A stretch of DNA of 64,000 bases from Polystyrenella longa (lineage in GTDB: Bacteria > Planctomycetota > Planctomycetia > Planctomycetales > Planctomycetaceae). The notes under the pieces were generated by a model, which ran no database searches, was not told the origin of the DNA, and saw nothing but the letters and a program-made list of their open reading frames with translations. Location: positions 4,239,001-4,303,000 of the forward strand of contig NZ_CP036281.1 in the NCBI RefSeq assembly GCF_007750395.1. The letters are read 5' to 3'. The translations under genes were made by a program, and so were the position numbers. The first letter of the stretch is position 1, and the number at the start of each line of letters is the position of its first letter. This document shows, piece after piece, positions 1 to 64,000 of the stretch.

Positions 1-2
1 AA

Positions 3-2072
3 GAACCTGCCGCATTTCAAACCGCTCCTACATTTGGTAGTGAACTCACAAATGAACCGGTACCGAACCCCGAGCCTCAGGAATTCGCTTTCGAAGATTC
101 TGCCGAGCCTGTCTTCGGGAATCAGTTCGCCGAGAGCCCGGAGCCCGCGTTCGAGTCAGTTAATCCTCAGCCATTAGATAAGACTGCACCCGCTCTTCCC
201 GCAATGGAGCCCGAGACTGGCACCAATGGTGGTAATGGCCCCATGATGGTTGCCCCGGAAGAAGAAGCGTTTGGTGGAATCGAATCAGAACCAACACCTC
301 TTAAATCAGTTCCCGCAGAACCGCAATTCGCGATGGAACCTGTGCCTGCATTAGAAACATCGCAGCAGCCTGGGCAAGTCATTAAGAGTCGGCAAGAACC
401 AGTCGCATTTGATCTTCAGGATCAAGAAACGGATCCTTTTGATCTCGAACTCCCGGCAGAAGAACCTGAAATCGTTGAAAACGAAGCGACTTCAACAGCC
501 CCCGCAAGTAATGAACCGACGCCACTGCCTGTCTTTGAAATGAACCTCAATGGAGAAGTAGAACCCGAGTTGGTCGACAACGCACCGCAGATGTTGGAAT
601 CGACGATGGAAGCGACGCCGCTTGCTGAATCAACAAATGATGAATTAATTATTGAAAACGAATTCCACGGTGTGGGAGTTGTTACAGATAATATCCCTCA
701 GGGAAAACAGTCACCGGAAGTCACGCTCGAAAAATTCGCCCCGGAAACCGTCATCCTCGGCGAGCCGATGATTTACCAGATTGTCGTTAAAAACGTCGGT
801 GGCAGTCTCGCCCGCAACGTGGTTGTGGAAGACCGCATTCCTAAGGGGTCCAAACTGACCGGAACCAAACCACAGGCAGAACTCGATCCGGAATCGAAAA
901 AACTAATCTGGGACTTGGGCGATTTGCCCGCTGGGGAAGAAGTGACGATTGCCGTTCGTATCGAACCCACTGCTGAAGGAGAGATCGGTTCCGTCTCGAC
1001 CGTCAACTTCGTTGCCGAAATTGGAGCGACTACCAAAGTCACAGCCCCTAAAGTCGAATTCGATTTTGTAGGACCGGACTCTGCGGAAATCGGACAGTCT
1101 GTACTCTTCAAATACATGGTCAAAAACACGGGTTCCGCTGATGCCGAACAAGTCATCATCAGAAATATGATTCCGGAATCACTTTCACATCCTGCAGGAA
1201 ACGATCTCGAATACGAAATCGGAACCTTGAAATCAGGAGAAGAAAAAGAAGTCAAACTGATGGTGATGGCCGTTCAGCTTGGTGATTGGGAAAATGTTGC
1301 CGTCCTGAAGGCCGCCGGAAATATCGAAATCAAAGATTCCGTCAAATTGAATATTGGTGGAAACCGATTGAGTCTTAGCCGCAAGGGACCAAAAGCCAGG
1401 TACCTGCATAAATCAGCTAATTACGAAACCACCGTCACCAACGATTCCCAAACAATCGCTCATAATGTCACTGTATCGGAAGCCATTCCACCGGGAATGA
1501 AATTCGTCGCAGCAGGGCAGGGTGGACAGTTTGATCCTACGGATCGTGTAATCAACTGGATTATTCCGGAGCTTCCTGGCGAATCATCTCAGACATTGAG
1601 TATTCAACTTGAGGCCATTGCCGAAGGGGACCAGCAGTCGACCGTCACCGTCAGCGAAACCCACGGTAAACCGACTTCACTGGCATCCACGACACAGGTC
1701 AAAGGGTATAGTACGGTATCTCTATCGGTTCAACCCCTTGATCAGAACGCCGGTATCGCGGTTGGCGAAACAGTCGTCATGAAAGTTCACGCGGAAAGCA
1801 AAGGGACTTCACCCTCTACGGCTGTGAAGTTGAAAATGACTATTCCCCCTGAAATGGAAGTCATCAACGTGAAAGGCCCCGCCAAGTTTCACGATAATGG
1901 AAACGAAATTGAGTTCGACGAAATCAGTTCCTTACCACTTTCGAAGTCAGCAGAGTTTGAATTGAAACTCAGAGCGAAATCGCCCGGCGACGTTCGGTTT
2001 AAAGTGAGTGCCAATTCCAGTGAAATGAAATCGGCCGTTAGCCAGGAAGAAGTGATCCTGATTCTCGACTGA
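3..2072 (+). CDS. DUF11-repeat exported/surface protein, 5' end outside window
   Basis: The frame is already open at the first base and stays open to a TGA at 2070-2072, so the N-terminus lies outside the window; an ATG at 204 is internal. About 689 residues are visible. The first ~230 are low-complexity and acidic, rich in Pro, Glu, Ala and Phe. Four Ig-like modules follow, at about 711-980, 1047-1280, 1365-1630 and 1710-2020. Each has the DUF11 pattern of a Y/F-x-x-x-V-x-N strand followed by a D/E-x-I-P turn (for example VVKNVGG then EDRIPKG, MVKNTGS then RNMIPES, TVTNDSQ then EAIPPGM). DUF11 proteins are commonly cell-surface or envelope structural proteins. No catalytic motif is seen. It ends just before a strong bidirectional terminator and converges on the next gene. 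The family call is solid; the role as an envelope protein is inference. Confidence 0.85.
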   Translation, partial: EPAAFQTAPTFGSELTNEPVPNPEPQEFAFEDSAEPVFGNQFAESPEPAFESVNPQPLDKTAPALPAMEPETGTNGGNGPMMVAPEEEAFGGIESEPTPLKSVPAEPQFAMEPVPALETSQQPGQVIKSRQEPVAFDLQDQETDPFDLELPAEEPEIVENEATSTAPASNEPTPLPVFEMNLNGEVEPELVDNAPQMLESTMEATPLAESTNDELIIENEFHGVGVVTDNIPQGKQSPEVTLEKFAPETVILGEPMIYQIVVKNVGGSLARNVVVEDRIPKGSKLTGTKPQAELDPESKKLIWDLGDLPAGEEVTIAVRIEPTAEGEIGSVSTVNFVAEIGATTKVTAPKVEFDFVGPDSAEIGQSVLFKYMVKNTGSADAEQVIIRNMIPESLSHPAGNDLEYEIGTLKSGEEKEVKLMVMAVQLGDWENVAVLKAAGNIEIKDSVKLNIGGNRLSLSRKGPKARYLHKSANYETTVTNDSQTIAHNVTVSEAIPPGMKFVAAGQGGQFDPTDRVINWIIPELPGESSQTLSIQLEAIAEGDQQSTVTVSETHGKPTSLASTTQVKGYSTVSLSVQPLDQNAGIAVGETVVMKVHAESKGTSPSTAVKLKMTIPPEMEVINVKGPAKFHDNGNEIEFDEISSLPLSKSAEFELKLRAKSPGDVRFKVSANSSEMKSAVSQEEVILILD

Positions 2073-2112
2073 TCAAGATTCATTTCCCTAAAGATTCTCA
2101 TCCACAACTGAT

Positions 2113-2161
2113 ACAAAAAAAGCCTGATCCTCCAGCCGGGGATCAGGCTTTTTTTATTTCG
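2113..2161. terminator. Bidirectional intrinsic terminator, copy 1 of a 49-bp repeat
   Basis: GCCTGATCC (2122-2130) pairs with GGATCAGGC (2140-2148). Seven A precede the stem and seven T follow it, so it can stop transcription from the DUF11 gene on the plus strand and from the membrane-protein gene on the minus strand. It is 46/49 identical to the element at 4173-4221. Confidence 0.9.
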
Positions 2162-2165
2162 CCAA

Positions 2166-4001
2166 TTACATCCGAATGTAAATCTGTTGCTTCTCTAAAC
2201 TACGAACCAGCAGATAGATGATCGCAATGAACACACCTAACCCCAGCAAGACCATCCAGGTCTCTGCGTCCTTCGGTAAGAATTCGGGAAGGAGGGTGAT
2301 CACCAGCACCCTGTGAATGGCGTAGGCCGCCAGCGGGTTCATACCAAACGTGCGAAAAATGCCTACCTGAATATTTCCTATATCCACGATAGCAACAAAT
2401 AAAGCCAATACGAGGAAAGCAATTCCAGTTGAAACGAGCACGAATGGAAGGGAAACAATTCGTTTCCAAACCAGCCAATAATTGGGCAACTGATCGGATA
2501 CATTTTTCATAAATGGCAATGGAGCCAACAGCGAAGTCAAAGAACGTTTGGAGAATTGTTCAATTGGTGGAATCACCGGTGAGGCGGGATGACCCTTTGC
2601 TCTATAACTCATTACCTGTGAAGATTCCACCGGCTGAACAATCAACTTTTCAATTTTGTCACGCGTTGTCTCGTTTTGTTTTTGGATAAATTTATCAAGC
2701 GACATCTCTCGTTCCGACTCATCTTGATAGATGCCGTTACTCGCCAAGATCCGTTTATTCTCCGCTTCGAGTGCTTCACCGGTATCATAAAAACTCGCCA
2801 AGCAGGAGAGCATATATCCAATGGATAAGAAACCAATCCCCCAAACGAGCAAATGACTGACATTTTTACGCGCGGAATTTCCTTTCATAATGTCATAACT
2901 AAGAGAACCCGCCAACATCACGACAGCCCAGCCGAACACTCCAAAACAACCCCCATCCCACCCTCGATCATTTCCAGTCCTCCAGATATCTCCCATCCAA
3001 TTATTCAAACCGTGATTGGGATTCACGTAAGTGAAGTTCTCCGTATACCCCCATAGGAATTGCCAATTGAATGCATAGGTCATCCAGACGTGGCTGATTC
3101 CGAACAGAAGCATCACAGCAAATCGAGTCCAGAAGGGCATATTGATAAACGGCAATACAACCAACTGAGTCACTCCGATGATGGCCAGCGTTTCCCACAG
3201 ATGACTCTTCAACAGGAGCTTAAGAATGTGGAGTGATTTTGGAAAAAGGTAGGGTGCAGAGATATATTCTGGTTTTACAATAACTTTCTCCACGAGTTCC
3301 TTCTGTTCAGCAGTGAGCTGTTCTTCGCTCAATTCTCCTTCGCCGATTTTTTCCTTTATACTCTCTTGCAACTGAATTTGTTGTTTTGCTTCCAAGTAGC
3401 TTACGTACTGATGATACTCTTCATGCGACTTCACAAATAAGCTGTATTGAGCGGCCACTCGATCTTCGATGGCTTCCTTTTGAAGTTCTGCGAGGCTATC
3501 TCCTGGAGGTAACTTCCATTTCTCAGATTGCATCATCGGGGCACGCAATCTGTTTTTGACATAGTCTTCACTGAGCTGATCAGGAGCAACTCGCAGGTAC
3601 TGCATGTATTCTTCGGGAGCCAACTGAACTTGTGGGTTCAGATAAAACTCTCCGAATGAATTGAAGTGGGCCCCAATGCCGAACAGTACGATTGAAACAA
3701 GACACAATCCAAGACTACGTTTGCAGTAACTGAAATAGGTTCTCAGCTTCCCGAATTGAACCAGTCGCCGGGTAATAGATATTCGGAACGAGAATCCGAC
3801 CGCAAATATAAACGACGGCATGATTGTGTCGGCATAACTGAAATAGAGTTCGTTATGCTTGAAAGTGTGGTACACATTTGCGAACTCTTCCAGGTAAGTC
3901 ACCAGGAACATACCGAGGACGGTGTAACCACGAAATTGATCCATCGAAACGACGCGAGCATCGACGCCAACAGGGGGGCGTACTGGACTATCAGACATCA
4001 T
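2166..4001 (-). CDS. Multipass membrane protein, DUF5009/HGSNAT-like acyltransferase family
   Basis: A ~611-residue polytopic membrane protein. The N-terminal segment SMDQFRGYTVLGMFLVTYLE is typical of the DUF5009/heparan-alpha-glucosaminide N-acetyltransferase-like family, integral membrane proteins thought to move acyl groups across the membrane onto sugars. Several hydrophobic helices follow. A long charged, helix-prone insert lies at roughly residues 105-220 and a second hydrophilic insert at roughly 415-485. Three hydrophobic segments close the protein. The frame extends upstream to a TTG at 4043, but the tandem ATGs at 4001 and 3998 have a GAGG upstream, so I prefer 4001. It is flanked by two near-identical terminators and is transcribed toward the DUF11 gene. 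Substrate and donor cannot be read from sequence. Confidence 0.75.
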   Translation of the reverse strand: MMSDSPVRPPVGVDARVVSMDQFRGYTVLGMFLVTYLEEFANVYHTFKHNELYFSYADTIMPSFIFAVGFSFRISITRRLVQFGKLRTYFSYCKRSLGLCLVSIVLFGIGAHFNSFGEFYLNPQVQLAPEEYMQYLRVAPDQLSEDYVKNRLRAPMMQSEKWKLPPGDSLAELQKEAIEDRVAAQYSLFVKSHEEYHQYVSYLEAKQQIQLQESIKEKIGEGELSEEQLTAEQKELVEKVIVKPEYISAPYLFPKSLHILKLLLKSHLWETLAIIGVTQLVVLPFINMPFWTRFAVMLLFGISHVWMTYAFNWQFLWGYTENFTYVNPNHGLNNWMGDIWRTGNDRGWDGGCFGVFGWAVVMLAGSLSYDIMKGNSARKNVSHLLVWGIGFLSIGYMLSCLASFYDTGEALEAENKRILASNGIYQDESEREMSLDKFIQKQNETTRDKIEKLIVQPVESSQVMSYRAKGHPASPVIPPIEQFSKRSLTSLLAPLPFMKNVSDQLPNYWLVWKRIVSLPFVLVSTGIAFLVLALFVAIVDIGNIQVGIFRTFGMNPLAAYAIHRVLVITLLPEFLPKDAETWMVLLGLGVFIAIIYLLVRSLEKQQIYIRM

Positions 4002-4172
4002 TACGGATAACCTCAAGAATGAACCAGGAGGAGGGAATGCCAAGTAGACTTGCGAAGCTACTGCCGGAGTGTGTGATGCCTATTAATCATTTTCTATGGG
4101 ATTAGATTACCACTTTGATGTCCAGGAGAGTACCTAAAGGCAATATTTCCTATAATCAATATAAATTTATGC

Positions 4173-4221
4173 ACAAAAAAAGCCTGATCCTCCAGCCAGA
4201 GATCAGGCTTTTTCTATTTCG
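4173..4221. terminator. Intrinsic terminator, copy 2 of the 49-bp repeat
   Basis: GCCTGATC (4182-4189) pairs with GATCAGGC (4201-4208), with an A tract before and TTTTTCT after. It lies 17 bp past the sigma-factor stop codon and would terminate that leftward transcript. It differs from the copy at 2113-2161 at only three of 49 positions. Confidence 0.85.
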
Positions 4222-4237
4222 ATCGACGGGGTCACTG

Positions 4238-5083
4238 TCAGTCGCCCATCAATTTTCGCGCGAGTCGCTTCAGCGCTTCGTTTTCGATCTGGCGAACTCG
4301 TTCGCGGGTCAGTCCCAGACTCTCGCCGATTTCTTTCAGCGTGCTGGGTTCTTCACCATCAAGACCAAAACGCATTCGCAGAATGCTCGACTCTCGCGGG
4401 TCCATCTCTTCCAGCAGACGATAGACATGTTCCAGGTTGTCGCTGTTGATCAGGTCGTCTTCGGGACTTTTCACTCTCTCATCTGGAATGATGTCTCCGA
4501 GCGTCCGACCATTTTCCTGGTTGCCGTCGGTCTGGGGGGTGGCGTTGTAAAGCTGAATCGCCTTCTTGACGATGCCCAGCTTCTTTTTATTCAGTTGCAG
4601 CTCCTTGGCAACTTCCTCCATCGTTGGCGTGCGGTTGAATTCGTCCTGCAGCTTGGCAGTGGCGCGTCTCCACTTAGTAAGCAGTTCAACCATATAGGCT
4701 GGAATGCGGATCGTCTTGGCGGAATTGATGATCGCACGCTTGATTGACTGCTTGATCCAGTAACTGGCGTAAGTACTGAACCGGGTATTCATACCGGGGT
4801 CGAAACCTTCAACCGCACGCAAGAGCCCGAGGTTCCCTTCCTCAATGAGGTCCTGAATCGGCAAACCTTTATTGGTATAGGCTCGCGCAATATTCACGAC
4901 GAGACGCAAGTTGGCACGGACCATTCGGTCGCGGGCCAGCATGTCTCCATCGCCGATTCGATACGAGAGTTCCTTCTCTTCATTCGCGGTGAGAAGCGCT
5001 GTCTCGTTAATTTCACGAAGGTACGTCTCCAGAGGAGCTTGTACATTGGAACTACTGCGGCGCTGAACTGTCGTCTTTTGCAT
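4238..5083 (-). CDS. Sigma-70 family RNA polymerase sigma factor (RpoD/SigA-like, short)
   Basis: 281 residues. Region 1.2 begins near residue 17 (PLETYLREINETALLT). Region 2 spans about 50-120 and includes DLIEEGNLGLLRAVEGFD and the -10-reading helix FSTYASYWIKQSIKRAI. Region 3 is about 125-200. Region 4 carries the -35-reading helix-turn-helix LKEIGESLGLTRERVRQIE near the C-terminus. Region 1.1 and the long non-conserved region of housekeeping sigma factors are absent, so it is much shorter than E. coli RpoD and resembles group 2 or minimal primary sigma factors. It recruits core RNA polymerase to -10/-35 promoters. The gene stands alone, ends at a strong terminator and has a ~580-bp upstream region shared with the divergent kinase gene. 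Whether it is the vegetative or an alternative sigma factor cannot be decided here. Confidence 0.92.
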   Translation of the reverse strand: MQKTTVQRRSSSNVQAPLETYLREINETALLTANEEKELSYRIGDGDMLARDRMVRANLRLVVNIARAYTNKGLPIQDLIEEGNLGLLRAVEGFDPGMNTRFSTYASYWIKQSIKRAIINSAKTIRIPAYMVELLTKWRRATAKLQDEFNRTPTMEEVAKELQLNKKKLGIVKKAIQLYNATPQTDGNQENGRTLGDIIPDERVKSPEDDLINSDNLEHVYRLLEEMDPRESSILRMRFGLDGEEPSTLKEIGESLGLTRERVRQIENEALKRLARKLMGD

Positions 5084-5662
5084 CAGATACCTGCCGTACT
5101 TCAGTCAGATTGACTCATATATCAGGGAAACCAGGCGGGCTCAGAAATTCTGAACAAACCTGCACGTCCAGTCCGAGAATGTAAAACCTCTGTCTCAAAT
5201 AACATCACCACAGAGATTTCACCGGAACCGAGTCTTGTCATTCAAAGCACTACAGCCCCGGTTCAGGACTAAACGTCACAAAAAGTAATGTGGTGCCTAA
5301 GGCATATCGTCGTCCGGTCAAACGAAGCTCGACTTTACCTGCACTTATTGCCGAATAACGCTGTGAAGCTGTACGGATTGCGCAGATTTAACGCTTCTGA
5401 CGACAAAATGGGTTTTGATTGACGATCACGAAATCTGAGAACGCGAGGCGAACTCTGCCGGCTCCGTGAACTAGGTAGTTGGCCGCGGCCCCTGCTTCGG
5501 GATATAATGAAAACAGAGTGAAATCCGCCAGTTTTCGAGCTTGGTGGTTTTCTCTGACAAACGCAGGCCAAACTTTTTATGAACAGTTCAAACTCGTCTT
5601 CGACGTTCACACCATGATTATCCCATCTCGACCATTTGCCGAAACAGATTTTGCCTGCCTCA
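5084..5662. other. Intergenic region between divergent sigma factor and kinase genes
   Basis: About 580 bp with no convincing gene. Short open frames on both strands have no family-like sequence. It must hold promoters for both divergent genes, but I could not single out a good -10/-35 pair. Confidence 0.5.
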
Positions 5663-6556
5663 ATGAGCCTCTTCTCTTTTCTAAATAAAGCTGGTAATAA
5701 ACCGGCCCGCGTGGATCTCAAACAGAGATTCCAAATGCAAGCGACGGCTGGGCCGGGCAGTATGTCCAAAGTTTGGCGGGCCACGGACAATGAAACCGGC
5801 GAACGATATGCCATCAAGATTCTCGATAAGGTCAAAACGGCCAAGTTGGAAGAGCGTTACCAGACAGTGAACAAACCGAGCGAAGCCGAAATCTCGCTGC
5901 AGCTCGACCACCCTAATATTGTGAAATCTTACGAAGCTGGTTTCACTCTGGAAGACGAACCCTATCTGCTGATGGAACTGATCGACGGTGTCAGTCTCAG
6001 CAACCTCGTCGAACTGCAAAATACTCGCATCAAGAAGCAGGCTCTGTCGTTCATGATTCAACTGGGTCAGTCCCTCGTCTATCTCCATGAACAGGGATTT
6101 ATGCACCATGATCTCTGTCCCCGAAATGTCATGGTGACTGTCGATAACCGGGTGAAGCTGATCGACTTCGGGCTCGCGGTTCCCAATACTCCCGATTTTC
6201 AGAAACCGGGCAATCGCACAGGAACGGCCCAGTACATGGCGCCAGAATTGATCAAACGCCAGCGAATTGACCAGCGAATCGACGTCTTCGCCTACGCGCT
6301 CACCTGCTATGAGATCGTTACAGGAAAGTTACCCTGGAATGCGGGGGACTCATTCGAGTCGGTACTCAAATGCATCAATGCACCTCCCACCGATATCCGG
6401 GAATACAGCCCCAAACTGGACGCACAATTGGCTGAGGCCATTATGAAAGGGGCCGCACCCAACCCAGATGACCGTGCCCAGACCATATCGGAAATGGTTG
6501 ATCAGTTTGTGCAGATATATCGCCGGTTGAAAGCTCGAAAAAGATCTCAAAGTTGA
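5663..6556 (+). CDS. Cytoplasmic serine/threonine protein kinase
   Basis: 297 residues from the ATG at 5663 (a TTG at 5636 is possible; neither has a clear ribosome-binding site). This is a complete Hanks-type kinase domain: glycine-rich loop AGPGSMSKV near 30-37, ATP-binding lysine in YAIKIL (K52), alpha-C glutamate in SEAEISLQL, catalytic loop HHDLCPRN (D150), metal-binding IDFGLA, and substrate-loop APEL. The usual HRD is HHD, so it lacks the arginine that couples activation-loop phosphorylation to activity. There is no transmembrane segment or sensory extension, unlike many planctomycete kinases. It probably phosphorylates cytoplasmic proteins; substrates are unknown. A helicase gene follows 113 bp downstream. 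Confidence 0.9.
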   Translation: MSLFSFLNKAGNKPARVDLKQRFQMQATAGPGSMSKVWRATDNETGERYAIKILDKVKTAKLEERYQTVNKPSEAEISLQLDHPNIVKSYEAGFTLEDEPYLLMELIDGVSLSNLVELQNTRIKKQALSFMIQLGQSLVYLHEQGFMHHDLCPRNVMVTVDNRVKLIDFGLAVPNTPDFQKPGNRTGTAQYMAPELIKRQRIDQRIDVFAYALTCYEIVTGKLPWNAGDSFESVLKCINAPPTDIREYSPKLDAQLAEAIMKGAAPNPDDRAQTISEMVDQFVQIYRRLKARKRSQS

Positions 6557-6669
6557 CGTCCAAGATTGCAGATGCGGACCGTCTGCTTTAGGATCCTGCC
6601 TGACTCGACCGCGGCAGGCGACTCATTGGAACGCGCCACTCTTAGATTGCCGCATATTCTTCAGCACGG

Positions 6670-8670
6670 ATGAACGCCCCCCAATCGATGTCTGCACACC
6701 TTTCCAGCTTAAATCCTCCTCAACGTGATGCCGTACTAGTCAAGGAAGGCCCACTGCTCGTACTCGCAGGTGCTGGTACAGGGAAAACCCGCGTCATCAC
6801 CTACCGCATGGCAGAACTCATTCGGCAAGGGGTCTCTCCCGATCAAATCCTCTCGGTGACCTTTACCAACAAAGCGGCAAAGGAGATGGGCGAAAGAACC
6901 AAGGTTCTGCTGGGTGGCAACCTGAGAGTGCGTCCCTTCATTTCGACCTTTCACTCATTGTGCGTTCGTATCCTGCGACAAGAGATCGAGAACCTCGGTT
7001 ATCCCAAGACCTTCGCGATTTACGACCGGGGCGATCAGGAATCAGCCGCTCGCACCGCGCTCCGCGATTGTCGAATGGCCGACTCTACCCTGCGTCCGGG
7101 TGACCTGCTCAACCTGATCAGCCGTTGGAAAATGGCCGGGGAGAACCCGCGGACTGCCCCTGATCTTGCGACCAACGATAAAGAGTTTCTCGCGGCCGTC
7201 GCATTCCGTCGTTATCAGAACAATATCAAAGCCTCCGGTGGAGTCGACTTCGATGACCTCCTTCTGCTAACGGTTGACCTGTTCAAGCAATTTCCGGAAG
7301 TCCTGGAAAAGTATCAGGAGAAATTCCAATACGTTCAGATCGATGAATATCAGGATACTAACGGAGTTCAGTTCAATCTGATTAAATCACTCGTCGCGAA
7401 ACATAATAATTTGTGTGTCGTGGGTGACGATGACCAATCGATCTATGGTTGGCGGGGTGCGGAAGTGACTCACATCCTGAACTTCCAACAACATTTCCCC
7501 GGCGCCACCGTCGTTCGTCTGCAGGACAACTACCGTTGCACGGTGAACATTATCGACCATGCCAACCGGCTTGTGAAACATAATAAAGGTCGCCACGACA
7601 AGACACTCATCGCTCATAAATATGGCGAAGACGATGTCCGCATCCGCGAGTACCCCAGCGAGACGGATGAAGCGGAATGTGTTGTGCGTGAAATTGAATA
7701 CCTGGTCAATTACAAAAATGTCCCCGCTGAAGATATCGCGATTCTGTTCCGCACAAATGAACAACCTCGACCTTTTGAGACCGAACTTCGCCGACGCAAT
7801 ATTCCTTACAACCTCGTCGGAGGGCAATCATTCTTTGATCGCCGCGAGATTCGGGACGTGATGAGTTACCTCAAAATCTTTCTCAATCAGAAAGATGAAG
7901 TCTCACTCCTCCGCATCATCAATCGACCGACGCGCGGAATCAGCACGGCGACGGTCGAAAAGTTAATGAAACATGCAGTCGCTCACAAAAAGCCGATACT
8001 CGGTTGCGCCGAAGAAGTTGCCGCATCCGACGGACTGTCCAAAGCAGCCGTCGCGGCCGTCGGTCAGTTTGATAGATTGTTGAAGAAATACCGTGAACGC
8101 TTCGCATCTCAACCCCGCGAGATGGACCGTGCCTTAACCGCTCTGCTGGAAGAGATCGATTACAACAGCGAGATTGAAAAGCAATACAAAGAATCGCAAC
8201 AGCAACTGATGCGTAAGGAAGTTCTCGATCAAATCATCGCGGGGATGAAGGAATATCAGAATCGGGAAAGTGAACCAAGCCTGGCCGGTTTTCTCGATGA
8301 AGTCTCCCTCGATGGCGAAGATGCCTTCAACGAGAAAGAAAAAGTAGAAGCCCATAAAGTGACTCTCATGACGTTGCATAGCGCAAAAGGGCTGGAGTTT
8401 CCGCGCGTTTATCTCATCGGGCTGGAAGAGGGTCTCTTACCACATAAGCGATCGATCGATGCTGACAACGATGCCATTCAGGAAGAACGTCGACTGGCCT
8501 ATGTGGGTATTACTCGCGCCAAAGACTATATCTCGATCAGTCGCGCCGTCACCCGCGCCAAATACGGAAAACGCAGCCGCACCATCCCCTCCCGCTTCCT
8601 CCACGAAATGCTGACCGACGCCGCGGTGGAGAAGATGATCGAAGAGGCCGAAGAAGCCGAAGCGGAGTGA
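6670..8670 (+). CDS. Superfamily 1A ATP-dependent DNA helicase, Rep/UvrD type
   Basis: 666 residues, the length of Rep rather than the longer PcrA/UvrD. All SF1A motifs are visible: Q motif LNPPQRDAV, Walker A GAGTGKT (34-40), Ia TFTNKAAKEM, II IDEYQDTN, III VGDDDQSIYGWRGA, IV VRLQDNYRC, V VTLMTLHSAKGLEFPRV and VI RRLAYVGITRAKD. The segment YNLVGGQSFFDRREIRDVM matches the Rep-like 2B region. Such enzymes unwind DNA 3' to 5' and help forks past obstacles or act in repair. The acidic C-terminal tail (EEAEEAEAE) replaces the Tudor-like tail of PcrA. The N-terminus MNAPQSMSAHL could start at either methionine. The gene appears to stand alone. Confidence 0.95.
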   Translation: MNAPQSMSAHLSSLNPPQRDAVLVKEGPLLVLAGAGTGKTRVITYRMAELIRQGVSPDQILSVTFTNKAAKEMGERTKVLLGGNLRVRPFISTFHSLCVRILRQEIENLGYPKTFAIYDRGDQESAARTALRDCRMADSTLRPGDLLNLISRWKMAGENPRTAPDLATNDKEFLAAVAFRRYQNNIKASGGVDFDDLLLLTVDLFKQFPEVLEKYQEKFQYVQIDEYQDTNGVQFNLIKSLVAKHNNLCVVGDDDQSIYGWRGAEVTHILNFQQHFPGATVVRLQDNYRCTVNIIDHANRLVKHNKGRHDKTLIAHKYGEDDVRIREYPSETDEAECVVREIEYLVNYKNVPAEDIAILFRTNEQPRPFETELRRRNIPYNLVGGQSFFDRREIRDVMSYLKIFLNQKDEVSLLRIINRPTRGISTATVEKLMKHAVAHKKPILGCAEEVAASDGLSKAAVAAVGQFDRLLKKYRERFASQPREMDRALTALLEEIDYNSEIEKQYKESQQQLMRKEVLDQIIAGMKEYQNRESEPSLAGFLDEVSLDGEDAFNEKEKVEAHKVTLMTLHSAKGLEFPRVYLIGLEEGLLPHKRSIDADNDAIQEERRLAYVGITRAKDYISISRAVTRAKYGKRSRTIPSRFLHEMLTDAAVEKMIEEAEEAEAE

Positions 8671-8683
8671 TTGTGAAATCTGG

Positions 8684-8713
8684 TTGACAACACGATGACA
8701 GCAGTTGTATGCT
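8684..8713 (+). promoter_or_regulatory. Candidate sigma70-type promoter for the LRR gene pair
   Basis: A perfect -35 TTGACA (8684-8689) is followed after 18 bp by TATGCT (8708-8713), 43 bp before the first LRR start. Good match by eye; not tested. Confidence 0.45.
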
Positions 8714-8756
8714 TATGTAACAGCACACTTCCCATTCATCGCGAAACGTCTCATTC

Positions 8757-10247
8757 ATGGCCGAATTTTCAAAGCTAAACTCACGTAAAAAGGTGACTCC
8801 CGTCGCCGTTTTGCTGATAGTTATCGTCGTGATCTTGCTGATCGTCGGCGGCTTTCATCGACACCAGGTTCGAAGTCGATATCTGAGGCACGGAAGTGAA
8901 ACGAAATTCATCGAGACAGAACGCGTCGTGCCAAGTTGGATGGAAACCCTCGGCGTCGCTAGTTGGCTTCCTGAGACGATGTTCCAAAAACCTCGTAGCG
9001 TTTTCTCCTAATCCGACGAGGAGTTGCTGCAGATGAATCGATATTTTGACCTCAGCGGTGTGCGATACATTGGGTTGAGTGGTCCAGAAATCACCGAAGC
9101 CGCGATTCCTGTACCCAATGGCTGTCCGGAATTAAAAGAACTACAACTCACATATACATCGATAACGACTTCAGGCTTATCACAACTCACCGTCAAAGAT
9201 AATATTACCAGTCTGCAGATATCGACAGCAGCAGTCAGTGACGAATTCTTCGCACATCCGTCACAGTTTCCCCAACTGCAGCAACTCTTTCTTAATAGCG
9301 ATCAGCTTACGAATGACGGCCTGTCCTCCCTTTGTCAGATCAGTTCGTTGAGGACACTCCACCTGACGCAATCTGAAGGAGTCACTAATGCCGTTATGGA
9401 TCATATTGCTTACCTAAACAATCTTGATCGACTCTCACTGCATAACGTCGATATCTCTCGGTTCCGTCTCGACCTGAAGTCCCCACTAACTCATCTGCAC
9501 ATCACTGGAGAAATAATCGATCAGCTCCCCGATCAGCTGGTCGAACAAATATGCAATACGACGAGTCTTAAAACTCTGGAACTAGAGCAATGTTCGATGA
9601 CCGAGGCAGACTTACTCCGCATTTGTGACCTTCCACTGCTGACCTGTCTGAATATTCCCAACATGGACGTTACCTCTGCAGTGATCGAAAAGATCGCCAC
9701 CAAGGGCAGGTTCGATTATCTCGGATTATCTGCCGATCGAATCACCGAACAACAGGTGTCGCAGTTGAACGAGCTCTCGGCTTTTCCTGATTTGCGGCTA
9801 GGACTGAATTTTCAGAAACCCAAAGAATCGGCCACAGCATACGACCATTTGCTCGTACTGCAACCGGAAACCACCTTAAGGTTCACCCGCATCAAACTGA
9901 CTGAGAAACATCGCCGAATCTTTAACAAGAAGAATGTTGCTTCCATCCAACTGGTTGGAGTTACCTTGCCTGATGACGGACTGAAATCGTTCAAGAGGAC
10001 CAATCCCGTCTGGGGAATTCGCATATATGATGTCCCACTCTCGATAAGTGATGTAAGACACATCGCTAAATACAATATTGAAGACGAATTAATTCTGTTC
10101 AAAACGGGCTTGGACGAAACGATGATTCCAGCCCTTTTTGAACAGTCGTCGCTGCCCCGCTACCTAGACATCAAGTTTAACAAGTTGACCAGAGATACGC
10201 GTGACCAGTTACTCGAACAATTCCCTCAAAATCTCTTGATCTTCTAG
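8757..10247 (+). pseudogene. Membrane-anchored leucine-rich-repeat protein interrupted by one in-frame TAA
   Basis: The frame from ATG 8757 encodes a short tail, a hydrophobic anchor (PVAVLLIVIVVILLIVGG, about residues 14-31), then stops at TAA 9009-9011. The same frame is then open for another 411 codons to 10247 with no frameshift. The product aligns without gaps to the next gene: ETMF, nine positions, then SDEE, against ETMY, nine positions ending in Tyr, then SDEE. The stop therefore replaces a tyrosine codon (TAT to TAA is one base). The downstream part contains degenerate LRRs (LKELQL, LRTLHL, LDRLSL, LKTLEL). A GAGGAG at 9018-9023 lies 9 bp before ATG 9033, so an anchorless product could be made by reinitiation. 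Possible readings are recent nonsense mutation, readthrough, or a sequencing error. Confidence 0.8.
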
Positions 10248-10277
10248 TTCGATCACCTGTTCGAGAAATAAATCTCT

Positions 10278-11786
10278 ATGCAAATCCCTCCTACGATCAG
10301 TCTAACAACCCGTCAAATCAAGGTACTGTTGGTGGTCGTCTTCCTTTTGGTGATATTCCTCTTCATTGCTAACGAATACCAGAAGCACCAACGGCGTAAA
10401 CACCTCATTCTCTTCCAGAATGAGATTCGGACCATATTTTCCGAACAACGTATTCCAGAATGGATCAACTCCTACGGTCTTTCGGAGTGGGTGACGGAGA
10501 CGATGTATCATGCGGTCACTTATGCGAAGTGCTATTCGGATGAGGAATTTATGGAGGTCGTCGAGTTATTCGATCTGGATAACCTCGATACGATGATGCT
10601 CTCAGGTAAGAAGATTACCGATAACTCAATCAGGCTACTCAATCGGCTCCCGAATCTTAAAGAACTTGAGTTGTTCAACACATCGATCACGCCCTCGGGG
10701 ATGCAAGAATTCACCAACACGCGACAGCTTTCTGTTTTCAGGGCTAGCGGCGCAGGAATCGATGACCAGTTTTTTAGTGATTCGTCAAGATTCCCTGTGC
10801 TTAGAAAGGTGGATATATACAGAGAGAATCTCACTGATCAAGGATTCTCCCAACTCTGCCGATTGACGACGCTGGAAGAGTTATCGGTTTACGAATGCTC
10901 GAAGATCAAGGGAACGGCATTGGAGCAACTTTCGAAGCTCCCCAACCTCACTTCGCTTCAATTGTATGATCTGAACATTGAGCAGAAAGCGATTTCGAAG
11001 ATTCATCTGAATACTAAACTGCAATCTCTCTATTTATTCCTCCCACAAGTGGGCGAGCTTCCTTCCGAGCTTGCCGACGGTATCGCCCGGTTGCCGAACC
11101 TCACATTTCTGCACCTTCAGGGGATGAGAATAAACGAGAATGTCCCCCTAAAACTTGCCGACATCAATGGTTTAGATGCGATCTCGCTACCCGACAGCCC
11201 GATTTCTACTGAATTCCTGCTGCGGGTGATGGAGAAAGGGAGTCGTGCCGAACTGACCCTGTCTGCCAATCATTTGACGTCTGAACAAATTGAAATTCTC
11301 AATCGGTTCTATCCAGATGCAGGGCCGGGGACGGGGCCAGATCTCTTTTTTTCAGACCAAGGACCAATTCCTACGAATTTCGATCCACTTCTGGAATTAC
11401 GACCCGCTCCACGCGACCTGACCTTCTTTCGATTGAAACTGACCAAAAGTCACATCGATTTCATCAAAAAAGTAAACCCAAATGGTCTAGCAATGATGGA
11501 AGTGATTCTTCCGGAAGAGGGACTGAGCTGGATTAATGATCTCAGCTCTCTCGGAAAAATTGCTATCAGTACCATGCCCATTTCGAATACGAATTTACGG
11601 CAGTTGAACTCGCCCCGTTTCGGGGCGCTACTCTTGTTCGACACTGGGCTGGACGAGTCTTCGGTGGAGGTCATCAAAAAACTCGATCCCATGCCGAAAA
11701 GGATACGATTGTTTTACCATGACATCCCACGTCATTCCCGAGAGGAACTGATATACGGGCACCCCAAGTCCAATTTTCACTTCTAA
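10278..11786 (+). CDS. Membrane-anchored leucine-rich-repeat protein (intact paralogue)
   Basis: 502 residues. A short cytoplasmic N-terminus precedes one hydrophobic segment (KVLLVVVFLLVIFLFIA, about 15-31), which has no cleavage site and looks like a signal anchor. The rest is presumably outside the cytoplasm and consists of irregular leucine-rich repeats (LKELEL, LEELSV, LTSLQL, LQSLYL, LTFLHL). It is colinear over its whole length with the interrupted gene 30 bp upstream, so the pair arose by tandem duplication and is probably cotranscribed. LRR proteins typically bind proteins; no partner is evident. Exact function unknown. Confidence 0.8.
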   Translation: MQIPPTISLTTRQIKVLLVVVFLLVIFLFIANEYQKHQRRKHLILFQNEIRTIFSEQRIPEWINSYGLSEWVTETMYHAVTYAKCYSDEEFMEVVELFDLDNLDTMMLSGKKITDNSIRLLNRLPNLKELELFNTSITPSGMQEFTNTRQLSVFRASGAGIDDQFFSDSSRFPVLRKVDIYRENLTDQGFSQLCRLTTLEELSVYECSKIKGTALEQLSKLPNLTSLQLYDLNIEQKAISKIHLNTKLQSLYLFLPQVGELPSELADGIARLPNLTFLHLQGMRINENVPLKLADINGLDAISLPDSPISTEFLLRVMEKGSRAELTLSANHLTSEQIEILNRFYPDAGPGTGPDLFFSDQGPIPTNFDPLLELRPAPRDLTFFRLKLTKSHIDFIKKVNPNGLAMMEVILPEEGLSWINDLSSLGKIAISTMPISNTNLRQLNSPRFGALLLFDTGLDESSVEVIKKLDPMPKRIRLFYHDIPRHSREELIYGHPKSNFHF

Positions 11787-11898
11787 GCCCGGGTGGCTCC
11801 CGTCTTGATTCCCGGTCCGATTTCAAGGTACTATACAGCCCCTTCATGGCGGACGTCAGGATGCGTTCTATTTTGGATTGATCAGAGGAGTTTCAGGG

Positions 11899-14055
11899 AT
11901 GAGTTCAGGTACACCACAGCCCAGTCGGAATCGGTTGGATTCCATTGGCGAGAGTTCGATCGATCCCGCTCTCTGGGAGGAAACACCGGTTATTGAACCG
12001 GAAGAGTTGACCGAGGCCATCGTCAATTCCTGCGAATACTTCTTCGATCAGCAAGCCCCCGCAGGCTATTGGGTGGGAGAATTGCAGGGTGATACAATTC
12101 TGGAATCGGAATACGTCCTGCTGCTTACCTATCTCGGCAAAGAAGACTCCCAAGACGTTGAACTGGCCGCGAACTACATCGTCTCTCAACAGACGTCCGA
12201 GGGAGGCTGGGCGACGTACCCGGGTGGGCCAACTGACATCTCCGTTTCGGTCAAAGCCTACCTCGCTCTGAAAATCGCTGGACACGATCCCGAGTCAGAA
12301 AGAATGCAGCGGGCACGCGAAGCCATTCTCGCTGCGGGTGGAGCAGAGAAGATGAACAGCTTCACCCGGTACTACATGGCCGTGTTGGGAATCCTCTCCT
12401 GGCAGCAATGCCCGGCAGTTCCTCCCGAGTTGATGTTGCTCCCCAAATGGATGCCGTTCAACATTTACGACATGTCCGCCTGGTCACGGACCATCGTGGT
12501 TCCTCTCAGTATTATCTGGAATTACAAACCGGTTCGCCAGATCGACTCCAAATTTCACATTGATGAAATCTTCGTTAAAACCGCGCAAGAATTACCTGCC
12601 AGCATGCCGAAGTCGACTGTCGTTGATGACACCGGAAAGAAACGGCTTATTGACTGGTGGCGGTTCTTCCAGATCACCGACAGCGGGTTGAAGTGGATCG
12701 ACCGATTACGGCTGCGCCCTTTCAAAAATATAGCTGCGAAAAAAGCGGAAGAATGGATGCTACATCGATTCGCCGGAAGTGATGGTCTGGGTGCGATTTT
12801 CCCACCGATCATCTGGAGCATTATTTCTCTAGGATGCCGTGGATATAAAGAAGATGCTCCCGAAATCCAGGCCCCTCATGAAGAATTGAATCGGTTGAAG
12901 ATTTACGAGGACGATACCCTCCGCCTGCAACCTTGCAAATCCCCTGTTTGGGATACAGCGATTACTACCATCGCGTTGAGAGAGGCAAATGTTTCCCCCG
13001 ATCATCCGTCGCTGCGAAAATCAGTTGATTGGTTACTCTCCAAAGAGGTCCGCACTGAAGGTGACTGGGCGGAGAATTTGAAGGGAGCCGAACCAAGCGG
13101 TTGGTTCTTTGAATTCGAAAACAAGTTCTATCCGGATACCGATGATACATGCATGGTACTAATGGCGCTATGTCGATCCTTACCTGAGAATAATGTGGGA
13201 CAGTGGTCAGCCGACCTGCTACTCGACGACTGGAGCCCACACGAAATCGACAAAGATGTCTCGGCGATTATTTCCACCCGGGCCAGCGATATCTATGACG
13301 CGACGACTCAGATTGATCGACTGACTCCCATCCTCAATTCACTCCGCCGAGGTTGCCGTTGGGTTCTGGCGATGCAGTCCAAAGATGGGGGTTGGGGCGC
13401 GTTCGACCCGAACAACACGAGAGATATCTACACCCAGGTTCCTTTCGCCGATCACAATGCGATGATCGACCCGAGCACCGTGGATCTGACCGGTCGTATG
13501 CTGGAGATGTTCGCCACACTGAACATCTCTCGCAACCACTCCGCAGTGAAGCTGGCTCTCCAGCATGTCTGGAAAAACCAGGAACGCGACTTTACCTGGT
13601 TTGGTCGCTGGGGTGTGAATTACATTTATGGTACCTGGCAATGTCTGGTCGGTCTGGCCGAGATCGGCGTCCCTGCCCATGACGTTCGTGTGATCAAAGC
13701 GGCACAGTGGCTGAAAGAATGTCAGCAGTCCGACGGTGGTTGGGGCGAAACGGTCGCGACCTACGATAATCCAACATTAAAAGGAACGGGCACCACGACA
13801 CCCTCGCAGACCGCCTGGGCACTGATGGGGCTAATGGCGGCTGGTGAAACTCAAACACCCGCGGTTGCCCGTGGAGTAAAATTCCTGCTGGATCGACAAG
13901 AGGAAGAGGGAACCTGGGAAGAAACAGAGTTCACAGGGACCGGCTTTCCCCGCGTCTTCTACCTGCGATATCACGAGTACCGCAACTACTTCCCGTTGAT
14001 GGCTCTGGCTCGTTTTCGCCGCCTCATGCAGGAAGCGGAATCGCGTCAACGGTAG
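11899..14055 (+). CDS. shc: Squalene-hopene cyclase
   Basis: 718 residues from ATG 11899, chosen because AGAGGAG sits 8 bp upstream; the frame also extends to a TTG at 11878. The enzyme protonates squalene and cyclises it to hopene, the first committed step to hopanoid membrane lipids, and acts as a monotopic membrane enzyme. The catalytic DxDD motif is present as DTDDTC near residue 413. Several QW motifs are visible (QQTSEGGWATY, QSKDGGWGAF, QQSDGGWGETV, QEEEGTWEE). Length fits the family. No other hopanoid biosynthesis gene lies beside it. It converges on the ExbD gene with only 10 bp between stops. Confidence 0.96.
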   Translation: MSSGTPQPSRNRLDSIGESSIDPALWEETPVIEPEELTEAIVNSCEYFFDQQAPAGYWVGELQGDTILESEYVLLLTYLGKEDSQDVELAANYIVSQQTSEGGWATYPGGPTDISVSVKAYLALKIAGHDPESERMQRAREAILAAGGAEKMNSFTRYYMAVLGILSWQQCPAVPPELMLLPKWMPFNIYDMSAWSRTIVVPLSIIWNYKPVRQIDSKFHIDEIFVKTAQELPASMPKSTVVDDTGKKRLIDWWRFFQITDSGLKWIDRLRLRPFKNIAAKKAEEWMLHRFAGSDGLGAIFPPIIWSIISLGCRGYKEDAPEIQAPHEELNRLKIYEDDTLRLQPCKSPVWDTAITTIALREANVSPDHPSLRKSVDWLLSKEVRTEGDWAENLKGAEPSGWFFEFENKFYPDTDDTCMVLMALCRSLPENNVGQWSADLLLDDWSPHEIDKDVSAIISTRASDIYDATTQIDRLTPILNSLRRGCRWVLAMQSKDGGWGAFDPNNTRDIYTQVPFADHNAMIDPSTVDLTGRMLEMFATLNISRNHSAVKLALQHVWKNQERDFTWFGRWGVNYIYGTWQCLVGLAEIGVPAHDVRVIKAAQWLKECQQSDGGWGETVATYDNPTLKGTGTTTPSQTAWALMGLMAAGETQTPAVARGVKFLLDRQEEEGTWEETEFTGTGFPRVFYLRYHEYRNYFPLMALARFRRLMQEAESRQR

Positions 14056-14065
14056 ATCGCTGTCG

Positions 14066-14524
14066 TCAATTGAGCGTCTCTGTCTGGGGATCAATCGCGA
14101 AGCTGATCTGCTCGAACTTGACTGCCTGGCAAAGATCATAGATTTCCAGCACCGTCTGCATGGTGACTTCATCTCCAGCATCGATAATCACGGGCATCTC
14201 TGTAGTGAAGCTGGCCAGTTCCCGCAGATTCGTTTCCAGCTCGTCCAGGCTCGAGAGTTCCCGGTCATTAATCTTAATAAGCGAGACTCCTTCCGTGGTC
14301 TGATCAAGCGTGATCCAGGCTCGGTCGACTGGTGGCCGTTTTTCATTAGGAGTCTGGCTCTCCACATTTCCGGCCGCTAGCGGAGTCGGTAGAAGAAACT
14401 CTTTCAATCGGCCTGCCGATGCACACACGAAGAAGATCAGCAGCAGGAAGACGACATCGATCATAGGTGTCATCACCCGCTCGGTGTCTCGAGTTCGCAT
14501 TTGCCGATAGGTCGGTATTCGCAC
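14066..14524 (-). CDS. ExbD/TolR family biopolymer transport protein
   Basis: 152 residues from a GTG at 14524, supported by AAGGA 8 bp upstream. A short cytoplasmic tail leads to VMTPMIDVVFLLLIFFVCAS, the ExbD signature with the membrane aspartate that takes part in proton-driven energy transfer. A periplasmic domain follows. ExbD normally works with ExbB (or TolQ/TolR), energising outer-membrane transport or envelope processes. No ExbB-like gene is next to it; the preceding gene on this strand is an exported protein of unknown role. The partner must be encoded elsewhere, or the protein is a paralogue serving another ExbB. Confidence 0.88.
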   Translation of the reverse strand: MRIPTYRQMRTRDTERVMTPMIDVVFLLLIFFVCASAGRLKEFLLPTPLAAGNVESQTPNEKRPPVDRAWITLDQTTEGVSLIKINDRELSSLDELETNLRELASFTTEMPVIIDAGDEVTMQTVLEIYDLCQAVKFEQISFAIDPQTETLN

Positions 14525-14606
14525 GCAGCCATTCCTTGAAACTGGTTATCATCATCCATGAATCGATTCCACTCAGCTCAGAGTAAATTGAGCCTGACTG
14601 TCGGGA

Positions 14607-15848
14607 TTAATCGAGCAGGAAAAACCGCTCAGCTTGTTCGACTGTCTTCGGATCTTTCTCCCGGATATCGTCCAGGTAATTTTTGGCCTCAGCCGCGACG
14701 TTCTGTGCGTCTTCATCGGCATCGTCTTTAGAGCCGGCCTGAATCGCCGACAGATAATACCGAATGATGGCCCGTTTAATCGCGCCGATTTCATACCCCT
14801 CGGCCCCATACATTTCATGGAGACGATCGAGAATGGACCAATCCTGCCAGCGGGCAAGGTCGCCAATCACAAGGTCAACGAGTTCTTTTCGTTCGAGCAG
14901 AATTCGCATCGACTGACGAAGGCGTTCTTTAGAAATTCGCTCGTCGCCATAGTTCCACATGAACCGGACCGCCTGCATGGCTGAGTAGGTCTCACTGAAT
15001 GGCACTTCGGCGGAAGGTTTGAGTTTACGATCTTCAATTACCTTCAAGCCATCTTCCTTAGTCAGGACAAGGTATCCGGCCATAATTCCGTCGATTCCCA
15101 AACGGAAGTCGGTCTTCTGCTCGGTAATTTTCTCTTCCAGCAGTTTGGCATCCTCGTCTTTACCGCACAAACCGAGCATCAAGCCATACAGGCCCATACG
15201 GGTTGAAAGTGTTGCGGCGCGAATCTGATCCTGGGGGTCATCAGAATATGCTGCCAGCACCCACTCCCGCAGTTTCTCGCGGGGCATTTTGTCGGCGAGT
15301 GGAACAATGTCTTCATAAGGGGCGTTTGCGAACTCTGCATAAGCGTCATTCGCGACCAACTCCTCGGGAAACTCGAGGAACTGAATGTAATATTCGAGCC
15401 GTTTCGTGGTTGGCACTTCCATTGCTGGTGCCTGCATTATGTAGTCGTAACTAAGATCCGAAACGTCCAGTGGAGAGTCCCAGTCGACTGAAGTTTCTCC
15501 CGAAGTCCCCAATAACAGCATTTTCTGGCCTTTTTCCGCCGAACGAAATCGGTTGAGAACGATCTCGTCTCCTTTTTTCAAACCGTTGTCTGACTGTTTG
15601 ACCACGGCGACAATCTTCAGGTGAGTCTGGCTCGCCTCGTCCGCCGTACCCCGCTCGGAAGATTGCCATTCTGCCAGCACGACCGCGTCTGACTGGTTTA
15701 CCTGTTCCGCTAATGTCAACGAGGGTGCGCTACAGAACGGACAAGCGACGACAGCGGTTTGAAAAGAATAGCCTCCCACCAACGCCAAGCACATCACTAC
15801 CAGTGAGTACCTGAATTTCGCACTTCGAATTCGTGATGGAATAGACAT
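14607..15848 (-). CDS. Exported planctomycete protein of unknown function
   Basis: 413 residues with an N-terminal signal peptide (positive start, then YSLVVMCLALVGGYSF). Mature protein begins around ACPFCSAPSLTLAEQ, a Cys-Pro-Phe-Cys motif followed by a Leu-rich segment that I recall in other planctomycete exported proteins. Next comes a beta-rich ~80-residue part (VVLAEWQ, HLKIVAVVKQ, IVLNRFRSAEKGQKMLLLG) resembling small OB-like folds, then a mostly helical C-terminal half with repeated short helices. The CxxC could bind metal or be redox-active. It precedes exbD by 82 bp on the same strand and may be cotranscribed with it. I do not recognise a function. Confidence 0.7.
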   Translation of the reverse strand: MSIPSRIRSAKFRYSLVVMCLALVGGYSFQTAVVACPFCSAPSLTLAEQVNQSDAVVLAEWQSSERGTADEASQTHLKIVAVVKQSDNGLKKGDEIVLNRFRSAEKGQKMLLLGTSGETSVDWDSPLDVSDLSYDYIMQAPAMEVPTTKRLEYYIQFLEFPEELVANDAYAEFANAPYEDIVPLADKMPREKLREWVLAAYSDDPQDQIRAATLSTRMGLYGLMLGLCGKDEDAKLLEEKITEQKTDFRLGIDGIMAGYLVLTKEDGLKVIEDRKLKPSAEVPFSETYSAMQAVRFMWNYGDERISKERLRQSMRILLERKELVDLVIGDLARWQDWSILDRLHEMYGAEGYEIGAIKRAIIRYYLSAIQAGSKDDADEDAQNVAAEAKNYLDDIREKDPKTVEQAERFFLLD

Positions 15849-15982
15849 ATCATAAACCTCTTTTTGATTTGCAGGCGAGTTAATTCAGGTTGCAGGAGGG
15901 AAAGTTTAAAGGTGGAACGAGGAGGGGAAATAATAAGAAGGTGACAAGCCTTGGGTTCGTTGACTGGTACTTAATCTGAAGC

Positions 15983-16924
15983 TTACTTCTGAATGATGAC
16001 CGCCTCATCGATTTGATATAACTTCAACAGTTTATCGTCGTCCCAAGCTTCGGGAGTAATGTGAAAACGTCCCACCACATCGAAAGGCCGGTTGGGAATG
16101 TAATTGGTTGTGGTTCCCTCTTTCAACTTTACCCGAATGATATCATAGATTTTGGGGTCGCGACCGAAACAGCAAATATCATTATCACGGGCAAGCAGGA
16201 ACTTTTCGATTCCTGTTTCCTGAAAGGGAGGGTACATGAACCCGCGGATTCGAATCCGCTGACCATCCAGCATCATCAGCCAGTCTGGAAAATGATCAAC
16301 CGCATCCAACGGAACCGGTTCCATGTTCAGCACTTTCAACAGGTCAATGTCGTCATAACTGATCTGTAGAGCTTTTTCCTTACCAACCTTTTTGAAGCTG
16401 TTCTCTTCTACGAGCAATTTAATCTTGCGTAGCTCTATAACAGCTTCCGGACGAGGTGCCATCACGGGTTCGCGCGACAGAATACTCTCTTCCTGGATAT
16501 TCGTGGCTATCGATACCGCAGAAACTGTGGGCTCTGATGAAGATTGTTCAGAGACTTCCTCACTCGTAACTTCGTCATTCTCCAGCGGAGCGGATGACGC
16601 GCTCTGAGAAGTGTCGGGCGTGCTGTCTTCCTCCGAGGAGGCAGGTTCTTCGTTTGGCTTGTCCTCGGATCCGGAATTTTTGCCGCCCTGCTTTTCCGGT
16701 AGAAGTTCTTGCATCACTTCCACCTCTTCTGGAGATGGAAAGACTTTTTCGAAAGCTTTCTCTTCGGTTTCTTCGCTCAAGGGCAAATCGCCTGGAGTCA
16801 TGACCGGAGCCGCAGAAGTGGCCGAAGCAGGACTTTCGTACTTGGACGTATCGATATTCTGTTCACATCCACAGAAATAACAAAGCATCCCACCTAGTAT
16901 TAGCAAGTTCAGATGATATTTCAT
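15983..16924 (-). CDS. Lipoprotein with C-terminal DUF3299 domain
   Basis: 313 residues. Lipoprotein signal peptide with lipobox ending at FCGC (Cys near 20). A long Ser/Glu-rich low-complexity linker covers about 25-150. The C-terminal ~130 residues are a DUF3299 domain: LDGQRIRIRGFMYPP, then LLARDNDICCFGRDPKIYD, then PFDVVGRFHI. The CCFG pair is shared with the next gene. The start ATG overlaps the stop of the upstream gene by 4 bp (ATGA, 16921-16924), indicating translational coupling. It is the last gene of the ABC/DUF3299 cluster. DUF3299 proteins are known next to LolD/MacB-like ABC genes and histidine-rich proteins in zinc-responsive clusters of other bacteria (recalled, not checked), so a periplasmic metal-related role is plausible. 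Confidence 0.8.
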   Translation of the reverse strand: MKYHLNLLILGGMLCYFCGCEQNIDTSKYESPASATSAAPVMTPGDLPLSEETEEKAFEKVFPSPEEVEVMQELLPEKQGGKNSGSEDKPNEEPASSEEDSTPDTSQSASSAPLENDEVTSEEVSEQSSSEPTVSAVSIATNIQEESILSREPVMAPRPEAVIELRKIKLLVEENSFKKVGKEKALQISYDDIDLLKVLNMEPVPLDAVDHFPDWLMMLDGQRIRIRGFMYPPFQETGIEKFLLARDNDICCFGRDPKIYDIIRVKLKEGTTTNYIPNRPFDVVGRFHITPEAWDDDKLLKLYQIDEAVIIQK

Positions 16925-17652
16925 TCTGCCCCAAAGGACGTTTTAGCCCGTCCGAATTGTGTCGCTTCCAAAACGTATACCGGCTGTCCGGAAGGAGCAT
17001 CTGGATATGCTCGCAGAGTTCCCGCGACAGAAACCAATCCTTGTCGGTAGTCGACGGTTTGTCCATCCTGCATGACAACTTGCATATTGTCGTAAGGAGC
17101 CGGATCTCCACCGAAGCAGCATTTACCGTTGTCTTTAAGCAGAATGAATTTCTCCATATTCTGCCCCATATTTGTATTCCACATGTAGCCTTTAAGAAAG
17201 ACTTTCTGATCCACAAATTTCTTTGCTACGACAGGCGGGATCATACGACGACCATTGGCATCTTCGTCAAACTGCTCTTGGGAAATCTCATGAGAGAAAT
17301 GAACTCGCAGATAACCGTCCGGTACTTCTGTCGCATAGGCGTATGCATGCGAGCTGATACCGAGAGTAAAGCAGGCGATTGAGCCGTAGAAGCCTGTTTT
17401 CGCCAAGCCCATTCCGCCGAATTCGCCTGCTCCTTTGCGAATCGTCCGCAACGCAATCCAACTGACAATTATCCCACCGAGGGCGACAAATATTCCGATT
17501 AGCGCTAAAAATGCAGACAGGCTGAAGACAGCCAGTGCAACTCCGACGGCAGCCATCATGGGAATTGGCTTATAGTCGAAATCGTTGAATTGATCGTCCT
17601 TAGACGTGAACGTAGTGTCACCTGTTAATGACGCGGCATCTGGTGTCGACAT
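16921..17652 (-). CDS. Membrane protein with DUF4190-like helices and DUF3299-like domain
   Basis: 243 residues. Two or three hydrophobic helices (about 32-110) include the small-residue pattern GGIIVSWIALRTIRKGAGEF and GMGLAKTGFYGSIACFTLG, as in DUF4190 membrane proteins. The C-terminal ~120 residues are DUF3299-like: VFLKGYMWNTNMGQNMEKF, LLKDNGKCCFGGDPAPYDN, and SVAGTLRAY. It overlaps the lipoprotein gene by 4 bp. The two genes therefore encode a membrane-anchored and a lipid-anchored DUF3299 domain, which may act as a pair at the outer face of the cytoplasmic membrane. It lies 317 bp downstream of the ABC permease gene on the same strand. Confidence 0.78.
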   Translation of the reverse strand: MSTPDAASLTGDTTFTSKDDQFNDFDYKPIPMMAAVGVALAVFSLSAFLALIGIFVALGGIIVSWIALRTIRKGAGEFGGMGLAKTGFYGSIACFTLGISSHAYAYATEVPDGYLRVHFSHEISQEQFDEDANGRRMIPPVVAKKFVDQKVFLKGYMWNTNMGQNMEKFILLKDNGKCCFGGDPAPYDNMQVVMQDGQTVDYRQGLVSVAGTLRAYPDAPSGQPVYVLEATQFGRAKTSFGAE

Positions 17653-17969
17653 GGTTTAATACTCGACTGAAAAAAGGACCATCCGATTGGATGACGACCT
17701 ACAGAATAAGATGGAACAATAAAGGGTATATATAGAGCTTCAATCATATCAGGATACGAAGCCGTTTCCAGTATTGATGTCCAAAATGTACTGAAATGAG
17801 AGAGCCCGCCTGCTACTCTTCTCTACGATCAGATCAAGAAGCCTGATTGAAAAATTCATGGCAGATTAACAGAGTCGCATCTCGCCAGATTTACGCTGGC
17901 ACGGGTCGCCTCAGTTCTAACTGCAACACCAAGACGACCTATCTCAATACCAATCAAAGACTTACGGCT
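17653..17969. other. Intergenic region between ABC permease and DUF3299 genes
   Basis: 317 bp on the path of the leftward cluster. No gene is credible. It contains an AT-rich stretch (TATATATAGAG near 17730) that could hold a secondary leftward promoter, but I saw no second copy of the Fur-like inverted repeat. Cotranscription with the permease is therefore uncertain. Confidence 0.4.
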
Positions 17970-19355
17970 CTATTCCGACAAGACATCGGCAACATTTGTA
18001 CGATAAGCGGTAATTCCGGGGAGAAATCCGATCAGAGCGGCGAGCACCAACAGGACAGGGAACAGGGTTAATTCCAACGGTTCGAACGCGAATCTTTCGA
18101 TCACCAGACCGGTATTATTTTCGATGATCGGGGCCCCGAAGTAAAACAGACCATGCCCCAGCAATAACCCCAGGATTCCCCCCCCCAAGCAGAGCAGAAT
18201 CGATTCCGTCAGGATGATGGCAAAAATAGTCTGTCGCTGTGCACCGAGTGATCGCATGATGGCGATCTCTTTACGTCGGTCGGCCATCGAGTTGTAGATG
18301 CTGACGAAAATGCCGATCCCGGACACAATGATGATTAATCCGATCAGGACCAACATCATTTTCTGCACGTTGCCAATCAGACTTTCCATCAGGTCTGTCA
18401 TAACTTGAACAGGATTAACCGCCTGTGCCTGAAAGCCCGTTTTGAGTTCGTTCATGAACGAGTACGCCATGTAGTCATCCTGGTCTTTCATCATTAGAAA
18501 GACAGAGGTGACCTCTTTCAACTCATCCGGTAATCCGTGATTGTGGCTATGTCCGTGATCGTGCCCGTGGTCATGCCCGTCATCGTCTCCATGATCGTGA
18601 TCGTGGTGTGCCGCCTCAGAAGCAGCATGTTCACGCAACTCCTTAATTCGCTTTTCTCCTCCGGGAATGCCCGCTGGATAAAATTTTTCCAACTGGGCAA
18701 TCGATTCTTCAACTGGCTTCTCATGGCCACTGACCAGGTAGAAACCTTTCAGGTTAACGAAAACAGTTCGGTCGTTGGGCGTTCCCGTGCGTCCGAGAAT
18801 ATCTACCACCTCAAATTCTTCGTCATGAGTATGGCCCGTATCGGCGCCACCATGAACGAGTTTGAATTTGGCCCCGACATCCCAACCATTTGTTCGTGCC
18901 ACTTCCGCACCGACGATCGCATCAAAACTTCCACTGAAACCATTTCTTGCCTTCACACGAAATTTTTTGCCTGATGCATATGGTAGCTCGAAGTACCGGC
19001 TGACTGTTCCCACGATTGGAAACGACCCTTCCTCAGTCACGTCACCCAAAGCAACGGGGATCGCCTCTTCCACACGAGGATCCTCCTTGAGTTGCTTATA
19101 GTACAGATAGGGAAGGTTTTCGATTGGTGGGCTGACTCGGTAAACGGAACTGAGTACCAGATCGACTTTACTTCCTTTTGGGCCGACGACGAGTTGATAA
19201 TGTGCCCCGGACTGTCGGAACGAACGTTCGATTACGCCGTAGAAAACGAGAACTGTCACCATCAACATGACACCAAGCGCCATGTTGAATGCAGTGAGCG
19301 AGGAAGCCAGACTACGCTGACGAATACTTTTCCAGGCAATTTGTATAAGACTCAT
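17970..19355 (-). CDS. ABC transporter permease, MacB/FtsX family, with His-rich loop
   Basis: 461 residues. The N-terminus (IAWKSIRQRSLASSLTAFN, then one membrane helix at about 23-43) and the large extracytoplasmic domain are MacB_PCD-like. Three C-terminal helices form the FtsX core, with SIYNSMADRRKEIAIMRSLG as its cytoplasmic signature. Within the periplasmic domain, at roughly residues 245-280, lies a run of His and Asp (for example DHDHGDDDGHDHGHDHGHSH), a typical divalent-metal-binding segment not found in ordinary LolC/MacB permeases. It pairs with the ATPase gene 119 bp upstream. MacB-type systems move substrates out of or within the periplasm rather than across the inner membrane. 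Zinc or another transition metal is the probable signal or cargo, by inference. Confidence 0.9.
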   Translation of the reverse strand: MSLIQIAWKSIRQRSLASSLTAFNMALGVMLMVTVLVFYGVIERSFRQSGAHYQLVVGPKGSKVDLVLSSVYRVSPPIENLPYLYYKQLKEDPRVEEAIPVALGDVTEEGSFPIVGTVSRYFELPYASGKKFRVKARNGFSGSFDAIVGAEVARTNGWDVGAKFKLVHGGADTGHTHDEEFEVVDILGRTGTPNDRTVFVNLKGFYLVSGHEKPVEESIAQLEKFYPAGIPGGEKRIKELREHAASEAAHHDHDHGDDDGHDHGHDHGHSHNHGLPDELKEVTSVFLMMKDQDDYMAYSFMNELKTGFQAQAVNPVQVMTDLMESLIGNVQKMMLVLIGLIIIVSGIGIFVSIYNSMADRRKEIAIMRSLGAQRQTIFAIILTESILLCLGGGILGLLLGHGLFYFGAPIIENNTGLVIERFAFEPLELTLFPVLLVLAALIGFLPGITAYRTNVADVLSE

Positions 19356-19474
19356 GAGGGATGATCCAACAGGCTGAGCAGAAGTTGTAACAGAGGCTTG
19401 GGCTCAGATTATCTATAGCGATTTTGAACGAAGTTCGAAAAATGGGTTTCCGACCGGAACAGAAGGGGACTGGC

Positions 19475-20164
19475 CTACATTTTTGAGGCAGCGAGAAGCT
19501 CTTCCGGTTTATTGAAGTCTGACAGAGTCTCGACACGTCCGTACTGTCCTGCAACCTCTTCGGAGTGGGTCACCAGCAACAGGCTCACTTTATGTTCGTT
19601 GCAGACGTCTCGAATCATTCGTAGAACATTGTCCTGGTTACGAGAGTCGATACTCGCGGTCGGTTCATCGGCGAGTAGTAATTTCGGCTTGTTGGCAAGC
19701 GCCCGGGCAATGGCGACTCGTTGCTGTTCTCCGACGGAGAGTTTGCTCGGCCGGTGCGACAGTCGATGTTTTAATCCGACTTCATCCAGCAGGGCGATGG
19801 CTTCTTCCCGGTTGGCTTTCTTTCCGGAAAAACTCATCCCAAGCAGAACGTTCTCCAAAGCTGTGAAGGCCGGCAGCAGATTGAATGTCTGAAAAATGTA
19901 CCCAATCTTCATCGCCCGAAATCGGTCGCGAGCCGGTTCACCTAACCCGGCTATATTCACCTGATCGATAATCACTTCTCCCGAATCAGGCGTGTGAATA
20001 CCAGAAATCAGATGCAACAAAGTTGTCTTGCCGCCGCCGCTGGAACCAATCAGGGCAACTTGTTCCCCGGATTTGATCTCAAAATGTTCAATGTTGATGA
20101 TCGGCAGTTCGTTGCCGTCCGGTTCGCGGAACGATTTCTTCAGCCTGCGGAGCAATAAAGACAT
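19475..20164 (-). CDS. ABC transporter ATP-binding protein, LolD/MacB type
   Basis: 229 residues. Walker A GSSGGGKTT (near 36-44), Q-loop in IFQTFNLLPAFT, signature LSVGEQQRVAIARAL, Walker B LLLADEPT and the H-loop LLLVTHSEEV are all intact. The motif set and size place it with LolD/MacB/FtsE ATPases that drive FtsX-type permeases. It is the first gene of the leftward cluster followed by its permease and two DUF3299 proteins. Its promoter region carries a candidate Fur-family operator. Confidence 0.94.
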   Translation of the reverse strand: MSLLLRRLKKSFREPDGNELPIINIEHFEIKSGEQVALIGSSGGGKTTLLHLISGIHTPDSGEVIIDQVNIAGLGEPARDRFRAMKIGYIFQTFNLLPAFTALENVLLGMSFSGKKANREEAIALLDEVGLKHRLSHRPSKLSVGEQQRVAIARALANKPKLLLADEPTASIDSRNQDNVLRMIRDVCNEHKVSLLLVTHSEEVAGQYGRVETLSDFNKPEELLAASKM

Positions 20165-20245
20165 GTCAGCAATTCTAACGGGTGATAGCGGGTGTGGTGG
20201 GTTGCGGGCAGATCACTGCGAGAGCCTAATCAATCATCTACTCTG

Positions 20246-20273
20246 AGTATAGCGACGGCTTTCTTATTTGCAA
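20246..20273 (-). promoter_or_regulatory. Candidate promoter of the ABC/DUF3299 cluster
   Basis: Read on the minus strand, -35 TTGCAA (20273-20268) and -10 TATACT (20251-20246) are separated by 16 bp. Predicted start of transcription is near 20239, about 75 bp before the ATPase ATG. The -35 lies inside the inverted repeat at 20268-20284. Confidence 0.55.
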
Positions 20274-20284
20274 CTCAGTTGCAA
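20268..20284. promoter_or_regulatory. Candidate Fur-family (Fur/Zur) operator
   Basis: TTGCAACTCAGTTGCAA is a perfect 8-1-8 inverted repeat, the length and symmetry of Fur-superfamily boxes and close in form to the TTGAGACT-type boxes known in several phyla. It overlaps the predicted -35 of the ABC ATPase promoter, an ideal position for repression. No fur/zur gene is in the window. Confidence 0.55.
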
Positions 20285-20450
20285 TAGATGGGTCAGGTCG
20301 GCCTAAGGTCTTACTCTTGTTTACGACGCTACACTAAGTATGTGAGAAGTGAATTCCTGAGTCGTAACCAGTTTTAGAGAACAATTTGAGCGATTTTTGC
20401 TCTCTGTTCAGTCTTCGACTAATAGGGTCTTCGATTATCAAGGACTGTAT

Positions 20451-21098
20451 TTACTGAGGTCTTCCGTTGTTAGTCTCTTCCGTGATCAGGGGAACAAACC
20501 GGCAGCGGCACAATTCTTCTTCCTTTATTCGCTCTCCACACCGTTTCAGGCGATACAAAATTTGAACAGGGTCCGTGCCAACGGGAATGACCATTCGCCC
20601 TCCATCCTCCAGTTGCGAGACCAATTTTTGCGGTCTCTCAGCGGCGGAAGCTGTTACGATGATCGCTGAATAGGGAGCTTGTCCTTCCCAGCCAAGGGCC
20701 CCATCTCCGAAGTGGTATTCGATATTCTCATATCCCAATTCCGTGAGAAGCTGTTTGGCCGAAGAAGCCAGATCTTTAATTCGTTCAACCGTGACGACTT
20801 TCCCACAGAGTTGGGCGAGAATTGCCGACTGGTAACCACTTCCCGTACCGATCTCCAATACCGTTTCATTCCCCCTCAATTGCAGGGATTCGGTCATCAT
20901 GGCCACAATTGAGGGTTGAGAAATGGTTTGCTCGTTTCCAATCGGCAGCGCCCGGTTCTCATAAGCAAGTGGATGCAGCGACTCCGGCAGGAATCGTTCC
21001 CTGGGCGTTTTTAGAATCGCATCCAGAACCCGATTGTCCTCGATCCCTTCGGATTTCAACTGTTGAATCAGACTGTCAGCCTGTTCGGAGAACGTCAT
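20451..21098 (-). CDS. pcm: Protein-L-isoaspartate O-methyltransferase
   Basis: 215 residues, normal for the family. It transfers a methyl group from S-adenosylmethionine to isoaspartyl residues of damaged proteins to start their repair. The SAM-binding motif VLEIGTGSGYQSAILAQL (near 80-97) is intact. The PCMT substrate segment RERFLPE and the post-motif LPIGNEQTISQPSIVAMM are also present. It starts 11 bp after the stop of cstA on the same strand, so the two are likely cotranscribed. The stop lies 286 bp before the ABC cluster, which has its own promoter. Confidence 0.95.
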   Translation of the reverse strand: MTFSEQADSLIQQLKSEGIEDNRVLDAILKTPRERFLPESLHPLAYENRALPIGNEQTISQPSIVAMMTESLQLRGNETVLEIGTGSGYQSAILAQLCGKVVTVERIKDLASSAKQLLTELGYENIEYHFGDGALGWEGQAPYSAIIVTASAAERPQKLVSQLEDGGRMVIPVGTDPVQILYRLKRCGERIKEEELCRCRFVPLITEETNNGRPQ

Positions 21099-21109
21099 CG
21101 CTTACTCCT

Positions 21110-22999
21110 TCAATCCGATCCTCCTGAGGAAACCGAACTCACAGGCAAGGGAGGAAGTTGATCTTCCAGTTTGCCACGCGTCTTCAGCAAAATAATCGCC
21201 CCTTCAATAACCATCCAAATCTGGAGGCCTAAAGCGAGCAGACCAATCAGGAAGAGTAAATGTTTGTTCGACCATTCCCAGACGACAGTTCCGTCGATCA
21301 TCTCTTTAATAGGCCAGAACCAGCCTGATTCACTACTGAACATATTCCAGAGCAGGGCATAAGCAGGCATCAACAGCATGAAGACCATCGGAATGGCGGC
21401 AAACCAGATCGGTTTATTGCGACGCCATAAATAAATCACAATCACCATAAAGGCCAAACCGGCGAGCAACTGATTCGTTGCCCCAAACAGAGGCCATAGA
21501 ATCAAGCCGCCCGTACCATAGGGTTGCCCTGTAGCCGCCGGAAGCATCGCCATCGCCCCCGCCAGACCAACCGCAATCCCGGTCGCCACATATCGATTAT
21601 TGAGGGCGCGAATTCCCACCGTCTCTCCGATTTCCTGAACAACATATCTTTGCAAACGGGTCGCGGTATCCAGCGTCGTCGCGGCGAAGCAGGCCACCAA
21701 CACGGCGATCAGTCCGACACCAAATTTCAGAGGGATACCGACTTGATACAAGAAATTCGCTCCCCCTTCGACGAATGCCCCCAGCATATTCGCCAGTTTG
21801 AAATCACTGTAAGTTCTCACGGACTCATTAAAATAGTGAGCTCTCCAAGCCGCTTCACCAGTAACAGTGGCACTCAATGTCGCCTCCTGAATCAGTGATT
21901 CTGAAGGAGGACCGAAATCCAGTTTTCCCATTCCGACACCGGCGCTGCAAGCAAGAATCACGAGTACCGCCAGGCCTCCTTCCAGCAACATCGCCCCATA
22001 ACCGACGTATTGGGCATCGGTTTCTTTATCCACCTGCTTACTCGTCGTTCCACTACTGACCAGACAATGAAACCCACTACAGGCACCACAGGCGATCGTA
22101 ATAAACAGGAACGGAAAGATGGGCGGCGTGCCGGGTGGCAACTCGGTGGCAATCATCGGCGCGCTGTTCGCGAGATCAGCTCGACCAGAGACGGCGGCGA
22201 TCATCACCCCGATCACCAATAAGACGAGTGCCAGCACCAATTGCTGACTATTGATAAAATCACGAGGCTGCAGTAACAACCAAACTGGCAGGACCGAAGC
22301 CAGATAACAGTAAACGAATAGAATCAGCGTCCAGAATACAATCGGGTTCACGAATTCCGACTCAACTGTAATTGGCCAGTAATAAGCCCCCAAATAGACG
22401 GCCCCGTACAGAATGACTAGCGAAATCAACGAAGGGATCGTCAGGTTCCCATTGTATTTGTAGGCCCAGATCCCCATGACCACAGCCAGTGGGATGACAA
22501 TCCAGGTCGAGAGGACCGATTGCGGGTAATTCTTAAAGATTACGGCGATCACCAATCCGAAGACCGCCAGCACGACGGTCAGTGCCGCAAACAGAACCAG
22601 CAGGAATAACAATCGGGCCCGGGGACTGATAATTCGCCCCGCGATCTCCCCCAGAGTTTGTCCGCGATTTCGTAATGATATCACCAGGCTGCCGAAATCA
22701 TGCACCGCGCCGACGAATATCGATCCAATCAGAACCCATAAGAGCGCCGGCAACCAACCCCAGAAAACGGCGATCGCCGGACCCACGATCGGCCCCGTTC
22801 CCGCGATGCTGGTGAAGTGGTGTCCGAAAATGACATTCTTCTTAGTCGGCACAAAATCGATATTGTCCCGCAGTTGATGACTGGGCACCTCGGCAGCCGG
22901 ATCGAGACCGAAAATCTTGCGGCTCAACCAGCGACCGTAGGTATGGTACGCAATCAGATACCCTACCAGCGAACCAACGGCAATCAGCAGGGTCAGCAT
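21110..22999 (-). CDS. cstA: Carbon starvation protein CstA, peptide/pyruvate transporter family
   Basis: 629 residues with many hydrophobic helices. The N-terminal part shows the CstA pattern DFVPTKKNVIFGHHFTSIAG followed by GPIVGPAIAVFWGWLPALLW, and the middle shows CGACSGFHCLVSSGTTSKQ. CstA proteins import peptides or pyruvate during carbon limitation, sitting in the cytoplasmic membrane. Length is close to the short CstA form (about 600-700). It is first in a probable two-gene operon with pcm. The 1.1-kb upstream region is otherwise gene-poor and could contain regulatory sites. Confidence 0.94.
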   Translation of the reverse strand: MLTLLIAVGSLVGYLIAYHTYGRWLSRKIFGLDPAAEVPSHQLRDNIDFVPTKKNVIFGHHFTSIAGTGPIVGPAIAVFWGWLPALLWVLIGSIFVGAVHDFGSLVISLRNRGQTLGEIAGRIISPRARLLFLLVLFAALTVVLAVFGLVIAVIFKNYPQSVLSTWIVIPLAVVMGIWAYKYNGNLTIPSLISLVILYGAVYLGAYYWPITVESEFVNPIVFWTLILFVYCYLASVLPVWLLLQPRDFINSQQLVLALVLLVIGVMIAAVSGRADLANSAPMIATELPPGTPPIFPFLFITIACGACSGFHCLVSSGTTSKQVDKETDAQYVGYGAMLLEGGLAVLVILACSAGVGMGKLDFGPPSESLIQEATLSATVTGEAAWRAHYFNESVRTYSDFKLANMLGAFVEGGANFLYQVGIPLKFGVGLIAVLVACFAATTLDTATRLQRYVVQEIGETVGIRALNNRYVATGIAVGLAGAMAMLPAATGQPYGTGGLILWPLFGATNQLLAGLAFMVIVIYLWRRNKPIWFAAIPMVFMLLMPAYALLWNMFSSESGWFWPIKEMIDGTVVWEWSNKHLLFLIGLLALGLQIWMVIEGAIILLKTRGKLEDQLPPLPVSSVSSGGSD

Positions 23000-24102
23000 T
23001 CTTCTTCACTCCCGGGGTGAGACGCTTCGTGTTCGTTCTATATATACAATCTTAGTAGAGGCGCGTTCGACATCGAATTCAGAAGCGACACGTTTCAACT
23101 AGCCAAGCCGATTAAGCAAGTCGGCCAGCAACGCCAAATATCCATGCCAATCAGCAATACCTCATTCTCTGAATTGTAAGCGGTCTGCAGACCACTTTCA
23201 GCCTACAGACCCTAAATCCGGGTCCAATCCTGTGCGAAACTCTGTGAAATGCTACGAATTACCCCAATCCAACCTTTGTTAGCTGATTTCCGCTTCGCAT
23301 CTTTTAAATAACTGTTTTTAAAAAGAGATGTAACCAACCCGGTTCATCAATGCACTGTCACGACAACTCTTTTGCTTAACGCGCGAAGTAGATTTGCATC
23401 AGGCAAATCTGAAGAATGAGGAGAAAACCTGTAGAGAGAGAACCGGAGTTATTACCGAACCGACACAATCGGTACAACGATCCCGGATTACCAGTGCTTG
23501 TTATTTACCTGATTTTAACTAACAAGTAGAGGCAACTTTTCTCCCCCTGTTTGCCGAACTATTCAGTATTCAAATTAACTACAAAACTGATTGAACAGAA
23601 AAACACAAAGTCACCTCTTCGGCTGTCAAATGCGAGATGCAGACGCCTTGATGGAAAATGACTTTGTCACAATTAATTCAATCAGACAATACATGGGCGA
23701 CAACGAGTAGCGTGACTTCTTCTGGCATGATCTCAGGGAAGAAACCGACGACTCACAAAACAACGACTGAGAAGAGTCTACTCGAAAGTTGTCACCAGAA
23801 TATATTAACGGCAAAGGAATGGAACTTGTGCTGGTTCCGAAAACGAACAACCTTGGATAGGCCAACCTATCCCGTTGTTTCGGGTGGCAGTTCTTCAGGA
23901 ATGGTTTCCTGCTGAACGATCCTTTGCTTACAGAAAAAGTGATTCCGACCTGCTCTTTTCGCTGTCAAAGAGAAGTACTCGAATTACGATTTCTGACCAC
24001 GTCATTATGGAGATTCATTTATATAAACCTACGATTGTCCACCTCGCAGCCCGGCACACTATATTCGCGAGGAATTCGGAATCTTGAGAAGGAGTTCATC
24101 CC
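23000..24102. other. Gene-poor 1.1-kb stretch between cstA and csrA
   Basis: Divergent promoters for cstA (left) and csrA (right) must lie here. No intact gene is credible. The middle part (23631-23860) has one frame with coding-like text broken by stops, described separately. The last 180 bp are AT-rich, with TATATAAA near 24020 as a possible csrA -10 region. Confidence 0.5.
23631..23860 (+). pseudogene. Possible decayed gene with a formylglycine-generating-enzyme-like motif
   Basis: One plus-strand frame from ATG 23631 reads like coding sequence but is broken by three stops (TAG, TGA, TAG). Near 23800-23835 it gives KLSPEYINGKGMELVLVP, which strongly resembles the start of FGE-sulfatase (SUMF1-like) domains, usually NSIGMKLVLIPAG. 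No further domain sequence is recognisable after the third stop. This could be the relic of an abundant planctomycete family or a chance match. Confidence 0.3.
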
Positions 24103-24315
24103 ATGCTGGTTCTGTCACGCCAAAGAGACGAAAGCATTTACATCGGCGACGATATCATCCTCACTATTGTTGACATTCGAGGAGATAAAGTGCGACTCGG
24201 AATCAAAGCCCCGAATTCGGTTCCCGTTCACCGGGAAGAAGTTTACGAGGCGATCAAGAAGGAAGCTGAAGCCAAGGAAGCCATGCTGACACCACAGGCC
24301 AAAATCACCGCCTGA
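24103..24315 (+). CDS. csrA: Carbon storage regulator CsrA (RNA-binding translational regulator)
   Basis: 70 residues, standard length. It binds GGA motifs in mRNA leaders as a dimer and represses or stabilises messages. Both RNA-contacting strands are conserved: [18 protein letters not shown] at the N-terminus and [19 protein letters not shown] ahead of the C-terminal helix, including the arginine of VHREE. GAAGGAG lies 8 bp before the ATG. A strong terminator follows 52 bp downstream, so it is monocistronic. In other bacteria CsrA controls flagella, carbon storage and attachment; targets here are unknown. Confidence 0.97.
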
Positions 24316-24366
24316 TTTGCCACACTTTGATCTACCACTGCAGCTGAAGATCGATCATCAAATTAA

Positions 24367-24407
24367 ACGACTCATTTAATCAAGACGATTAAGTGAGTCG
24401 TTTTTTT
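24367..24407 (+). terminator. Intrinsic terminator of csrA
   Basis: A 15-bp arm (24367-24381) pairs with 24387-24401 across one G-T pair, with a 5-nt loop and TTTTTTT at 24401-24407. Very strong hairpin. Confidence 0.92.
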
Positions 24408-24613
24408 GTACATTCCCATCTGAAGAAACCTATTTGAGGAACACAGGAGGTTCTTTCTCGATCCGCCAAAATAGTGCACAATAAGATAGACAGAACAGCC
24501 CTCAAGCCAGGACATGACCTGGTTTGAAAATACTTAACGCGCGAGGCAGGTTACTTCGGTACAGAAGGATCCCTTGCCTGTAATAATTAATGGTAGAACA
24601 AGGAAGCTGGAGA

Positions 24614-24943
24614 ATGTCCGAATACTTTGTCGATAAATCCGGTTGTAAGGCTCAGGAAATATTTCCGGGTATCCAAATCAGAACAGCTGCTGCTCAGAAG
24701 ATGATGCTCAGTTGGGTGGATTGCGAACCGGGGGCGATTGTTGAGCTGCACAGCCATCCTCATGAACAAGTGGGGGTGGTCATAGGGGGGAGAGCTCGCT
24801 TCATCATTGGCGATGAAGAACGGGTACTGCAACCGGGAGATCTTTATCGAATCCCGGGGGGTGTTCCACATAAAGTGATCGCTCTTGATGACGGTGCACA
24901 GGCTCTCGATATCTTTTATCCGATTCGAGAAGAATATCTCTGA
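24614..24943 (+). CDS. Small cupin-domain protein
   Basis: 109 residues from ATG 24614, preferred because AAGGA lies 8-9 bp upstream and because the protein then opens with MSEYFVD as in related cupins; an in-frame ATG at 24590 lacks a ribosome-binding site. A single conserved beta-barrel shows the cupin metal motifs HSHPHEQVG (metal-binding His pair plus Glu/Gln) and, later, PGDLYRIPGGVPHKV (last His). It probably binds a divalent metal; whether it is an enzyme or a sensor is unknown. Three bases separate its stop from the next gene's GTG, so the two are cotranscribed. Confidence 0.85.
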   Translation: MSEYFVDKSGCKAQEIFPGIQIRTAAAQKMMLSWVDCEPGAIVELHSHPHEQVGVVIGGRARFIIGDEERVLQPGDLYRIPGGVPHKVIALDDGAQALDIFYPIREEYL

Positions 24944-24945
24944 CC

Positions 24946-25938
24946 GTGCGCTCAACCACACCTTTCCATTACTCATGCTGGCGAAAACCGTCTAGCCTGC
25001 TTCTCGCTTGGGCGTTGATGCTGGCCAGCCTGGAAGGTTGTACTTCTCTCCATCCGGTTCAAGTCAACCGTGATGGACGTCCCGTCTACGAGCATCTCGA
25101 ACTGCAATGTCAGTTTCGACGGGAATTTAACTCGGAAACGATTCTGACGTCACGTTCCGAAATCATTCAGACAACCGGAACAGACGAATCAACGATCGAG
25201 AATGAGCTGGCCCACAGCCATTCCCGCTCTCCCGATTGGAATAGTGGAGTTCTGGAAATCATCTGTCCGGCCCCTGAAGGTAACCCGGATCAGGCATTGA
25301 TACGTTTGAAATATTGGAAAGAGGACGCACCCCTCATGCAGACGGTTCGGACCCGCGAAGCGGGGGGTGGCTCCTCTTTCAGTTCCAAAATCAAACAAGT
25401 CGTGATGAAACCAGAACAGGATCCCAGCTGGCTAGGGGGGAAAGTCCCCAGCGATCCAACCCGGTTCTACACCCGGGAATCATTAGTGCCGCGGCACAAA
25501 ATCGATTTCCTGCTGACCGACCTGTCGGAATCTGGTTTCTATGAATCTCAGCACCGCCCGGTGGGCTCCGCCTGGATGTCCTTAAAAATCGATCAGGGAG
25601 AAATCAAAAAACGGTGGGACATAGAACCCCGACTCCTCGAATTCATCAACCAGACTCTCACCGCCGAAAATGCCTACGACAGCGAAGAAGTGCGGCTGGT
25701 CCCGTTGGTTGAATCAAAATTTGAAGAGTCAGATATTCAAGAAGAGTCAGACATTCAAACTGTCGCTGGCGAGGAAAGTGATTCCGTCGACGAACCTCAA
25801 TTTCTCTCTCCCGAGGAAGCCGCCCGGATTGTGGACGACTCCCCCAAGTCAGAGGATGCAACAGAAGCCGGAACTTCAATAATTAGTGAAGACGAAGCCG
25901 ACTTCGGGTTTCAGCCAGAATCCATCTTTGGCGGATAA
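24946..25938 (+). CDS. Lipoprotein of unknown function
   Basis: 330 residues starting at GTG 24946, two bases after the cupin stop. The signal peptide (LLLAWALMLASLEGC) ends in lipobox LEGC, Cys near residue 32, so the protein is anchored to a membrane on the outer side. The body is mixed alpha/beta with no recognisable domain, and the last ~80 residues are Glu/Asp/Ser-rich and probably disordered, with a short direct repeat (EESDIQ, EESDIQ). Translational coupling with the cupin suggests a shared condition of expression. Function unknown. Confidence 0.75.
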   Translation: MRSTTPFHYSCWRKPSSLLLAWALMLASLEGCTSLHPVQVNRDGRPVYEHLELQCQFRREFNSETILTSRSEIIQTTGTDESTIENELAHSHSRSPDWNSGVLEIICPAPEGNPDQALIRLKYWKEDAPLMQTVRTREAGGGSSFSSKIKQVVMKPEQDPSWLGGKVPSDPTRFYTRESLVPRHKIDFLLTDLSESGFYESQHRPVGSAWMSLKIDQGEIKKRWDIEPRLLEFINQTLTAENAYDSEEVRLVPLVESKFEESDIQEESDIQTVAGEESDSVDEPQFLSPEEAARIVDDSPKSEDATEAGTSIISEDEADFGFQPESIFGG

Positions 25939-25954
25939 AGGCCCTGACTTCCGC

Positions 25955-26986
25955 TCACACTCCCACCGCTTCTGCCATTTTGTACCCTAGTGCCCCCGCC
26001 ACTTTGCGGCATTGCACCATGAGATCGGCGAACGCCTCTGTGCTGATTGTCTGAGCGGCATCCGAAGCTGCTTCCGCTGGATTGGGATGAACTTCGATAA
26101 TTAATCCATCCGCACCCGCCGCAATTCCAGCCAATGCCATTGGTTTTACCAATGAAGCGATCCCGGTCCCGTGACTTGGATCGACGACCACGGGCAAATG
26201 TGTTCGCTCTTTCAGATAGGGAACGGTCGCCAGAGGGAGGGTGAACCGGGTGTGGGCTTCGAAAGTACGAATCCCGCGTTCGCAGAGAATGACATTCGAA
26301 TTCCCTCCATCCAGAATGTATTCCGCCGCCAGCAGGAATTCATCGATCGTGGCCGAAGGTCCTCTCTTCAACAAAACTGGCTTATCAATTTCCCCCACAG
26401 CCTGCAGCAAATGGTAATTCTGCATATTGCGAGCCCCAATCTGCAGTACATCGCTGTACTGGGCAACAAGGTCAACATGTTCGGGCGTCATGACTTCGGT
26501 AACAATAGAGAGCCCGGTCGCTTCGCGTGCGGCTGCCAGGTATTGCAGTCCCACTTCTTTTAAACCCTGGAAACTGTAAGGGGAGGTCCGAGGTTTGAAT
26601 GCCCCACCCCGGAGCGCCGTTGCCCCGGCCGCTTTTACCGCCTTGGCCGATTCCAGTATTTGTTCTTCACTTTCCACTGAACAGGGACCGGCAATCACCC
26701 CCAGGTGACCATTCCCCAATTTCAAACTTCCGGTTTCGACCACGGAATGTTCCAGTTTCGTTTCCAGACTGGCTACTTTGTAGGGGGCCAGAATCGGCAC
26801 GACTTTTTCGACTTCCGGGTAAGATTCCAACGTTTCCTGTTCTCCATTTCGTTTCTCCCCCACAGCGGCAATCACGGTACGCTCTGTCCCCACAATCACA
26901 TGAGCCTTCAGGCCCATTTCCTCCACCCTTTTAGCAATTTTAGTGACGACGGAATCTTCAATTCCTTTTTTAAGTACGACGATCAT
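25955..26986 (-). CDS. aroF: 3-deoxy-7-phosphoheptulonate (DAHP) synthase, type I beta
   Basis: 343 residues from ATG 26986, with AAGGG 7 bp upstream; the frame runs on to 27070 but that extension is not family-like. It condenses phosphoenolpyruvate with erythrose 4-phosphate, the first step of the shikimate pathway. Residues ~1-75 (MIVVLKKG through [12 protein letters not shown]) form the ferredoxin/ACT-like regulatory domain seen in the Thermotoga-type feedback-inhibited enzyme. The barrel shows [37 protein letters not shown] and VVDPSHGTG. The transcript leader upstream contains a complete attenuator with an aromatic-rich peptide, so both enzyme activity and transcription are probably controlled by aromatic amino acids. 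The gene converges on the lipoprotein gene. Confidence 0.95.
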
Positions 26987-27107
26987 GATATTCCCTTTCC
27001 GGGACAGGTTTTGATTTGAGAGGTAATCGGCTGACAGTGAAGGGTGGAAGATGCAGTTACTGTGGAGCAAGATTCTAATAATGAGTACGAAGAATGGTCA
27101 CAAAATG

Positions 27108-27144
27108 AAAAAAGGTCCTCAAACTGGAATGCTTGAGGACCTTT
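27108..27144 (-). terminator. Attenuator terminator in the aroF leader
   Basis: On the minus strand AAAGGTCCTCAA (27144-27133) pairs perfectly with TTGAGGACCTTT (27122-27111), followed by six T (27113-27108). It lies inside the aroF leader, 122 bp before the ATG, with no complete gene upstream to terminate other than the leader peptide. Confidence 0.85.
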
Positions 27145-27185
27145 TGACTTATTATCGAGCACACGGGGTGCGGATCAGATCCTCA
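27134..27185 (-). promoter_or_regulatory. Antiterminator pairing region of the aroF attenuator
   Basis: UGAGGAUCU (27185-27177), spanning the last codons and stop of the leader peptide, can form nine pairs (one G-U) with AGGUCCUCA (27142-27134), the 5' arm of the terminator. The two structures exclude each other. A ribosome stalled on upstream aromatic codons leaves this segment free; one at the stop codon covers it. Confidence 0.65.
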
Positions 27186-27279
27186 TGCCTGAAAAACTAA
27201 ACCAGCCAAAATATCGCCATGCCGACTGACCTGTGGTCAGTTGGTTGGAGAACGACATGTTGGAGGACTGAGTTTTCAT
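27175..27279 (-). CDS. Aromatic-rich leader peptide of aroF
   Basis: 34-residue open frame, ATG 27279 to TGA 27175, ending 30 bp before the terminator stem. Residues 21-29 are WRYFGWFSF: two Trp, one Tyr and three Phe in nine residues, the three end products of the pathway that DAHP synthase opens. It has no strong ribosome-binding site; an internal ATG at residue 8 is an alternative start. Its role would be to sense charged aromatic tRNAs by ribosome stalling, as in trp and phe leaders of other bacteria. The position, content and competing RNA structures agree. Confidence 0.65.
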   Translation of the reverse strand: MKTQSSNMSFSNQLTTGQSAWRYFGWFSFSGMRI

Positions 27280-27336
27280 GAGCAGGAATAAACCTGAAGT
27301 GATTTCTGAGAAAATTGATGTACTGTTATTAACCTT

Positions 27337-27366
27337 ATCGTACGCACACCAACAACAAGCTGTCAA
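27337..27366 (-). promoter_or_regulatory. Candidate promoter of the aroF leader transcript
   Basis: On the minus strand a perfect TTGACA (27366-27361) is followed after 18 bp by TACGAT (27342-27337). Transcription would start near 27330, about 50 bp before the leader-peptide ATG. Confidence 0.5.
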
Positions 27367-27613
27367 TAACTTATTTGGCGTGGTCACGCAGATAGAGCCC
27401 AACTCTAAAAGAAGGTTCGGTCCTTTTTCAAATTTCTGACAGACTCATTTACCCTCTTTCCCCTCCCGTTTTTTCTTTTTCAAACGCTTGCAACAGTTAA
27501 CATCACTTCATTGTCGCCGTCTCAAACCTTAAAATGCGGCCAGCCAGTCCTTTTACCCATTCCCCCACTCCCTGAAGTCGCTCCGGCCGCTCCTGTTGAA
27601 ACCCTCCAGGCTC

Positions 27614-28204
27614 ATGATCGTTCCCGAAGAATTACAAGTTGTTGAATACCCCCACCCCGCACTCCGCTGGAAATCCAAGCCAGTCACCCGCATCGATACC
27701 CATCTCAAGAAGATCGTGGAGCGCATGTTCGAACTGATGTACGAACATAAGGGGGTTGGACTTGCTGCCAATCAGGTGGGGCTTCCTTACCGGGTCTTTG
27801 TAATCAACCCGTCAGGAGAACCGGATAATAAAGAATGGGAGATGGTCCTGATCAATCCGGAAATCACCAGTCGCAAAGGAAGTGCCGAAGGGGAGGAAGG
27901 CTGCTTAAGCGTTCCGGAGGTTTACGGTGACGTCAGTCGCTCCGAGGAAATCGTCGTCGACGCCTTCGATCTCAAAGGGGAAGGCTTCGAACTCAGCCTG
28001 AAGGAATTCCCTGCCCGCGTTGTACAACATGAATACGATCACATTGATGGAATCATGTTTTTCGACAAATTGACGGAAGCCAGCAAAAAGGATGTGCTGC
28101 CACAGGTCGAACAGTTCGTCAACTACTATCGCACTGGTCAGGAAAAAGGCGAAATCCCCTCCGACGACGACATCAACAAGCGACTCAAAGAGATCGAACC
28201 GTAA
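27614..28204 (+). CDS. def: Peptide deformylase
   Basis: 196 residues from ATG 27614; an in-frame TTG at 27596 is possible. It removes the formyl group from the N-terminal methionine of new proteins, using a metal ion. The three signature motifs are intact: GVGLAANQVG (near 47), EGCLSVPEV with the metal-binding Cys (near 94), and VVQHEYDHIDG with the two metal-binding His and catalytic Glu (near 136). The C-terminal tail is longer than in E. coli, with a charged helix. fmt lies 336 bp downstream on the same strand, so the formylation and deformylation enzymes are linked, although the gap holds repeats and may separate transcripts. Confidence 0.96.
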   Translation: MIVPEELQVVEYPHPALRWKSKPVTRIDTHLKKIVERMFELMYEHKGVGLAANQVGLPYRVFVINPSGEPDNKEWEMVLINPEITSRKGSAEGEEGCLSVPEVYGDVSRSEEIVVDAFDLKGEGFELSLKEFPARVVQHEYDHIDGIMFFDKLTEASKKDVLPQVEQFVNYYRTGQEKGEIPSDDDINKRLKEIEP

Positions 28205-28262
28205 TACCTCGCACACCGGTTTATATCGCTCACCCAGTAAATAAAGAAGTACATGAAGATCA

Positions 28263-28430
28263 GGGTGCCACGGCTAGCTCGACTAGCCGTGCGATTTCAG
28301 TAATCGATACCGATTGTCTGGATTAAACAACCACGCGGACCAGATTAAGAGATGTTTCAGGTACCCCGATGAGCATCTAATGATATATGAAACCACATAG
28401 GCACGGTTAGACAAGCTAACCGTGGCACCC
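28263..28430. repeat. REP-type doublet (BIME-like or short inverted-repeat element)
   Basis: Two hairpins face each other: CACGGCTAG/CTAGCCGTG with loop CTCGA (28269-28291) and CACGGTTAG/CTAACCGTG with loop ACAAG (28402-28424). The outer 15 bases (28263-28277 and 28416-28430) are inverted repeats matching at 14 of 15, bounding a 168-bp unit. This is the layout of REP doublets mobilised by RAYT transposases, or of a very small non-autonomous element. No transposase gene is present here. Confidence 0.65.
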
Positions 28431-28438
28431 AAGAGTTA

Positions 28439-28496
28439 GGTAACTTCAGACAAGGTAACCTCAGACAAGGTATCTTCAGGCAAAGGAACTTTAGGC
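28439..28496. repeat. 15-bp tandem repeat, nearly four units
   Basis: Units based on GGTAACTTCAGACAA begin at 28439, 28454, 28469 and (degenerate, partial) 28484. It lies between the REP doublet and the fmt start, inside the def-fmt gap. Later units diverge progressively. Confidence 0.8.
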
Positions 28497-28540
28497 CTGA
28501 TCGCCGCCCCCCCGCGTGAAACATTCAAGGAGTGAACTGC

Positions 28541-29521
28541 ATGAAACTGGTAATGATGGGAACCGGCGTCTTCGCCCTTCCGACTCTGCGCACCTTGATT
28601 GAATCGAACCACGAAGTCGTCGGCCTCTTCACGCAACCCGACCGTCATGGACGCGGGCACCACCAGCACATCAACCCGATGAAAGCATTGGCAGAAGAAC
28701 ATCAGATCCCTGTTTTCCAGCCAATCAAAGCAAATGCTCCTGAATCAATTCAGGACCTGCAATCACTCGACGCCGACTTGTGCGTCGTTGCCGCTTACGG
28801 ACAAATCCTGTCGCAGGAATTACTCGATACTCCTAAACAGGGCGCCATCAATCTGCATGCCTCTTTGTTACCCAAATACCGGGGTGCCGCTCCCATCCAG
28901 TGGGCTGTCAAAAAAGGGGAACAGGAAACGGGTGTTACCATTTTTCAGATCGAACCGAAACTCGACGCGGGTCCGGTCTGGGGTGTTGTATCGACTCCCA
29001 TCGGTACCAACGAAACTTACGGAGAACTCCAGGATCGGCTCGCTCTAATGGGAGCAGAGCTTTGTTTGGAAGTCCTCGGCCGCATTGAATCAGGAACCTA
29101 CACGCCCGTCGTTCAGGATCACAATCAGTTGACCCTCGCTCCTCGTTTGGCCAAGGAGGATGGAGAAATCGACTGGACTTCTCCTGCAGCGGCAATCAAC
29201 TCGCATGTACGGGCAGTCCAACCCTGGCCTAAGCCCACTACTGTGCTGGAATTGCAGAAACGGAAGCCGTTAAATGTCCAGATTTTGCAAACTAAACCGA
29301 AACAGGAATTCGATTCCGAGTTCGATCTGGAAGCGACTTCCTCCGCTATTCCGGGGGAGATTATTCAGGTAACCAAACACGAGCTTTGTGTTCGAACGGG
29401 TAATAACGAAAATCTGTTGATCGAAAAAATTCAACCGGCAGGAAAGAAGCTGATGGAAATCGACGAGTTCCTTCGAGGCTATCAACCGAAACCGGGAGAC
29501 CGTTTTGTGAATCGCAACTGA
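28541..29521 (+). CDS. fmt: Methionyl-tRNA formyltransferase
   Basis: 326 residues from ATG 28541, supported by AAGGAG 8 bp upstream; a GTG at 28532 is in frame. It formylates initiator Met-tRNA with 10-formyltetrahydrofolate. The N-terminal Rossmann domain opens MKLVMMGTGVFALPTL. The catalytic segment is intact: VVAAYGQILSQELLD, then INLHASLLPKYRGAAPIQW with the active-site His and Arg (near 107-123). The C-terminal OB-like tRNA-binding domain begins near 210. Length matches the family. It follows def. Confidence 0.96.
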   Translation: MKLVMMGTGVFALPTLRTLIESNHEVVGLFTQPDRHGRGHHQHINPMKALAEEHQIPVFQPIKANAPESIQDLQSLDADLCVVAAYGQILSQELLDTPKQGAINLHASLLPKYRGAAPIQWAVKKGEQETGVTIFQIEPKLDAGPVWGVVSTPIGTNETYGELQDRLALMGAELCLEVLGRIESGTYTPVVQDHNQLTLAPRLAKEDGEIDWTSPAAAINSHVRAVQPWPKPTTVLELQKRKPLNVQILQTKPKQEFDSEFDLEATSSAIPGEIIQVTKHELCVRTGNNENLLIEKIQPAGKKLMEIDEFLRGYQPKPGDRFVNRN

Positions 29522-29571
29522 CGCCGCTCCTTCCCTCAGCGACTCACTTCAACTCGGCAGGATGGACACCT

Positions 29572-32500
29572 ATGAATTATTCACACATATTCGCGAGATT
29601 ATTTTCATTCTTACTGACGGTTTGCTTCACCGTCCTCTTTTCAATTTCCGCTCATGCCGAGGATGACCTCGCCGCGTTGCTGAACGTACCGGACGAGTTC
29701 GACGTTTCCGTTTACGCCACCGACGAACTCGCCCACAATATTTTCTGTCTCACATTCGACACTCAGGGGAGACTCCTCGTCTCCGGACCAGGTTACATTC
29801 GTGTGCTGGTTGATGACGACGAAGACCACCAAGCCGATCGAGCTCTTGAATTTGCTAACGACACACAAGGTGCGCAAGGATTATTTGCAGACGGCAAATA
29901 CCTCTATTGTGTCAGCGGCCTGGGACTGCATCGCTATCTTGACGCCGACGGTGACGGAGTCGCAGACGGTGAATCGCAAGGTATCCTTAAAATCAATACC
30001 GGCGACGAACATGACGCTCATGCCATTCGTCGTGGCCCCGATGGTTGGTGGTATCTGCTCGTCGGTAACATGGCTGGCGTGAATGCCCGCTACGCGACGT
30101 TACCAACCTCCCCTTTCAACGAAAAAAATCCGCCCTACGCGGGCGCTTTACTTCGAATCCATCCACAACTACGAGGGGCTGAGATCATTGCTTCCGGATT
30201 CCGGAATGCGTACGACTTTGATTTTAACTCCGCGGGCGATATCTTCGTTTACGATAGCGATGGCGAACGGGACATCACCTTCCCTTGGTACCGCCCAACT
30301 CGCCTCTATCATATAACTCGGGGCGTCGAGGCAGGATGGAAAAGTAAAACATGGAAAGAGCCAAGTTCCTACTCCACCATGCCCAACGAAGTGGCGAGTT
30401 TTGGTCGAGGTTCCCCCACAGGAGTCGTCTGTTATCGTCATGAAGCCTTTCCGAAAAAATATCATGATTCCCTGTTTATTCTCGACTGGACTTACGGTCG
30501 AATTCACTCTGTAAAACTCGACCCCACTGGATCCAGCTACACGTCCGAACCCGAACTCTTCATGTCGGCTCGCGGCAACTTTGGATTCGCTCCGACGGAC
30601 GCCGAAGTAGGCCCTGATGGCGCTTTGTATGTTGCTATCGGAGGTCGAGGGACCCGCGGCACTGTCTTTCGCATCCGATCTAAGGAGGGCACCAAGGCTG
30701 AAGATGTCATCAAAGCGCCTCAATTAGGAGAGCCTGACGAAGAAGAAAAGTTGATCACTTGCTTGAACGCATTTCAACCACTGCTAGGTTGGTCACGCCA
30801 GCAATGGAAACCGATTGCCTTTGAACTGGGTCGGCAACCGTTCGAAGAGGTCTCAAAAAACAGTTCCTCGAAATTCACCCCGCAACAACAGATACGAGCA
30901 CTTGAGATTTTGAAAGAAGTCTATGATGGCGCCCCTGGCCCGCTCGTAAAAGAATTGAATCAACATCCAGAGTCCACAGTTCGCGCCCGTTCAATCTGGG
31001 CGCTCTCAGAGAATCAGAATGAACAAGTTAATCCGGTCGCTCTCTTTTCCGACTACTTGAGCGATGACGATCCCCATGTCGTTCATCAGGCGATCCTACG
31101 TCTCAACCTGGCAGCCCTGACATCGGAGCAGTTGGCCCAATTATCACTTCCCATGTCGCATGCACTCGGATCCGGGGATCGATTCGTCCGCCGCGCGGCA
31201 ATTGAATTGCTGCAAAATCATTACGCGGAAATCGTTCCCGCCATTAAAAAAACAGCTCCGCAACTTAGCTTTCAAGAGAAGGCGCGGGTTCAACTTTCGC
31301 TGGCCGAAATGAGGCTGGTCCTGAGTGATGAATTCGATGCCGAATCAACCCAGGCCGGTATGCAGATTCTGAAACTGAACGGGCTCGGCGAGGACAGTCT
31401 GTCAATCAAACTGGATGCCTGTCGATTGATCCAACTCGCCTGGGGCGACTGTGGGCCTGCCGATCATCATGGTGCCCTGTTTGATGGTTACGCCAGTCAA
31501 CGAGAGTTGACTCCATTCGAGTTTGAGCTCGATGTCTTTCGTTTCGAACTCGCCGAAGTCTATCCCACGGGTGAGGCTGAACTCGATCATGAGCTACTCC
31601 GTCTAATCTCCATGATCCGACCCGCCAACGCGGATTTACTTAAGAAAATCGTCGCTCCGCTGAACGATACCTCCAACCCTGTGGATGACATTCATCGCCT
31701 AGTAGTCGCCAGTCGTATTGAAGTCGAATGGTCTGTCGAGGTATTAGAGAAAATCAGCCGCGCACTCGTCATGCTGGAAGTCAAAGTCAGGGATGAGCGG
31801 CTTCCCCAGGATCTCAATTGGAACGAACGTATTAAGGAACTTTACGGAGCCCTCGTTAAACGCGATCCTCGTTTGCCAATCTCGGTAGTACAGGTTCCGG
31901 AGTTTGGACTCCCGGGACATGTTGTTTTTATGTCGGAAGTCCCCGGCGACTTCCTCGACCAGGCGGTCAATTCTTTTGTGAAACATGTTCGCGAAGACGA
32001 TGACTACCCCTGGAATAACGATGTTATTTTTATTCTCGGAGAATCTACTGATCCTGAAATACGAGGGTTGATTCGTCAGCGATTTGACGAGTACTCCACC
32101 CGTCAGGCCGTCATTATGCTGCTGTCAGAAAACCCCCTCCCGGAAGAAACAGACCTCTTTATCCGTGGATTGGAAGTCTCGCACCTTCCCACCCTGGGAA
32201 GCGCCGTGCAGGCACTGCGCAAACTTGCCCAGTTAACAGACCCGAAACAACAGATAGCTATCTTCCAGGCCGCCCGCCGTTTGGATCAGTCCGAAGCGGA
32301 ATTTATCCTGCGTGATTACCTGATGGAACTGGTTCGAACGAGCACAAATGTCAATTTCGGATTCATCCCGGGTAAAGAAGGCTACCGACCGCAGCCCGAC
32401 GTGATGGCGAAATGGGAAGAGTGGTTTCTTTCCAACTACCCAGAAGCCGCTGTCGTTTTAATGAAATCACTGGGAGACGAAGAGGCCCTGTTAATGAGTC

Positions 32501-32928
32501 GACTGGAAAGCTTGGACTGGTCACAGGGGAATGCAGAACAGGGAAAAATTTTCTTTGAGAAAAGAGGCTGCGCCCAGTGTCACGGAGGTTCGTCCGCGCT
32601 CGGCCCCGATCTCGCCGGAGTGACGGGGCGTTTCTCCCGGCAGGATCTTTTCACTGCCACCCTCTATCCTGATCGAGATGTTTCCCCGCGATATCAAGCA
32701 ACGAATGTCATCACCGAAGACGGATTAATATTCACCGGCCTCGTTATTTACGAATCGATCGACGGCATGATTCTGCGAGATGGTCTGAATCGAACTCATC
32801 GTATTGAGACGGAAAATATCGACGCCCGAACAGTTTCAAGTAAATCATTAATGCCGTCAGGGCTATTAAAAAATAGCACCGATTCCGAACTCGTTGATTT
32901 ATATACTTATCTTCAATCGTTACAATAG
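29572..32928 (+). CDS. Giant PVC-type protein: beta-propeller, HEAT-like repeats and cytochrome c domain
   Basis: 1118 residues with signal peptide (FSFLLTVCFTVLFSISAHAE). Residues ~35-370 are the PVC-specific membrane-bound dehydrogenase propeller (FDVSVYATDELAHNIFCLTF, repeated YVAIGGRGTRGTV-type blades). About 400-980 is a helical HEAT-like array. The C-terminal ~135 residues form the Pirellula/Verrucomicrobium-type haem domain: GCAQCH haem-binding CxxCH (near 1002), LGPDLAGVTGRFS, then SPRYQ and the distal Met region SLMPSGLL. These proteins are exported and thought to oxidise sugars or related compounds, passing electrons to the haem; the substrate is unknown. The start ATG 29572 sits 50 bp after fmt, but a shared transcript is not proven. 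Confidence 0.92.
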   Translation: MNYSHIFARLFSFLLTVCFTVLFSISAHAEDDLAALLNVPDEFDVSVYATDELAHNIFCLTFDTQGRLLVSGPGYIRVLVDDDEDHQADRALEFANDTQGAQGLFADGKYLYCVSGLGLHRYLDADGDGVADGESQGILKINTGDEHDAHAIRRGPDGWWYLLVGNMAGVNARYATLPTSPFNEKNPPYAGALLRIHPQLRGAEIIASGFRNAYDFDFNSAGDIFVYDSDGERDITFPWYRPTRLYHITRGVEAGWKSKTWKEPSSYSTMPNEVASFGRGSPTGVVCYRHEAFPKKYHDSLFILDWTYGRIHSVKLDPTGSSYTSEPELFMSARGNFGFAPTDAEVGPDGALYVAIGGRGTRGTVFRIRSKEGTKAEDVIKAPQLGEPDEEEKLITCLNAFQPLLGWSRQQWKPIAFELGRQPFEEVSKNSSSKFTPQQQIRALEILKEVYDGAPGPLVKELNQHPESTVRARSIWALSENQNEQVNPVALFSDYLSDDDPHVVHQAILRLNLAALTSEQLAQLSLPMSHALGSGDRFVRRAAIELLQNHYAEIVPAIKKTAPQLSFQEKARVQLSLAEMRLVLSDEFDAESTQAGMQILKLNGLGEDSLSIKLDACRLIQLAWGDCGPADHHGALFDGYASQRELTPFEFELDVFRFELAEVYPTGEAELDHELLRLISMIRPANADLLKKIVAPLNDTSNPVDDIHRLVVASRIEVEWSVEVLEKISRALVMLEVKVRDERLPQDLNWNERIKELYGALVKRDPRLPISVVQVPEFGLPGHVVFMSEVPGDFLDQAVNSFVKHVREDDDYPWNNDVIFILGESTDPEIRGLIRQRFDEYSTRQAVIMLLSENPLPEETDLFIRGLEVSHLPTLGSAVQALRKLAQLTDPKQQIAIFQAARRLDQSEAEFILRDYLMELVRTSTNVNFGFIPGKEGYRPQPDVMAKWEEWFLSNYPEAAVVLMKSLGDEEALLMSRLESLDWSQGNAEQGKIFFEKRGCAQCHGGSSALGPDLAGVTGRFSRQDLFTATLYPDRDVSPRYQATNVITEDGLIFTGLVIYESIDGMILRDGLNRTHRIETENIDARTVSSKSLMPSGLLKNSTDSELVDLYTYLQSLQ

Positions 32929-33042
32929 ATCTAGCACACTTTAAGCATGTCACTCGCCTTCCGTCCGTATTCGTTTTAAGGATAGGGAAATCGTTTTCGG
33001 GAGCAGGATCGTTTCACCCCGAGTTCATGAGACGGATCATTC

Positions 33043-34005
33043 ATGAAACCCAGCCGCACGCCCAGCGAGACGGATGATACCGCTGAAGCTTCCGTTCAGC
33101 GAAGTACCGCTGACGCTCCGGCTACTTCGGTTGACGCGACCACTAACGGGAAGAGCAAGCCCCTAAAAGACAAAACCAAAGTTCCGCTGGCCAAACCGAA
33201 ACGCACCCGTCGAATCGTGCGACGTTGCAATATGTTAACCGGAAAACAATGGTTGCAAAACTCGATCAGCGTCTGGAGCGATATCCGTAAAACGACTCGC
33301 GACCAATCGGGAAATCACCCGGCACAGTTTCCCGTCTCGTTACTGGAAAAGTTGATCGAAACATTCCTGCCAGTTGAAGGAGAACTCGTTCTCGATCCCT
33401 TCTGTGGTTCCGGAACAACATTACTCGTCGCTGGGATGCAGAACCAATCTGCGCTGGGGCTGGAGCTTTCCACCGAGTATTGTGAATCGACAAACGACCG
33501 CCTGCAACAACTCTCGGACGAGCAACGGTCCCAGGTCGTTTGTCATCAGGCCCGCGCGCAAGACGTTATGGATTATGCTAAACCGAATTCTGTTGACCTG
33601 TGCATTACCTCTCCTCCGTACTGGAATGTGCTCAACCAACCTCGTTCGGCTGATTACAAAAAACAAAGGCACTATGGCAATCTCGATGGTGATTTGGGGC
33701 TGATTGAAAAATATGACGACTATCTCGTCGCTCTGTCGTCCATCTTCGAGAAGGTTTACGACACTCTTAAACCGGGAGCGTTTTGTATCGTCGTGGTCAT
33801 GGACTTGCGAAAACGAAGCCAGTTTTATCCGCTGCATAGCGATCTGGCTCAACGAATGACCGGTCTCGGGTATATCTTCGATGACCTCATCATCTGGAAC
33901 CGACAGTACGACTACAACAATCTCCGGCCTCTGGGATTTCCTGCTGTCTTTCGAGTCAATAAAGTCCATGAATATATTCTGCTCTTCCAGAAACCCCGCC
34001 AATAA
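33043..34005 (+). CDS. Orphan DNA methyltransferase (N4-cytosine/N6-adenine type)
   Basis: 320 residues. The first ~65 are Lys/Thr/Ala-rich and probably disordered. SAM-binding motif I is LVLDPFCGSGTTLLVAG (near 115-131), preceded by a motif X-like HPAQFPVSLLEKLIE. The catalytic motif IV is TSPPYW (189-194), which favours cytosine-N4 or adenine-N6 methylation. Motif order X-I-IV-VIII is a permutation of the usual beta-class order, in which the catalytic motif comes first. The tail (FYPLHSDLAQRM, DDLIIWNR, HEYILLFQKPR) is as in this family. No restriction endonuclease or specificity subunit is adjacent, so it is likely a solitary epigenetic or self-protection methylase. Recognition site unknown. 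Confidence 0.85.
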   Translation: MKPSRTPSETDDTAEASVQRSTADAPATSVDATTNGKSKPLKDKTKVPLAKPKRTRRIVRRCNMLTGKQWLQNSISVWSDIRKTTRDQSGNHPAQFPVSLLEKLIETFLPVEGELVLDPFCGSGTTLLVAGMQNQSALGLELSTEYCESTNDRLQQLSDEQRSQVVCHQARAQDVMDYAKPNSVDLCITSPPYWNVLNQPRSADYKKQRHYGNLDGDLGLIEKYDDYLVALSSIFEKVYDTLKPGAFCIVVVMDLRKRSQFYPLHSDLAQRMTGLGYIFDDLIIWNRQYDYNNLRPLGFPAVFRVNKVHEYILLFQKPRQ

Positions 34006-34036
34006 GGTTTGTATCGTTTAAAACGATTTTTACCTT
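34004..34036 (+). terminator. Palindrome at the methyltransferase stop, possible weak terminator
   Basis: ATCGTTT (34013-34019) and AAACGAT (34021-34027) are inverted around one base, and AAGGT/ACCTT extend it outward with mismatched bases between. TTTT follows the inner stem. It may act as a weak terminator or as a protein-binding palindrome. Confidence 0.4.
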
Positions 34037-34218
34037 TGACTGAGAATACGTTAAAATCAATAGGAGACATTGATGTTCTTCTGATCGTTGATTTTTCGTA
34101 AGCTAGAATTACATCGTTAGTTAAGTCGAAATGTCGCGGTAACAGGAGTCTCTCCGCGAGATTAAATTCGAATTGATTGGTACTCCCTTTTCACTTCATG
34201 CAGAACAGGAAACATACC

Positions 34219-35172
34219 ATGTCCAGTTTTAAGAAAATTCTGGTTGGTGTCGACCTTCATCACGCAGACCGTCTTGCCGATGCTGAACTCAATCCTCCCA
34301 CGCTGACTGCAATCCAGCGTTCGATCTGGCTCGCTTCGCAAATTGATGCTGAGATTGTTTTCTGCGCTACCTTAGACCTCGGGGCGCACACTCAGGAAAT
34401 GTTGCACGAACATTTCGGAGAAGTCGCACGCGATGTCGAAGACGTCAGCCATCGAGTTTTAAAAGGACTAGTTGAACAGGCTGCAGAAAAAGGTTGTAAG
34501 GCCAGTTCGAAACTGATGTACGGCACCCCGTCCTATGAATTACTGAAAGAGTCTGTTTTAGGGAAATACGACCTAGTCATCGTTGGTACCAAAGACATGG
34601 GATTAACTGGACGATTTCTGTTGGGAAGCACCTCGCAGAAACTTCTCCGCCGCTGCGAGTGTCCTGTCTGGGTAACCAAGCCCGATCCTCAACCGGAGAA
34701 CCTGAATGTTCTCGTCTGCAGTGACTTCTCCGACGTCTCTCAGGAAATGATCAACATGATTGTGACGTCCTGTCAAACAACCGACTCGAAAGTCCACCTG
34801 TTACACGTCAATGAAACATTGGCCGATAAAAGTCTCTGGAGTAGCAGCATTCCCGAAGATCAGCTGGAAGAGTACCAGAAAAAACAACGTGAACAGAGTG
34901 AAGCAAAGCTGAACGATCAACTCTCGATGACAGACTTCCGCACTCTGAAGTATGGTGTGAAGACACACGTGATCGATGGAAACCCCGAAGAGGTCATTCC
35001 CAAAGTTGTTGAACAGGAAGGAATCGATCTGATCGTGCTCGGCACCATTGGACGATCGGGCATTCCTGGTATTCTCATTGGGAATACCGCCGAACGGATT
35101 CTGACGCATATCGATTGCTCTGTGCTCGCAGTCAAACCGGTTGGGTTCGAGTGTCCTGTTAAATTCGAATAG
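34219..35172 (+). CDS. Tandem universal stress protein (two UspA domains)
   Basis: 317 residues from ATG 34219 with AGGAAA 7 bp upstream; a TTG at 34177 is in frame but less likely. Two UspA domains in series cover about 4-155 and 168-310. Each carries the ATP-binding glycine pattern: GTKDMGLTGRFLLGSTSQK in the first and GTIGRSGIPGILIGNTAER in the second. The first is followed by CECPVWVTKP and the second by DCSVLAVKP, as usual. These cytoplasmic proteins bind ATP and protect cells under stress. The 214-bp upstream region is AT-rich. A hairpin follows, before the cysteine desulfurase gene. Confidence 0.93.
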   Translation: MSSFKKILVGVDLHHADRLADAELNPPTLTAIQRSIWLASQIDAEIVFCATLDLGAHTQEMLHEHFGEVARDVEDVSHRVLKGLVEQAAEKGCKASSKLMYGTPSYELLKESVLGKYDLVIVGTKDMGLTGRFLLGSTSQKLLRRCECPVWVTKPDPQPENLNVLVCSDFSDVSQEMINMIVTSCQTTDSKVHLLHVNETLADKSLWSSSIPEDQLEEYQKKQREQSEAKLNDQLSMTDFRTLKYGVKTHVIDGNPEEVIPKVVEQEGIDLIVLGTIGRSGIPGILIGNTAERILTHIDCSVLAVKPVGFECPVKFE

Positions 35173-35199
35173 ACGTAATTTCTCAACGCTTCTCTTGAA

Positions 35200-35238
35200 G
35201 CCGGATAGAACCTCCTCATGAGGCTTTTGTCCGGCATT
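35200..35238 (+). terminator. Possible terminator after the universal stress gene
   Basis: GCCGGA (35200-35205) pairs with TCCGGC (35230-35235), enclosing a second small stem CCTC/GAGG. It is followed by ATTCTTT rather than a clean T tract, so strength is doubtful. Confidence 0.4.
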
Positions 35239-35258
35239 CTTTGATATCGACCCCCAGT

Positions 35259-36434
35259 ATGTCTGATCTACCGATTTATCTCGATCATCATGCGACCACA
35301 CCTGTTGATCCTCGGGTAGTCGACGCGATGGCTCCGTTCTGGACAACTCAATTCGGTAACGCTGCCAGCTTTCAACACGAATACGGACGCCAAGCCGCAC
35401 AGCGAATCGAAGCGGCGACCCAGCAAATCGCGGAGCTTCTGCAATGTGACCCCAAATGCGTCGTCTTCACCAGCGGGGCAACGGAAGCGAATAATCTGGC
35501 GATCAAAGGGATACTGGGACCGAAACTTCGTCAAAGATCTATCGCTGCCACGCCACATGTGATCAGCACACAGGTCGAGCACCGGGCCGTGATAGACCCT
35601 TTGAAAAAACTCGAACGCCGAGGTGTCGACGTCACCTGGCTGCCGGTGGACGAAACAGGTCTCATTCGACTGAGTGATCTGGAAGATGCCTTCCGTCCGG
35701 AAACCAAGCTCGTTTCCATCATCTGGGCCAGTAACGAAGTCGGAAGCATTCACCCTCTCGCAGAGATCGCCGCTCTTTGTGAGCAGAGAAGCATTATTCT
35801 CCACACGGATGCAGTCCAGGCGGTAGGAAAGCTGCCTATCAACCTTTCCGTCAGTGAAGCTGTAAACCTCCTGAGTTTTTCTGCACATAAGCTTTATGGG
35901 CCACCCGGAATTGGCTGCTTATATGTACAACCGGATGATAACCGCTCTTTTCGTCTCGAACCGCAAATCGAAGGTGGGGGCCACCAACGAGGTTTTCGCA
36001 GTGGCACATTGCCCCTTCCGCTGATCATTGGGTTTGGCAAAGCCTGCGAGATTGCGAGACAGGAAAGCAAAGAGGAGCAGTTGCGTCTGATGCAACTTCG
36101 CGATCAATTCCAACAGTTGCTTCAACAGGGAATTCCGGATATTCGCATCAACGGAGACCTCAATAATCGTCTCGCGGGAAATTTGAACATCAGCATTCCC
36201 CAAGTGGACGGCGAAGCGTTGCTGTCTCATCTCACCGAAATCGCCGTCAGTTCCGGCTCCGCCTGTACGTCAACCAACCCGGAACCGAGCCACGTCCTGC
36301 GTGCGATGGGCATTGACGACCGACTCTGCCGTGCCAGTCTCCGGTTTGGTCTCGGGAGAAGTACAACAGCCGTAGAACTTCACGAAGCCGCCCGGCACGT
36401 GATCGAAGTCGTTAATTCCTTGCGTCAATCGTAA
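35259..36434 (+). CDS. Cysteine desulfurase (NifS/IscS family)
   Basis: 391 residues from ATG 35259; a TTG at 35241 is also open. A pyridoxal-phosphate enzyme that removes sulfur from cysteine to form alanine and a protein-bound persulfide, supplying Fe-S clusters and thio-modifications. IYLDHHATTP opens the protein. TSGATEANNLAIKG and HTDAVQAVGK bind the cofactor, and the PLP lysine lies in SFSAHKLYGPPGIG (near 211). The catalytic cysteine is C336 in SSGSACTSTNPEPSHVL, the long flexible loop of group I (IscS/NifS). No IscU or other cluster-assembly gene is adjacent, so the acceptor is unknown. Confidence 0.95.
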   Translation: MSDLPIYLDHHATTPVDPRVVDAMAPFWTTQFGNAASFQHEYGRQAAQRIEAATQQIAELLQCDPKCVVFTSGATEANNLAIKGILGPKLRQRSIAATPHVISTQVEHRAVIDPLKKLERRGVDVTWLPVDETGLIRLSDLEDAFRPETKLVSIIWASNEVGSIHPLAEIAALCEQRSIILHTDAVQAVGKLPINLSVSEAVNLLSFSAHKLYGPPGIGCLYVQPDDNRSFRLEPQIEGGGHQRGFRSGTLPLPLIIGFGKACEIARQESKEEQLRLMQLRDQFQQLLQQGIPDIRINGDLNNRLAGNLNISIPQVDGEALLSHLTEIAVSSGSACTSTNPEPSHVLRAMGIDDRLCRASLRFGLGRSTTAVELHEAARHVIEVVNSLRQS

Positions 36435-36806
36435 GCAGTGACCACTTTTGTAAAACAGGCTAACCAGGCAACTCGGGGGCCACTCGTTACCTTATTTCGT
36501 CCCACAGATAATTCCGAATTTAGATTATTGTTAGCTAACTTACAGAGAAGACGTCTCTCCCCCGACAGAATGGGGCCAAGCTGAGGAACAGGGCGGGGCC
36601 CCGAGCTGATGTTATCATTACTCGATCAGACCCTGCTTTGAATCTTCGCTTGAGTTTGACTCAGAATTTCGCAGTCAAATCAAGCCGTACAGGTTCATTG
36701 CAGGGTAGCTCTGTTCACTTTGAATAGCGAAAGTTTCCCAGCTTCATTATGATCGTTACTGGCTCTGTAGGCCGACAACTGAAGTTTTTCCCAACAGGAG
36801 TTTTAC
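36435..36806. other. Intergenic region upstream of the YHS-like protein gene
   Basis: 372 bp without a gene. It contains a GC-rich patch (GGGCGGGGCCCCGAGC near 36591) and AT-rich sequence in the last 100 bp that probably carries the promoter of the downstream gene. No operator-like repeat was seen. Confidence 0.4.
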
Positions 36807-37694
36807 ATGAACAGATTATTCGTCACCTCTGGTTTGATGGCCGCGATGGCCGTGGCTGTGCTTACCGTGGATGCCTATTCCAAAGAGGAGAAACAGGCTG
36901 AACTTCCCGTCGCGCTGGAAGGCAACTGTGCTGTTTGTCTGCTTGATGGCGATGCCGTCGTTAAAGGGACCGAAAAGTACACCGTTGAATACGACGGACA
37001 ACGCTACCTGTTTCCAGATGAATCGACACAGCAGAAATTCACCAAAAACCCAGCCAAATATGCTCCTGTACTGAACGGTGACTGCACTGTCTGCTACGAG
37101 CACGGTGGACATCGTCCAGCGGGCAAAGTGGAGCATCACGTGGCTTATGAAGGCCGCTTGTACCTCTTCCCCAGCGAAGGCGTCATGAAGAAATTCACCG
37201 ACAGTCCCGAAGATTTCGTCGATGCTGATCTCGCATACGATGGCAACTGTGCCGTCTGCTTGATCGATGGTGGAGCTGAGAACCCTGGCAAAGCCGAATT
37301 CACTGCTCATTACAAAGGAATGCGGTATCAGTTCCCCAACGCCGCACTGCAGAAGAAATTTGAAGAGAGCCCTGCTCAGTATGCAGTTAAAGATGAAGCA
37401 GAGGCGAAAACATCTTCAACACCCAAAAGCGGCAAAACCGTCTCCATTGAAGGTCGCAGCGCCTGTGCCGGTTGCGAATTCAAAGTTCGTCCAACGCTGA
37501 ATCCCGAAGAACTGGGCCTCGCCGTAGTCGTCAGCGACACGGAAATCTACATTATCGAGAAAGCCCACGAGAGCTATTCCAAAATTTATGACGACCGCTT
37601 TGATTCCGTCAAACTGGCAGTCAAAGGGAAAGTACTCAAGAAAGAAGGACGTTACACTTGGATTGAGCCGGAAAACGTAACCGTCGCTCAATAG
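36807..37694 (+). CDS. Exported protein with three YHS-like Cys modules
   Basis: 295 residues with a signal peptide (LMAAMAVAVLTVDAYS). Three ~55-residue modules follow, at about 37-88, 89-142 and 146-195. Each opens with G(N/D)C(A/T)VC and continues D/E-G-x-x-x-x-G-K/T and Y-x-G-x-x-Y-x-F-P-x-x-x-x-x-K-F. This resembles YHS domains, which bind metals or metal-loaded partners. The C-terminal part contains CAGCEFKV near 217, another CxxC. The AGGAG before ATG 36807 is 6 bp away. A related module ends the thioredoxin-like protein encoded convergently just downstream, so the two probably share a thiol or metal function. Specific role unknown. Confidence 0.75.
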   Translation: MNRLFVTSGLMAAMAVAVLTVDAYSKEEKQAELPVALEGNCAVCLLDGDAVVKGTEKYTVEYDGQRYLFPDESTQQKFTKNPAKYAPVLNGDCTVCYEHGGHRPAGKVEHHVAYEGRLYLFPSEGVMKKFTDSPEDFVDADLAYDGNCAVCLIDGGAENPGKAEFTAHYKGMRYQFPNAALQKKFEESPAQYAVKDEAEAKTSSTPKSGKTVSIEGRSACAGCEFKVRPTLNPEELGLAVVVSDTEIYIIEKAHESYSKIYDDRFDSVKLAVKGKVLKKEGRYTWIEPENVTVAQ

Positions 37695-37774
37695 TGAAAC
37701 GATCGACCACCGCTTGCAGTCGTTCTCTATTCTTCAAGGCGGAGAAGGCTTAAATTAAGCGAACCTGAAACGAG

Positions 37775-37813
37775 AAACGACCTTGTGCCAACTCGGCAGA
37801 AGGTCGTTTTTTT
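37775..37813. terminator. Intrinsic terminator between the two YHS-like protein genes
   Basis: AAACGACCTT (37775-37784) pairs with AAGGTCGTTT (37800-37809), followed by TTTTC. It would end the rightward transcript; an A-rich 5' side makes some leftward function possible. Confidence 0.85.
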
Positions 37814-37863
37814 CGTCGTACAAAACTGAACTACCTGCATCAGGCATTCAATCAGGTGAAACA

Positions 37864-38721
37864 CTATTCCGGTTCAATGACTCCTGGGAGCAGGTACTGC
37901 TGAGGAGCGTCTGCGAAGTGCTGGCGTGCTTCCGGAGTCGAAAAGAACCAGAGCTTGCCGCGGTAGATTGCTCCCAGTTCAGGAGAGCCACTCACGGCCT
38001 GTTTGTCTTCTGATAGCACGATGGGACAGTTCCCATTTACGGCTGGCCAATAATGTTCCGGATTGTGCTCGAAGGCCTGTTTATGAGCGGCAGAAACAAA
38101 ACATAATTGCTTATCTCGATAGATCGTACGAAACGCTGGATTTCCGGGAGTTAACTGACCATTTTCGACCAATTGCACAAGGCAAATCTGCTCGAACGCC
38201 CACTCGCTGGCAACCTGCTGGATTGGGTTCTCCGGCACCACCGCTTTTTTGACGGGGACTTCCGGTTTCGTCTGTTTTTGAACGATCACACGGCCCGCTG
38301 GCTCCGGAGGGCACATGACTTCCAGACGGGCATGTAATTCATCCTCTTTGAGGTATCCAGTGATTTTCTGGAGAACCTGAAAATCGGGAGAGATGATCAC
38401 GGTGGTTGGAAAACCGGAGACGCCGATCTCTTCCACCAGATTCTTTTTCTCGTCCGCATCAACTTTGATCGGAATGAAATGCTCATTCACCATGGCCGAC
38501 ACTTCAGGCTTATTGAAGGACTTCTCCATCTTATGACAGAAAGTGCACCACTCCGCCGTAAACTTCAGCAGCATCGGCTTACCAGTTTCACGAGATTCTT
38601 GGGCAACCTCTTTTAGACTGGAACGCCACTGCACCTGTGCCTGCAGCGTTCCCGCGAAGCAGGATAGGTAGACTAGTGAGCCTGCAATGATACCGTAGAG
38701 TTGGAAACGTTTACTTGCCAT
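37864..38721 (-). CDS. Exported thioredoxin-fold protein with C-terminal YHS-like modules
   Basis: 285 residues. A signal peptide (IIAGSLVYLSCFAGTLQAQ) precedes a thioredoxin-like domain of the DUF255/thiol-disulfide type: LLKFTAEWCTFCHKMEKSF has the active CxxC at C59-C62, and the cis-proline lies in GVSGFPTTVI. After a linker (~150-175), two degenerate YHS-like segments follow (IYRDKQLCFVSAAHKQAF, then VNGNCPIVLSEDKQAVSG and YRGKLWFFSTPEARQHF). It probably reduces or isomerises disulfides or delivers metal outside the cytoplasm. It converges on the three-module gene. Confidence 0.82.
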   Translation of the reverse strand: MASKRFQLYGIIAGSLVYLSCFAGTLQAQVQWRSSLKEVAQESRETGKPMLLKFTAEWCTFCHKMEKSFNKPEVSAMVNEHFIPIKVDADEKKNLVEEIGVSGFPTTVIISPDFQVLQKITGYLKEDELHARLEVMCPPEPAGRVIVQKQTKPEVPVKKAVVPENPIQQVASEWAFEQICLVQLVENGQLTPGNPAFRTIYRDKQLCFVSAAHKQAFEHNPEHYWPAVNGNCPIVLSEDKQAVSGSPELGAIYRGKLWFFSTPEARQHFADAPQQYLLPGVIEPE

Positions 38722-38903
38722 CCTTGGAAGCCCCGTTGTCTTTGTAGATAGATGTATTGTCTGTTGTTTTACTTATCGTCCAACAGGCTGCCATCTTTTG
38801 TGAATCACTTCACTTCGCGACCAAGTTTTGCCGGATGCACAGACTTCTTCTCTAATTCGACCCACTAAAGTCGACCTATTCCCCCTATATGACCCGGCGT
38901 AAA

Positions 38904-38939
38904 AAAAGACACGATCTCAATCATGAAATCGTGTCTTTT
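38904..38939 (-). terminator. Terminator of the coiled-coil protein gene
   Basis: AAAAGACACGAT (38904-38915) pairs with ATCGTGTCTTTT (38928-38939). On the minus strand it is followed by seven T. It lies 65 bp past the stop at 39005. Confidence 0.9.
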
Positions 38940-39004
38940 GTATATTCAGATCAAATCGAGTCGCAGGTTGCCCAAGAGCGTCACAACAGACTCGCCATTC
39001 AACT

Positions 39005-40519
39005 TTATGGATACTGCTTTTTGACCTTTTTGTAGAGTTCGCTTACCCGCCCACTCGATTCGTACGGAGGCAACTTACGGTCGCGAGTATAGTATCCGGA
39101 AACAGTTCCACTCGACTCATACTTCCCAGACTCAATCGCGGCGTCCGAAAGCCGTTGACCATGTTTGAGGTTCCACGGGCGGCCACTTGTCCGCATCCAG
39201 AGTCGCTGTGTCGGTCGGTATCCAATATATTGCAGGAAGTCTTGCAAGGTAAGGACACGAACCCCTTGCTCGCGTGCTTCAGCAACCATCGATTTGTGAG
39301 CATCGGCGATCTTTTCGGCCACAGCATTATCAATAGCTGCCCCCTCTGTTTTCGCAATAGATACACTTGGGATTTCTCCGACGACCAAAAACTTGGTGTC
39401 AACAGAAATTCCCTCGCCCGTCCGGTTCCCTTTATCGTCAACCTCGTTGTCGACCACGGATTGACTTTGTTTCAGGAGTTCGTGGAATCGGTCTCGGTCG
39501 GTATAGCCATCCCCATCCAGGTCGATCAGTCCGACCAGGGAGATTGCAAGTTCTCCGCCAGCAGACCAAGCCGGTGAGTAAATCGGGTCACCTGCAGCAA
39601 TCGGACGCCCCAGGTCTTCGTCGATAATACTGGCGATAGAGAGATTGTCATCGAGAATTTCAGTCACTTCAATAGCCCCCTTAACCTCATCCGTTCCCCG
39701 GGCGACACCACGGTTCTTTTTGAGATAGACACTGAAGCGAGTCTGGGGCATCAGTCCGGAAGAGCTCCCGATGTTGATCCAGACCAGATTGTTATCAAAG
39801 TCGGTCCGGATAATTTTTCCGTCCGCTTTTTCGAAGCTCAAGTCAAGCAATTGCGCGACTTCGTCCTGCAACTGATTAATTGTATTGCTCATGTTACGGA
39901 TGTTAGTTTGCAACTCCTGTTGTTTCTGTTCCGCAGTATCTTTGTATTGATCGTATTCAATTTGCAACTGACGTAAGCTGTCGGTCAGCTGATCTGCTTC
40001 TGCAGTCAGCTTGTTGATTTGTTCTTCAGAACGATCCTGCACTTCCTGCAGATCTCGCTGAGCTTTCGTTTTGGCTTCCGCTTCGGCCTGGATTCGATCT
40101 TCGTCGATTTTTTTGTTGTTCTGCATGTCCGAGACTGTGCCGACCAATTCCCGCTGCAACTCGTCAGCACGTCGTTTCTCGTTCTGAAGTTTATCCCGCT
40201 GGGCCACGATTGCCGCAGCAACGGTCCCCGAAGCATTCTCACTGGAAACATCCGCAAGTTGCTTTTCAAGCTTTTCAATCACCCCTTCTGGATTAGTATC
40301 TTTGATACCAATCTTTTCCATTACGCCGTCAAGCTGACGAGCAATCTGGTCCTGCTGGTTTTTCGCATTACCAGCTTCGCCTCTTGCAACAGAGTTCTGG
40401 TTTTCAAGGTCGAAGTTGCTGCGATAGACCATGAACAGAAAAACGCTGAGCCCGATCGTCAGGAAGACGAAAAAGACCAGAAACATTTTGAGCCAGAAGT
40501 TGTTTTCAGAATTGGCCAT
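39005..40519 (-). CDS. Membrane-anchored coiled-coil protein, unknown function
   Basis: 504 residues. One hydrophobic helix near the N-terminus (MFLVFFVFLTIGLSVFLFMVY, residues ~12-31) is a signal anchor. Residues ~35-225 are a long charged, Gln/Glu/Lys-rich coiled coil. The rest contains a beta-rich segment (about 230-305), a calcium-loop-like LDGDGYTDRDRF near 330, and a helix/loop region rich in Tyr/Ser/Gly at the end. It looks like a spacer or envelope-organising protein conserved in planctomycetes. Single gene with its own terminator. Function unknown. Confidence 0.78.
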   Translation of the reverse strand: MANSENNFWLKMFLVFFVFLTIGLSVFLFMVYRSNFDLENQNSVARGEAGNAKNQQDQIARQLDGVMEKIGIKDTNPEGVIEKLEKQLADVSSENASGTVAAAIVAQRDKLQNEKRRADELQRELVGTVSDMQNNKKIDEDRIQAEAEAKTKAQRDLQEVQDRSEEQINKLTAEADQLTDSLRQLQIEYDQYKDTAEQKQQELQTNIRNMSNTINQLQDEVAQLLDLSFEKADGKIIRTDFDNNLVWINIGSSSGLMPQTRFSVYLKKNRGVARGTDEVKGAIEVTEILDDNLSIASIIDEDLGRPIAAGDPIYSPAWSAGGELAISLVGLIDLDGDGYTDRDRFHELLKQSQSVVDNEVDDKGNRTGEGISVDTKFLVVGEIPSVSIAKTEGAAIDNAVAEKIADAHKSMVAEAREQGVRVLTLQDFLQYIGYRPTQRLWMRTSGRPWNLKHGQRLSDAAIESGKYESSGTVSGYYTRDRKLPPYESSGRVSELYKKVKKQYP

Positions 40520-41130
40520 CAGAGAAACCTTTGCGATTGGAAATCGTACCGCGAGGTGAATGGATTGGGTTCAGAACGGACAGGAAACGGAGTCCCTGTC
40601 TGAGGCTGAAAAACCGTCTAGTTTGACAGGTTAATGATCGATTGAGCCACCAACGATTAAATGCTGATTCTATTCACTTCAACTGCTCATATCTTATGGA
40701 GGCAAGCCTGTGCAAAGTTCGACAGTAAAATCTCGACGAACTGATTCAAAGCTATGTCCTAAGTCTAAAAGCAGATAGAGCAGAGTCAAGCTAGTTCTAG
40801 TCAAGTAAGAGCAGCCCGAGGGCCTCTCCTCCCTGTAAGAGAGCCTTTACCGCTTCCATGCATTCGTCTCAGTAATGCAATTGTACCACCTGACCACCTG
40901 TCACTGGAATAAAACCCTTATAAAGTAGGTTGAATTCCGAGAAATCGATTGCCTTTCAGCGGATCGTCATTGCCATCGATCCCGATATCCACTGGTGGCG
41001 TTCCAACCCGATATTCGCCATAATGATGGGGGCTGACTCGCTGTTCAAGGCCGATACCCCAGGTCCCCCGACGATGCTTTCGCCAAATTTCCCTGCTTTT
41101 TTCGTCTCCTGCAACTGAAACGCTACCCCC
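40520..41130. other. Intergenic region between coiled-coil gene and polA
   Basis: About 610 bp between divergent genes. No gene is credible on either strand. It must contain both promoters; no convincing pair or repeat stands out. Confidence 0.4.
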
Positions 41131-43800
41131 ATGGCTGACACGCTGTTTTTAATAGACACTTATTCACTGTTGTTTCAGGTTTTTCACGCGATCCCCACGA
41201 TGACCAGCCCGCAGGGCCAGCCTACGAACGCACTCTACGGGATTACGCGCGATCTGCAGAACATTATTCGTGATCATCAGCCAACACACCTGATTTGTGC
41301 TCTGGAAGGGGCCGGACCGGCAACGCGAAACGATCTGTACCCTGCATATAAAGCGAACCGCAGCGAGACTCCCCCCGATCTCAAGGCACAAATCCCCCGA
41401 TTGTTCGAGCTGATTGAGGCCTACAATATTCCCTGTATTAATGTTGCTGGTTGGGAAGCGGACGACGTCATCGCGACACTCTCTCGCCAAGCCGCAGCAG
41501 CAGGAATGGACGTCCGGATTGTCACCAGTGACAAAGACGCTCGCCAACTGATCACACCCCAAGTTCGTCTCTACAACACCCGCAAAAACACGTTCATGAC
41601 CGAAAAGGAACTCGCTGACGATTGGGGAATTCGCCCCGATCAGGTCATCGATTTTCAGGCGCTCGTCGGAGACAGTGTCGACAATGTTCCCGGCGTCCCT
41701 CTCGTCGGTCCCAAGAAAGCAAAGATCTTACTGGAGCAGTTTGACACTCTGGAAAACGTTCTCGCCAATGCTGATCAGGCAAAAGGGGCCAAGTTGCAGC
41801 AGAACCTGAAAGAGTTCGCCGAACAGGCATTGCTCAGCCGGCAGTTGGTGACTTTGAATCAGGAACTTCCGCTGGACGTCGATTTTGAGGCGGCCCGGGT
41901 CACGGAACCTAATCGTGAAAAGCTGCTGGAGCTATTCCAGGAGTTTGGTTTCCGCCGCTTCAGCGAAGAGATACAGCCCGCAGTAGAAAACAAAGTCGAA
42001 CAGACCTGGGAAATAATCGACACTCCGGCCAAATTTGAACCCTGGTTTAAAAAGTTTCAAGAGCAACAGGAATTCTGTGTCGACCTCGAAACGACTTCCT
42101 TGACAGCCCTCCAGGCAGACATCGTCGGTTGGGCGTTCTGCTGGGAAGCAAACCACGGCTATTATCTGCCGGTCAATAGCCCCGGTTCCGCTCACCTCGA
42201 CGCCGACTTAGTCGCGTCGAAGTTCAAACCGATTCTGGAGGATCCGACAGTCTCCAAGATCAACCAGAACATCAAATACGACATGCTGGTTCTGCGGAAG
42301 ATTGACATCCACCTGCAGGGCGTTTCTATCGACCCCATGGTGGGTGACTACTTGCTCGATGCGGGCGCCCGTAGTCATGGTCTCGACGCGTTGGCCATGA
42401 AGTACCTGAACCATAAGATGATTCCGATCAGCGATCTGATTGGAAAAGGAAAACAGCAGAAGAAAATGTTCGAGGTCGAAGTCGATCAGGCTGCTGAATA
42501 CGCAGCGGAAGACGCGACTATTTCACTTCAGATCGCGCATCGAGTAAAGCAGGAGCTCGAGCAGGAAAATCTCTGGGACTTATACTGGGATCTCGAACGT
42601 CCCCTGATCTCCGTTCTGGTGGAGATGGAATCCAATGGAATCAAAGTTCTGCCGGATGAACTCCGAGAACAGAGTGAACAGTTGAAAGAGCGACTTTTCG
42701 AACTGGAAATCGACATTTATAAAATCGCCGGTCAGGAATTCAATATTGGTTCACCCAAACAGCTCCGCGAAATCCTGTTTGATAAATTGAATCTTCCTGT
42801 CATCAAACGTACCAAAACTGGTCCAAGTACCGATCAGGAAGTATTAGAACAACTTGCTACTGAACACGAGCTGCCGGCGAAGCTGATCGAGCAACGGCAA
42901 CTTTCCAAGTTAAAAAGCACCTATCTCGATGCTCTCCCCAATCTGGTGCATCCGCAAACAGGTAAAATCCACGCGTCATTTAATCAGGTAGTCGCAGCGA
43001 CAGGTCGACTCAGTTCCAGTGACCCGAATTTGCAGAACATCCCGGTTCGTTCGGAAGAAGGTCGCCGGATCCGCAAAGCATTCGTTCCCAGCGAAGAAGG
43101 ATGGGCACTCGTCTGCTTTGACTATTCTCAGATTGAACTGCGCATGCTGGCACACTTTTGCGGCGATCCTGCACTAATGACCGCTTTCAGCAGCGGAGAA
43201 GATATTCACGCGACCGTCGCTGCGGAGATTTTTCATACAATACCGGAGGAAGTTTCATCGGACATGCGTCGTGTTGCGAAAGCGGTCAACTTTGGAGTCA
43301 TCTATGGCCAGAGTCCTTACGGTTTAGCAGCAGCACTCAAAATCCCCCAGGACGAAGCGGCCGACTTCATCAAACGATATTTTGAACGATTCGCCGATGT
43401 TGAAGAATACCTCTTTTCAATTCTCGTTGAATGCGAAAAGCAGGGTTATGTCAGCACCATTATGGGACGTCGCCGGATAATTACTGGCGTAAACCCGGTT
43501 CGTCATAAACAGCGGAATCTGTCCGACCGTACCGCCATCAATACCGTCATTCAGGGTTCGGCTGCCGACCTGATCAAAAAGTCGATGATCGAATGTTCGG
43601 ATATGCTTAAAGAAACTAACTTTCCAGCTCGACTGCTGTTGCAGATTCATGACGAACTGGTTTTTGAGACACCGGTCGAGAAAATCGAAGAGTTAGCCAA
43701 TCTCGTCAGAGGAAAGATGGAAAATGCCATTCCACTGACCGTCCCTCTCGTTGTGGACATGAAAAGTGGGCCGGACTGGTATTCAGTCGAGGCGGAGTAA
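41131..43800 (+). CDS. polA: DNA polymerase I
   Basis: 889 residues with all three domains. Residues 1-290 are the 5'-3' flap nuclease (LFLIDTYSLLFQVFHA, VAGWEADDVIATL, VTSDKDARQL, GDSVDNVPGVPLVGPKKA). About 300-500 is the 3'-5' proofreading domain with its acidic motif in VDLETTSL (D near 318), so proofreading is probably active. The polymerase domain has motif A FDYSQIELRML (near 665), motif B RRVAKAVNFGVIYGQSP (near 710) and motif C QIHDELVFE (near 838). It fills gaps in repair and replaces RNA primers. No ribosome-binding site precedes ATG 41131. The gene stands alone. Confidence 0.97.
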   Translation: MADTLFLIDTYSLLFQVFHAIPTMTSPQGQPTNALYGITRDLQNIIRDHQPTHLICALEGAGPATRNDLYPAYKANRSETPPDLKAQIPRLFELIEAYNIPCINVAGWEADDVIATLSRQAAAAGMDVRIVTSDKDARQLITPQVRLYNTRKNTFMTEKELADDWGIRPDQVIDFQALVGDSVDNVPGVPLVGPKKAKILLEQFDTLENVLANADQAKGAKLQQNLKEFAEQALLSRQLVTLNQELPLDVDFEAARVTEPNREKLLELFQEFGFRRFSEEIQPAVENKVEQTWEIIDTPAKFEPWFKKFQEQQEFCVDLETTSLTALQADIVGWAFCWEANHGYYLPVNSPGSAHLDADLVASKFKPILEDPTVSKINQNIKYDMLVLRKIDIHLQGVSIDPMVGDYLLDAGARSHGLDALAMKYLNHKMIPISDLIGKGKQQKKMFEVEVDQAAEYAAEDATISLQIAHRVKQELEQENLWDLYWDLERPLISVLVEMESNGIKVLPDELREQSEQLKERLFELEIDIYKIAGQEFNIGSPKQLREILFDKLNLPVIKRTKTGPSTDQEVLEQLATEHELPAKLIEQRQLSKLKSTYLDALPNLVHPQTGKIHASFNQVVAATGRLSSSDPNLQNIPVRSEEGRRIRKAFVPSEEGWALVCFDYSQIELRMLAHFCGDPALMTAFSSGEDIHATVAAEIFHTIPEEVSSDMRRVAKAVNFGVIYGQSPYGLAAALKIPQDEAADFIKRYFERFADVEEYLFSILVECEKQGYVSTIMGRRRIITGVNPVRHKQRNLSDRTAINTVIQGSAADLIKKSMIECSDMLKETNFPARLLLQIHDELVFETPVEKIEELANLVRGKMENAIPLTVPLVVDMKSGPDWYSVEAE

Positions 43801-44343
43801 CCATTGAAATTCAGGCGAGCCACCTCTCCTGGGAGGTTTTGACGGCAGCGCTATCTCCTTATCCATCCCTATGATGGAGCAAAAGTAGAATAGGCGTCCA
43901 ATTTGGCAGCAAAACATAGCCATCTCAGATAGTCCGCCTGATCGCTTCTCCTGAACGGGGGAGAGCAGTAGCCCGATTTCCTAAGTCGCTTATCAACAGG
44001 GGCTTATGTGTACTCTCGCCAATGTAAAAATGGCGATCAGTTCCCGATATTTTTGACCGGATTCCTCTTTTTCTCATTGACTTGACTGTTAGCATGGTAA
44101 ACTATCTATTAACGTTGCCTTCCAACCTACAAATCCCATCTTTCAGCAAATTGTAAAGACGACCAAACTTTCCGTATCGCGAAAATCAAAGTTCGATTTT
44201 CGGAGGGAAATCACGAGTCAGCATTTCAATTGCACCATACACCTTAAGATTTAAAACAGCTTAAGATTCATCTGAATACCAACGGATTGACGGTCTCCAC
44301 CAACTCCCCTCACCACTGATTTTATTTACTGATATCTCGAGTT
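43801..44343. other. Intergenic region between polA and coaE
   Basis: 543 bp with no credible gene. A short hairpin (ACCTC/GAGGT near 43822-43837) followed by TTTTG could be a weak polA terminator. Overlapping TTGACT boxes at 44077-44087 ahead of AT-rich sequence may belong to the coaE promoter, at an imperfect spacing. Confidence 0.35.
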
Positions 44344-44967
44344 ATGGACATTCCTGTGATTTCGCTCATCGGCGGAATTGGTTCCGGTAAGAGTGCAATC
44401 TCACAGGAACTGGCGAAAAGATATGCGGTTCAAGTCATCAATGCCGACGAAGTCGGGCATGAGGTCTTGCACGAACCAACAGTTATTCAACAGTTACAAG
44501 AGAGCTTCGGCTCTGAAATCATAAATGGAGAAGGGCAGGCAGTCCGTCCTCGGATAGCAGCTCTGGTGTTTGGAGAAACTCCTGAACATCGAACGAACCT
44601 TAAACGACTTGAGGATATCGTACATCCTCACATTCGATCGAGAGTCGATCACCTAATTCAACAGTCAATAAGATCTGGTTCATACGACTTGATTATTCTG
44701 GATGCCGCACTCCTTTTGGAAGCGGGATGGGATCAAGTCTGTGATTTAGTCTTCTTTGTCGATGTTTCCGAAGAAATTCGGTTGCAGCGGGTCACTCAAA
44801 ATCGTAACTGGTCTGAGGAGGAATTCCGTAAACGGGAATTTAACCAACTCAGTCTTGTTGATAAAAAAACTCGAGCTGAATACACGATCGAGAACAATGA
44901 TGATCTGTCCTCTGCCGTAGATCAGTTAGAGACCTACCTGAAACAGCATTTCCAAGTAAACCTCTGA
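44344..44967 (+). CDS. coaE: Dephospho-CoA kinase
   Basis: 207 residues, the usual length. It phosphorylates dephospho-CoA to coenzyme A, the last step of CoA synthesis, in the cytoplasm. The P-loop is SLIGGIGSGKSAISQ (near 6-20). The family motif VINADEVGHEVL and the lid/effector segment LEDIVHPHIRSRV follow. LIILDAALLLEAGWD and VFFVDVSEEIRLQRV complete the kinase core. The start ATG has no clear ribosome-binding site. It stands 636 bp before rho. Confidence 0.95.
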   Translation: MDIPVISLIGGIGSGKSAISQELAKRYAVQVINADEVGHEVLHEPTVIQQLQESFGSEIINGEGQAVRPRIAALVFGETPEHRTNLKRLEDIVHPHIRSRVDHLIQQSIRSGSYDLIILDAALLLEAGWDQVCDLVFFVDVSEEIRLQRVTQNRNWSEEEFRKREFNQLSLVDKKTRAEYTIENNDDLSSAVDQLETYLKQHFQVNL

Positions 44968-45603
44968 TTGCAATTGTTAGTTTGAATGCCAACCTGGTCC
45001 GGTTCCAATCGGGAACCAACCCGGTCACGGCGCCGATTTCCCCCACATCTTTTTCCCAGGGATCGGATTCAATATCGATTAGTGATCAAGATTTTCCATT
45101 CTGTAACGAACTTAATCCGAAAAGTGTTCGTCTATAAGTCTGGACGGTTCATCCTGGACATTACAAATCGCAACTTCCGTAACGACTCATCACTAATCAT
45201 TCCGTTCGAGCACAATTGACTCTCCGTTAGAGAGTATCCCGCTCGCATTTAAAGTTTAATCTGAGTCTCACCGGATCATAATTTGAACTCGAAGACGCAT
45301 TCCTCCCTCCTCCGCGTCTTCCATACCAGCGACGTTGCCTGAAATGAAGCATTCAGTTCGGCAATGTTGTAAAAATGACATTAGAGTAGCGTTATTTCTT
45401 CCTCTGAAATTGTCCACTTCGCATCAGGAAAAGTTTATAGATTGAACCTCAGTAACAACTTACCTTCCCGCGGTTAACTGATTGTTTTCGATTGGTGACC
45501 AGTGGAATAAGAGTTGCAAACGATGTTCCTACTCTCCGTCAAAACCATTTCTTCACCTCTCTGCCGAACAGCCCACCTTTACTTTACTCAGGACAATTCT
45601 GTC
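44968..45603. other. Intergenic and leader region upstream of rho
   Basis: 636 bp. A rho frame opens at TTG 45514, but the stretch before ATG 45604 is not Rho-like. In other bacteria rho has a long autoregulated leader; the length here is compatible, but I see no specific leader structure. Confidence 0.4.
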
Positions 45604-47055
45604 ATGCCGTCCCAAACGAAAAATACCGCTTCCGATTCTGGAGTTTTCAAAGCGAGCTCCAAATCAAAAGCGTCTGCGAATGCCTCTCGGGATCATGCTA
45701 AGGAACAACGCAAAATGGATGCGGAATCACAAGCGAAAGAGGAACCGATCTCATTTCCTTCTGACGCCCGCTACGAGGAAGTCAAACGGAGTAATGTTCA
45801 CATCGCCGACCTGCAAAGTATGACGATGAAAGAACTGTTGAGTCTGGCGCGACAGGAGAGTATCAGCGAATACACGGGGCTGAAAAAACAAGATCTCATT
45901 TTCAAGATCCTCAAAGAACGAACAAAAATGAATGGTCTGATGTTCGGAGAGGGAACATTGGAAATTCTTCCGGACGGTTTCGGCTTTCTACGCAGCCCCG
46001 ACTACTACTATCTTCCCTGCCCGGATGACATTTACGTCAGTCCCAGCCAGATTCGCCGCTTCGGTTTGCGAAACGGAGCGACGGTAGCCGGCCAGATTCG
46101 ACCTCCCAAAGAAAATGAACGCTACTTTGCCCTCCTTCGAGTTGAAGCGATTAACGGACAGGATCCGAATCTCCTCACCGACAAAGTATTCTTCGATGAT
46201 CTGACCCCGCTGCATCCAGAGAGCCGCTTACGTCTTTCCGATCAACCAGATTCATATAGTACGCGTATCGTCGATCTTGTCGCACCAATCGGAATGGGAC
46301 AACGTGGATTGATTGTATCTCCACCCCGTGCCGGTAAGACGATCCTGCTGCAGCAACTGGCGAAGTCGGTCATCCAAAACCAACCCGATGCTTACGTGAT
46401 TATGCTGTTGATCGACGAACGTCCGGAAGAAGTAACCGAGATGGAACGTCAGGTTAAAGGCCACAACTGTGAGGTCATCAGTAGTACATTCGACGAACCA
46501 CCGAGTCGCCATATTCAGGTTTCGGAAATGGTTATCGAAAAAGCAAAACGGATGGTTGAGTACGGTCAAGATGTGATCATCTTCCTCGATTCCATCACTC
46601 GACTCGCTCGAGCCTGGAACACGGAAGTCCCTCACTCCGGCAAAATTCTTTCCGGGGGTGTAGACGCAAATGCACTACAACACCCCAAGCGATTCTTCGG
46701 AGCCGCTCGTAACGTTGAAGAAGGAGGCAGCCTGACCATCGTCGCCACGGCACTCGTCGATACGGGAAGCCGTATGGACGAGGTTATCTTCGAAGAATTT
46801 AAAGGGACCGGTAACACGGAACTGCACCTTGATCGCCGTATGGTTGAGAAGCGAATCTGGCCGGCCATTGATGTCAATAAATCAGGAACACGTCGTGAAG
46901 AACTACTGATGGACGAGGAAGAACTTCGTCGCGTCTGGATTCTCCGTCGAGTCCTAAACGATATGAACCCAGTCGATGCAATGGAACTTCTATTAAACCG
47001 GATCCAGAAGACCAAAACGAACGAAGAGTTTCTCCTCTCGATGAACCTGACCTAG
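45604..47055 (+). CDS. rho: Transcription termination factor Rho
   Basis: 483 residues from ATG 45604; in-frame ATG 45523 and TTG 45514 would lengthen it. A hexameric RNA helicase that ends transcription at untranslated RNA. An N-terminal Ser/Lys/Ala-rich extension (~1-65) precedes the Rho_N helix ([18 protein letters not shown]). The OB RNA-binding domain shows [19 protein letters not shown]. The ATPase has Walker [14 protein letters not shown] (near 240), Walker [15 protein letters not shown], the Q-loop GGVDANALQ and the R-loop [11 protein letters not shown]. All catalytic residues are intact. Confidence 0.97.
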
Positions 47056-47376
47056 TTTTCGGTTAAACTAAAATCAACAGATCGCGGCCAAGCGTTGGCA
47101 CCCTCAGGTAGCTTGCCACGCTGGTCGTGTTCCAAATCGATAAGAAGCTTGGAACAGAAAAACCGGTCCAGGTTGTTTTGGAAATCGTTATCGAGTGGTC
47201 TATCCATAACGATTATGCGGAAGAACGTTGAACCGTTCCAATCTGGTGGCTTCCTTGCTGCTGGACAGTCCTGATCTAAGGGAGTAGGTTGGGGAGCACT
47301 ATTTTTCGTTTCCTTTTCTCTCCACAGCAGCGATTTTAATTGCGCTCTACTTCATTTTAGAACAAGCCAAACAGAC
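47056..47376. other. Intergenic region between rho and ribH with a REP-like hairpin
   Basis: 321 bp. The main feature is AGCGTTGGCA (47091-47100) facing TGCCACGCT (47114-47122), an inverted repeat with one bulged T and the loop CCCTCAGGTAGCT. It lacks a T tract, so it is more like a solitary degenerate REP sequence than a rho-gene terminator. Nothing else was found. Confidence 0.4.
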
Positions 47377-47844
47377 ATGACTGAGGTAATCGAAGGCAAT
47401 CTTCTCATTCACGACCGGCAGATCGCCATTGTCGTCGCGCGCTGGAATGATTTGATCACTAGCCGACTTCTTGCCGGTGCCATTGACACCTTCAAACGGC
47501 ACGGTTTGAGCGAAGAGAATATCACCGTGGTGCATGTTCCCGGTTCTTTTGAGATTCCTCTCGCCGCCCAGGCGTTAGCGTCTCAGGAAAAATACGCTGG
47601 TGTTTGCTGTCTGGGTGCCGTCATTCAGGGAGAGACCTCTCACCATGAGTATATCAATCAGCCCGCAGCCGCTTCGTTAATGCAAATTGGACTCAAGCAC
47701 AATAAACCGGTCACGTTTGGAGTACTGACCTGCAGTAACATGGATCAAGCCATCGACCGTGCGGGTGGAAAAGCGGGGAATAAAGGGCAGGAAGCTGCTC
47801 TCGCCATGATTGAAATGGCTAACGTACTCGATCAGATCAAGTGA
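47377..47844 (+). CDS. ribH: 6,7-dimethyl-8-ribityllumazine synthase
   Basis: 155 residues, typical size. It joins 5-amino-6-ribitylaminouracil with dihydroxybutanone phosphate, the penultimate riboflavin step, and usually forms an icosahedral or pentameric shell. Motifs present: [13 protein letters not shown] (substrate-binding aromatic position is Trp), [13 protein letters not shown], and [15 protein letters not shown] with the catalytic His pair. [20 protein letters not shown] is also conserved. No other riboflavin gene is nearby. nusB follows 370 bp downstream, a ribH-nusB order seen in many bacteria. Confidence 0.96.
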
Positions 47845-48214
47845 TCAGTCCCTAGATGTTTCTAAAACAGGAATCGCTTTCACCGATCAAATTTGGCATT
47901 CGGTGGACGGCTCTCGATCTGTTTTTGAATCCATGACCGTATTTGCATAGATTCTCCAAATCGACCCTTCTATAATTCTCTCCACGCAATTTGGCCGTAC
48001 CTTGATGCCGTATTCCACTTAGGTATATCTATTTTACTAAGCTGCCCGGGGTTGAAATCGCCTCTCGTTGCTCACTGTGGGTCATTCTCAGTAAGTTCGG
48101 CCTACGACGGCCGCTCCCGCAAAAGACGAGTGAACCGGGTTTCCCGAGCCAAGACGTCCTAGTCGGGATTCGATTTTATACGTTATCAACGGGATTCCAC
48201 CGACAGAGTACACC
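47845..48214. other. Intergenic region between ribH and nusB
   Basis: 370 bp with no credible gene, repeat or terminator. It probably contains the nusB promoter. Confidence 0.4.
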
Positions 48215-48652
48215 ATGAAAAAACGCAGCAAAGCGCGCGAAGTCGCTATTCAAATGCTGTATTTGAAAGACCTTAATCCCGATGCCGGGCCGGCCTCGAT
48301 TCATGCAGAAATTGCTAAACAGCTCTCGAACAGAGAACTCGAGCAGTTTGCATGGATCCTGTACTCTGGCGTCATGGAACATCGCGCCGAGTTGGACGAG
48401 AAGATCGTGCAAATCGCGCAGAACTGGTCGCTCGCGCGAATGGCCCCAACAGATCGAAATGTATTACGCTTAGGCGCATTCGAGCTGATCTATACCGACA
48501 CACATTATCGCATCGTGATCGATGAGGCAGTGGAATTGGCACGGCTGTTTGGCAATAAGCTGTCGGGACAATTCGTCAACGGGATTCTCGACAAACTTGT
48601 TCCGGCTCAAAATAGAGAAGCCAGTCCTGGACAGGCCGATTCGGCAGAGTAA
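48215..48652 (+). CDS. nusB: Transcription antitermination protein NusB
   Basis: 145 residues. All-helical RNA-binding protein that, with NusE (S10), assembles antitermination complexes on rRNA leaders. The N-terminus KKRSKAREVAIQMLYLKDL and the later WSLARMAPTDRNVLRLGAFEL, VIDEAVELARLFG and FVNGILDKL are the family landmarks. Length is normal. The gene converges on the PilZ gene with 10 bp between stops. Confidence 0.95.
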   Translation: MKKRSKAREVAIQMLYLKDLNPDAGPASIHAEIAKQLSNRELEQFAWILYSGVMEHRAELDEKIVQIAQNWSLARMAPTDRNVLRLGAFELIYTDTHYRIVIDEAVELARLFGNKLSGQFVNGILDKLVPAQNREASPGQADSAE

Positions 48653-48662
48653 GAGGTTCGAC

Positions 48663-49010
48663 TTATTCTTCGTCGCGCAGAAATCGTCCACCGCTCATGA
48701 ACATGCCGCGTTCAACGGGAATACACCATTCCAACAGGACACGGTATTCATAGCTGCGGTCGTCGGTGGCCATTTTGACGGTCACTTCGCCTGGATGAAT
48801 CGATCCCCTGTGGACGAGCCCCAAACCATTCCGGCTGACTTCCCGAGTCATGGCGTCGACAGTATTTCCGCGAAAGGTGACAATTTCGGCGGGTACGGAC
48901 AAGCTCAGCCGTTCCGCATCGCGAAGATCGATGTATTTCTTTTTCTCGAAGCTGTCGAGAATCGATTTGAGATCTTCAAGGGAAGGCCGGCTCCAGGGAT
49001 CGCTTGACAT
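48663..49010 (-). CDS. PilZ-domain protein
   Basis: 115 residues. After a helical N-terminus (PSLEDLKSILDSFEKKKY) comes RDAERLSLSVPAEI, with the RxxxR spacing of the c-di-GMP-binding arginine motif, then TREVSRNGLGLVHRG, matching the D/N-x-S/A-x-x-G motif (first position is Glu). The rest is a short beta barrel. It may bind cyclic di-GMP, though the Glu substitution lowers certainty. No partner domain is fused to it. It stands alone, converging on nusB. Confidence 0.75.
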   Translation of the reverse strand: MSSDPWSRPSLEDLKSILDSFEKKKYIDLRDAERLSLSVPAEIVTFRGNTVDAMTREVSRNGLGLVHRGSIHPGEVTVKMATDDRSYEYRVLLEWCIPVERGMFMSGGRFLRDEE

Positions 49011-49258
49011 AACCAGTCTCTGTCATTCTGCAGTTGGATGATCTTGGGAAGGATTCAGGCGACCTCAAGACGTGGTTTCACGCTGAGTTCGACCCAAATG
49101 GGTTCATCCAAACATAGGTTGCAGATCAGAGAGAGGCTGCGAAAATTGGACACTCGCTCAATTTTCCCCAGAGAATCGCGATCCGGTCTTCATGCTTCGT
49201 ATCAAGTTTGAGCTCAATCCCGAAAAGGCCAGAATGTTCTACGATTGAACGCTCAGAG

Positions 49259-51142
49259 CTATTCTGCCGTCGATGGATTGCCAGCAGCAGCCGGTGTACG
49301 GCGACGAATGATGAGGTAGCAGATCGTTCCCAGTGACAGGACAATTCCCAGCCAGCGACCGGGTAACTGAGTCGTTGACACTGTCGCTTCTGGCATTTCC
49401 GGAATATTCACTACGATCGATTCCGACTCTGCTTCGTCACCCCATTCGATATTTGGTAAATCTCCGCTGGAAGCGACTTTTCCGTTCGCTTCCATTTCGG
49501 GACCAGACTCGAAGCCGTTGGTCATTGCGAACTCAGGCGATTGCATTTCAAAAATCGGTTTTTGAATACTTGGACCGACGACAGTCGCCACAGCAAAAGC
49601 GGGAATCGAAACGTCGTCAGTTGCCACTGCATCAGTTACGAATTCTTCGATTCCTTTTTCAGAATCCCGTTCCTCATTTCCCCATTCCGGAAGTCCCAGC
49701 TTAACGGGTGCCGTTTGTGGAGCCTGTCCCGTTTGAACGGTCAGTTCAGTCCGAGGAACAAATTCGAATGTTGACTCTGGATTGAACGATGTCGAGGGTG
49801 GTAACTCGAGTGCCGGCGACTCGAAAGCGGGTGACTCAAATGCGGATGTCTTGGCTTCCAGTTCGAAGCCAGCAACCGTTTGAATTACCGGGTCACTCCC
49901 ATTGTCATCCAACCCTTCACTTCCAGGGAGGGTATTTTTTTTTCCCGCTCGTTCCAGCTTAGTTTGCCGAAACCAGTTCTCTTTCTCTTCAGGAGACATA
50001 AAGCGAGAGGGGACCGACTTAGAATCGAAGATCATTCGCCCGCTCTCCTGCTGGTAAGCCGGGTTAGGAGCAACCGGTTGACTGTCGATCCATTCTTTAT
50101 TCTGGCCTGCCTTTGAAGACTTCACCCCGGCATCTGCCGATTCCACCTCAAATGTGTTCTTCACGTCCTCTTCAGGTAACCACGCTTCAGAGGAAGCAGT
50201 ATCAAAACCGTCATCGGACGTCTCTTCTTTTATTTGCTCCTGAACCCAGTCGTCTGAAGCAACCGACTCGAACGCTTCACTTTCTTTGAAAGACTCAAAT
50301 TTCGACCGGAAGGAATCTTCTTCCTGCCCGAACGAGGCAGTCTCAATGTTTTGATTTGCTTTGGTTTCAAAAGGATTGCTGGAATCGAATGAACCAAATT
50401 GCAGCGAGTCGGATTCTTTCTTACTGGAACCAGAATTGGAAGCGACCTTTTCTTTGATCACCGCTTTCTCTTCGTTTTGCATAGCAGCAATTTTTTCAAA
50501 GTCTGCCCGCATCGAGTTGAGTTCTTCCTCGCTCTCTTTCTGCTCTTTTTCAACTTCTGCACCGATCCGAGCCATCGCTTCGTCGAACGAAGAATCGAAA
50601 TTCTGGACGCTATCTTGTTTCAGGCTGGCCATTTGTTTTTCAATGGTGCTTGTTTCCGGTAACCCGATTTTTTCGCCATCCAGATTCGAATATTGTCCTT
50701 CATCAATCTTCAGCTTGTCACTTCGCATGAATTGATCGAGGTCACGATCCAGTATGGAAGAAGCCTTCCGAATGTTGTTTCCCTCTTCCTCATCTGCTGA
50801 AGTGAGAGAGACAGCTCCATTCGATTCTTGAGTCGCACCGACCGTGTCTGGATCGACATCGGAGAATTCGTATTCTGCAAACAATGGATCATCCGCAGAC
50901 TGAAGTTCGTCTTCATCTTTATCGAACCACCCTTTGATTCGGCTCCCGATCGACTTTTTCTCGGCAAGCTGGACGTCAGTTTCATCTTCGATGGCCACCG
51001 ACTTGTCGTTTTTCTTCAGAAGGGAAGAAAACATTTCCCGAGGTCCTCGGGCGCAACCTGGCAGGCAGGTCACAGTGAAGACGGAGAACGCCACAGCGAT
51101 CATCAGAACAGATTTAATAGAGCGGGCTGGATAAGGCACCAC
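49259..51142 (-). CDS. Large acidic lipoprotein with C-terminal membrane anchor
   Basis: 627 residues. The N-terminus (VLMIAVAFSVFTVTCLPGC) is a lipoprotein signal with lipobox LPGC. The body is highly acidic, Ser/Glu/Phe-rich and low in hydrophobic structure, with repeated AFESPAFESP motifs; it looks mostly disordered, apart from a helix-prone Glu/Lys section near 170-240. The C-terminus has one membrane helix (GIVLSLGTICYLIIRRR). The composition recalls the N-terminal section of the DUF11 protein at the window start. Probably an envelope-spanning structural protein; no recognised domain. Confidence 0.7.
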   Translation of the reverse strand: MVPYPARSIKSVLMIAVAFSVFTVTCLPGCARGPREMFSSLLKKNDKSVAIEDETDVQLAEKKSIGSRIKGWFDKDEDELQSADDPLFAEYEFSDVDPDTVGATQESNGAVSLTSADEEEGNNIRKASSILDRDLDQFMRSDKLKIDEGQYSNLDGEKIGLPETSTIEKQMASLKQDSVQNFDSSFDEAMARIGAEVEKEQKESEEELNSMRADFEKIAAMQNEEKAVIKEKVASNSGSSKKESDSLQFGSFDSSNPFETKANQNIETASFGQEEDSFRSKFESFKESEAFESVASDDWVQEQIKEETSDDGFDTASSEAWLPEEDVKNTFEVESADAGVKSSKAGQNKEWIDSQPVAPNPAYQQESGRMIFDSKSVPSRFMSPEEKENWFRQTKLERAGKKNTLPGSEGLDDNGSDPVIQTVAGFELEAKTSAFESPAFESPALELPPSTSFNPESTFEFVPRTELTVQTGQAPQTAPVKLGLPEWGNEERDSEKGIEEFVTDAVATDDVSIPAFAVATVVGPSIQKPIFEMQSPEFAMTNGFESGPEMEANGKVASSGDLPNIEWGDEAESESIVVNIPEMPEATVSTTQLPGRWLGIVLSLGTICYLIIRRRTPAAAGNPSTAE

Positions 51143-51334
51143 ATCACCCCCGAATCAAGACGCATCAAAAAACAGAATGAATAACGATAGTTCAATCGAT
51201 ATCATTTTTTTCGACGATGCAGACCAGTATCGTTACGCGGTTTGGCCGGTTGTACTGATTTTGAAGGGGGAGATTACCTGAGAGACCTGACACAACGATC
51301 ACGTAAGCTAGTGAAACAGGGCTGACTTTGAGTA

Positions 51335-52078
51335 TCAGGAAACAGAGGCAGCTTCACGAGCGAGGCAGAAGATTTGAAATCGACCGATTTGCGGTGCCGG
51401 ATGCGGCTGAAGCTGTTGATCGAGTCGGTCGACCCTCCAACCGTTCGCCTGAGCCAGTTCAAAGAACTTTTCTGAATTGATACGGCCAGAATCGGCAAAC
51501 CAGCAGCGACCAGTAGGAGCGAGCAGCCGATCGAGAGCGAGCAGAATCGGTTCGTGAAAATCGGTTTCGTAAACGATTTCGCACCCGAAGATATGTTCAT
51601 ACTGGATGTCCGTCGGAGGATCATTCCAGTTAATCGTTATTCCCGTGAACGACTGGTCTCGCTGGTACCCTGCCTGTTCTGCATTCCAGCAAGCCAACTG
51701 AACCGCTTCCTTTCGGTAGTCTGAAAACGTGACATGCAGCCCTTCAGCCAAGGCCGCCAGACCAACCAATCCGATCCCACATCCCATTTCCAGGCAAAGG
51801 GCGCCTGTTTCCCAGTCTCCCTGCCGAAAAATCTCGGTCATGCGAATCGAAGCTGGCCAGAGTAACGCCCAATAGGGAACGTAAACTTCCGTTTCGTTTT
51901 CGCGAAGGACATCGGGATCGTCCAACAGCAGGTCGGGTTCCGCGGGACGTGTGAGTTCGAAATGACGATCGCCCGCTTCAATATGATCCCGGCTCCAGCC
52001 CCCTTGAACAGGGAAAGGACCAGGTACGCCACTATTCGCGTCTGAACCGTTCGCGTCTGAGTTGTTAATTTCTGCCAT
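51335..52078 (-). CDS. Class I SAM-dependent methyltransferase (METTL-like)
   Basis: 247 residues. The segment VPYWALLWPASIRMTEIF then CLEMGCGIGLVGLAALAEG is the motif I of the methyltransferase-16-like family, which methylates lysines or small molecules in the cytoplasm. VTFSDYRKEAVQLACWNAE is motif II, and the later IFGCEIVYETDFHEPIL corresponds to the D/E-V-x-Y pattern. The N-terminus is Asn/Asp/Ser-rich and variable. Substrate not predictable. It is divergent from the His-rich gene. Confidence 0.85.
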   Translation of the reverse strand: MAEINNSDANGSDANSGVPGPFPVQGGWSRDHIEAGDRHFELTRPAEPDLLLDDPDVLRENETEVYVPYWALLWPASIRMTEIFRQGDWETGALCLEMGCGIGLVGLAALAEGLHVTFSDYRKEAVQLACWNAEQAGYQRDQSFTGITINWNDPPTDIQYEHIFGCEIVYETDFHEPILLALDRLLAPTGRCWFADSGRINSEKFFELAQANGWRVDRLDQQLQPHPAPQIGRFQIFCLAREAASVS

Positions 52079-52438
52079 CGCCTACCCGTCACCATTATTC
52101 GAACATCCTTCCCCGGCATTAGAGACCGGAGGAGTTCTTCTTCCTGATAAACTAAGTATGCCTAATTTTAAACATGCATGCCTAGTCCCTGTTTGTACAC
52201 TTCTGGGAAAGAATGAACCTCATCTCTTCACCGGTGAGGAGCCGAATGGCCACTAAATTTAGATGAAAAACCGATTTTTTCATTTTATTTCGGACGACAT
52301 TCAGGCAAAATAGACATTCCATCTCTCTTTTTACACAAAGACTGCAACTCTCTGCAAACGATACTTACTTCCTTGACGTAAGAGATCCTGAATGGAACTT
52401 TCCATACGCCTCTCTTCGAAGACCTTTCTGAGCACGTA
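52079..52438. other. Intergenic region between methyltransferase and His-rich gene
   Basis: 360 bp between divergent genes. It is AT-rich around 52255-52330 and contains two CTGCAA boxes at 52342-52358 in direct orientation. No gene was found. Confidence 0.4.
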
Positions 52439-52891
52439 ATGTCTACTCAACTCACCAAATGGACGATGCTGACTGTTTATGTGTCGGCTATGGTTATTTC
52501 CATAGTTGCACATGATCCGTTCCATCGCCATACGCATGAGTCTGTCGAGGGAGATCACGTATCAAAAACTCAGTTGTCGGGATCAAATCATTCGCACGGC
52601 AAACATCGTCACCACGGGCATGATGATCATGTGCATGATCACTCCCACGGCGATCATCATGATGAAACAACCGCTGCGACTGCTGAAGCACCGCACTCTC
52701 ATCAACACAATCACGACGGCCATGAAGATTGTCCTGTCTGTGAATTCCTGTCCTTGAAATGTATCGAAGCGACTGTTGCTGAAGTCGAATCCGCCAGTGA
52801 GCTTATCACGCTGGCGAGCCAAAACGGGCAATGCTATCACGCCGCGTTCTCTCCCTATCAGCCTCCTTCCCGGGCACCTCCTGTCTGCTGA
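52439..52891 (+). CDS. His-rich exported protein, DUF2946-like
   Basis: 150 residues. A hydrophobic N-terminus (MLTVYVSAMVISIVA) acts as a signal sequence or anchor. About 30-100 is extremely His/Asp-rich (HGKHRHHGHDDHVHDHSHGD and similar), then CPVCEFLSL near 104 and a C-terminal PPSRAPPVC. The CPVC and PP-x-RAPP features are those of DUF2946 proteins, small exported proteins near metal transport genes. It probably binds divalent cations outside the cytoplasm. No transporter gene is adjacent. Confidence 0.7.
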   Translation: MSTQLTKWTMLTVYVSAMVISIVAHDPFHRHTHESVEGDHVSKTQLSGSNHSHGKHRHHGHDDHVHDHSHGDHHDETTAATAEAPHSHQHNHDGHEDCPVCEFLSLKCIEATVAEVESASELITLASQNGQCYHAAFSPYQPPSRAPPVC

Positions 52892-53293
52892 ATACGACCA
52901 TGTATCGTTACGGGAATCCCTGCGCGATGTTATTTCGCGAGAGACTAAGGTTGTTGTCATTTCTTGTCTATTACAAGACGTCTGCTATTTCGTCACACGA
53001 AATGAAGACGGACAACAGCGGCAATGGTCTCTGTCGGGCGCTACGATTTGTGACTGATGTTTCTTAATGAAATCACCACAAAAGCGTTTTTGTGCCATTC
53101 ACCAGATATTCTCCGAGGTTGCGCAGTCTCTTTTTGTTTGCAGCTATTTCATATGCCTCCGGCTGCGCATTGAGTTCTAAAACTATCTGTTTTCAGTGAC
53201 TCCACTGCGGATAGAGCTACCTCAATTATTTCGATTCATTCAGATCATTCATCATAGATTCATTCAGATCATTCATCATACAGGAGTTTCCTC
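52892..53293. other. Intergenic region upstream of the DUF1559 gene
   Basis: About 400 bp. Apart from the 24-bp tandem duplication at 53233-53280 and the ribosome-binding site, no gene or clear promoter is seen. Confidence 0.4.
53233..53280. repeat. Perfect 24-bp tandem duplication in the DUF1559 leader
   Basis: Positions 53233-53256 and 53257-53280 are identical, each containing ATTCATTCAGATCATTCATC. The second copy ends 3 bp before CAGGAG, the ribosome-binding site of the following gene. It may alter leader structure or be a replication-slippage product. Confidence 0.95.
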
Positions 53294-54220
53294 ATGTCTT
53301 TCACTCTCTCTAAAAAGCGATACCCTCGCGCCGGTTTCACCTTGGTGGAATTACTGGTCGTGATGGCAATCATTTCCGTGCTCCTTGGCTTGCTGCTTCC
53401 TGCTGTACAACAGGCAAGAACAGCAGCCCGTCGCACCCAGAACAGAAACAATCTCAAACAAATCGGGATTGCTCTGCACAATTACCTCGACCTCAATCGA
53501 CAGTTTCCATCGGGCTGGCAAGGCTATGATTCCAGTGGCGAACCGGATATCGAAGGGAGCAATGGTGTTGGTTGGGCATTAACGATTCTTCCCATGATGG
53601 AACAGTTCAACGTCTACGATAATTTCGATTTCAGCGTCAACGTTGAAGATCCAATTAACGATCTGGCGCGTCAACAATACTTGGGCGCTTTCCGCAACCC
53701 ACTCGATGTCGGTCCTAAGTTATGGACGATAGAAAATGAAGATCCAGGTGACCCTAACCCCAACCTGCCGATGCTTTTGGCTACAGCCAACTATATTGGT
53801 GTCTTTGGAACAACCGAATTGGAAGACTGCCATGGATTACCCCCAGGTGAACAATGTGTGGGGAACGGTGTGTTTTATCACAACAGCGAAACTCGCCCGG
53901 TCGACTTTCACGATGGCCTGACCCACACCTATATGGTGGGAGAACGTAAAACGGACGAAGAACTCGAATGGTTTTCGACATGGGTGGGGAATATTTCAGG
54001 TGGTGAGGAGCACATGGCTCGTTTTCTGGGTGTTGCTGACCATACACCGAACCACCCCGATGCTCACTTCGAGGATTTCAGCAGTTGGGATGCCACCGGA
54101 GTGATGTTCCTGTATGGCGACGGCCATGTTGGATTCGTCGGAGAGAACATTAACGAAACGATCTTTCAGGCGCTTTCCACGGTCCACGGTCACGAACCTT
54201 ATCTCGCTCCTGATAATTAA
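53294..54220 (+). CDS. DUF1559 pseudopilin-like protein
   Basis: 308 residues. The N-terminus carries a type IV prepilin signal: RAGFTLVELLVVMAIISVLLGLLLPAVQ, cleaved before Phe after the Gly, with Glu at +5. The next helix AARRTQNRNNLKQIGIALHNYLD is the DUF1559 signature. The C-terminal part includes the family motif VMFLYGDGHVGFV. DUF1559 proteins are numerous in planctomycetes and are thought to be cell-surface pseudopilins; individual functions are unknown. A CAGGAG ribosome-binding site lies 9 bp before the ATG. A terminator follows. It has no pilus-assembly genes beside it. Confidence 0.93.
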   Translation: MSFTLSKKRYPRAGFTLVELLVVMAIISVLLGLLLPAVQQARTAARRTQNRNNLKQIGIALHNYLDLNRQFPSGWQGYDSSGEPDIEGSNGVGWALTILPMMEQFNVYDNFDFSVNVEDPINDLARQQYLGAFRNPLDVGPKLWTIENEDPGDPNPNLPMLLATANYIGVFGTTELEDCHGLPPGEQCVGNGVFYHNSETRPVDFHDGLTHTYMVGERKTDEELEWFSTWVGNISGGEEHMARFLGVADHTPNHPDAHFEDFSSWDATGVMFLYGDGHVGFVGENINETIFQALSTVHGHEPYLAPDN

Positions 54221-54290
54221 TCGTATCAGAGGAGGGAAAAGCTCCTCGATGCAGACAGAGTCTTACAATCACTAATTAATGCAAACAGGC

Positions 54291-54320
54291 AACCCGCTGG
54301 CTCAAACCAGCGGGTTTTCT
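54291..54320 (+). terminator. Intrinsic terminator of the DUF1559 gene
   Basis: AACCCGCTGG (54291-54300) pairs perfectly with CCAGCGGGTT (54307-54316) across loop CTCAAA, followed by TTCT. Confidence 0.88.
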
Positions 54321-54674
54321 TATGGATGGAAGAAATCAGATCCACGTGAGCCATCTCATGTGACATTGGTGCGCTTTTGGTTCATTCGGCACTGTGATAC
54401 GTACCCCGAAACACCAGTATCTGTCACATTAAGTTTCAATTTCAAACTGGACTGCGTCCTGATTCACTGGGGAACTTAATGCGAAAACCCAATTAGGCCG
54501 TTTTTTGCCCTAACCTCCTGCGCAACGTAGCAACAACGAAAGATAGAGAACTAAGAGAACTTGTACTGCCACAAAAACGGTGGAATGACCGGCATGATCG
54601 AATGTTTTTAACATGCTGTTTCCAAGGTATTTAGGTCAGAGTATGCTGGTATACGAGGGGACGGAATCTCCCCG

Positions 54675-54703
54675 TTGACAGAGTCTGGATGCAGGTGTAA
54701 AGT
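54675..54703 (+). promoter_or_regulatory. Candidate promoter of the amidase/hydrolase operon
   Basis: Perfect -35 TTGACA (54675-54680), 17-bp spacer, then TAAAGT (54698-54703). It is 175 bp before the amidase TTG start. Confidence 0.4.
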
Positions 54704-54877
54704 CCCTCGCAAGTGAGCCAGTCTCGTCGTTGACGAAATCTGTCCACTTAGGATGAAACACAGGAAGGTCTTCAAAATCAGTTTCAGCAGACCATTGAAC
54801 TAAACCGTTTCTTATGATTCGGCGAACTCAATCCCTTCTGTGAAAGAGAACTCAGGCGGGCTGTCAGGAGGACGGCA

Positions 54878-55747
54878 TTGATCACGGATGATGGACAAAA
54901 ATCGGCGTCGGTTTCGACGAAACGATTGGAACGCACAAGAAACACCTTGCGGTGTCTTCTCTTGTTCGGTCGAATCGGAATCGGGATGTTTGTCGTAGTA
55001 GCAAGCGTTTTGCTGGCGGGATGTACTCAACCCTTTCTGCCAGCAGGTTCTTCCGTTCCTGGTGGGATCCCCCCTTGGGGTGCAGCAGGACTGGGGACGA
55101 TGGCCTTGCCGCATCCGGCCAGCATTCAGCCACAACCGGCATTCATGCCTCTGGAATCTGGGCCCGGGTCAGCCGGTCAGACTCCAGCGGCACGGGAAAT
55201 ATCACAAACAGGCAATCCCTGGAAACCTAACGAGGAAGAACGGGATTGGAAATGGATTGTAGTTCATCACACAGCCACGGATCGGGGAAGTGTGGAGAGT
55301 ATCCATGAGACTCACCTGAAAAGGCGAGACGGAAATGGAAATCCCTGGCTCGGCATCGGTTATCACTTTGTAATCGGCAATGGGCAGGGGATGGAAGATG
55401 GAGACATTGAACCAACCTTTCGTTGGCGTCAGCAGATGCATGGCGCACATGCGGGGCGGGCAGCGGAAAATCAACAGGGGATCGGAATTGTTCTCGTCGG
55501 TAACTTCGAAAACAAGCCACCTTCCCCAGCCCAACTGACCGCCGTCAAAAGATTGGTTTTTACTCTCAAACAGGAATATGGAATTGATTCTGATAACGTT
55601 ATCGGGCACTATGACATCAAGACCACAGCCTGTCCCGGGAAGCACTTTCCCATTGCAGAAATAGGTTTTTCAGAGCAACCCTGGACATTCAGCTGGAGAG
55701 ACCCGGACGAGTCAAAGTCTGATCTCTTCTCCCTCGAAGGAAATTGA
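54878..55747 (+). CDS. Lipoprotein N-acetylmuramoyl-L-alanine amidase (amidase_2/PGRP fold)
   Basis: 289 residues beginning at TTG 54878. The start is well supported: a perfect AGGAGG ends 6 bp upstream. A signal peptide with lipobox LLAGC (Cys near 49) anchors it to a membrane. After a Pro/Ala/Gly-rich linker, the catalytic domain begins at [15 protein letters not shown] (zinc His), continues through YHFVIGNG and the second region [21 protein letters not shown], and ends at [15 protein letters not shown] with the Cys ligand, giving the H-H-C zinc set of this family. It cuts the bond between muramic acid and the peptide in peptidoglycan. The next gene starts 4 bp after its stop. Confidence 0.93.
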
Positions 55748-55751
55748 CACC

Positions 55752-56609
55752 ATGAGTTCGCGAATCCCCGAAGACTTCTTCGAAGAGAGCGATGATTTTT
55801 CGCCAAAATACAACGGTGCTGACTTCAGCGATTCTGAGTACGGCGAATACGACGAATCATTTCTTACCGAAGAATGGATGTTGGAACATTTATTCCAACC
55901 GGGCGCGGAAGAAGTGACAGAGTCTCTCTGGTATGAAGAAGACCAACTCTCGGGCGACCGAATTGGAACTCCTTCGGAATCCTTCGTTCCCGAAAAATAC
56001 GAACCCCGATACGCTTACCCGCTGATTGTCTGGTTGCATTCGGCCGCTGATGGACGCCCCACGTTAAGCTCGGTCATGAACACGCTGAGCCCACAGAACT
56101 ACCTGTCCGTCTCTTTTCGCGTCGCTAACGATTCGCCTGTCAGCAGTCGCTCTCTGGCAAGTTGGCCGACATCCGAAGCTGCTGTCGAAAAATTTCTTTC
56201 GGAAATCCATCAGGTCGTCTGCCAGCTGGGCAGCTTGTACCATGTGCACACCGAACGCATTTATCTCGCCGGTTTCGAAGACGCCGGTGCGATGGCACTT
56301 CGACTATTCCTGCAGCGTCCCGATTGGTTTGGTGGTGCAGCCGCCTTTGGTACTCCCTTCCCGGATTCGATGATCATTCCTGAACAGATGCCGATTCTCG
56401 AAGAAAAACGGGTTCTGGTTGCACAGGGAATCAAAGACCCAGTCTCTTCCATCGCTGACTCAGTCTGCTGGACCCGTACATTCAAACAAGCAGGTGTGGA
56501 TTTGACCACAAAACTGTTTGACGGCCAGCACGAATTGACTCCCGAAATGCTGAAATACGTCAATGAATGGTTGATGCACGGCCTTTACGCCGACAACATG
56601 ATTTATTGA
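55752..56609 (+). CDS. Alpha/beta-hydrolase-fold protein with altered nucleophile
   Basis: 285 residues. Residues ~1-75 are acidic and unstructured-looking (EESDDFSPKYNGADFSDSEY). The rest is an alpha/beta-hydrolase of the phospholipase/carboxylesterase group: YPLIVWLHSAADGRP (oxyanion-side loop), RIYLAGFEDAGAMALRLFL (nucleophile elbow), VLVAQGIKDPV (acid Asp) and LFDGQHELTP (His). The elbow should read G-x-S-x-G; here it is GFEDAG, Glu in place of the nucleophilic Ser. Asp and His remain. It is probably not a Ser hydrolase and may be a binding or regulatory protein. The 4-bp gap to the amidase suggests joint expression. Confidence 0.82.
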   Translation: MSSRIPEDFFEESDDFSPKYNGADFSDSEYGEYDESFLTEEWMLEHLFQPGAEEVTESLWYEEDQLSGDRIGTPSESFVPEKYEPRYAYPLIVWLHSAADGRPTLSSVMNTLSPQNYLSVSFRVANDSPVSSRSLASWPTSEAAVEKFLSEIHQVVCQLGSLYHVHTERIYLAGFEDAGAMALRLFLQRPDWFGGAAAFGTPFPDSMIIPEQMPILEEKRVLVAQGIKDPVSSIADSVCWTRTFKQAGVDLTTKLFDGQHELTPEMLKYVNEWLMHGLYADNMIY

Positions 56610-56873
56610 TTTTCTCCTCCGCATCGGCGGAGAAGCAGGCGGAAAATCGTCTTTCCATAATTGGCGATCGTCGCTACACTGCTCGCTCACCAAAAGAGAG
56701 CTATCTCGTCGACGACTCGCGGGCGGATTTAACAGTCCGAAAGAGCAAGGACCACGACTTCTGCTCGAACCGGGCAAGCCTGCTTTGAATCAACCTGATA
56801 ATGATATCGAAGCAAGACAGGCTGGCCCAACGCCTTATCGAAATACTCAAGCATACAAATACAAGGATGTATT

Positions 56874-57767
56874 ATGCGTCGGATCGCTGTGATGAACCAG
56901 AAAGGGGGCGTGGGCAAAACGACCTCCAGTGTGAACCTCGCTGCCGCGCTCGCACAGCAGGGACGAAAGGTCTGCCTCGTCGACCTTGACCCGCAGGGCC
57001 ATAGCTCACTACATCTGGGCGTCGAACCTCACTCGGACGAACCCTCTGTGTACGACGTTTTCAGTGGCACACGTAGCCTGAAAGATGTTCGTCATCTGGT
57101 TTCGGAAAACCTGTGGATTATCCCCGCCTCGCTCGATCTTGCCGCTACTGAAGTAGAACTGGTCGATGCCCAGAACCGCGAAATCGTATTGCGCCAGGCG
57201 ATGGAAAAGATGATGCAGGAGCAACCTGTTGATTACATCGTTATGGACTGCCCGCCTTCGCTCGGTGTATTAACCGTCAACGCTCTGACTGCCGCTGATG
57301 AAGTTTTCATTCCCTTGCAACCGCATTTCTTCGCGCTGCAGGGACTCTCCAAATTGTTGGAGACAACGGCACTCATCACCCGCCGATTGAATCGTAATTT
57401 GAAGGTCAGTGGAATCATGCTCTGCCTGTATGAAACAGGCACTCGACTAGCAGCTGATGTGACTGACGATCTCATTTCCTTCTTGCGTCAAAGTCCTCCT
57501 GATACGCCCTGGGCCAATGCTCAGGTCTTCAATAGCCGTATTCGCCGAAATATCAAACTGGCAGAAGCCCCGAGCTTTGGACAGTCTATCTTTGAATACC
57601 AGCCCAAATCTGCAGGTGCTCTGGACTACGGCGCTTTGGCGACAGAAGTGCTCGCTATGGAAAAAGCAAACGCCGGTGTCGATTCAGACATCAGCACGAC
57701 TTTTCAAATGCCTCAGGCAACTCCGCAGCCACAACAGCCCCCCGGTGAACAACGCTTCGCTGCGTAA
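56874..57767 (+). CDS. ParA/Soj family ATPase (orphan)
   Basis: 297 residues from ATG 56874, with AAGGA 6 bp upstream. The deviant Walker [15 protein letters not shown] (near 10-23), Walker A' [17 protein letters not shown] and Walker [15 protein letters not shown] are intact. [22 protein letters not shown] is the typical ParA C-terminal signature. ParA ATPases position chromosomes, plasmids or other cargo. No ParB gene or clear parS lies nearby, so it may be an orphan that places envelope or cytoplasmic cargo. Its C-terminal ~30 residues are Pro/Gln-rich. Confidence 0.93.
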
Positions 57768-57795
57768 CTATGGCTCTAAAAATTGATCTACTTTC

Positions 57796-57823
57796 AAGAG
57801 GTTCCTCAGGAACCTCTTTTTTT
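57796..57823 (+). terminator. Intrinsic terminator of the parA-like gene
   Basis: AAGAGGTTCC (57796-57805) pairs with GGAACCTCTT (57809-57818), with a 3-nt loop and seven T after the stem. Confidence 0.9.
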
Positions 57824-58099
57824 ATGCGCCGATTATCCACTTTTTCAAGTCGCTGGAAATGGGGAATCACCCGGCACAATCACACTAAATGAGAGCAGTC
57901 TTTGCTTCCTCACGAAAACGAACTTGGTTGTTTTTCGAGAAATTCGGTTTTAGTGGAAGAGATTTGTGGAAAAACAGCGTCAAAGAAATTGTTCCACGAA
58001 TCTTGCAGTTGGCTCAGAGTTGCCATTCTGCGAAAATCGCGTAGCTTACATAGCCGCCACTTTTGCCCGTGGCGGAGATATATTCCACATACTCTGCAC
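57824..58099. other. Intergenic region before the first giant exported protein
   Basis: 276 bp after the terminator. The downstream gene's frame is open back to 57902 but has no signal-like or family sequence, so I treat it as leader. No promoter stands out. Confidence 0.4.
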
Positions 58100-61000
58100 A
58101 TGTCGGTAACCACCATGCAACCGCGAACTAACACTCTGCGTTCAGTCACTGGGTCAATTTTGGCCTTAGGTCTAATTGGGTTTCTGCTTTCCGGCCCCCT
58201 GTTCGGGCAGGACGAAGAGGAAACCACTTCTAATCCCGTCTCGGCGGAAAAACTGAACGAAAACAATGAAGAGGAGTGGGAAGATGTCATCTTTATTCCC
58301 TTCAAGAATCTAAAGCAGGCACTGCAGGACCAGTCGCAAGTCATTGTCCCTTACCTTGAGTATCTCAAACTCAAAGCCCTTGAACAGCAGAGCACGAAAA
58401 CGACCGCCCTGTTGCAAAAGGCGGAATACGCTACTCGCATCGAAGAAGACACAGCCCGGGTGAGTGCCACATTGCAATTCCAAGTGTGGGGTGAGAAGGA
58501 GGTGACCTTCCCTCTCTCCACTGGCAATGCTGCCCTCGGCGAAGTCAGTTCGGAGCAGGGAGATATTTATTTGCAATCACCAATGGCAGGAACGACAGAA
58601 CTCGTCTTCCCTGCCGCTGGAAATTACACGGTGAAACTGGAAATGATGGTGCAAGTCCAGAAGGGTACTGAAGGCAAAAGCTTTGTTCTCAACATCCCTT
58701 CCAGCAGCGTGACTCAATTCGATCTGACGATCAATGAGGAACGACAGAAGATCGACGTCCAACCAAACGCCGTGCCGGTAGGAACGACATCACAAGCGGG
58801 CGAGACTCGATTCCGCAGCCATTTAAAACCGACGAACCAAATCACCGTTAGCTGGCACCCGGAAGCAGGATCGCGTCCGGAAATGAATCTTCTGACCAGT
58901 GTCGATCAGAAACAGGAAATCACCATTGAAGGAGAGGTTGTACTCACCAAAGCAGAACTGATGTATGAAATTCTGCGCGGCGAGATGGACCAATTACAGA
59001 TTGCGATCCCGCTCTCCCATCAATTGCTCGACATCGAAGCTCCCGGCACGAACTTAAAAGACTGGTCGATTCGGAAAGAAGAAAATAGACAGGTCATCGA
59101 CGTCTCCTTTCTTAGTCCGCTAGAATCGAAATTGACTCTCGTACTCCAGACAGAGCGTCCTCTTGATGAAGGGAACTTGCAATTACTGGGTGCCTCACCA
59201 GATGGCGAGTCATTCAGTATTCAAGCAATCGGAGCCGTTCGTGAACGAGGTGAAGTCATTGTCAAAGCGGCTGGCAGCCTGGATTTGACAGTCACGAAAC
59301 AGGACGGCGTGAGCCGTTTCCGCCAGAATGTAAGCGAGAATGATCTTGGATTTCGCTTTTTCCGACCTGATGCCACTTTGGTAGTCTCTGTTAAACAGAT
59401 CCAACCTCGTGTTCTGGCGACCTTGACGCACCAGAGTAAAATTCAGGAAGAAAGTGTTGAGACAAGAGTCTATGCTCAATTCCAAATCGAACGCGAAGGG
59501 CTGTTTGAAATTGAATTCAACGTGCCCGAAGGATTGAACGTTCAATACGTCAATGGAAATGGTGTCACCGAACATCGGTTTGATGAGGACGCACGTGTTT
59601 TGCATGTCTTCTTCAGCCAGAAGACGAAAGGGCAGGTTGTCCTTGATATCGGTACGACCCAGTTTTTCGAAGAAGTCGCTCCCGATGTCGACTACTTCCT
59701 CTCTCTTATTGAAGCACTGAACGTCGAGAAAGAAGAAGGCACGGTCTCTCTGTATTCGTCACCTTCGATCGACATTCAAGTACTCGAAAATGATCTGTTT
59801 GGATTACTTCCGAATACCTTCATCGAAAACAAAATGATTCCACAGACTCCCAATCTGCCACTTTCCCACTCATGGCGATACAAAGAGCGACCTGTGGAAG
59901 TTTACTTCTTCGTCAAACCCAAACCCGCTCTGGTCACGGCAACGACATCCTCACTTATTGATGTTCAGGATGAGTTGATTCGCGTGCAAAGCGAAATCAA
60001 CTATTCCATACAACATGCAGGAGTAGAGTCATTCCTTGTCGCGGTGCCGGAATCTGTGAGCGAGAAAGTTCGCATCACGCCCGCCACAGAAAGCAGCCAG
60101 CACTTTCAACAGGCAGTGCCCCACGGTGAGCCTGTTGATGGATGGCAAACCTGGTTGATCACCGCTCAACAGCCGGTGCTGGGTAACTTCAAACTCAATC
60201 TCAGTTATGACCAACCCCTCCCCGGTGAAGGCCCCACAGCAGAAGGTGGTTTACGGAAATATGTTTACGAACCGGTCCGGTTAACTCAGGTCACTGTTCC
60301 AGAAGATCTCGAAAAAGACAACCCTCTTCCCGGCAGCATCCGTGGCGAAGTTCAGGTCAAATCGGCACGTCACCTCTCCGTCAAAGGCGAGGCCAGCGGA
60401 GGAAATGTTGAAAACATTGACGTACGCGAAGTAAATCTCAAACAGTATCCGGACGCCACTCTTGCTTATCAATTTTTCGCGGAACCGGTGTCACTCGACT
60501 TGGAAATTCGCAAATACGAAATTCAGGAAGTATTGCAAACGGTCATCAACAAAGCGGGGATTGAAATCGTACTTGCTACCGACGCCACGGCGACTTACCT
60601 CTGTAACTACCGTGTCCGCAGCAGCGAAAGACAACGGTTCGCTATCGAACTTCCGCAGGGCGCGCGTCCTGTCCGCGTCCTGGTCAATGGAGATGATGCC
60701 ACTCTCGAAAAAAGCGACGCCGAGGCCAAAGAAGGGCACGATTCTTATTACTTGAATGTCAGCCGCATGACTGCCTCGGACGCTGACTTTTACGTTTCAA
60801 TTCAATTCATCTGGGAGATGACAGAAGTTCCCTTCTCGACGGCTGGTGGAAAATTGCTGCTCCCCTTACCCATGTTCGACGATCAGGGATCAGGGGCACT
60901 CGTCCAGCAGACCCGGGTCGGAATCTGGGTTCCGCGTGAGTATTCGCTACTAGGTGAACCCGATCGTTTTACCCGCAGTCGTTCGATTCCATTCACATTC

Positions 61001-61519
61001 ACATTCTTCAATGTACGGACACCTTTTTCCCAGAAGATGTCCACTTGGATGGGACTGCCTGAAAATCAGGAAATTGAGTTACCCCAGACGGGCAATGGTT
61101 TTTACTACAACTCACTGGAACAGGTAAATCGGATTGAACTGACCTGGTGGCAGAATTCGTTTTACTCATGGATCATCAGCATCACCGTTGCCATCATTGG
61201 TTTCGTACTGCTGCGAACTTCATGGAATAACCGTATCACGATCCTGTTATGTGCGGTGCTGTTGATGGCGCTCTGCCTGTTGAACTACGGCGACTGGGTG
61301 ATGTTTACTCTGTTCGCTGGTCGCTTTGGGCTGCTGTTCCTTGCGATGCTATGGCTATTCAAGACATGGCAATTCTATCAAACATCGACGACAGAACAGA
61401 TCGTGCCCCTCGACCCGGTCGTCGCCACGTCCTCTGCCAGCGGAGAAACGGCAGAGGTCTCCCCGCCTGTTGAAGAACAGCCTGACAGAACCGATCCTGA
61501 CAAACCTCAGGGAAGTTAA
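58100..61519 (+). CDS. Giant exported beta-rich protein with C-terminal membrane helices, unknown
   Basis: 1139 residues from ATG 58100; the next ATG (58115) is equally possible. The N-terminal signal (VTGSILALGLIGFLLSGPLFGQ) is followed by an acidic stretch, then a long chain of beta-sandwich-like segments running to about residue 1000. Three hydrophobic helices close it (IISITVAIIGFVLLRTS, ITILLCAVLLMALCLLNYG, MFTLFAGRFGLLFLAMLWLF), then a Pro/Glu/Thr-rich tail. So the protein spans the membrane near its C-terminus with most of it outside the cytoplasm. A helix followed by a beta segment near residues 70-175 (YLKLKALEQ ... VSATLQFQVWG ... YTVKLEMMVQV) has a counterpart in the next gene. No known domain recognised. 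Probably cotranscribed with that gene. Confidence 0.72.
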   Translation: MSVTTMQPRTNTLRSVTGSILALGLIGFLLSGPLFGQDEEETTSNPVSAEKLNENNEEEWEDVIFIPFKNLKQALQDQSQVIVPYLEYLKLKALEQQSTKTTALLQKAEYATRIEEDTARVSATLQFQVWGEKEVTFPLSTGNAALGEVSSEQGDIYLQSPMAGTTELVFPAAGNYTVKLEMMVQVQKGTEGKSFVLNIPSSSVTQFDLTINEERQKIDVQPNAVPVGTTSQAGETRFRSHLKPTNQITVSWHPEAGSRPEMNLLTSVDQKQEITIEGEVVLTKAELMYEILRGEMDQLQIAIPLSHQLLDIEAPGTNLKDWSIRKEENRQVIDVSFLSPLESKLTLVLQTERPLDEGNLQLLGASPDGESFSIQAIGAVRERGEVIVKAAGSLDLTVTKQDGVSRFRQNVSENDLGFRFFRPDATLVVSVKQIQPRVLATLTHQSKIQEESVETRVYAQFQIEREGLFEIEFNVPEGLNVQYVNGNGVTEHRFDEDARVLHVFFSQKTKGQVVLDIGTTQFFEEVAPDVDYFLSLIEALNVEKEEGTVSLYSSPSIDIQVLENDLFGLLPNTFIENKMIPQTPNLPLSHSWRYKERPVEVYFFVKPKPALVTATTSSLIDVQDELIRVQSEINYSIQHAGVESFLVAVPESVSEKVRITPATESSQHFQQAVPHGEPVDGWQTWLITAQQPVLGNFKLNLSYDQPLPGEGPTAEGGLRKYVYEPVRLTQVTVPEDLEKDNPLPGSIRGEVQVKSARHLSVKGEASGGNVENIDVREVNLKQYPDATLAYQFFAEPVSLDLEIRKYEIQEVLQTVINKAGIEIVLATDATATYLCNYRVRSSERQRFAIELPQGARPVRVLVNGDDATLEKSDAEAKEGHDSYYLNVSRMTASDADFYVSIQFIWEMTEVPFSTAGGKLLLPLPMFDDQGSGALVQQTRVGIWVPREYSLLGEPDRFTRSRSIPFTFTFFNVRTPFSQKMSTWMGLPENQEIELPQTGNGFYYNSLEQVNRIELTWWQNSFYSWIISITVAIIGFVLLRTSWNNRITILLCAVLLMALCLLNYGDWVMFTLFAGRFGLLFLAMLWLFKTWQFYQTSTTEQIVPLDPVVATSSASGETAEVSPPVEEQPDRTDPDKPQGS

Positions 61520-61591
61520 GCACGGCTTGTCGCTTCGGCACTTTTGTCCTTATTTGACATTCAGCAGGTTTATTCAGGTATCGAGTTCATC

Positions 61592-64000
61592 ATGAATACG
61601 CATCTCCATACGCAATACCAATCATTAGCAACTTCCGAGACAATCGGCTTTAAACGACGCTTGCTTTGGTTGACGATGGTAATGGTTCTTCCCGCCGTCC
61701 AGTTCTTGACCGGGCTCTCCCACGCAGTAGCGGGAGAGGTCCCCTCGGCAGACGAAAAACCATTAATGATTCGGATTCCTCATTCGGCTTTGGAACAACT
61801 CGATCTGGAAGCCAAATCCGTCTTTCTGAAATTGAACGAATTCCGGGAACTCTGGACGAAGGCAAAGGCCCAGAGGGAGACCAACCAGGCACCGATTCTA
61901 ACCCGGGCGACCTATGAGGCTTCTCTACAGGAGAAACTGCTTAAGATCACTGGCACCTACGAGGTGCGCAGCAAGAGTAATCGCTGGCAAACTTTAACTC
62001 TGCCAGTTAAGAATATGGCAGTCGTTTCGGCAACGATTAACGACGAACCGGCGCTGCTCGGAAAAAGCGAAACAGGGCCTGTTCTGTTCTTGAAAGAAGA
62101 AGGTGCACACTCCCTTAAAATCGAATACGCCGTTCCCATTCGTCCCGGTGGCAGCGACCAGGTGATGATCTTTTCATTGCCACCTGTGGCTTCGGGCCAA
62201 ATGAAAATCATCCTACCCGCGGGAAAAAGGCTCCTTGCGAATACGCAAATGCTTTCTTCGACCACGACAGAAGAAGGCCAGCAGCAATACCTGTTTCCCA
62301 TCGGGAATCAGTCCGACTGGACATTACGCGTAACCGAGAAAAATGAAGATGCTGAACAGGACCGTCTCTTTCTCGCCAGTTCTGTCTTCACCGTCTACGC
62401 CAGAGCTGCCGAAATTTCCTGGACAGGCACAACACAACTGGAAGTCTACGGTCAGCCGTTAGATGTCGTGACTTGCTCCGTGCCGAGCCACCTTGAAGTG
62501 ATGTCCGTCACCTCTACCGGTCTGGATTCGTGGGATCTTCAGGAAGATCCGCTTAATCCCAAACGAACCCAAATCAAATTAAGCTATCGACAGGGCATCA
62601 CCGGAAAACGGGAAGTGACCATTCAAGGGGTCACGACCGCCGACACCGAAGGTCGTTGGTTATTTCCAAATCTCGTCGTCAACTCTGCTGATTCTCAATG
62701 GGGAGAAATCACCCTCGGCTACACTGCCCCGTGGAAAGTCCGTGTTGAAACAATGGAAGGAGTTCGACGAAAAATCGGCGTTGGTCAAGCGGAGTCTCGC
62801 CCGAGCCGATTCGATCGCGCACTTGACTTCGACGTCTGGCGCCCCGATTTTGAACTCCGTTTCATGAACGAGACAACGAAATCGAGTTACCATGCCGCAC
62901 TTGCTTCTGTGCTCGCCATCGAAGAGCAGGGAGTCAGTTTTCAAAGTCAAATTACTTTGGAAGCAACGGGTACAGAACTATTCAATTTCGAATTCACTTT
63001 ACCAGCAAACTGGGAAATCGAATCGATCCAATCGGGCGATCAAGCTCTGGTTTGGAAAACTCTCATGTCTGAACCGGGTGAACAGCGAATTCAGGTACCA
63101 CTGAATACGGTCTTGCTTCCGGGAGGAACATCTAGTCTGCAAATCAAAGCGAATCTGGTCGACTGGATTCTGCAGGATGAATCGGTGATCACCTTACCAC
63201 AGATCGAGCTAGCCGAAGCCGATCTGGTCGAAGGGACTCTGGTCATTCAGGCAGAAGAGAGGTTCAACGTACAGCACCTCAATTCCTCAGCCCTCGAACC
63301 AATCATCTTCGGATTGCCTAATGAACGGTTAAGCTACCGTTTTCATGAAGGGGAATACGATGGAGAAATCAGTGTTGAATCTAAACCAGCACTCGTTGTC
63401 GCGCAGACCACCAGTCTGGCTCGGTTGGAGAAGAAAGAACTCATCGCTAATCACGAAGTCCTTCTCGACGTCTCACACGCTCCGATTTACAGCCTCATCA
63501 TTTCTGTCACGGAGTTGGAAGACAATAACCTGCAGTTCTCGCTGGCAGGTTCAAACATCCGGGTCACAGCCGAATTGCTGGGCGAAGATCAAGCAGCCGC
63601 ACAGGAAACCCCTGGAGAGCAAAGCCACACCTGGCGACTTGGTTTCAGCCAACCGCTGCAGGGCGAACATTTACTCACATTTGAAACACGTCGTCCCCGC
63701 AAGGTAGACGAGACGACCTTTAATCTGCCTGAAATTCGTTTCGACCATGTGGACCGTCAATATGGAACATTGCTGGTTGAAGCCGAACCCGAACAGCGCA
63801 TCGCTACCACTGCAATCAACTCAGTGAATCAACCTCTACCTGAACAATCACTGACAAACATCGCCCTGGTGAATTTGCAATTCACTTCGCGGCTGGTTCA
63901 CGCATACAGTTACGTACGTAAGGGCTACCGCTGGTCGATCTCGGAAGAACGATTCGACCGAAGTGGCCTCGCCGTCGCGTTCTGTGATGAAGCCAACATC
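61592..64000 (+). CDS. Exported beta-rich protein related to the upstream gene, 3' end outside window
   Basis: 803 residues are visible and the frame is open to the window end, so the C-terminus is missing. The signal peptide is LLWLTMVMVLPAVQFLTGLSHAVAG. It is followed by a helix (LDLEAKSVFLKLNEFRELW), then YEASLQEKLLKITGTYEV, LTLPVKNMAVVSATIND and GAHSLKIEYAVPI, the same order as near the start of the preceding protein. The remainder is repeated beta-strand-rich segments. It starts 72 bp after the upstream stop on the same strand. Likely to form a complex or layer with that protein outside the cytoplasm. Function unknown; membrane helices may lie beyond the window. Confidence 0.72.
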   Translation, partial: MNTHLHTQYQSLATSETIGFKRRLLWLTMVMVLPAVQFLTGLSHAVAGEVPSADEKPLMIRIPHSALEQLDLEAKSVFLKLNEFRELWTKAKAQRETNQAPILTRATYEASLQEKLLKITGTYEVRSKSNRWQTLTLPVKNMAVVSATINDEPALLGKSETGPVLFLKEEGAHSLKIEYAVPIRPGGSDQVMIFSLPPVASGQMKIILPAGKRLLANTQMLSSTTTEEGQQQYLFPIGNQSDWTLRVTEKNEDAEQDRLFLASSVFTVYARAAEISWTGTTQLEVYGQPLDVVTCSVPSHLEVMSVTSTGLDSWDLQEDPLNPKRTQIKLSYRQGITGKREVTIQGVTTADTEGRWLFPNLVVNSADSQWGEITLGYTAPWKVRVETMEGVRRKIGVGQAESRPSRFDRALDFDVWRPDFELRFMNETTKSSYHAALASVLAIEEQGVSFQSQITLEATGTELFNFEFTLPANWEIESIQSGDQALVWKTLMSEPGEQRIQVPLNTVLLPGGTSSLQIKANLVDWILQDESVITLPQIELAEADLVEGTLVIQAEERFNVQHLNSSALEPIIFGLPNERLSYRFHEGEYDGEISVESKPALVVAQTTSLARLEKKELIANHEVLLDVSHAPIYSLIISVTELEDNNLQFSLAGSNIRVTAELLGEDQAAAQETPGEQSHTWRLGFSQPLQGEHLLTFETRRPRKVDETTFNLPEIRFDHVDRQYGTLLVEAEPEQRIATTAINSVNQPLPEQSLTNIALVNLQFTSRLVHAYSYVRKGYRWSISEERFDRSGLAVAFCDEANI

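Follow-up and report, generated by a model that had tools for sequence, protein, structure and literature searches.

In Escherichia coli, the trpL and pheL leaders combine a short leader peptide carrying regulatory codons with alternative antiterminator and terminator structures. Each of them senses one amino acid. The trpL leader also has a protector (1:2) hairpin. The E. coli ilvGMEDA leader responds by itself to more than one end product of a branched pathway, in this case the branched-chain amino acids. In Corynebacterium glutamicum, the DAHP synthase gene is preceded by the aroR-aroF attenuator with a Phe-Tyr-Phe leader, where stalling raises transcription (Neshat et al. 2014, as described in PMC11802643 and PMC4046766). 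The predicted motif uORFC-13-1, known from 24 examples in Acholeplasma and environmental sequences, also lies before aroF and consists of a candidate uORF with at least one Phe codon and an intrinsic terminator (PMC8632094).

We analysed 64,000 nucleotides of the planctomycete Polystyrenella longa (the window; contig NZ_CP036281.1). An intergenic stretch with aroF on one side and a divergent peptide deformylase-like gene on the other was described in the initial annotation as an aromatic amino-acid attenuator. The sequence and the open reading frame listing give the following order on the minus strand: promoter-like hexamers, a 34-codon frame, a terminator and aroF. The features are:

27337..27366, minus strand: sigma-70-like promoter hexamers TTGACA and TACGAT, 18-nt spacer, 10 of 12 consensus matches
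27175..27279, minus strand: leader peptide ORF, 34 codons, MKTQSSNMSFSNQLTTGQSAWRYFGWFSFSGMRI and a stop codon, from the sequence, the ORF listing and congener comparison
27193..27219, minus strand: regulatory codons 21-29, TGG CGA TAT TTT GGC TGG TTT AGT TTT (W R Y F G W F S F)
27176..27189, minus strand: segment 2, the antiterminator 5' arm, covering leader codons 31-34 and running into the stop codon
27131..27145, minus strand: segment 3, the terminator 5' arm, which is also the antiterminator 3' arm
27110..27124, minus strand: segment 4, the terminator 3' arm; the six-T run begins within the stem and ends at 27108
25955..26986, minus strand: aroF, 3-deoxy-7-phosphoheptulonate (DAHP) synthase, type I-beta, with an N-terminal regulatory (FL) domain

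The hexamers and the frame with its WRYFGWFSF run are present as the initial annotation had described them. In a comparison with a congener, the promoter hexamers, the frame, the arm, the hairpin and the aroF ribosome-binding site stand out as conserved islands in diverged DNA. Both the DNA flanking the hexamers and the sequence past the terminator have diverged. The hexamers mark a putative promoter. A further block at 27494-27526 upstream of it (GCATTTTAAGG...GGCGACAATGAAGTG) is also conserved between the congeners and may be the promoter that serves the divergent peptide deformylase-like gene. The leader frame is presumably translated, as codons 14-33 differ between this genome and the congener by synonymous changes only. 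No clear Shine-Dalgarno sequence was seen ahead of the leader, whose start codon is uncertain: there is a second in-frame ATG at 27258, and some relatives would need GTG or TTG. The folding energy of the 196-nt leader is 5.2 sd below that of its shuffles.

The aroF product belongs to the type I-beta DAHP synthases according to curated family models (NCBIfam PRK08673, E 4.8e-146; TIGR01361, E 1.4e-116). It also has a full-length match to PDB 1rzm, the Thermotoga maritima enzyme. An AroG-type I-alpha DAHP synthase is also encoded in this genome, without such a leader, so part of the entry into the pathway is outside the control of the aroF switch. For the same reason, the idea that aroF is the sole DAHP synthase, which would have been a neat account of three-way sensing, turned out to be wrong. 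A type II DAHP synthase is absent from this genome and was found in one of 40 relatives. No aromatic leader with a terminator was seen before the AroG-type gene, pheA or the two trpE/pabB-like genes of the genome, and no such leader before hisG or ilvB.

We assessed whether the leader is conserved with upstream DNA of relatives, which came from searches at family, class and phylum level and from contigs of named genomes. All of the first 40 relatives searched gave an aroF match, a few of them a weak, kdsA-like match only. Among 169 non-redundant upstream regions, 97 contained an aromatic-rich frame, and in 93 the frame was followed by a terminator just downstream. Leader and terminator precede orthologous aroF in 90 of 135 cases. 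They precede a 50%-identical paralogue in none of 14, and these paralogue regions, taken from the same genomes, act as an internal negative control. This second I-beta DAHP synthase is found in many family members without a leader (L101-L114). Named carriers of the leader include Thalassoglobus neptunius (L149), Blastopirellula marina DSM 3645 (L188) and Botrimarina hoheduenensis (L211). What is kept is the layout: an aromatic run, a short GC-rich stretch to the end of the frame, about 30 nt, and the terminator, with a stop-to-terminator spacing of mostly 16-37 nt. The initial annotation had noticed a single case; it is real, and the device is common in the phylum. Some of the near-misses without a leader, L007 for example, may be copies that have decayed. 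On a tree of 110 aroF proteins (leader in 76 rows, absent in 34), the distribution of the leader takes 17 changes, at least 14 of them forced by supported branches, against 29 after shuffling. The tree fits an old feature with repeated loss as well as some repeated gain.

In the 93 leaders, the position and composition of the aromatic cluster are conserved, and the exact sequence is not. Trp occurs in 84 clusters, Tyr in 85, Phe in 93 and all three in 76. The device thus appears to read all three aromatic end products. Tyr-rich short leaders were also seen outside the class, in phylum-level relatives (family f44, L062-L068); several lack Trp, and the shortest has 10 residues (MYFYYNIRCS in L068).

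The terminator at 27145-27110 had been described as a 12-bp perfect hairpin with six T. The hairpin and the six T are there, but its length was understated: it has 15 pairs, one of them G-U, a loop of 6 and an energy of about -22 kcal/mol. Likewise, the proposed nine-pair antiterminator just after the aromatic codons is present and slightly longer. Segment 2 (27189-27176) and the terminator 5' arm form 11 pairs at -16.0 kcal/mol, with a z of -4.4 relative to shuffled sequence, and the two structures exclude each other. Across 92 leaders, the mean antiterminator z against their own shuffles is -2.28, and segment 2 and the leader frame overlap in 98% of them. We swapped the arms among genomes. 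Native pairs have a mean of -15.8 kcal/mol and swapped pairs -12.7, and none of 5000 permutations reached the native value; the result was again 0/5000 with 65 dissimilar representatives, although the sequences share kinship and such statistics overstate their independence. With GC- and length-matched swaps, the own arm was better in 61 of 74 cases (Wilcoxon p 1.6e-8). In both helices, both sides change, and at least two Watson-Crick pair types occur at most 5'-arm positions; at one terminator position, for example, A-U occurs 36 times, G-C 13, C-G 3 and U-A 3. These counts were taken from the best structure per sequence and lean towards pairing, whereas the swap test does not. The arms here (UGAGGA.../GGUCCUCA) and the commonest form in relatives (GGGAUUUC.../GCCCUGAAAUCC) differ in all three segments together. 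Thus, the comparison with aroF leaders of relatives that had been suggested as a check gave both a kept aromatic cluster and compensatory changes in both stems, and it strongly supports the proposed attenuation with exclusive structures and sensing of Trp, Tyr and Phe.

To model the switch, we folded the RNA up to the end of the 5' arm and represented the ribosome by a mask of 13 nt that begins at the A-site codon. Pairing is taken as an equilibrium in this model, and the following probabilities are model results. In this leader, ribosome positions at codons 21-27 give a mean probability of 0.70-0.72 that the 5' arm is paired upstream; the value drops to 0.40 at codon 29 and to 0.06-0.23 at codons 30-35. 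For the 92 leaders together, it averages 0.65 when the ribosome is at the first aromatic codon and 0.17 when it has reached the stop codon. The modelled direction is the expected one in 91 of 92: a ribosome at the aromatic codons frees the antiterminator, and a ribosome at the stop codon covers it.

Without a ribosome, the antiterminator is predicted to form with 10 of 15 expected pairs, and the 5' part of the leader has no predicted pairs to the antiterminator arm. A segment near the peptide start (GUCCUC) had been proposed to protect segment 2. Its pairing is no better than that of shuffles, with z of -0.69 here and a mean of -0.09 over the 92 leaders, and we rejected this trp-type 1:2 stem. 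Leader, terminator and antiterminator agree with the textbook trp/phe layout to which the locus had been likened, but the protector does not. Since pairing of segments 1 and 2 is unsupported, it is most likely the stop-codon ribosome sitting on segment 2, rather than an RNA hairpin, that permits termination. Since the antiterminator forms without a ribosome and the protector does not, the predicted default is readthrough.

Taken together, these data make it very probable that a ribosome-mediated transcription attenuator sets aroF transcription according to charged tRNA for Trp, Tyr and Phe. Transcription would start near 27330, and a ribosome would enter the 34-codon leader. When any of the aromatic aminoacyl-tRNAs is scarce, the ribosome would slow at codons 21-27. 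This would leave 27189-27176 free to pair with 27145-27131 once the latter is transcribed, and the antiterminator would block the terminator, allowing aroF to be transcribed. When all three charged tRNAs are ample, the ribosome would reach the stop codon and cover the end of the leader. The 5' arm would then pair with 27124-27110, and transcription would stop near 27108. With no protector hairpin present, readthrough would be expected when the leader is not translated. We infer stalling, termination and readthrough in the cell from the sequence and the folding model.

Codon usage in the leaders differs from that of the genes. Phe is encoded by TTT in 249 of 312 cases (80%) in the aromatic clusters and in 88 of 486 (18%) in aroF genes. 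Tyr is encoded by TAT in 111 of 157 cases (71%) and in 133 of 493 (27%), respectively, so that aroF genes, unlike the leaders, prefer TTC and TAC. Leaders rich in TTT and TAT include L014, L050 and L084. The other NNY codons of the same leaders are without this bias (36% T-ending versus 71%). That the regulatory codons are non-preferred ones is a further point in favour of attenuation. The bias may reflect a higher sensitivity to charging or a region kept unstructured. For Phe and Tyr, each usually served by a single isoacceptor, selective-charging theory gives no simple prediction. The theory of selective isoacceptor charging and codon sensitivity is set out in PMC1183508, where the rare codons of the E. 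coli leu leader are also discussed.

Similar leaders precede genes of other pathways. In P. longa, a Leu-rich frame, MTGIFLLNLLLLAPSGDGRS and a stop codon, lies upstream of leuA (G000:C1, about 5257250-5257671) and is followed by a terminator with a similar core. Leu-rich leaders were found upstream of 22 of 29 leuA genes of relatives, by a criterion that 7 of 135 aroF regions also pass as background. Like the E. coli leu leader, though in a different phylum, these leaders contain a Leu run enriched in rare CTA, which makes up 38 of 143 Leu codons in the leaders against 9 of 970 in genes. After swapping of leuA arms, 6 of 5000 permutations were as good as native. The same kind of evidence, less studied, supports the leuA leader as a counterpart of the aroF attenuator. 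The citramalate-synthase-like gene of P. longa (L227 / L260, G000:C1, about 2644100-2644376) has an upstream Ile-rich frame with three consecutive ATT and a terminator, and this region is a possible isoleucine attenuator. Ile/Val-rich leaders precede 12 of 30 citramalate-synthase-like genes, which we call cimA on the basis of protein resemblance. Arm swapping was less clear here (225 of 5000 permutations as good as native), and the cimA leader is probably also a counterpart, a weaker one than that of leuA. No aromatic leaders were found at leuA or cimA, and no Ile/Val leaders at aroF. Sister leaders with residues matched to their pathways, at leuA and more weakly at cimA, thus support attenuation at aroF. 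We think it likely that planctomycetes have a set of such attenuators, placed at committed steps in several amino-acid pathways (Trp/Tyr/Phe at aroF, Leu at leuA, Ile/Val at cimA), that lack protector hairpins, would hence be on by default when untranslated, and would need close coupling of transcription and translation.

Other explanations of the aroF leader were considered. The frame could encode a functional small protein, and the terminator could do no more than damp aroF constitutively. Between congeners, the C-terminal portion of the frame is indeed kept. Across genera, however, conservation is limited to the aromatic residues and to the placement of the arm over the last codons, and leader length, the N-terminus and the order of residues vary widely. 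The terminator moreover co-varies with an arm inside the frame, and the leuA and cimA leaders hold residues of their own pathways, which makes this explanation very unlikely. Attenuation could also be read out by uncharged tRNA (T-box), a ligand aptamer or an RNA-binding protein instead of a ribosome. In favour of this, the leader does contain a terminator and an alternative fold. We consider this improbable to the same degree: neither this leader nor those of six relatives matched a T-box, riboswitch or other Rfam family at gathering score, the congener alignment contains no conserved non-coding domain between promoter and frame, and the second half of the frame changes only synonymously. That the frame is decayed or an accident of a T-rich leader hardly merits belief, for while 9-residue windows with at least six F, W or Y occur in three places in the six frames of the window, the leader being one of them, the 93 non-redundant relatives, the lack of leaders before the paralogue and the compensatory changes speak against chance.

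Ribosome-mediated attenuation at this locus is, as a mechanism, classical trp/phe attenuation. It differs from trpL and pheL, which sense one amino acid each, and from ilvGMEDA in that its amino acids are aromatic; the trpL-type protector hairpin is unsupported in the planctomycete leader. A broad survey of attenuation was reportedly made by Lopatovskaya et al. in 2010. In the open literature, which leaves most subscription journals outside, we found no described case of planctomycete attenuation or leader peptides and no planctomycete version of the leu leader; an earlier in-silico mention is possible. Planctomycete leader genes are treated in PMC4833913 only with regard to reinitiation at short distances. 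The aroR-aroF attenuator, likened here by its description in the citing papers, shares an aromatic-codon leader peptide ahead of a DAHP synthase gene, but it is described from an actinobacterium with Phe-Tyr-Phe only, whereas the planctomycete leaders usually encode Trp, Tyr and Phe, precede a type I-beta enzyme and are phylum-wide. The uORFC-13-1 motif has at least one Phe codon, and the planctomycete leaders have a mixed aromatic run. To the extent that this could be checked, what is new is the phylum and the breadth of occurrence, that three aromatic amino acids are sensed jointly, that a protector is missing, and that the leaders form a linked set.

At aroF, a single leader appears to read the three end products of a branched pathway together. 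The strong preference of the leaders for TTT, TAT and CTA offers a test of codon-sensitivity theory (PMC1183508) outside model phyla. For planctomycetes, the leaders also offer a handle on regulation and might be used as amino-acid biosensors. The phylum was once proposed to separate transcription from translation (Gemmata obscuriglobus). Attenuation works only with a ribosome close behind RNA polymerase, and its conservation over much of Planctomycetota is therefore sequence evidence for tight transcription-translation coupling. This suggests that these bacteria read their amino-acid supply by ribosome-RNA polymerase coupling.
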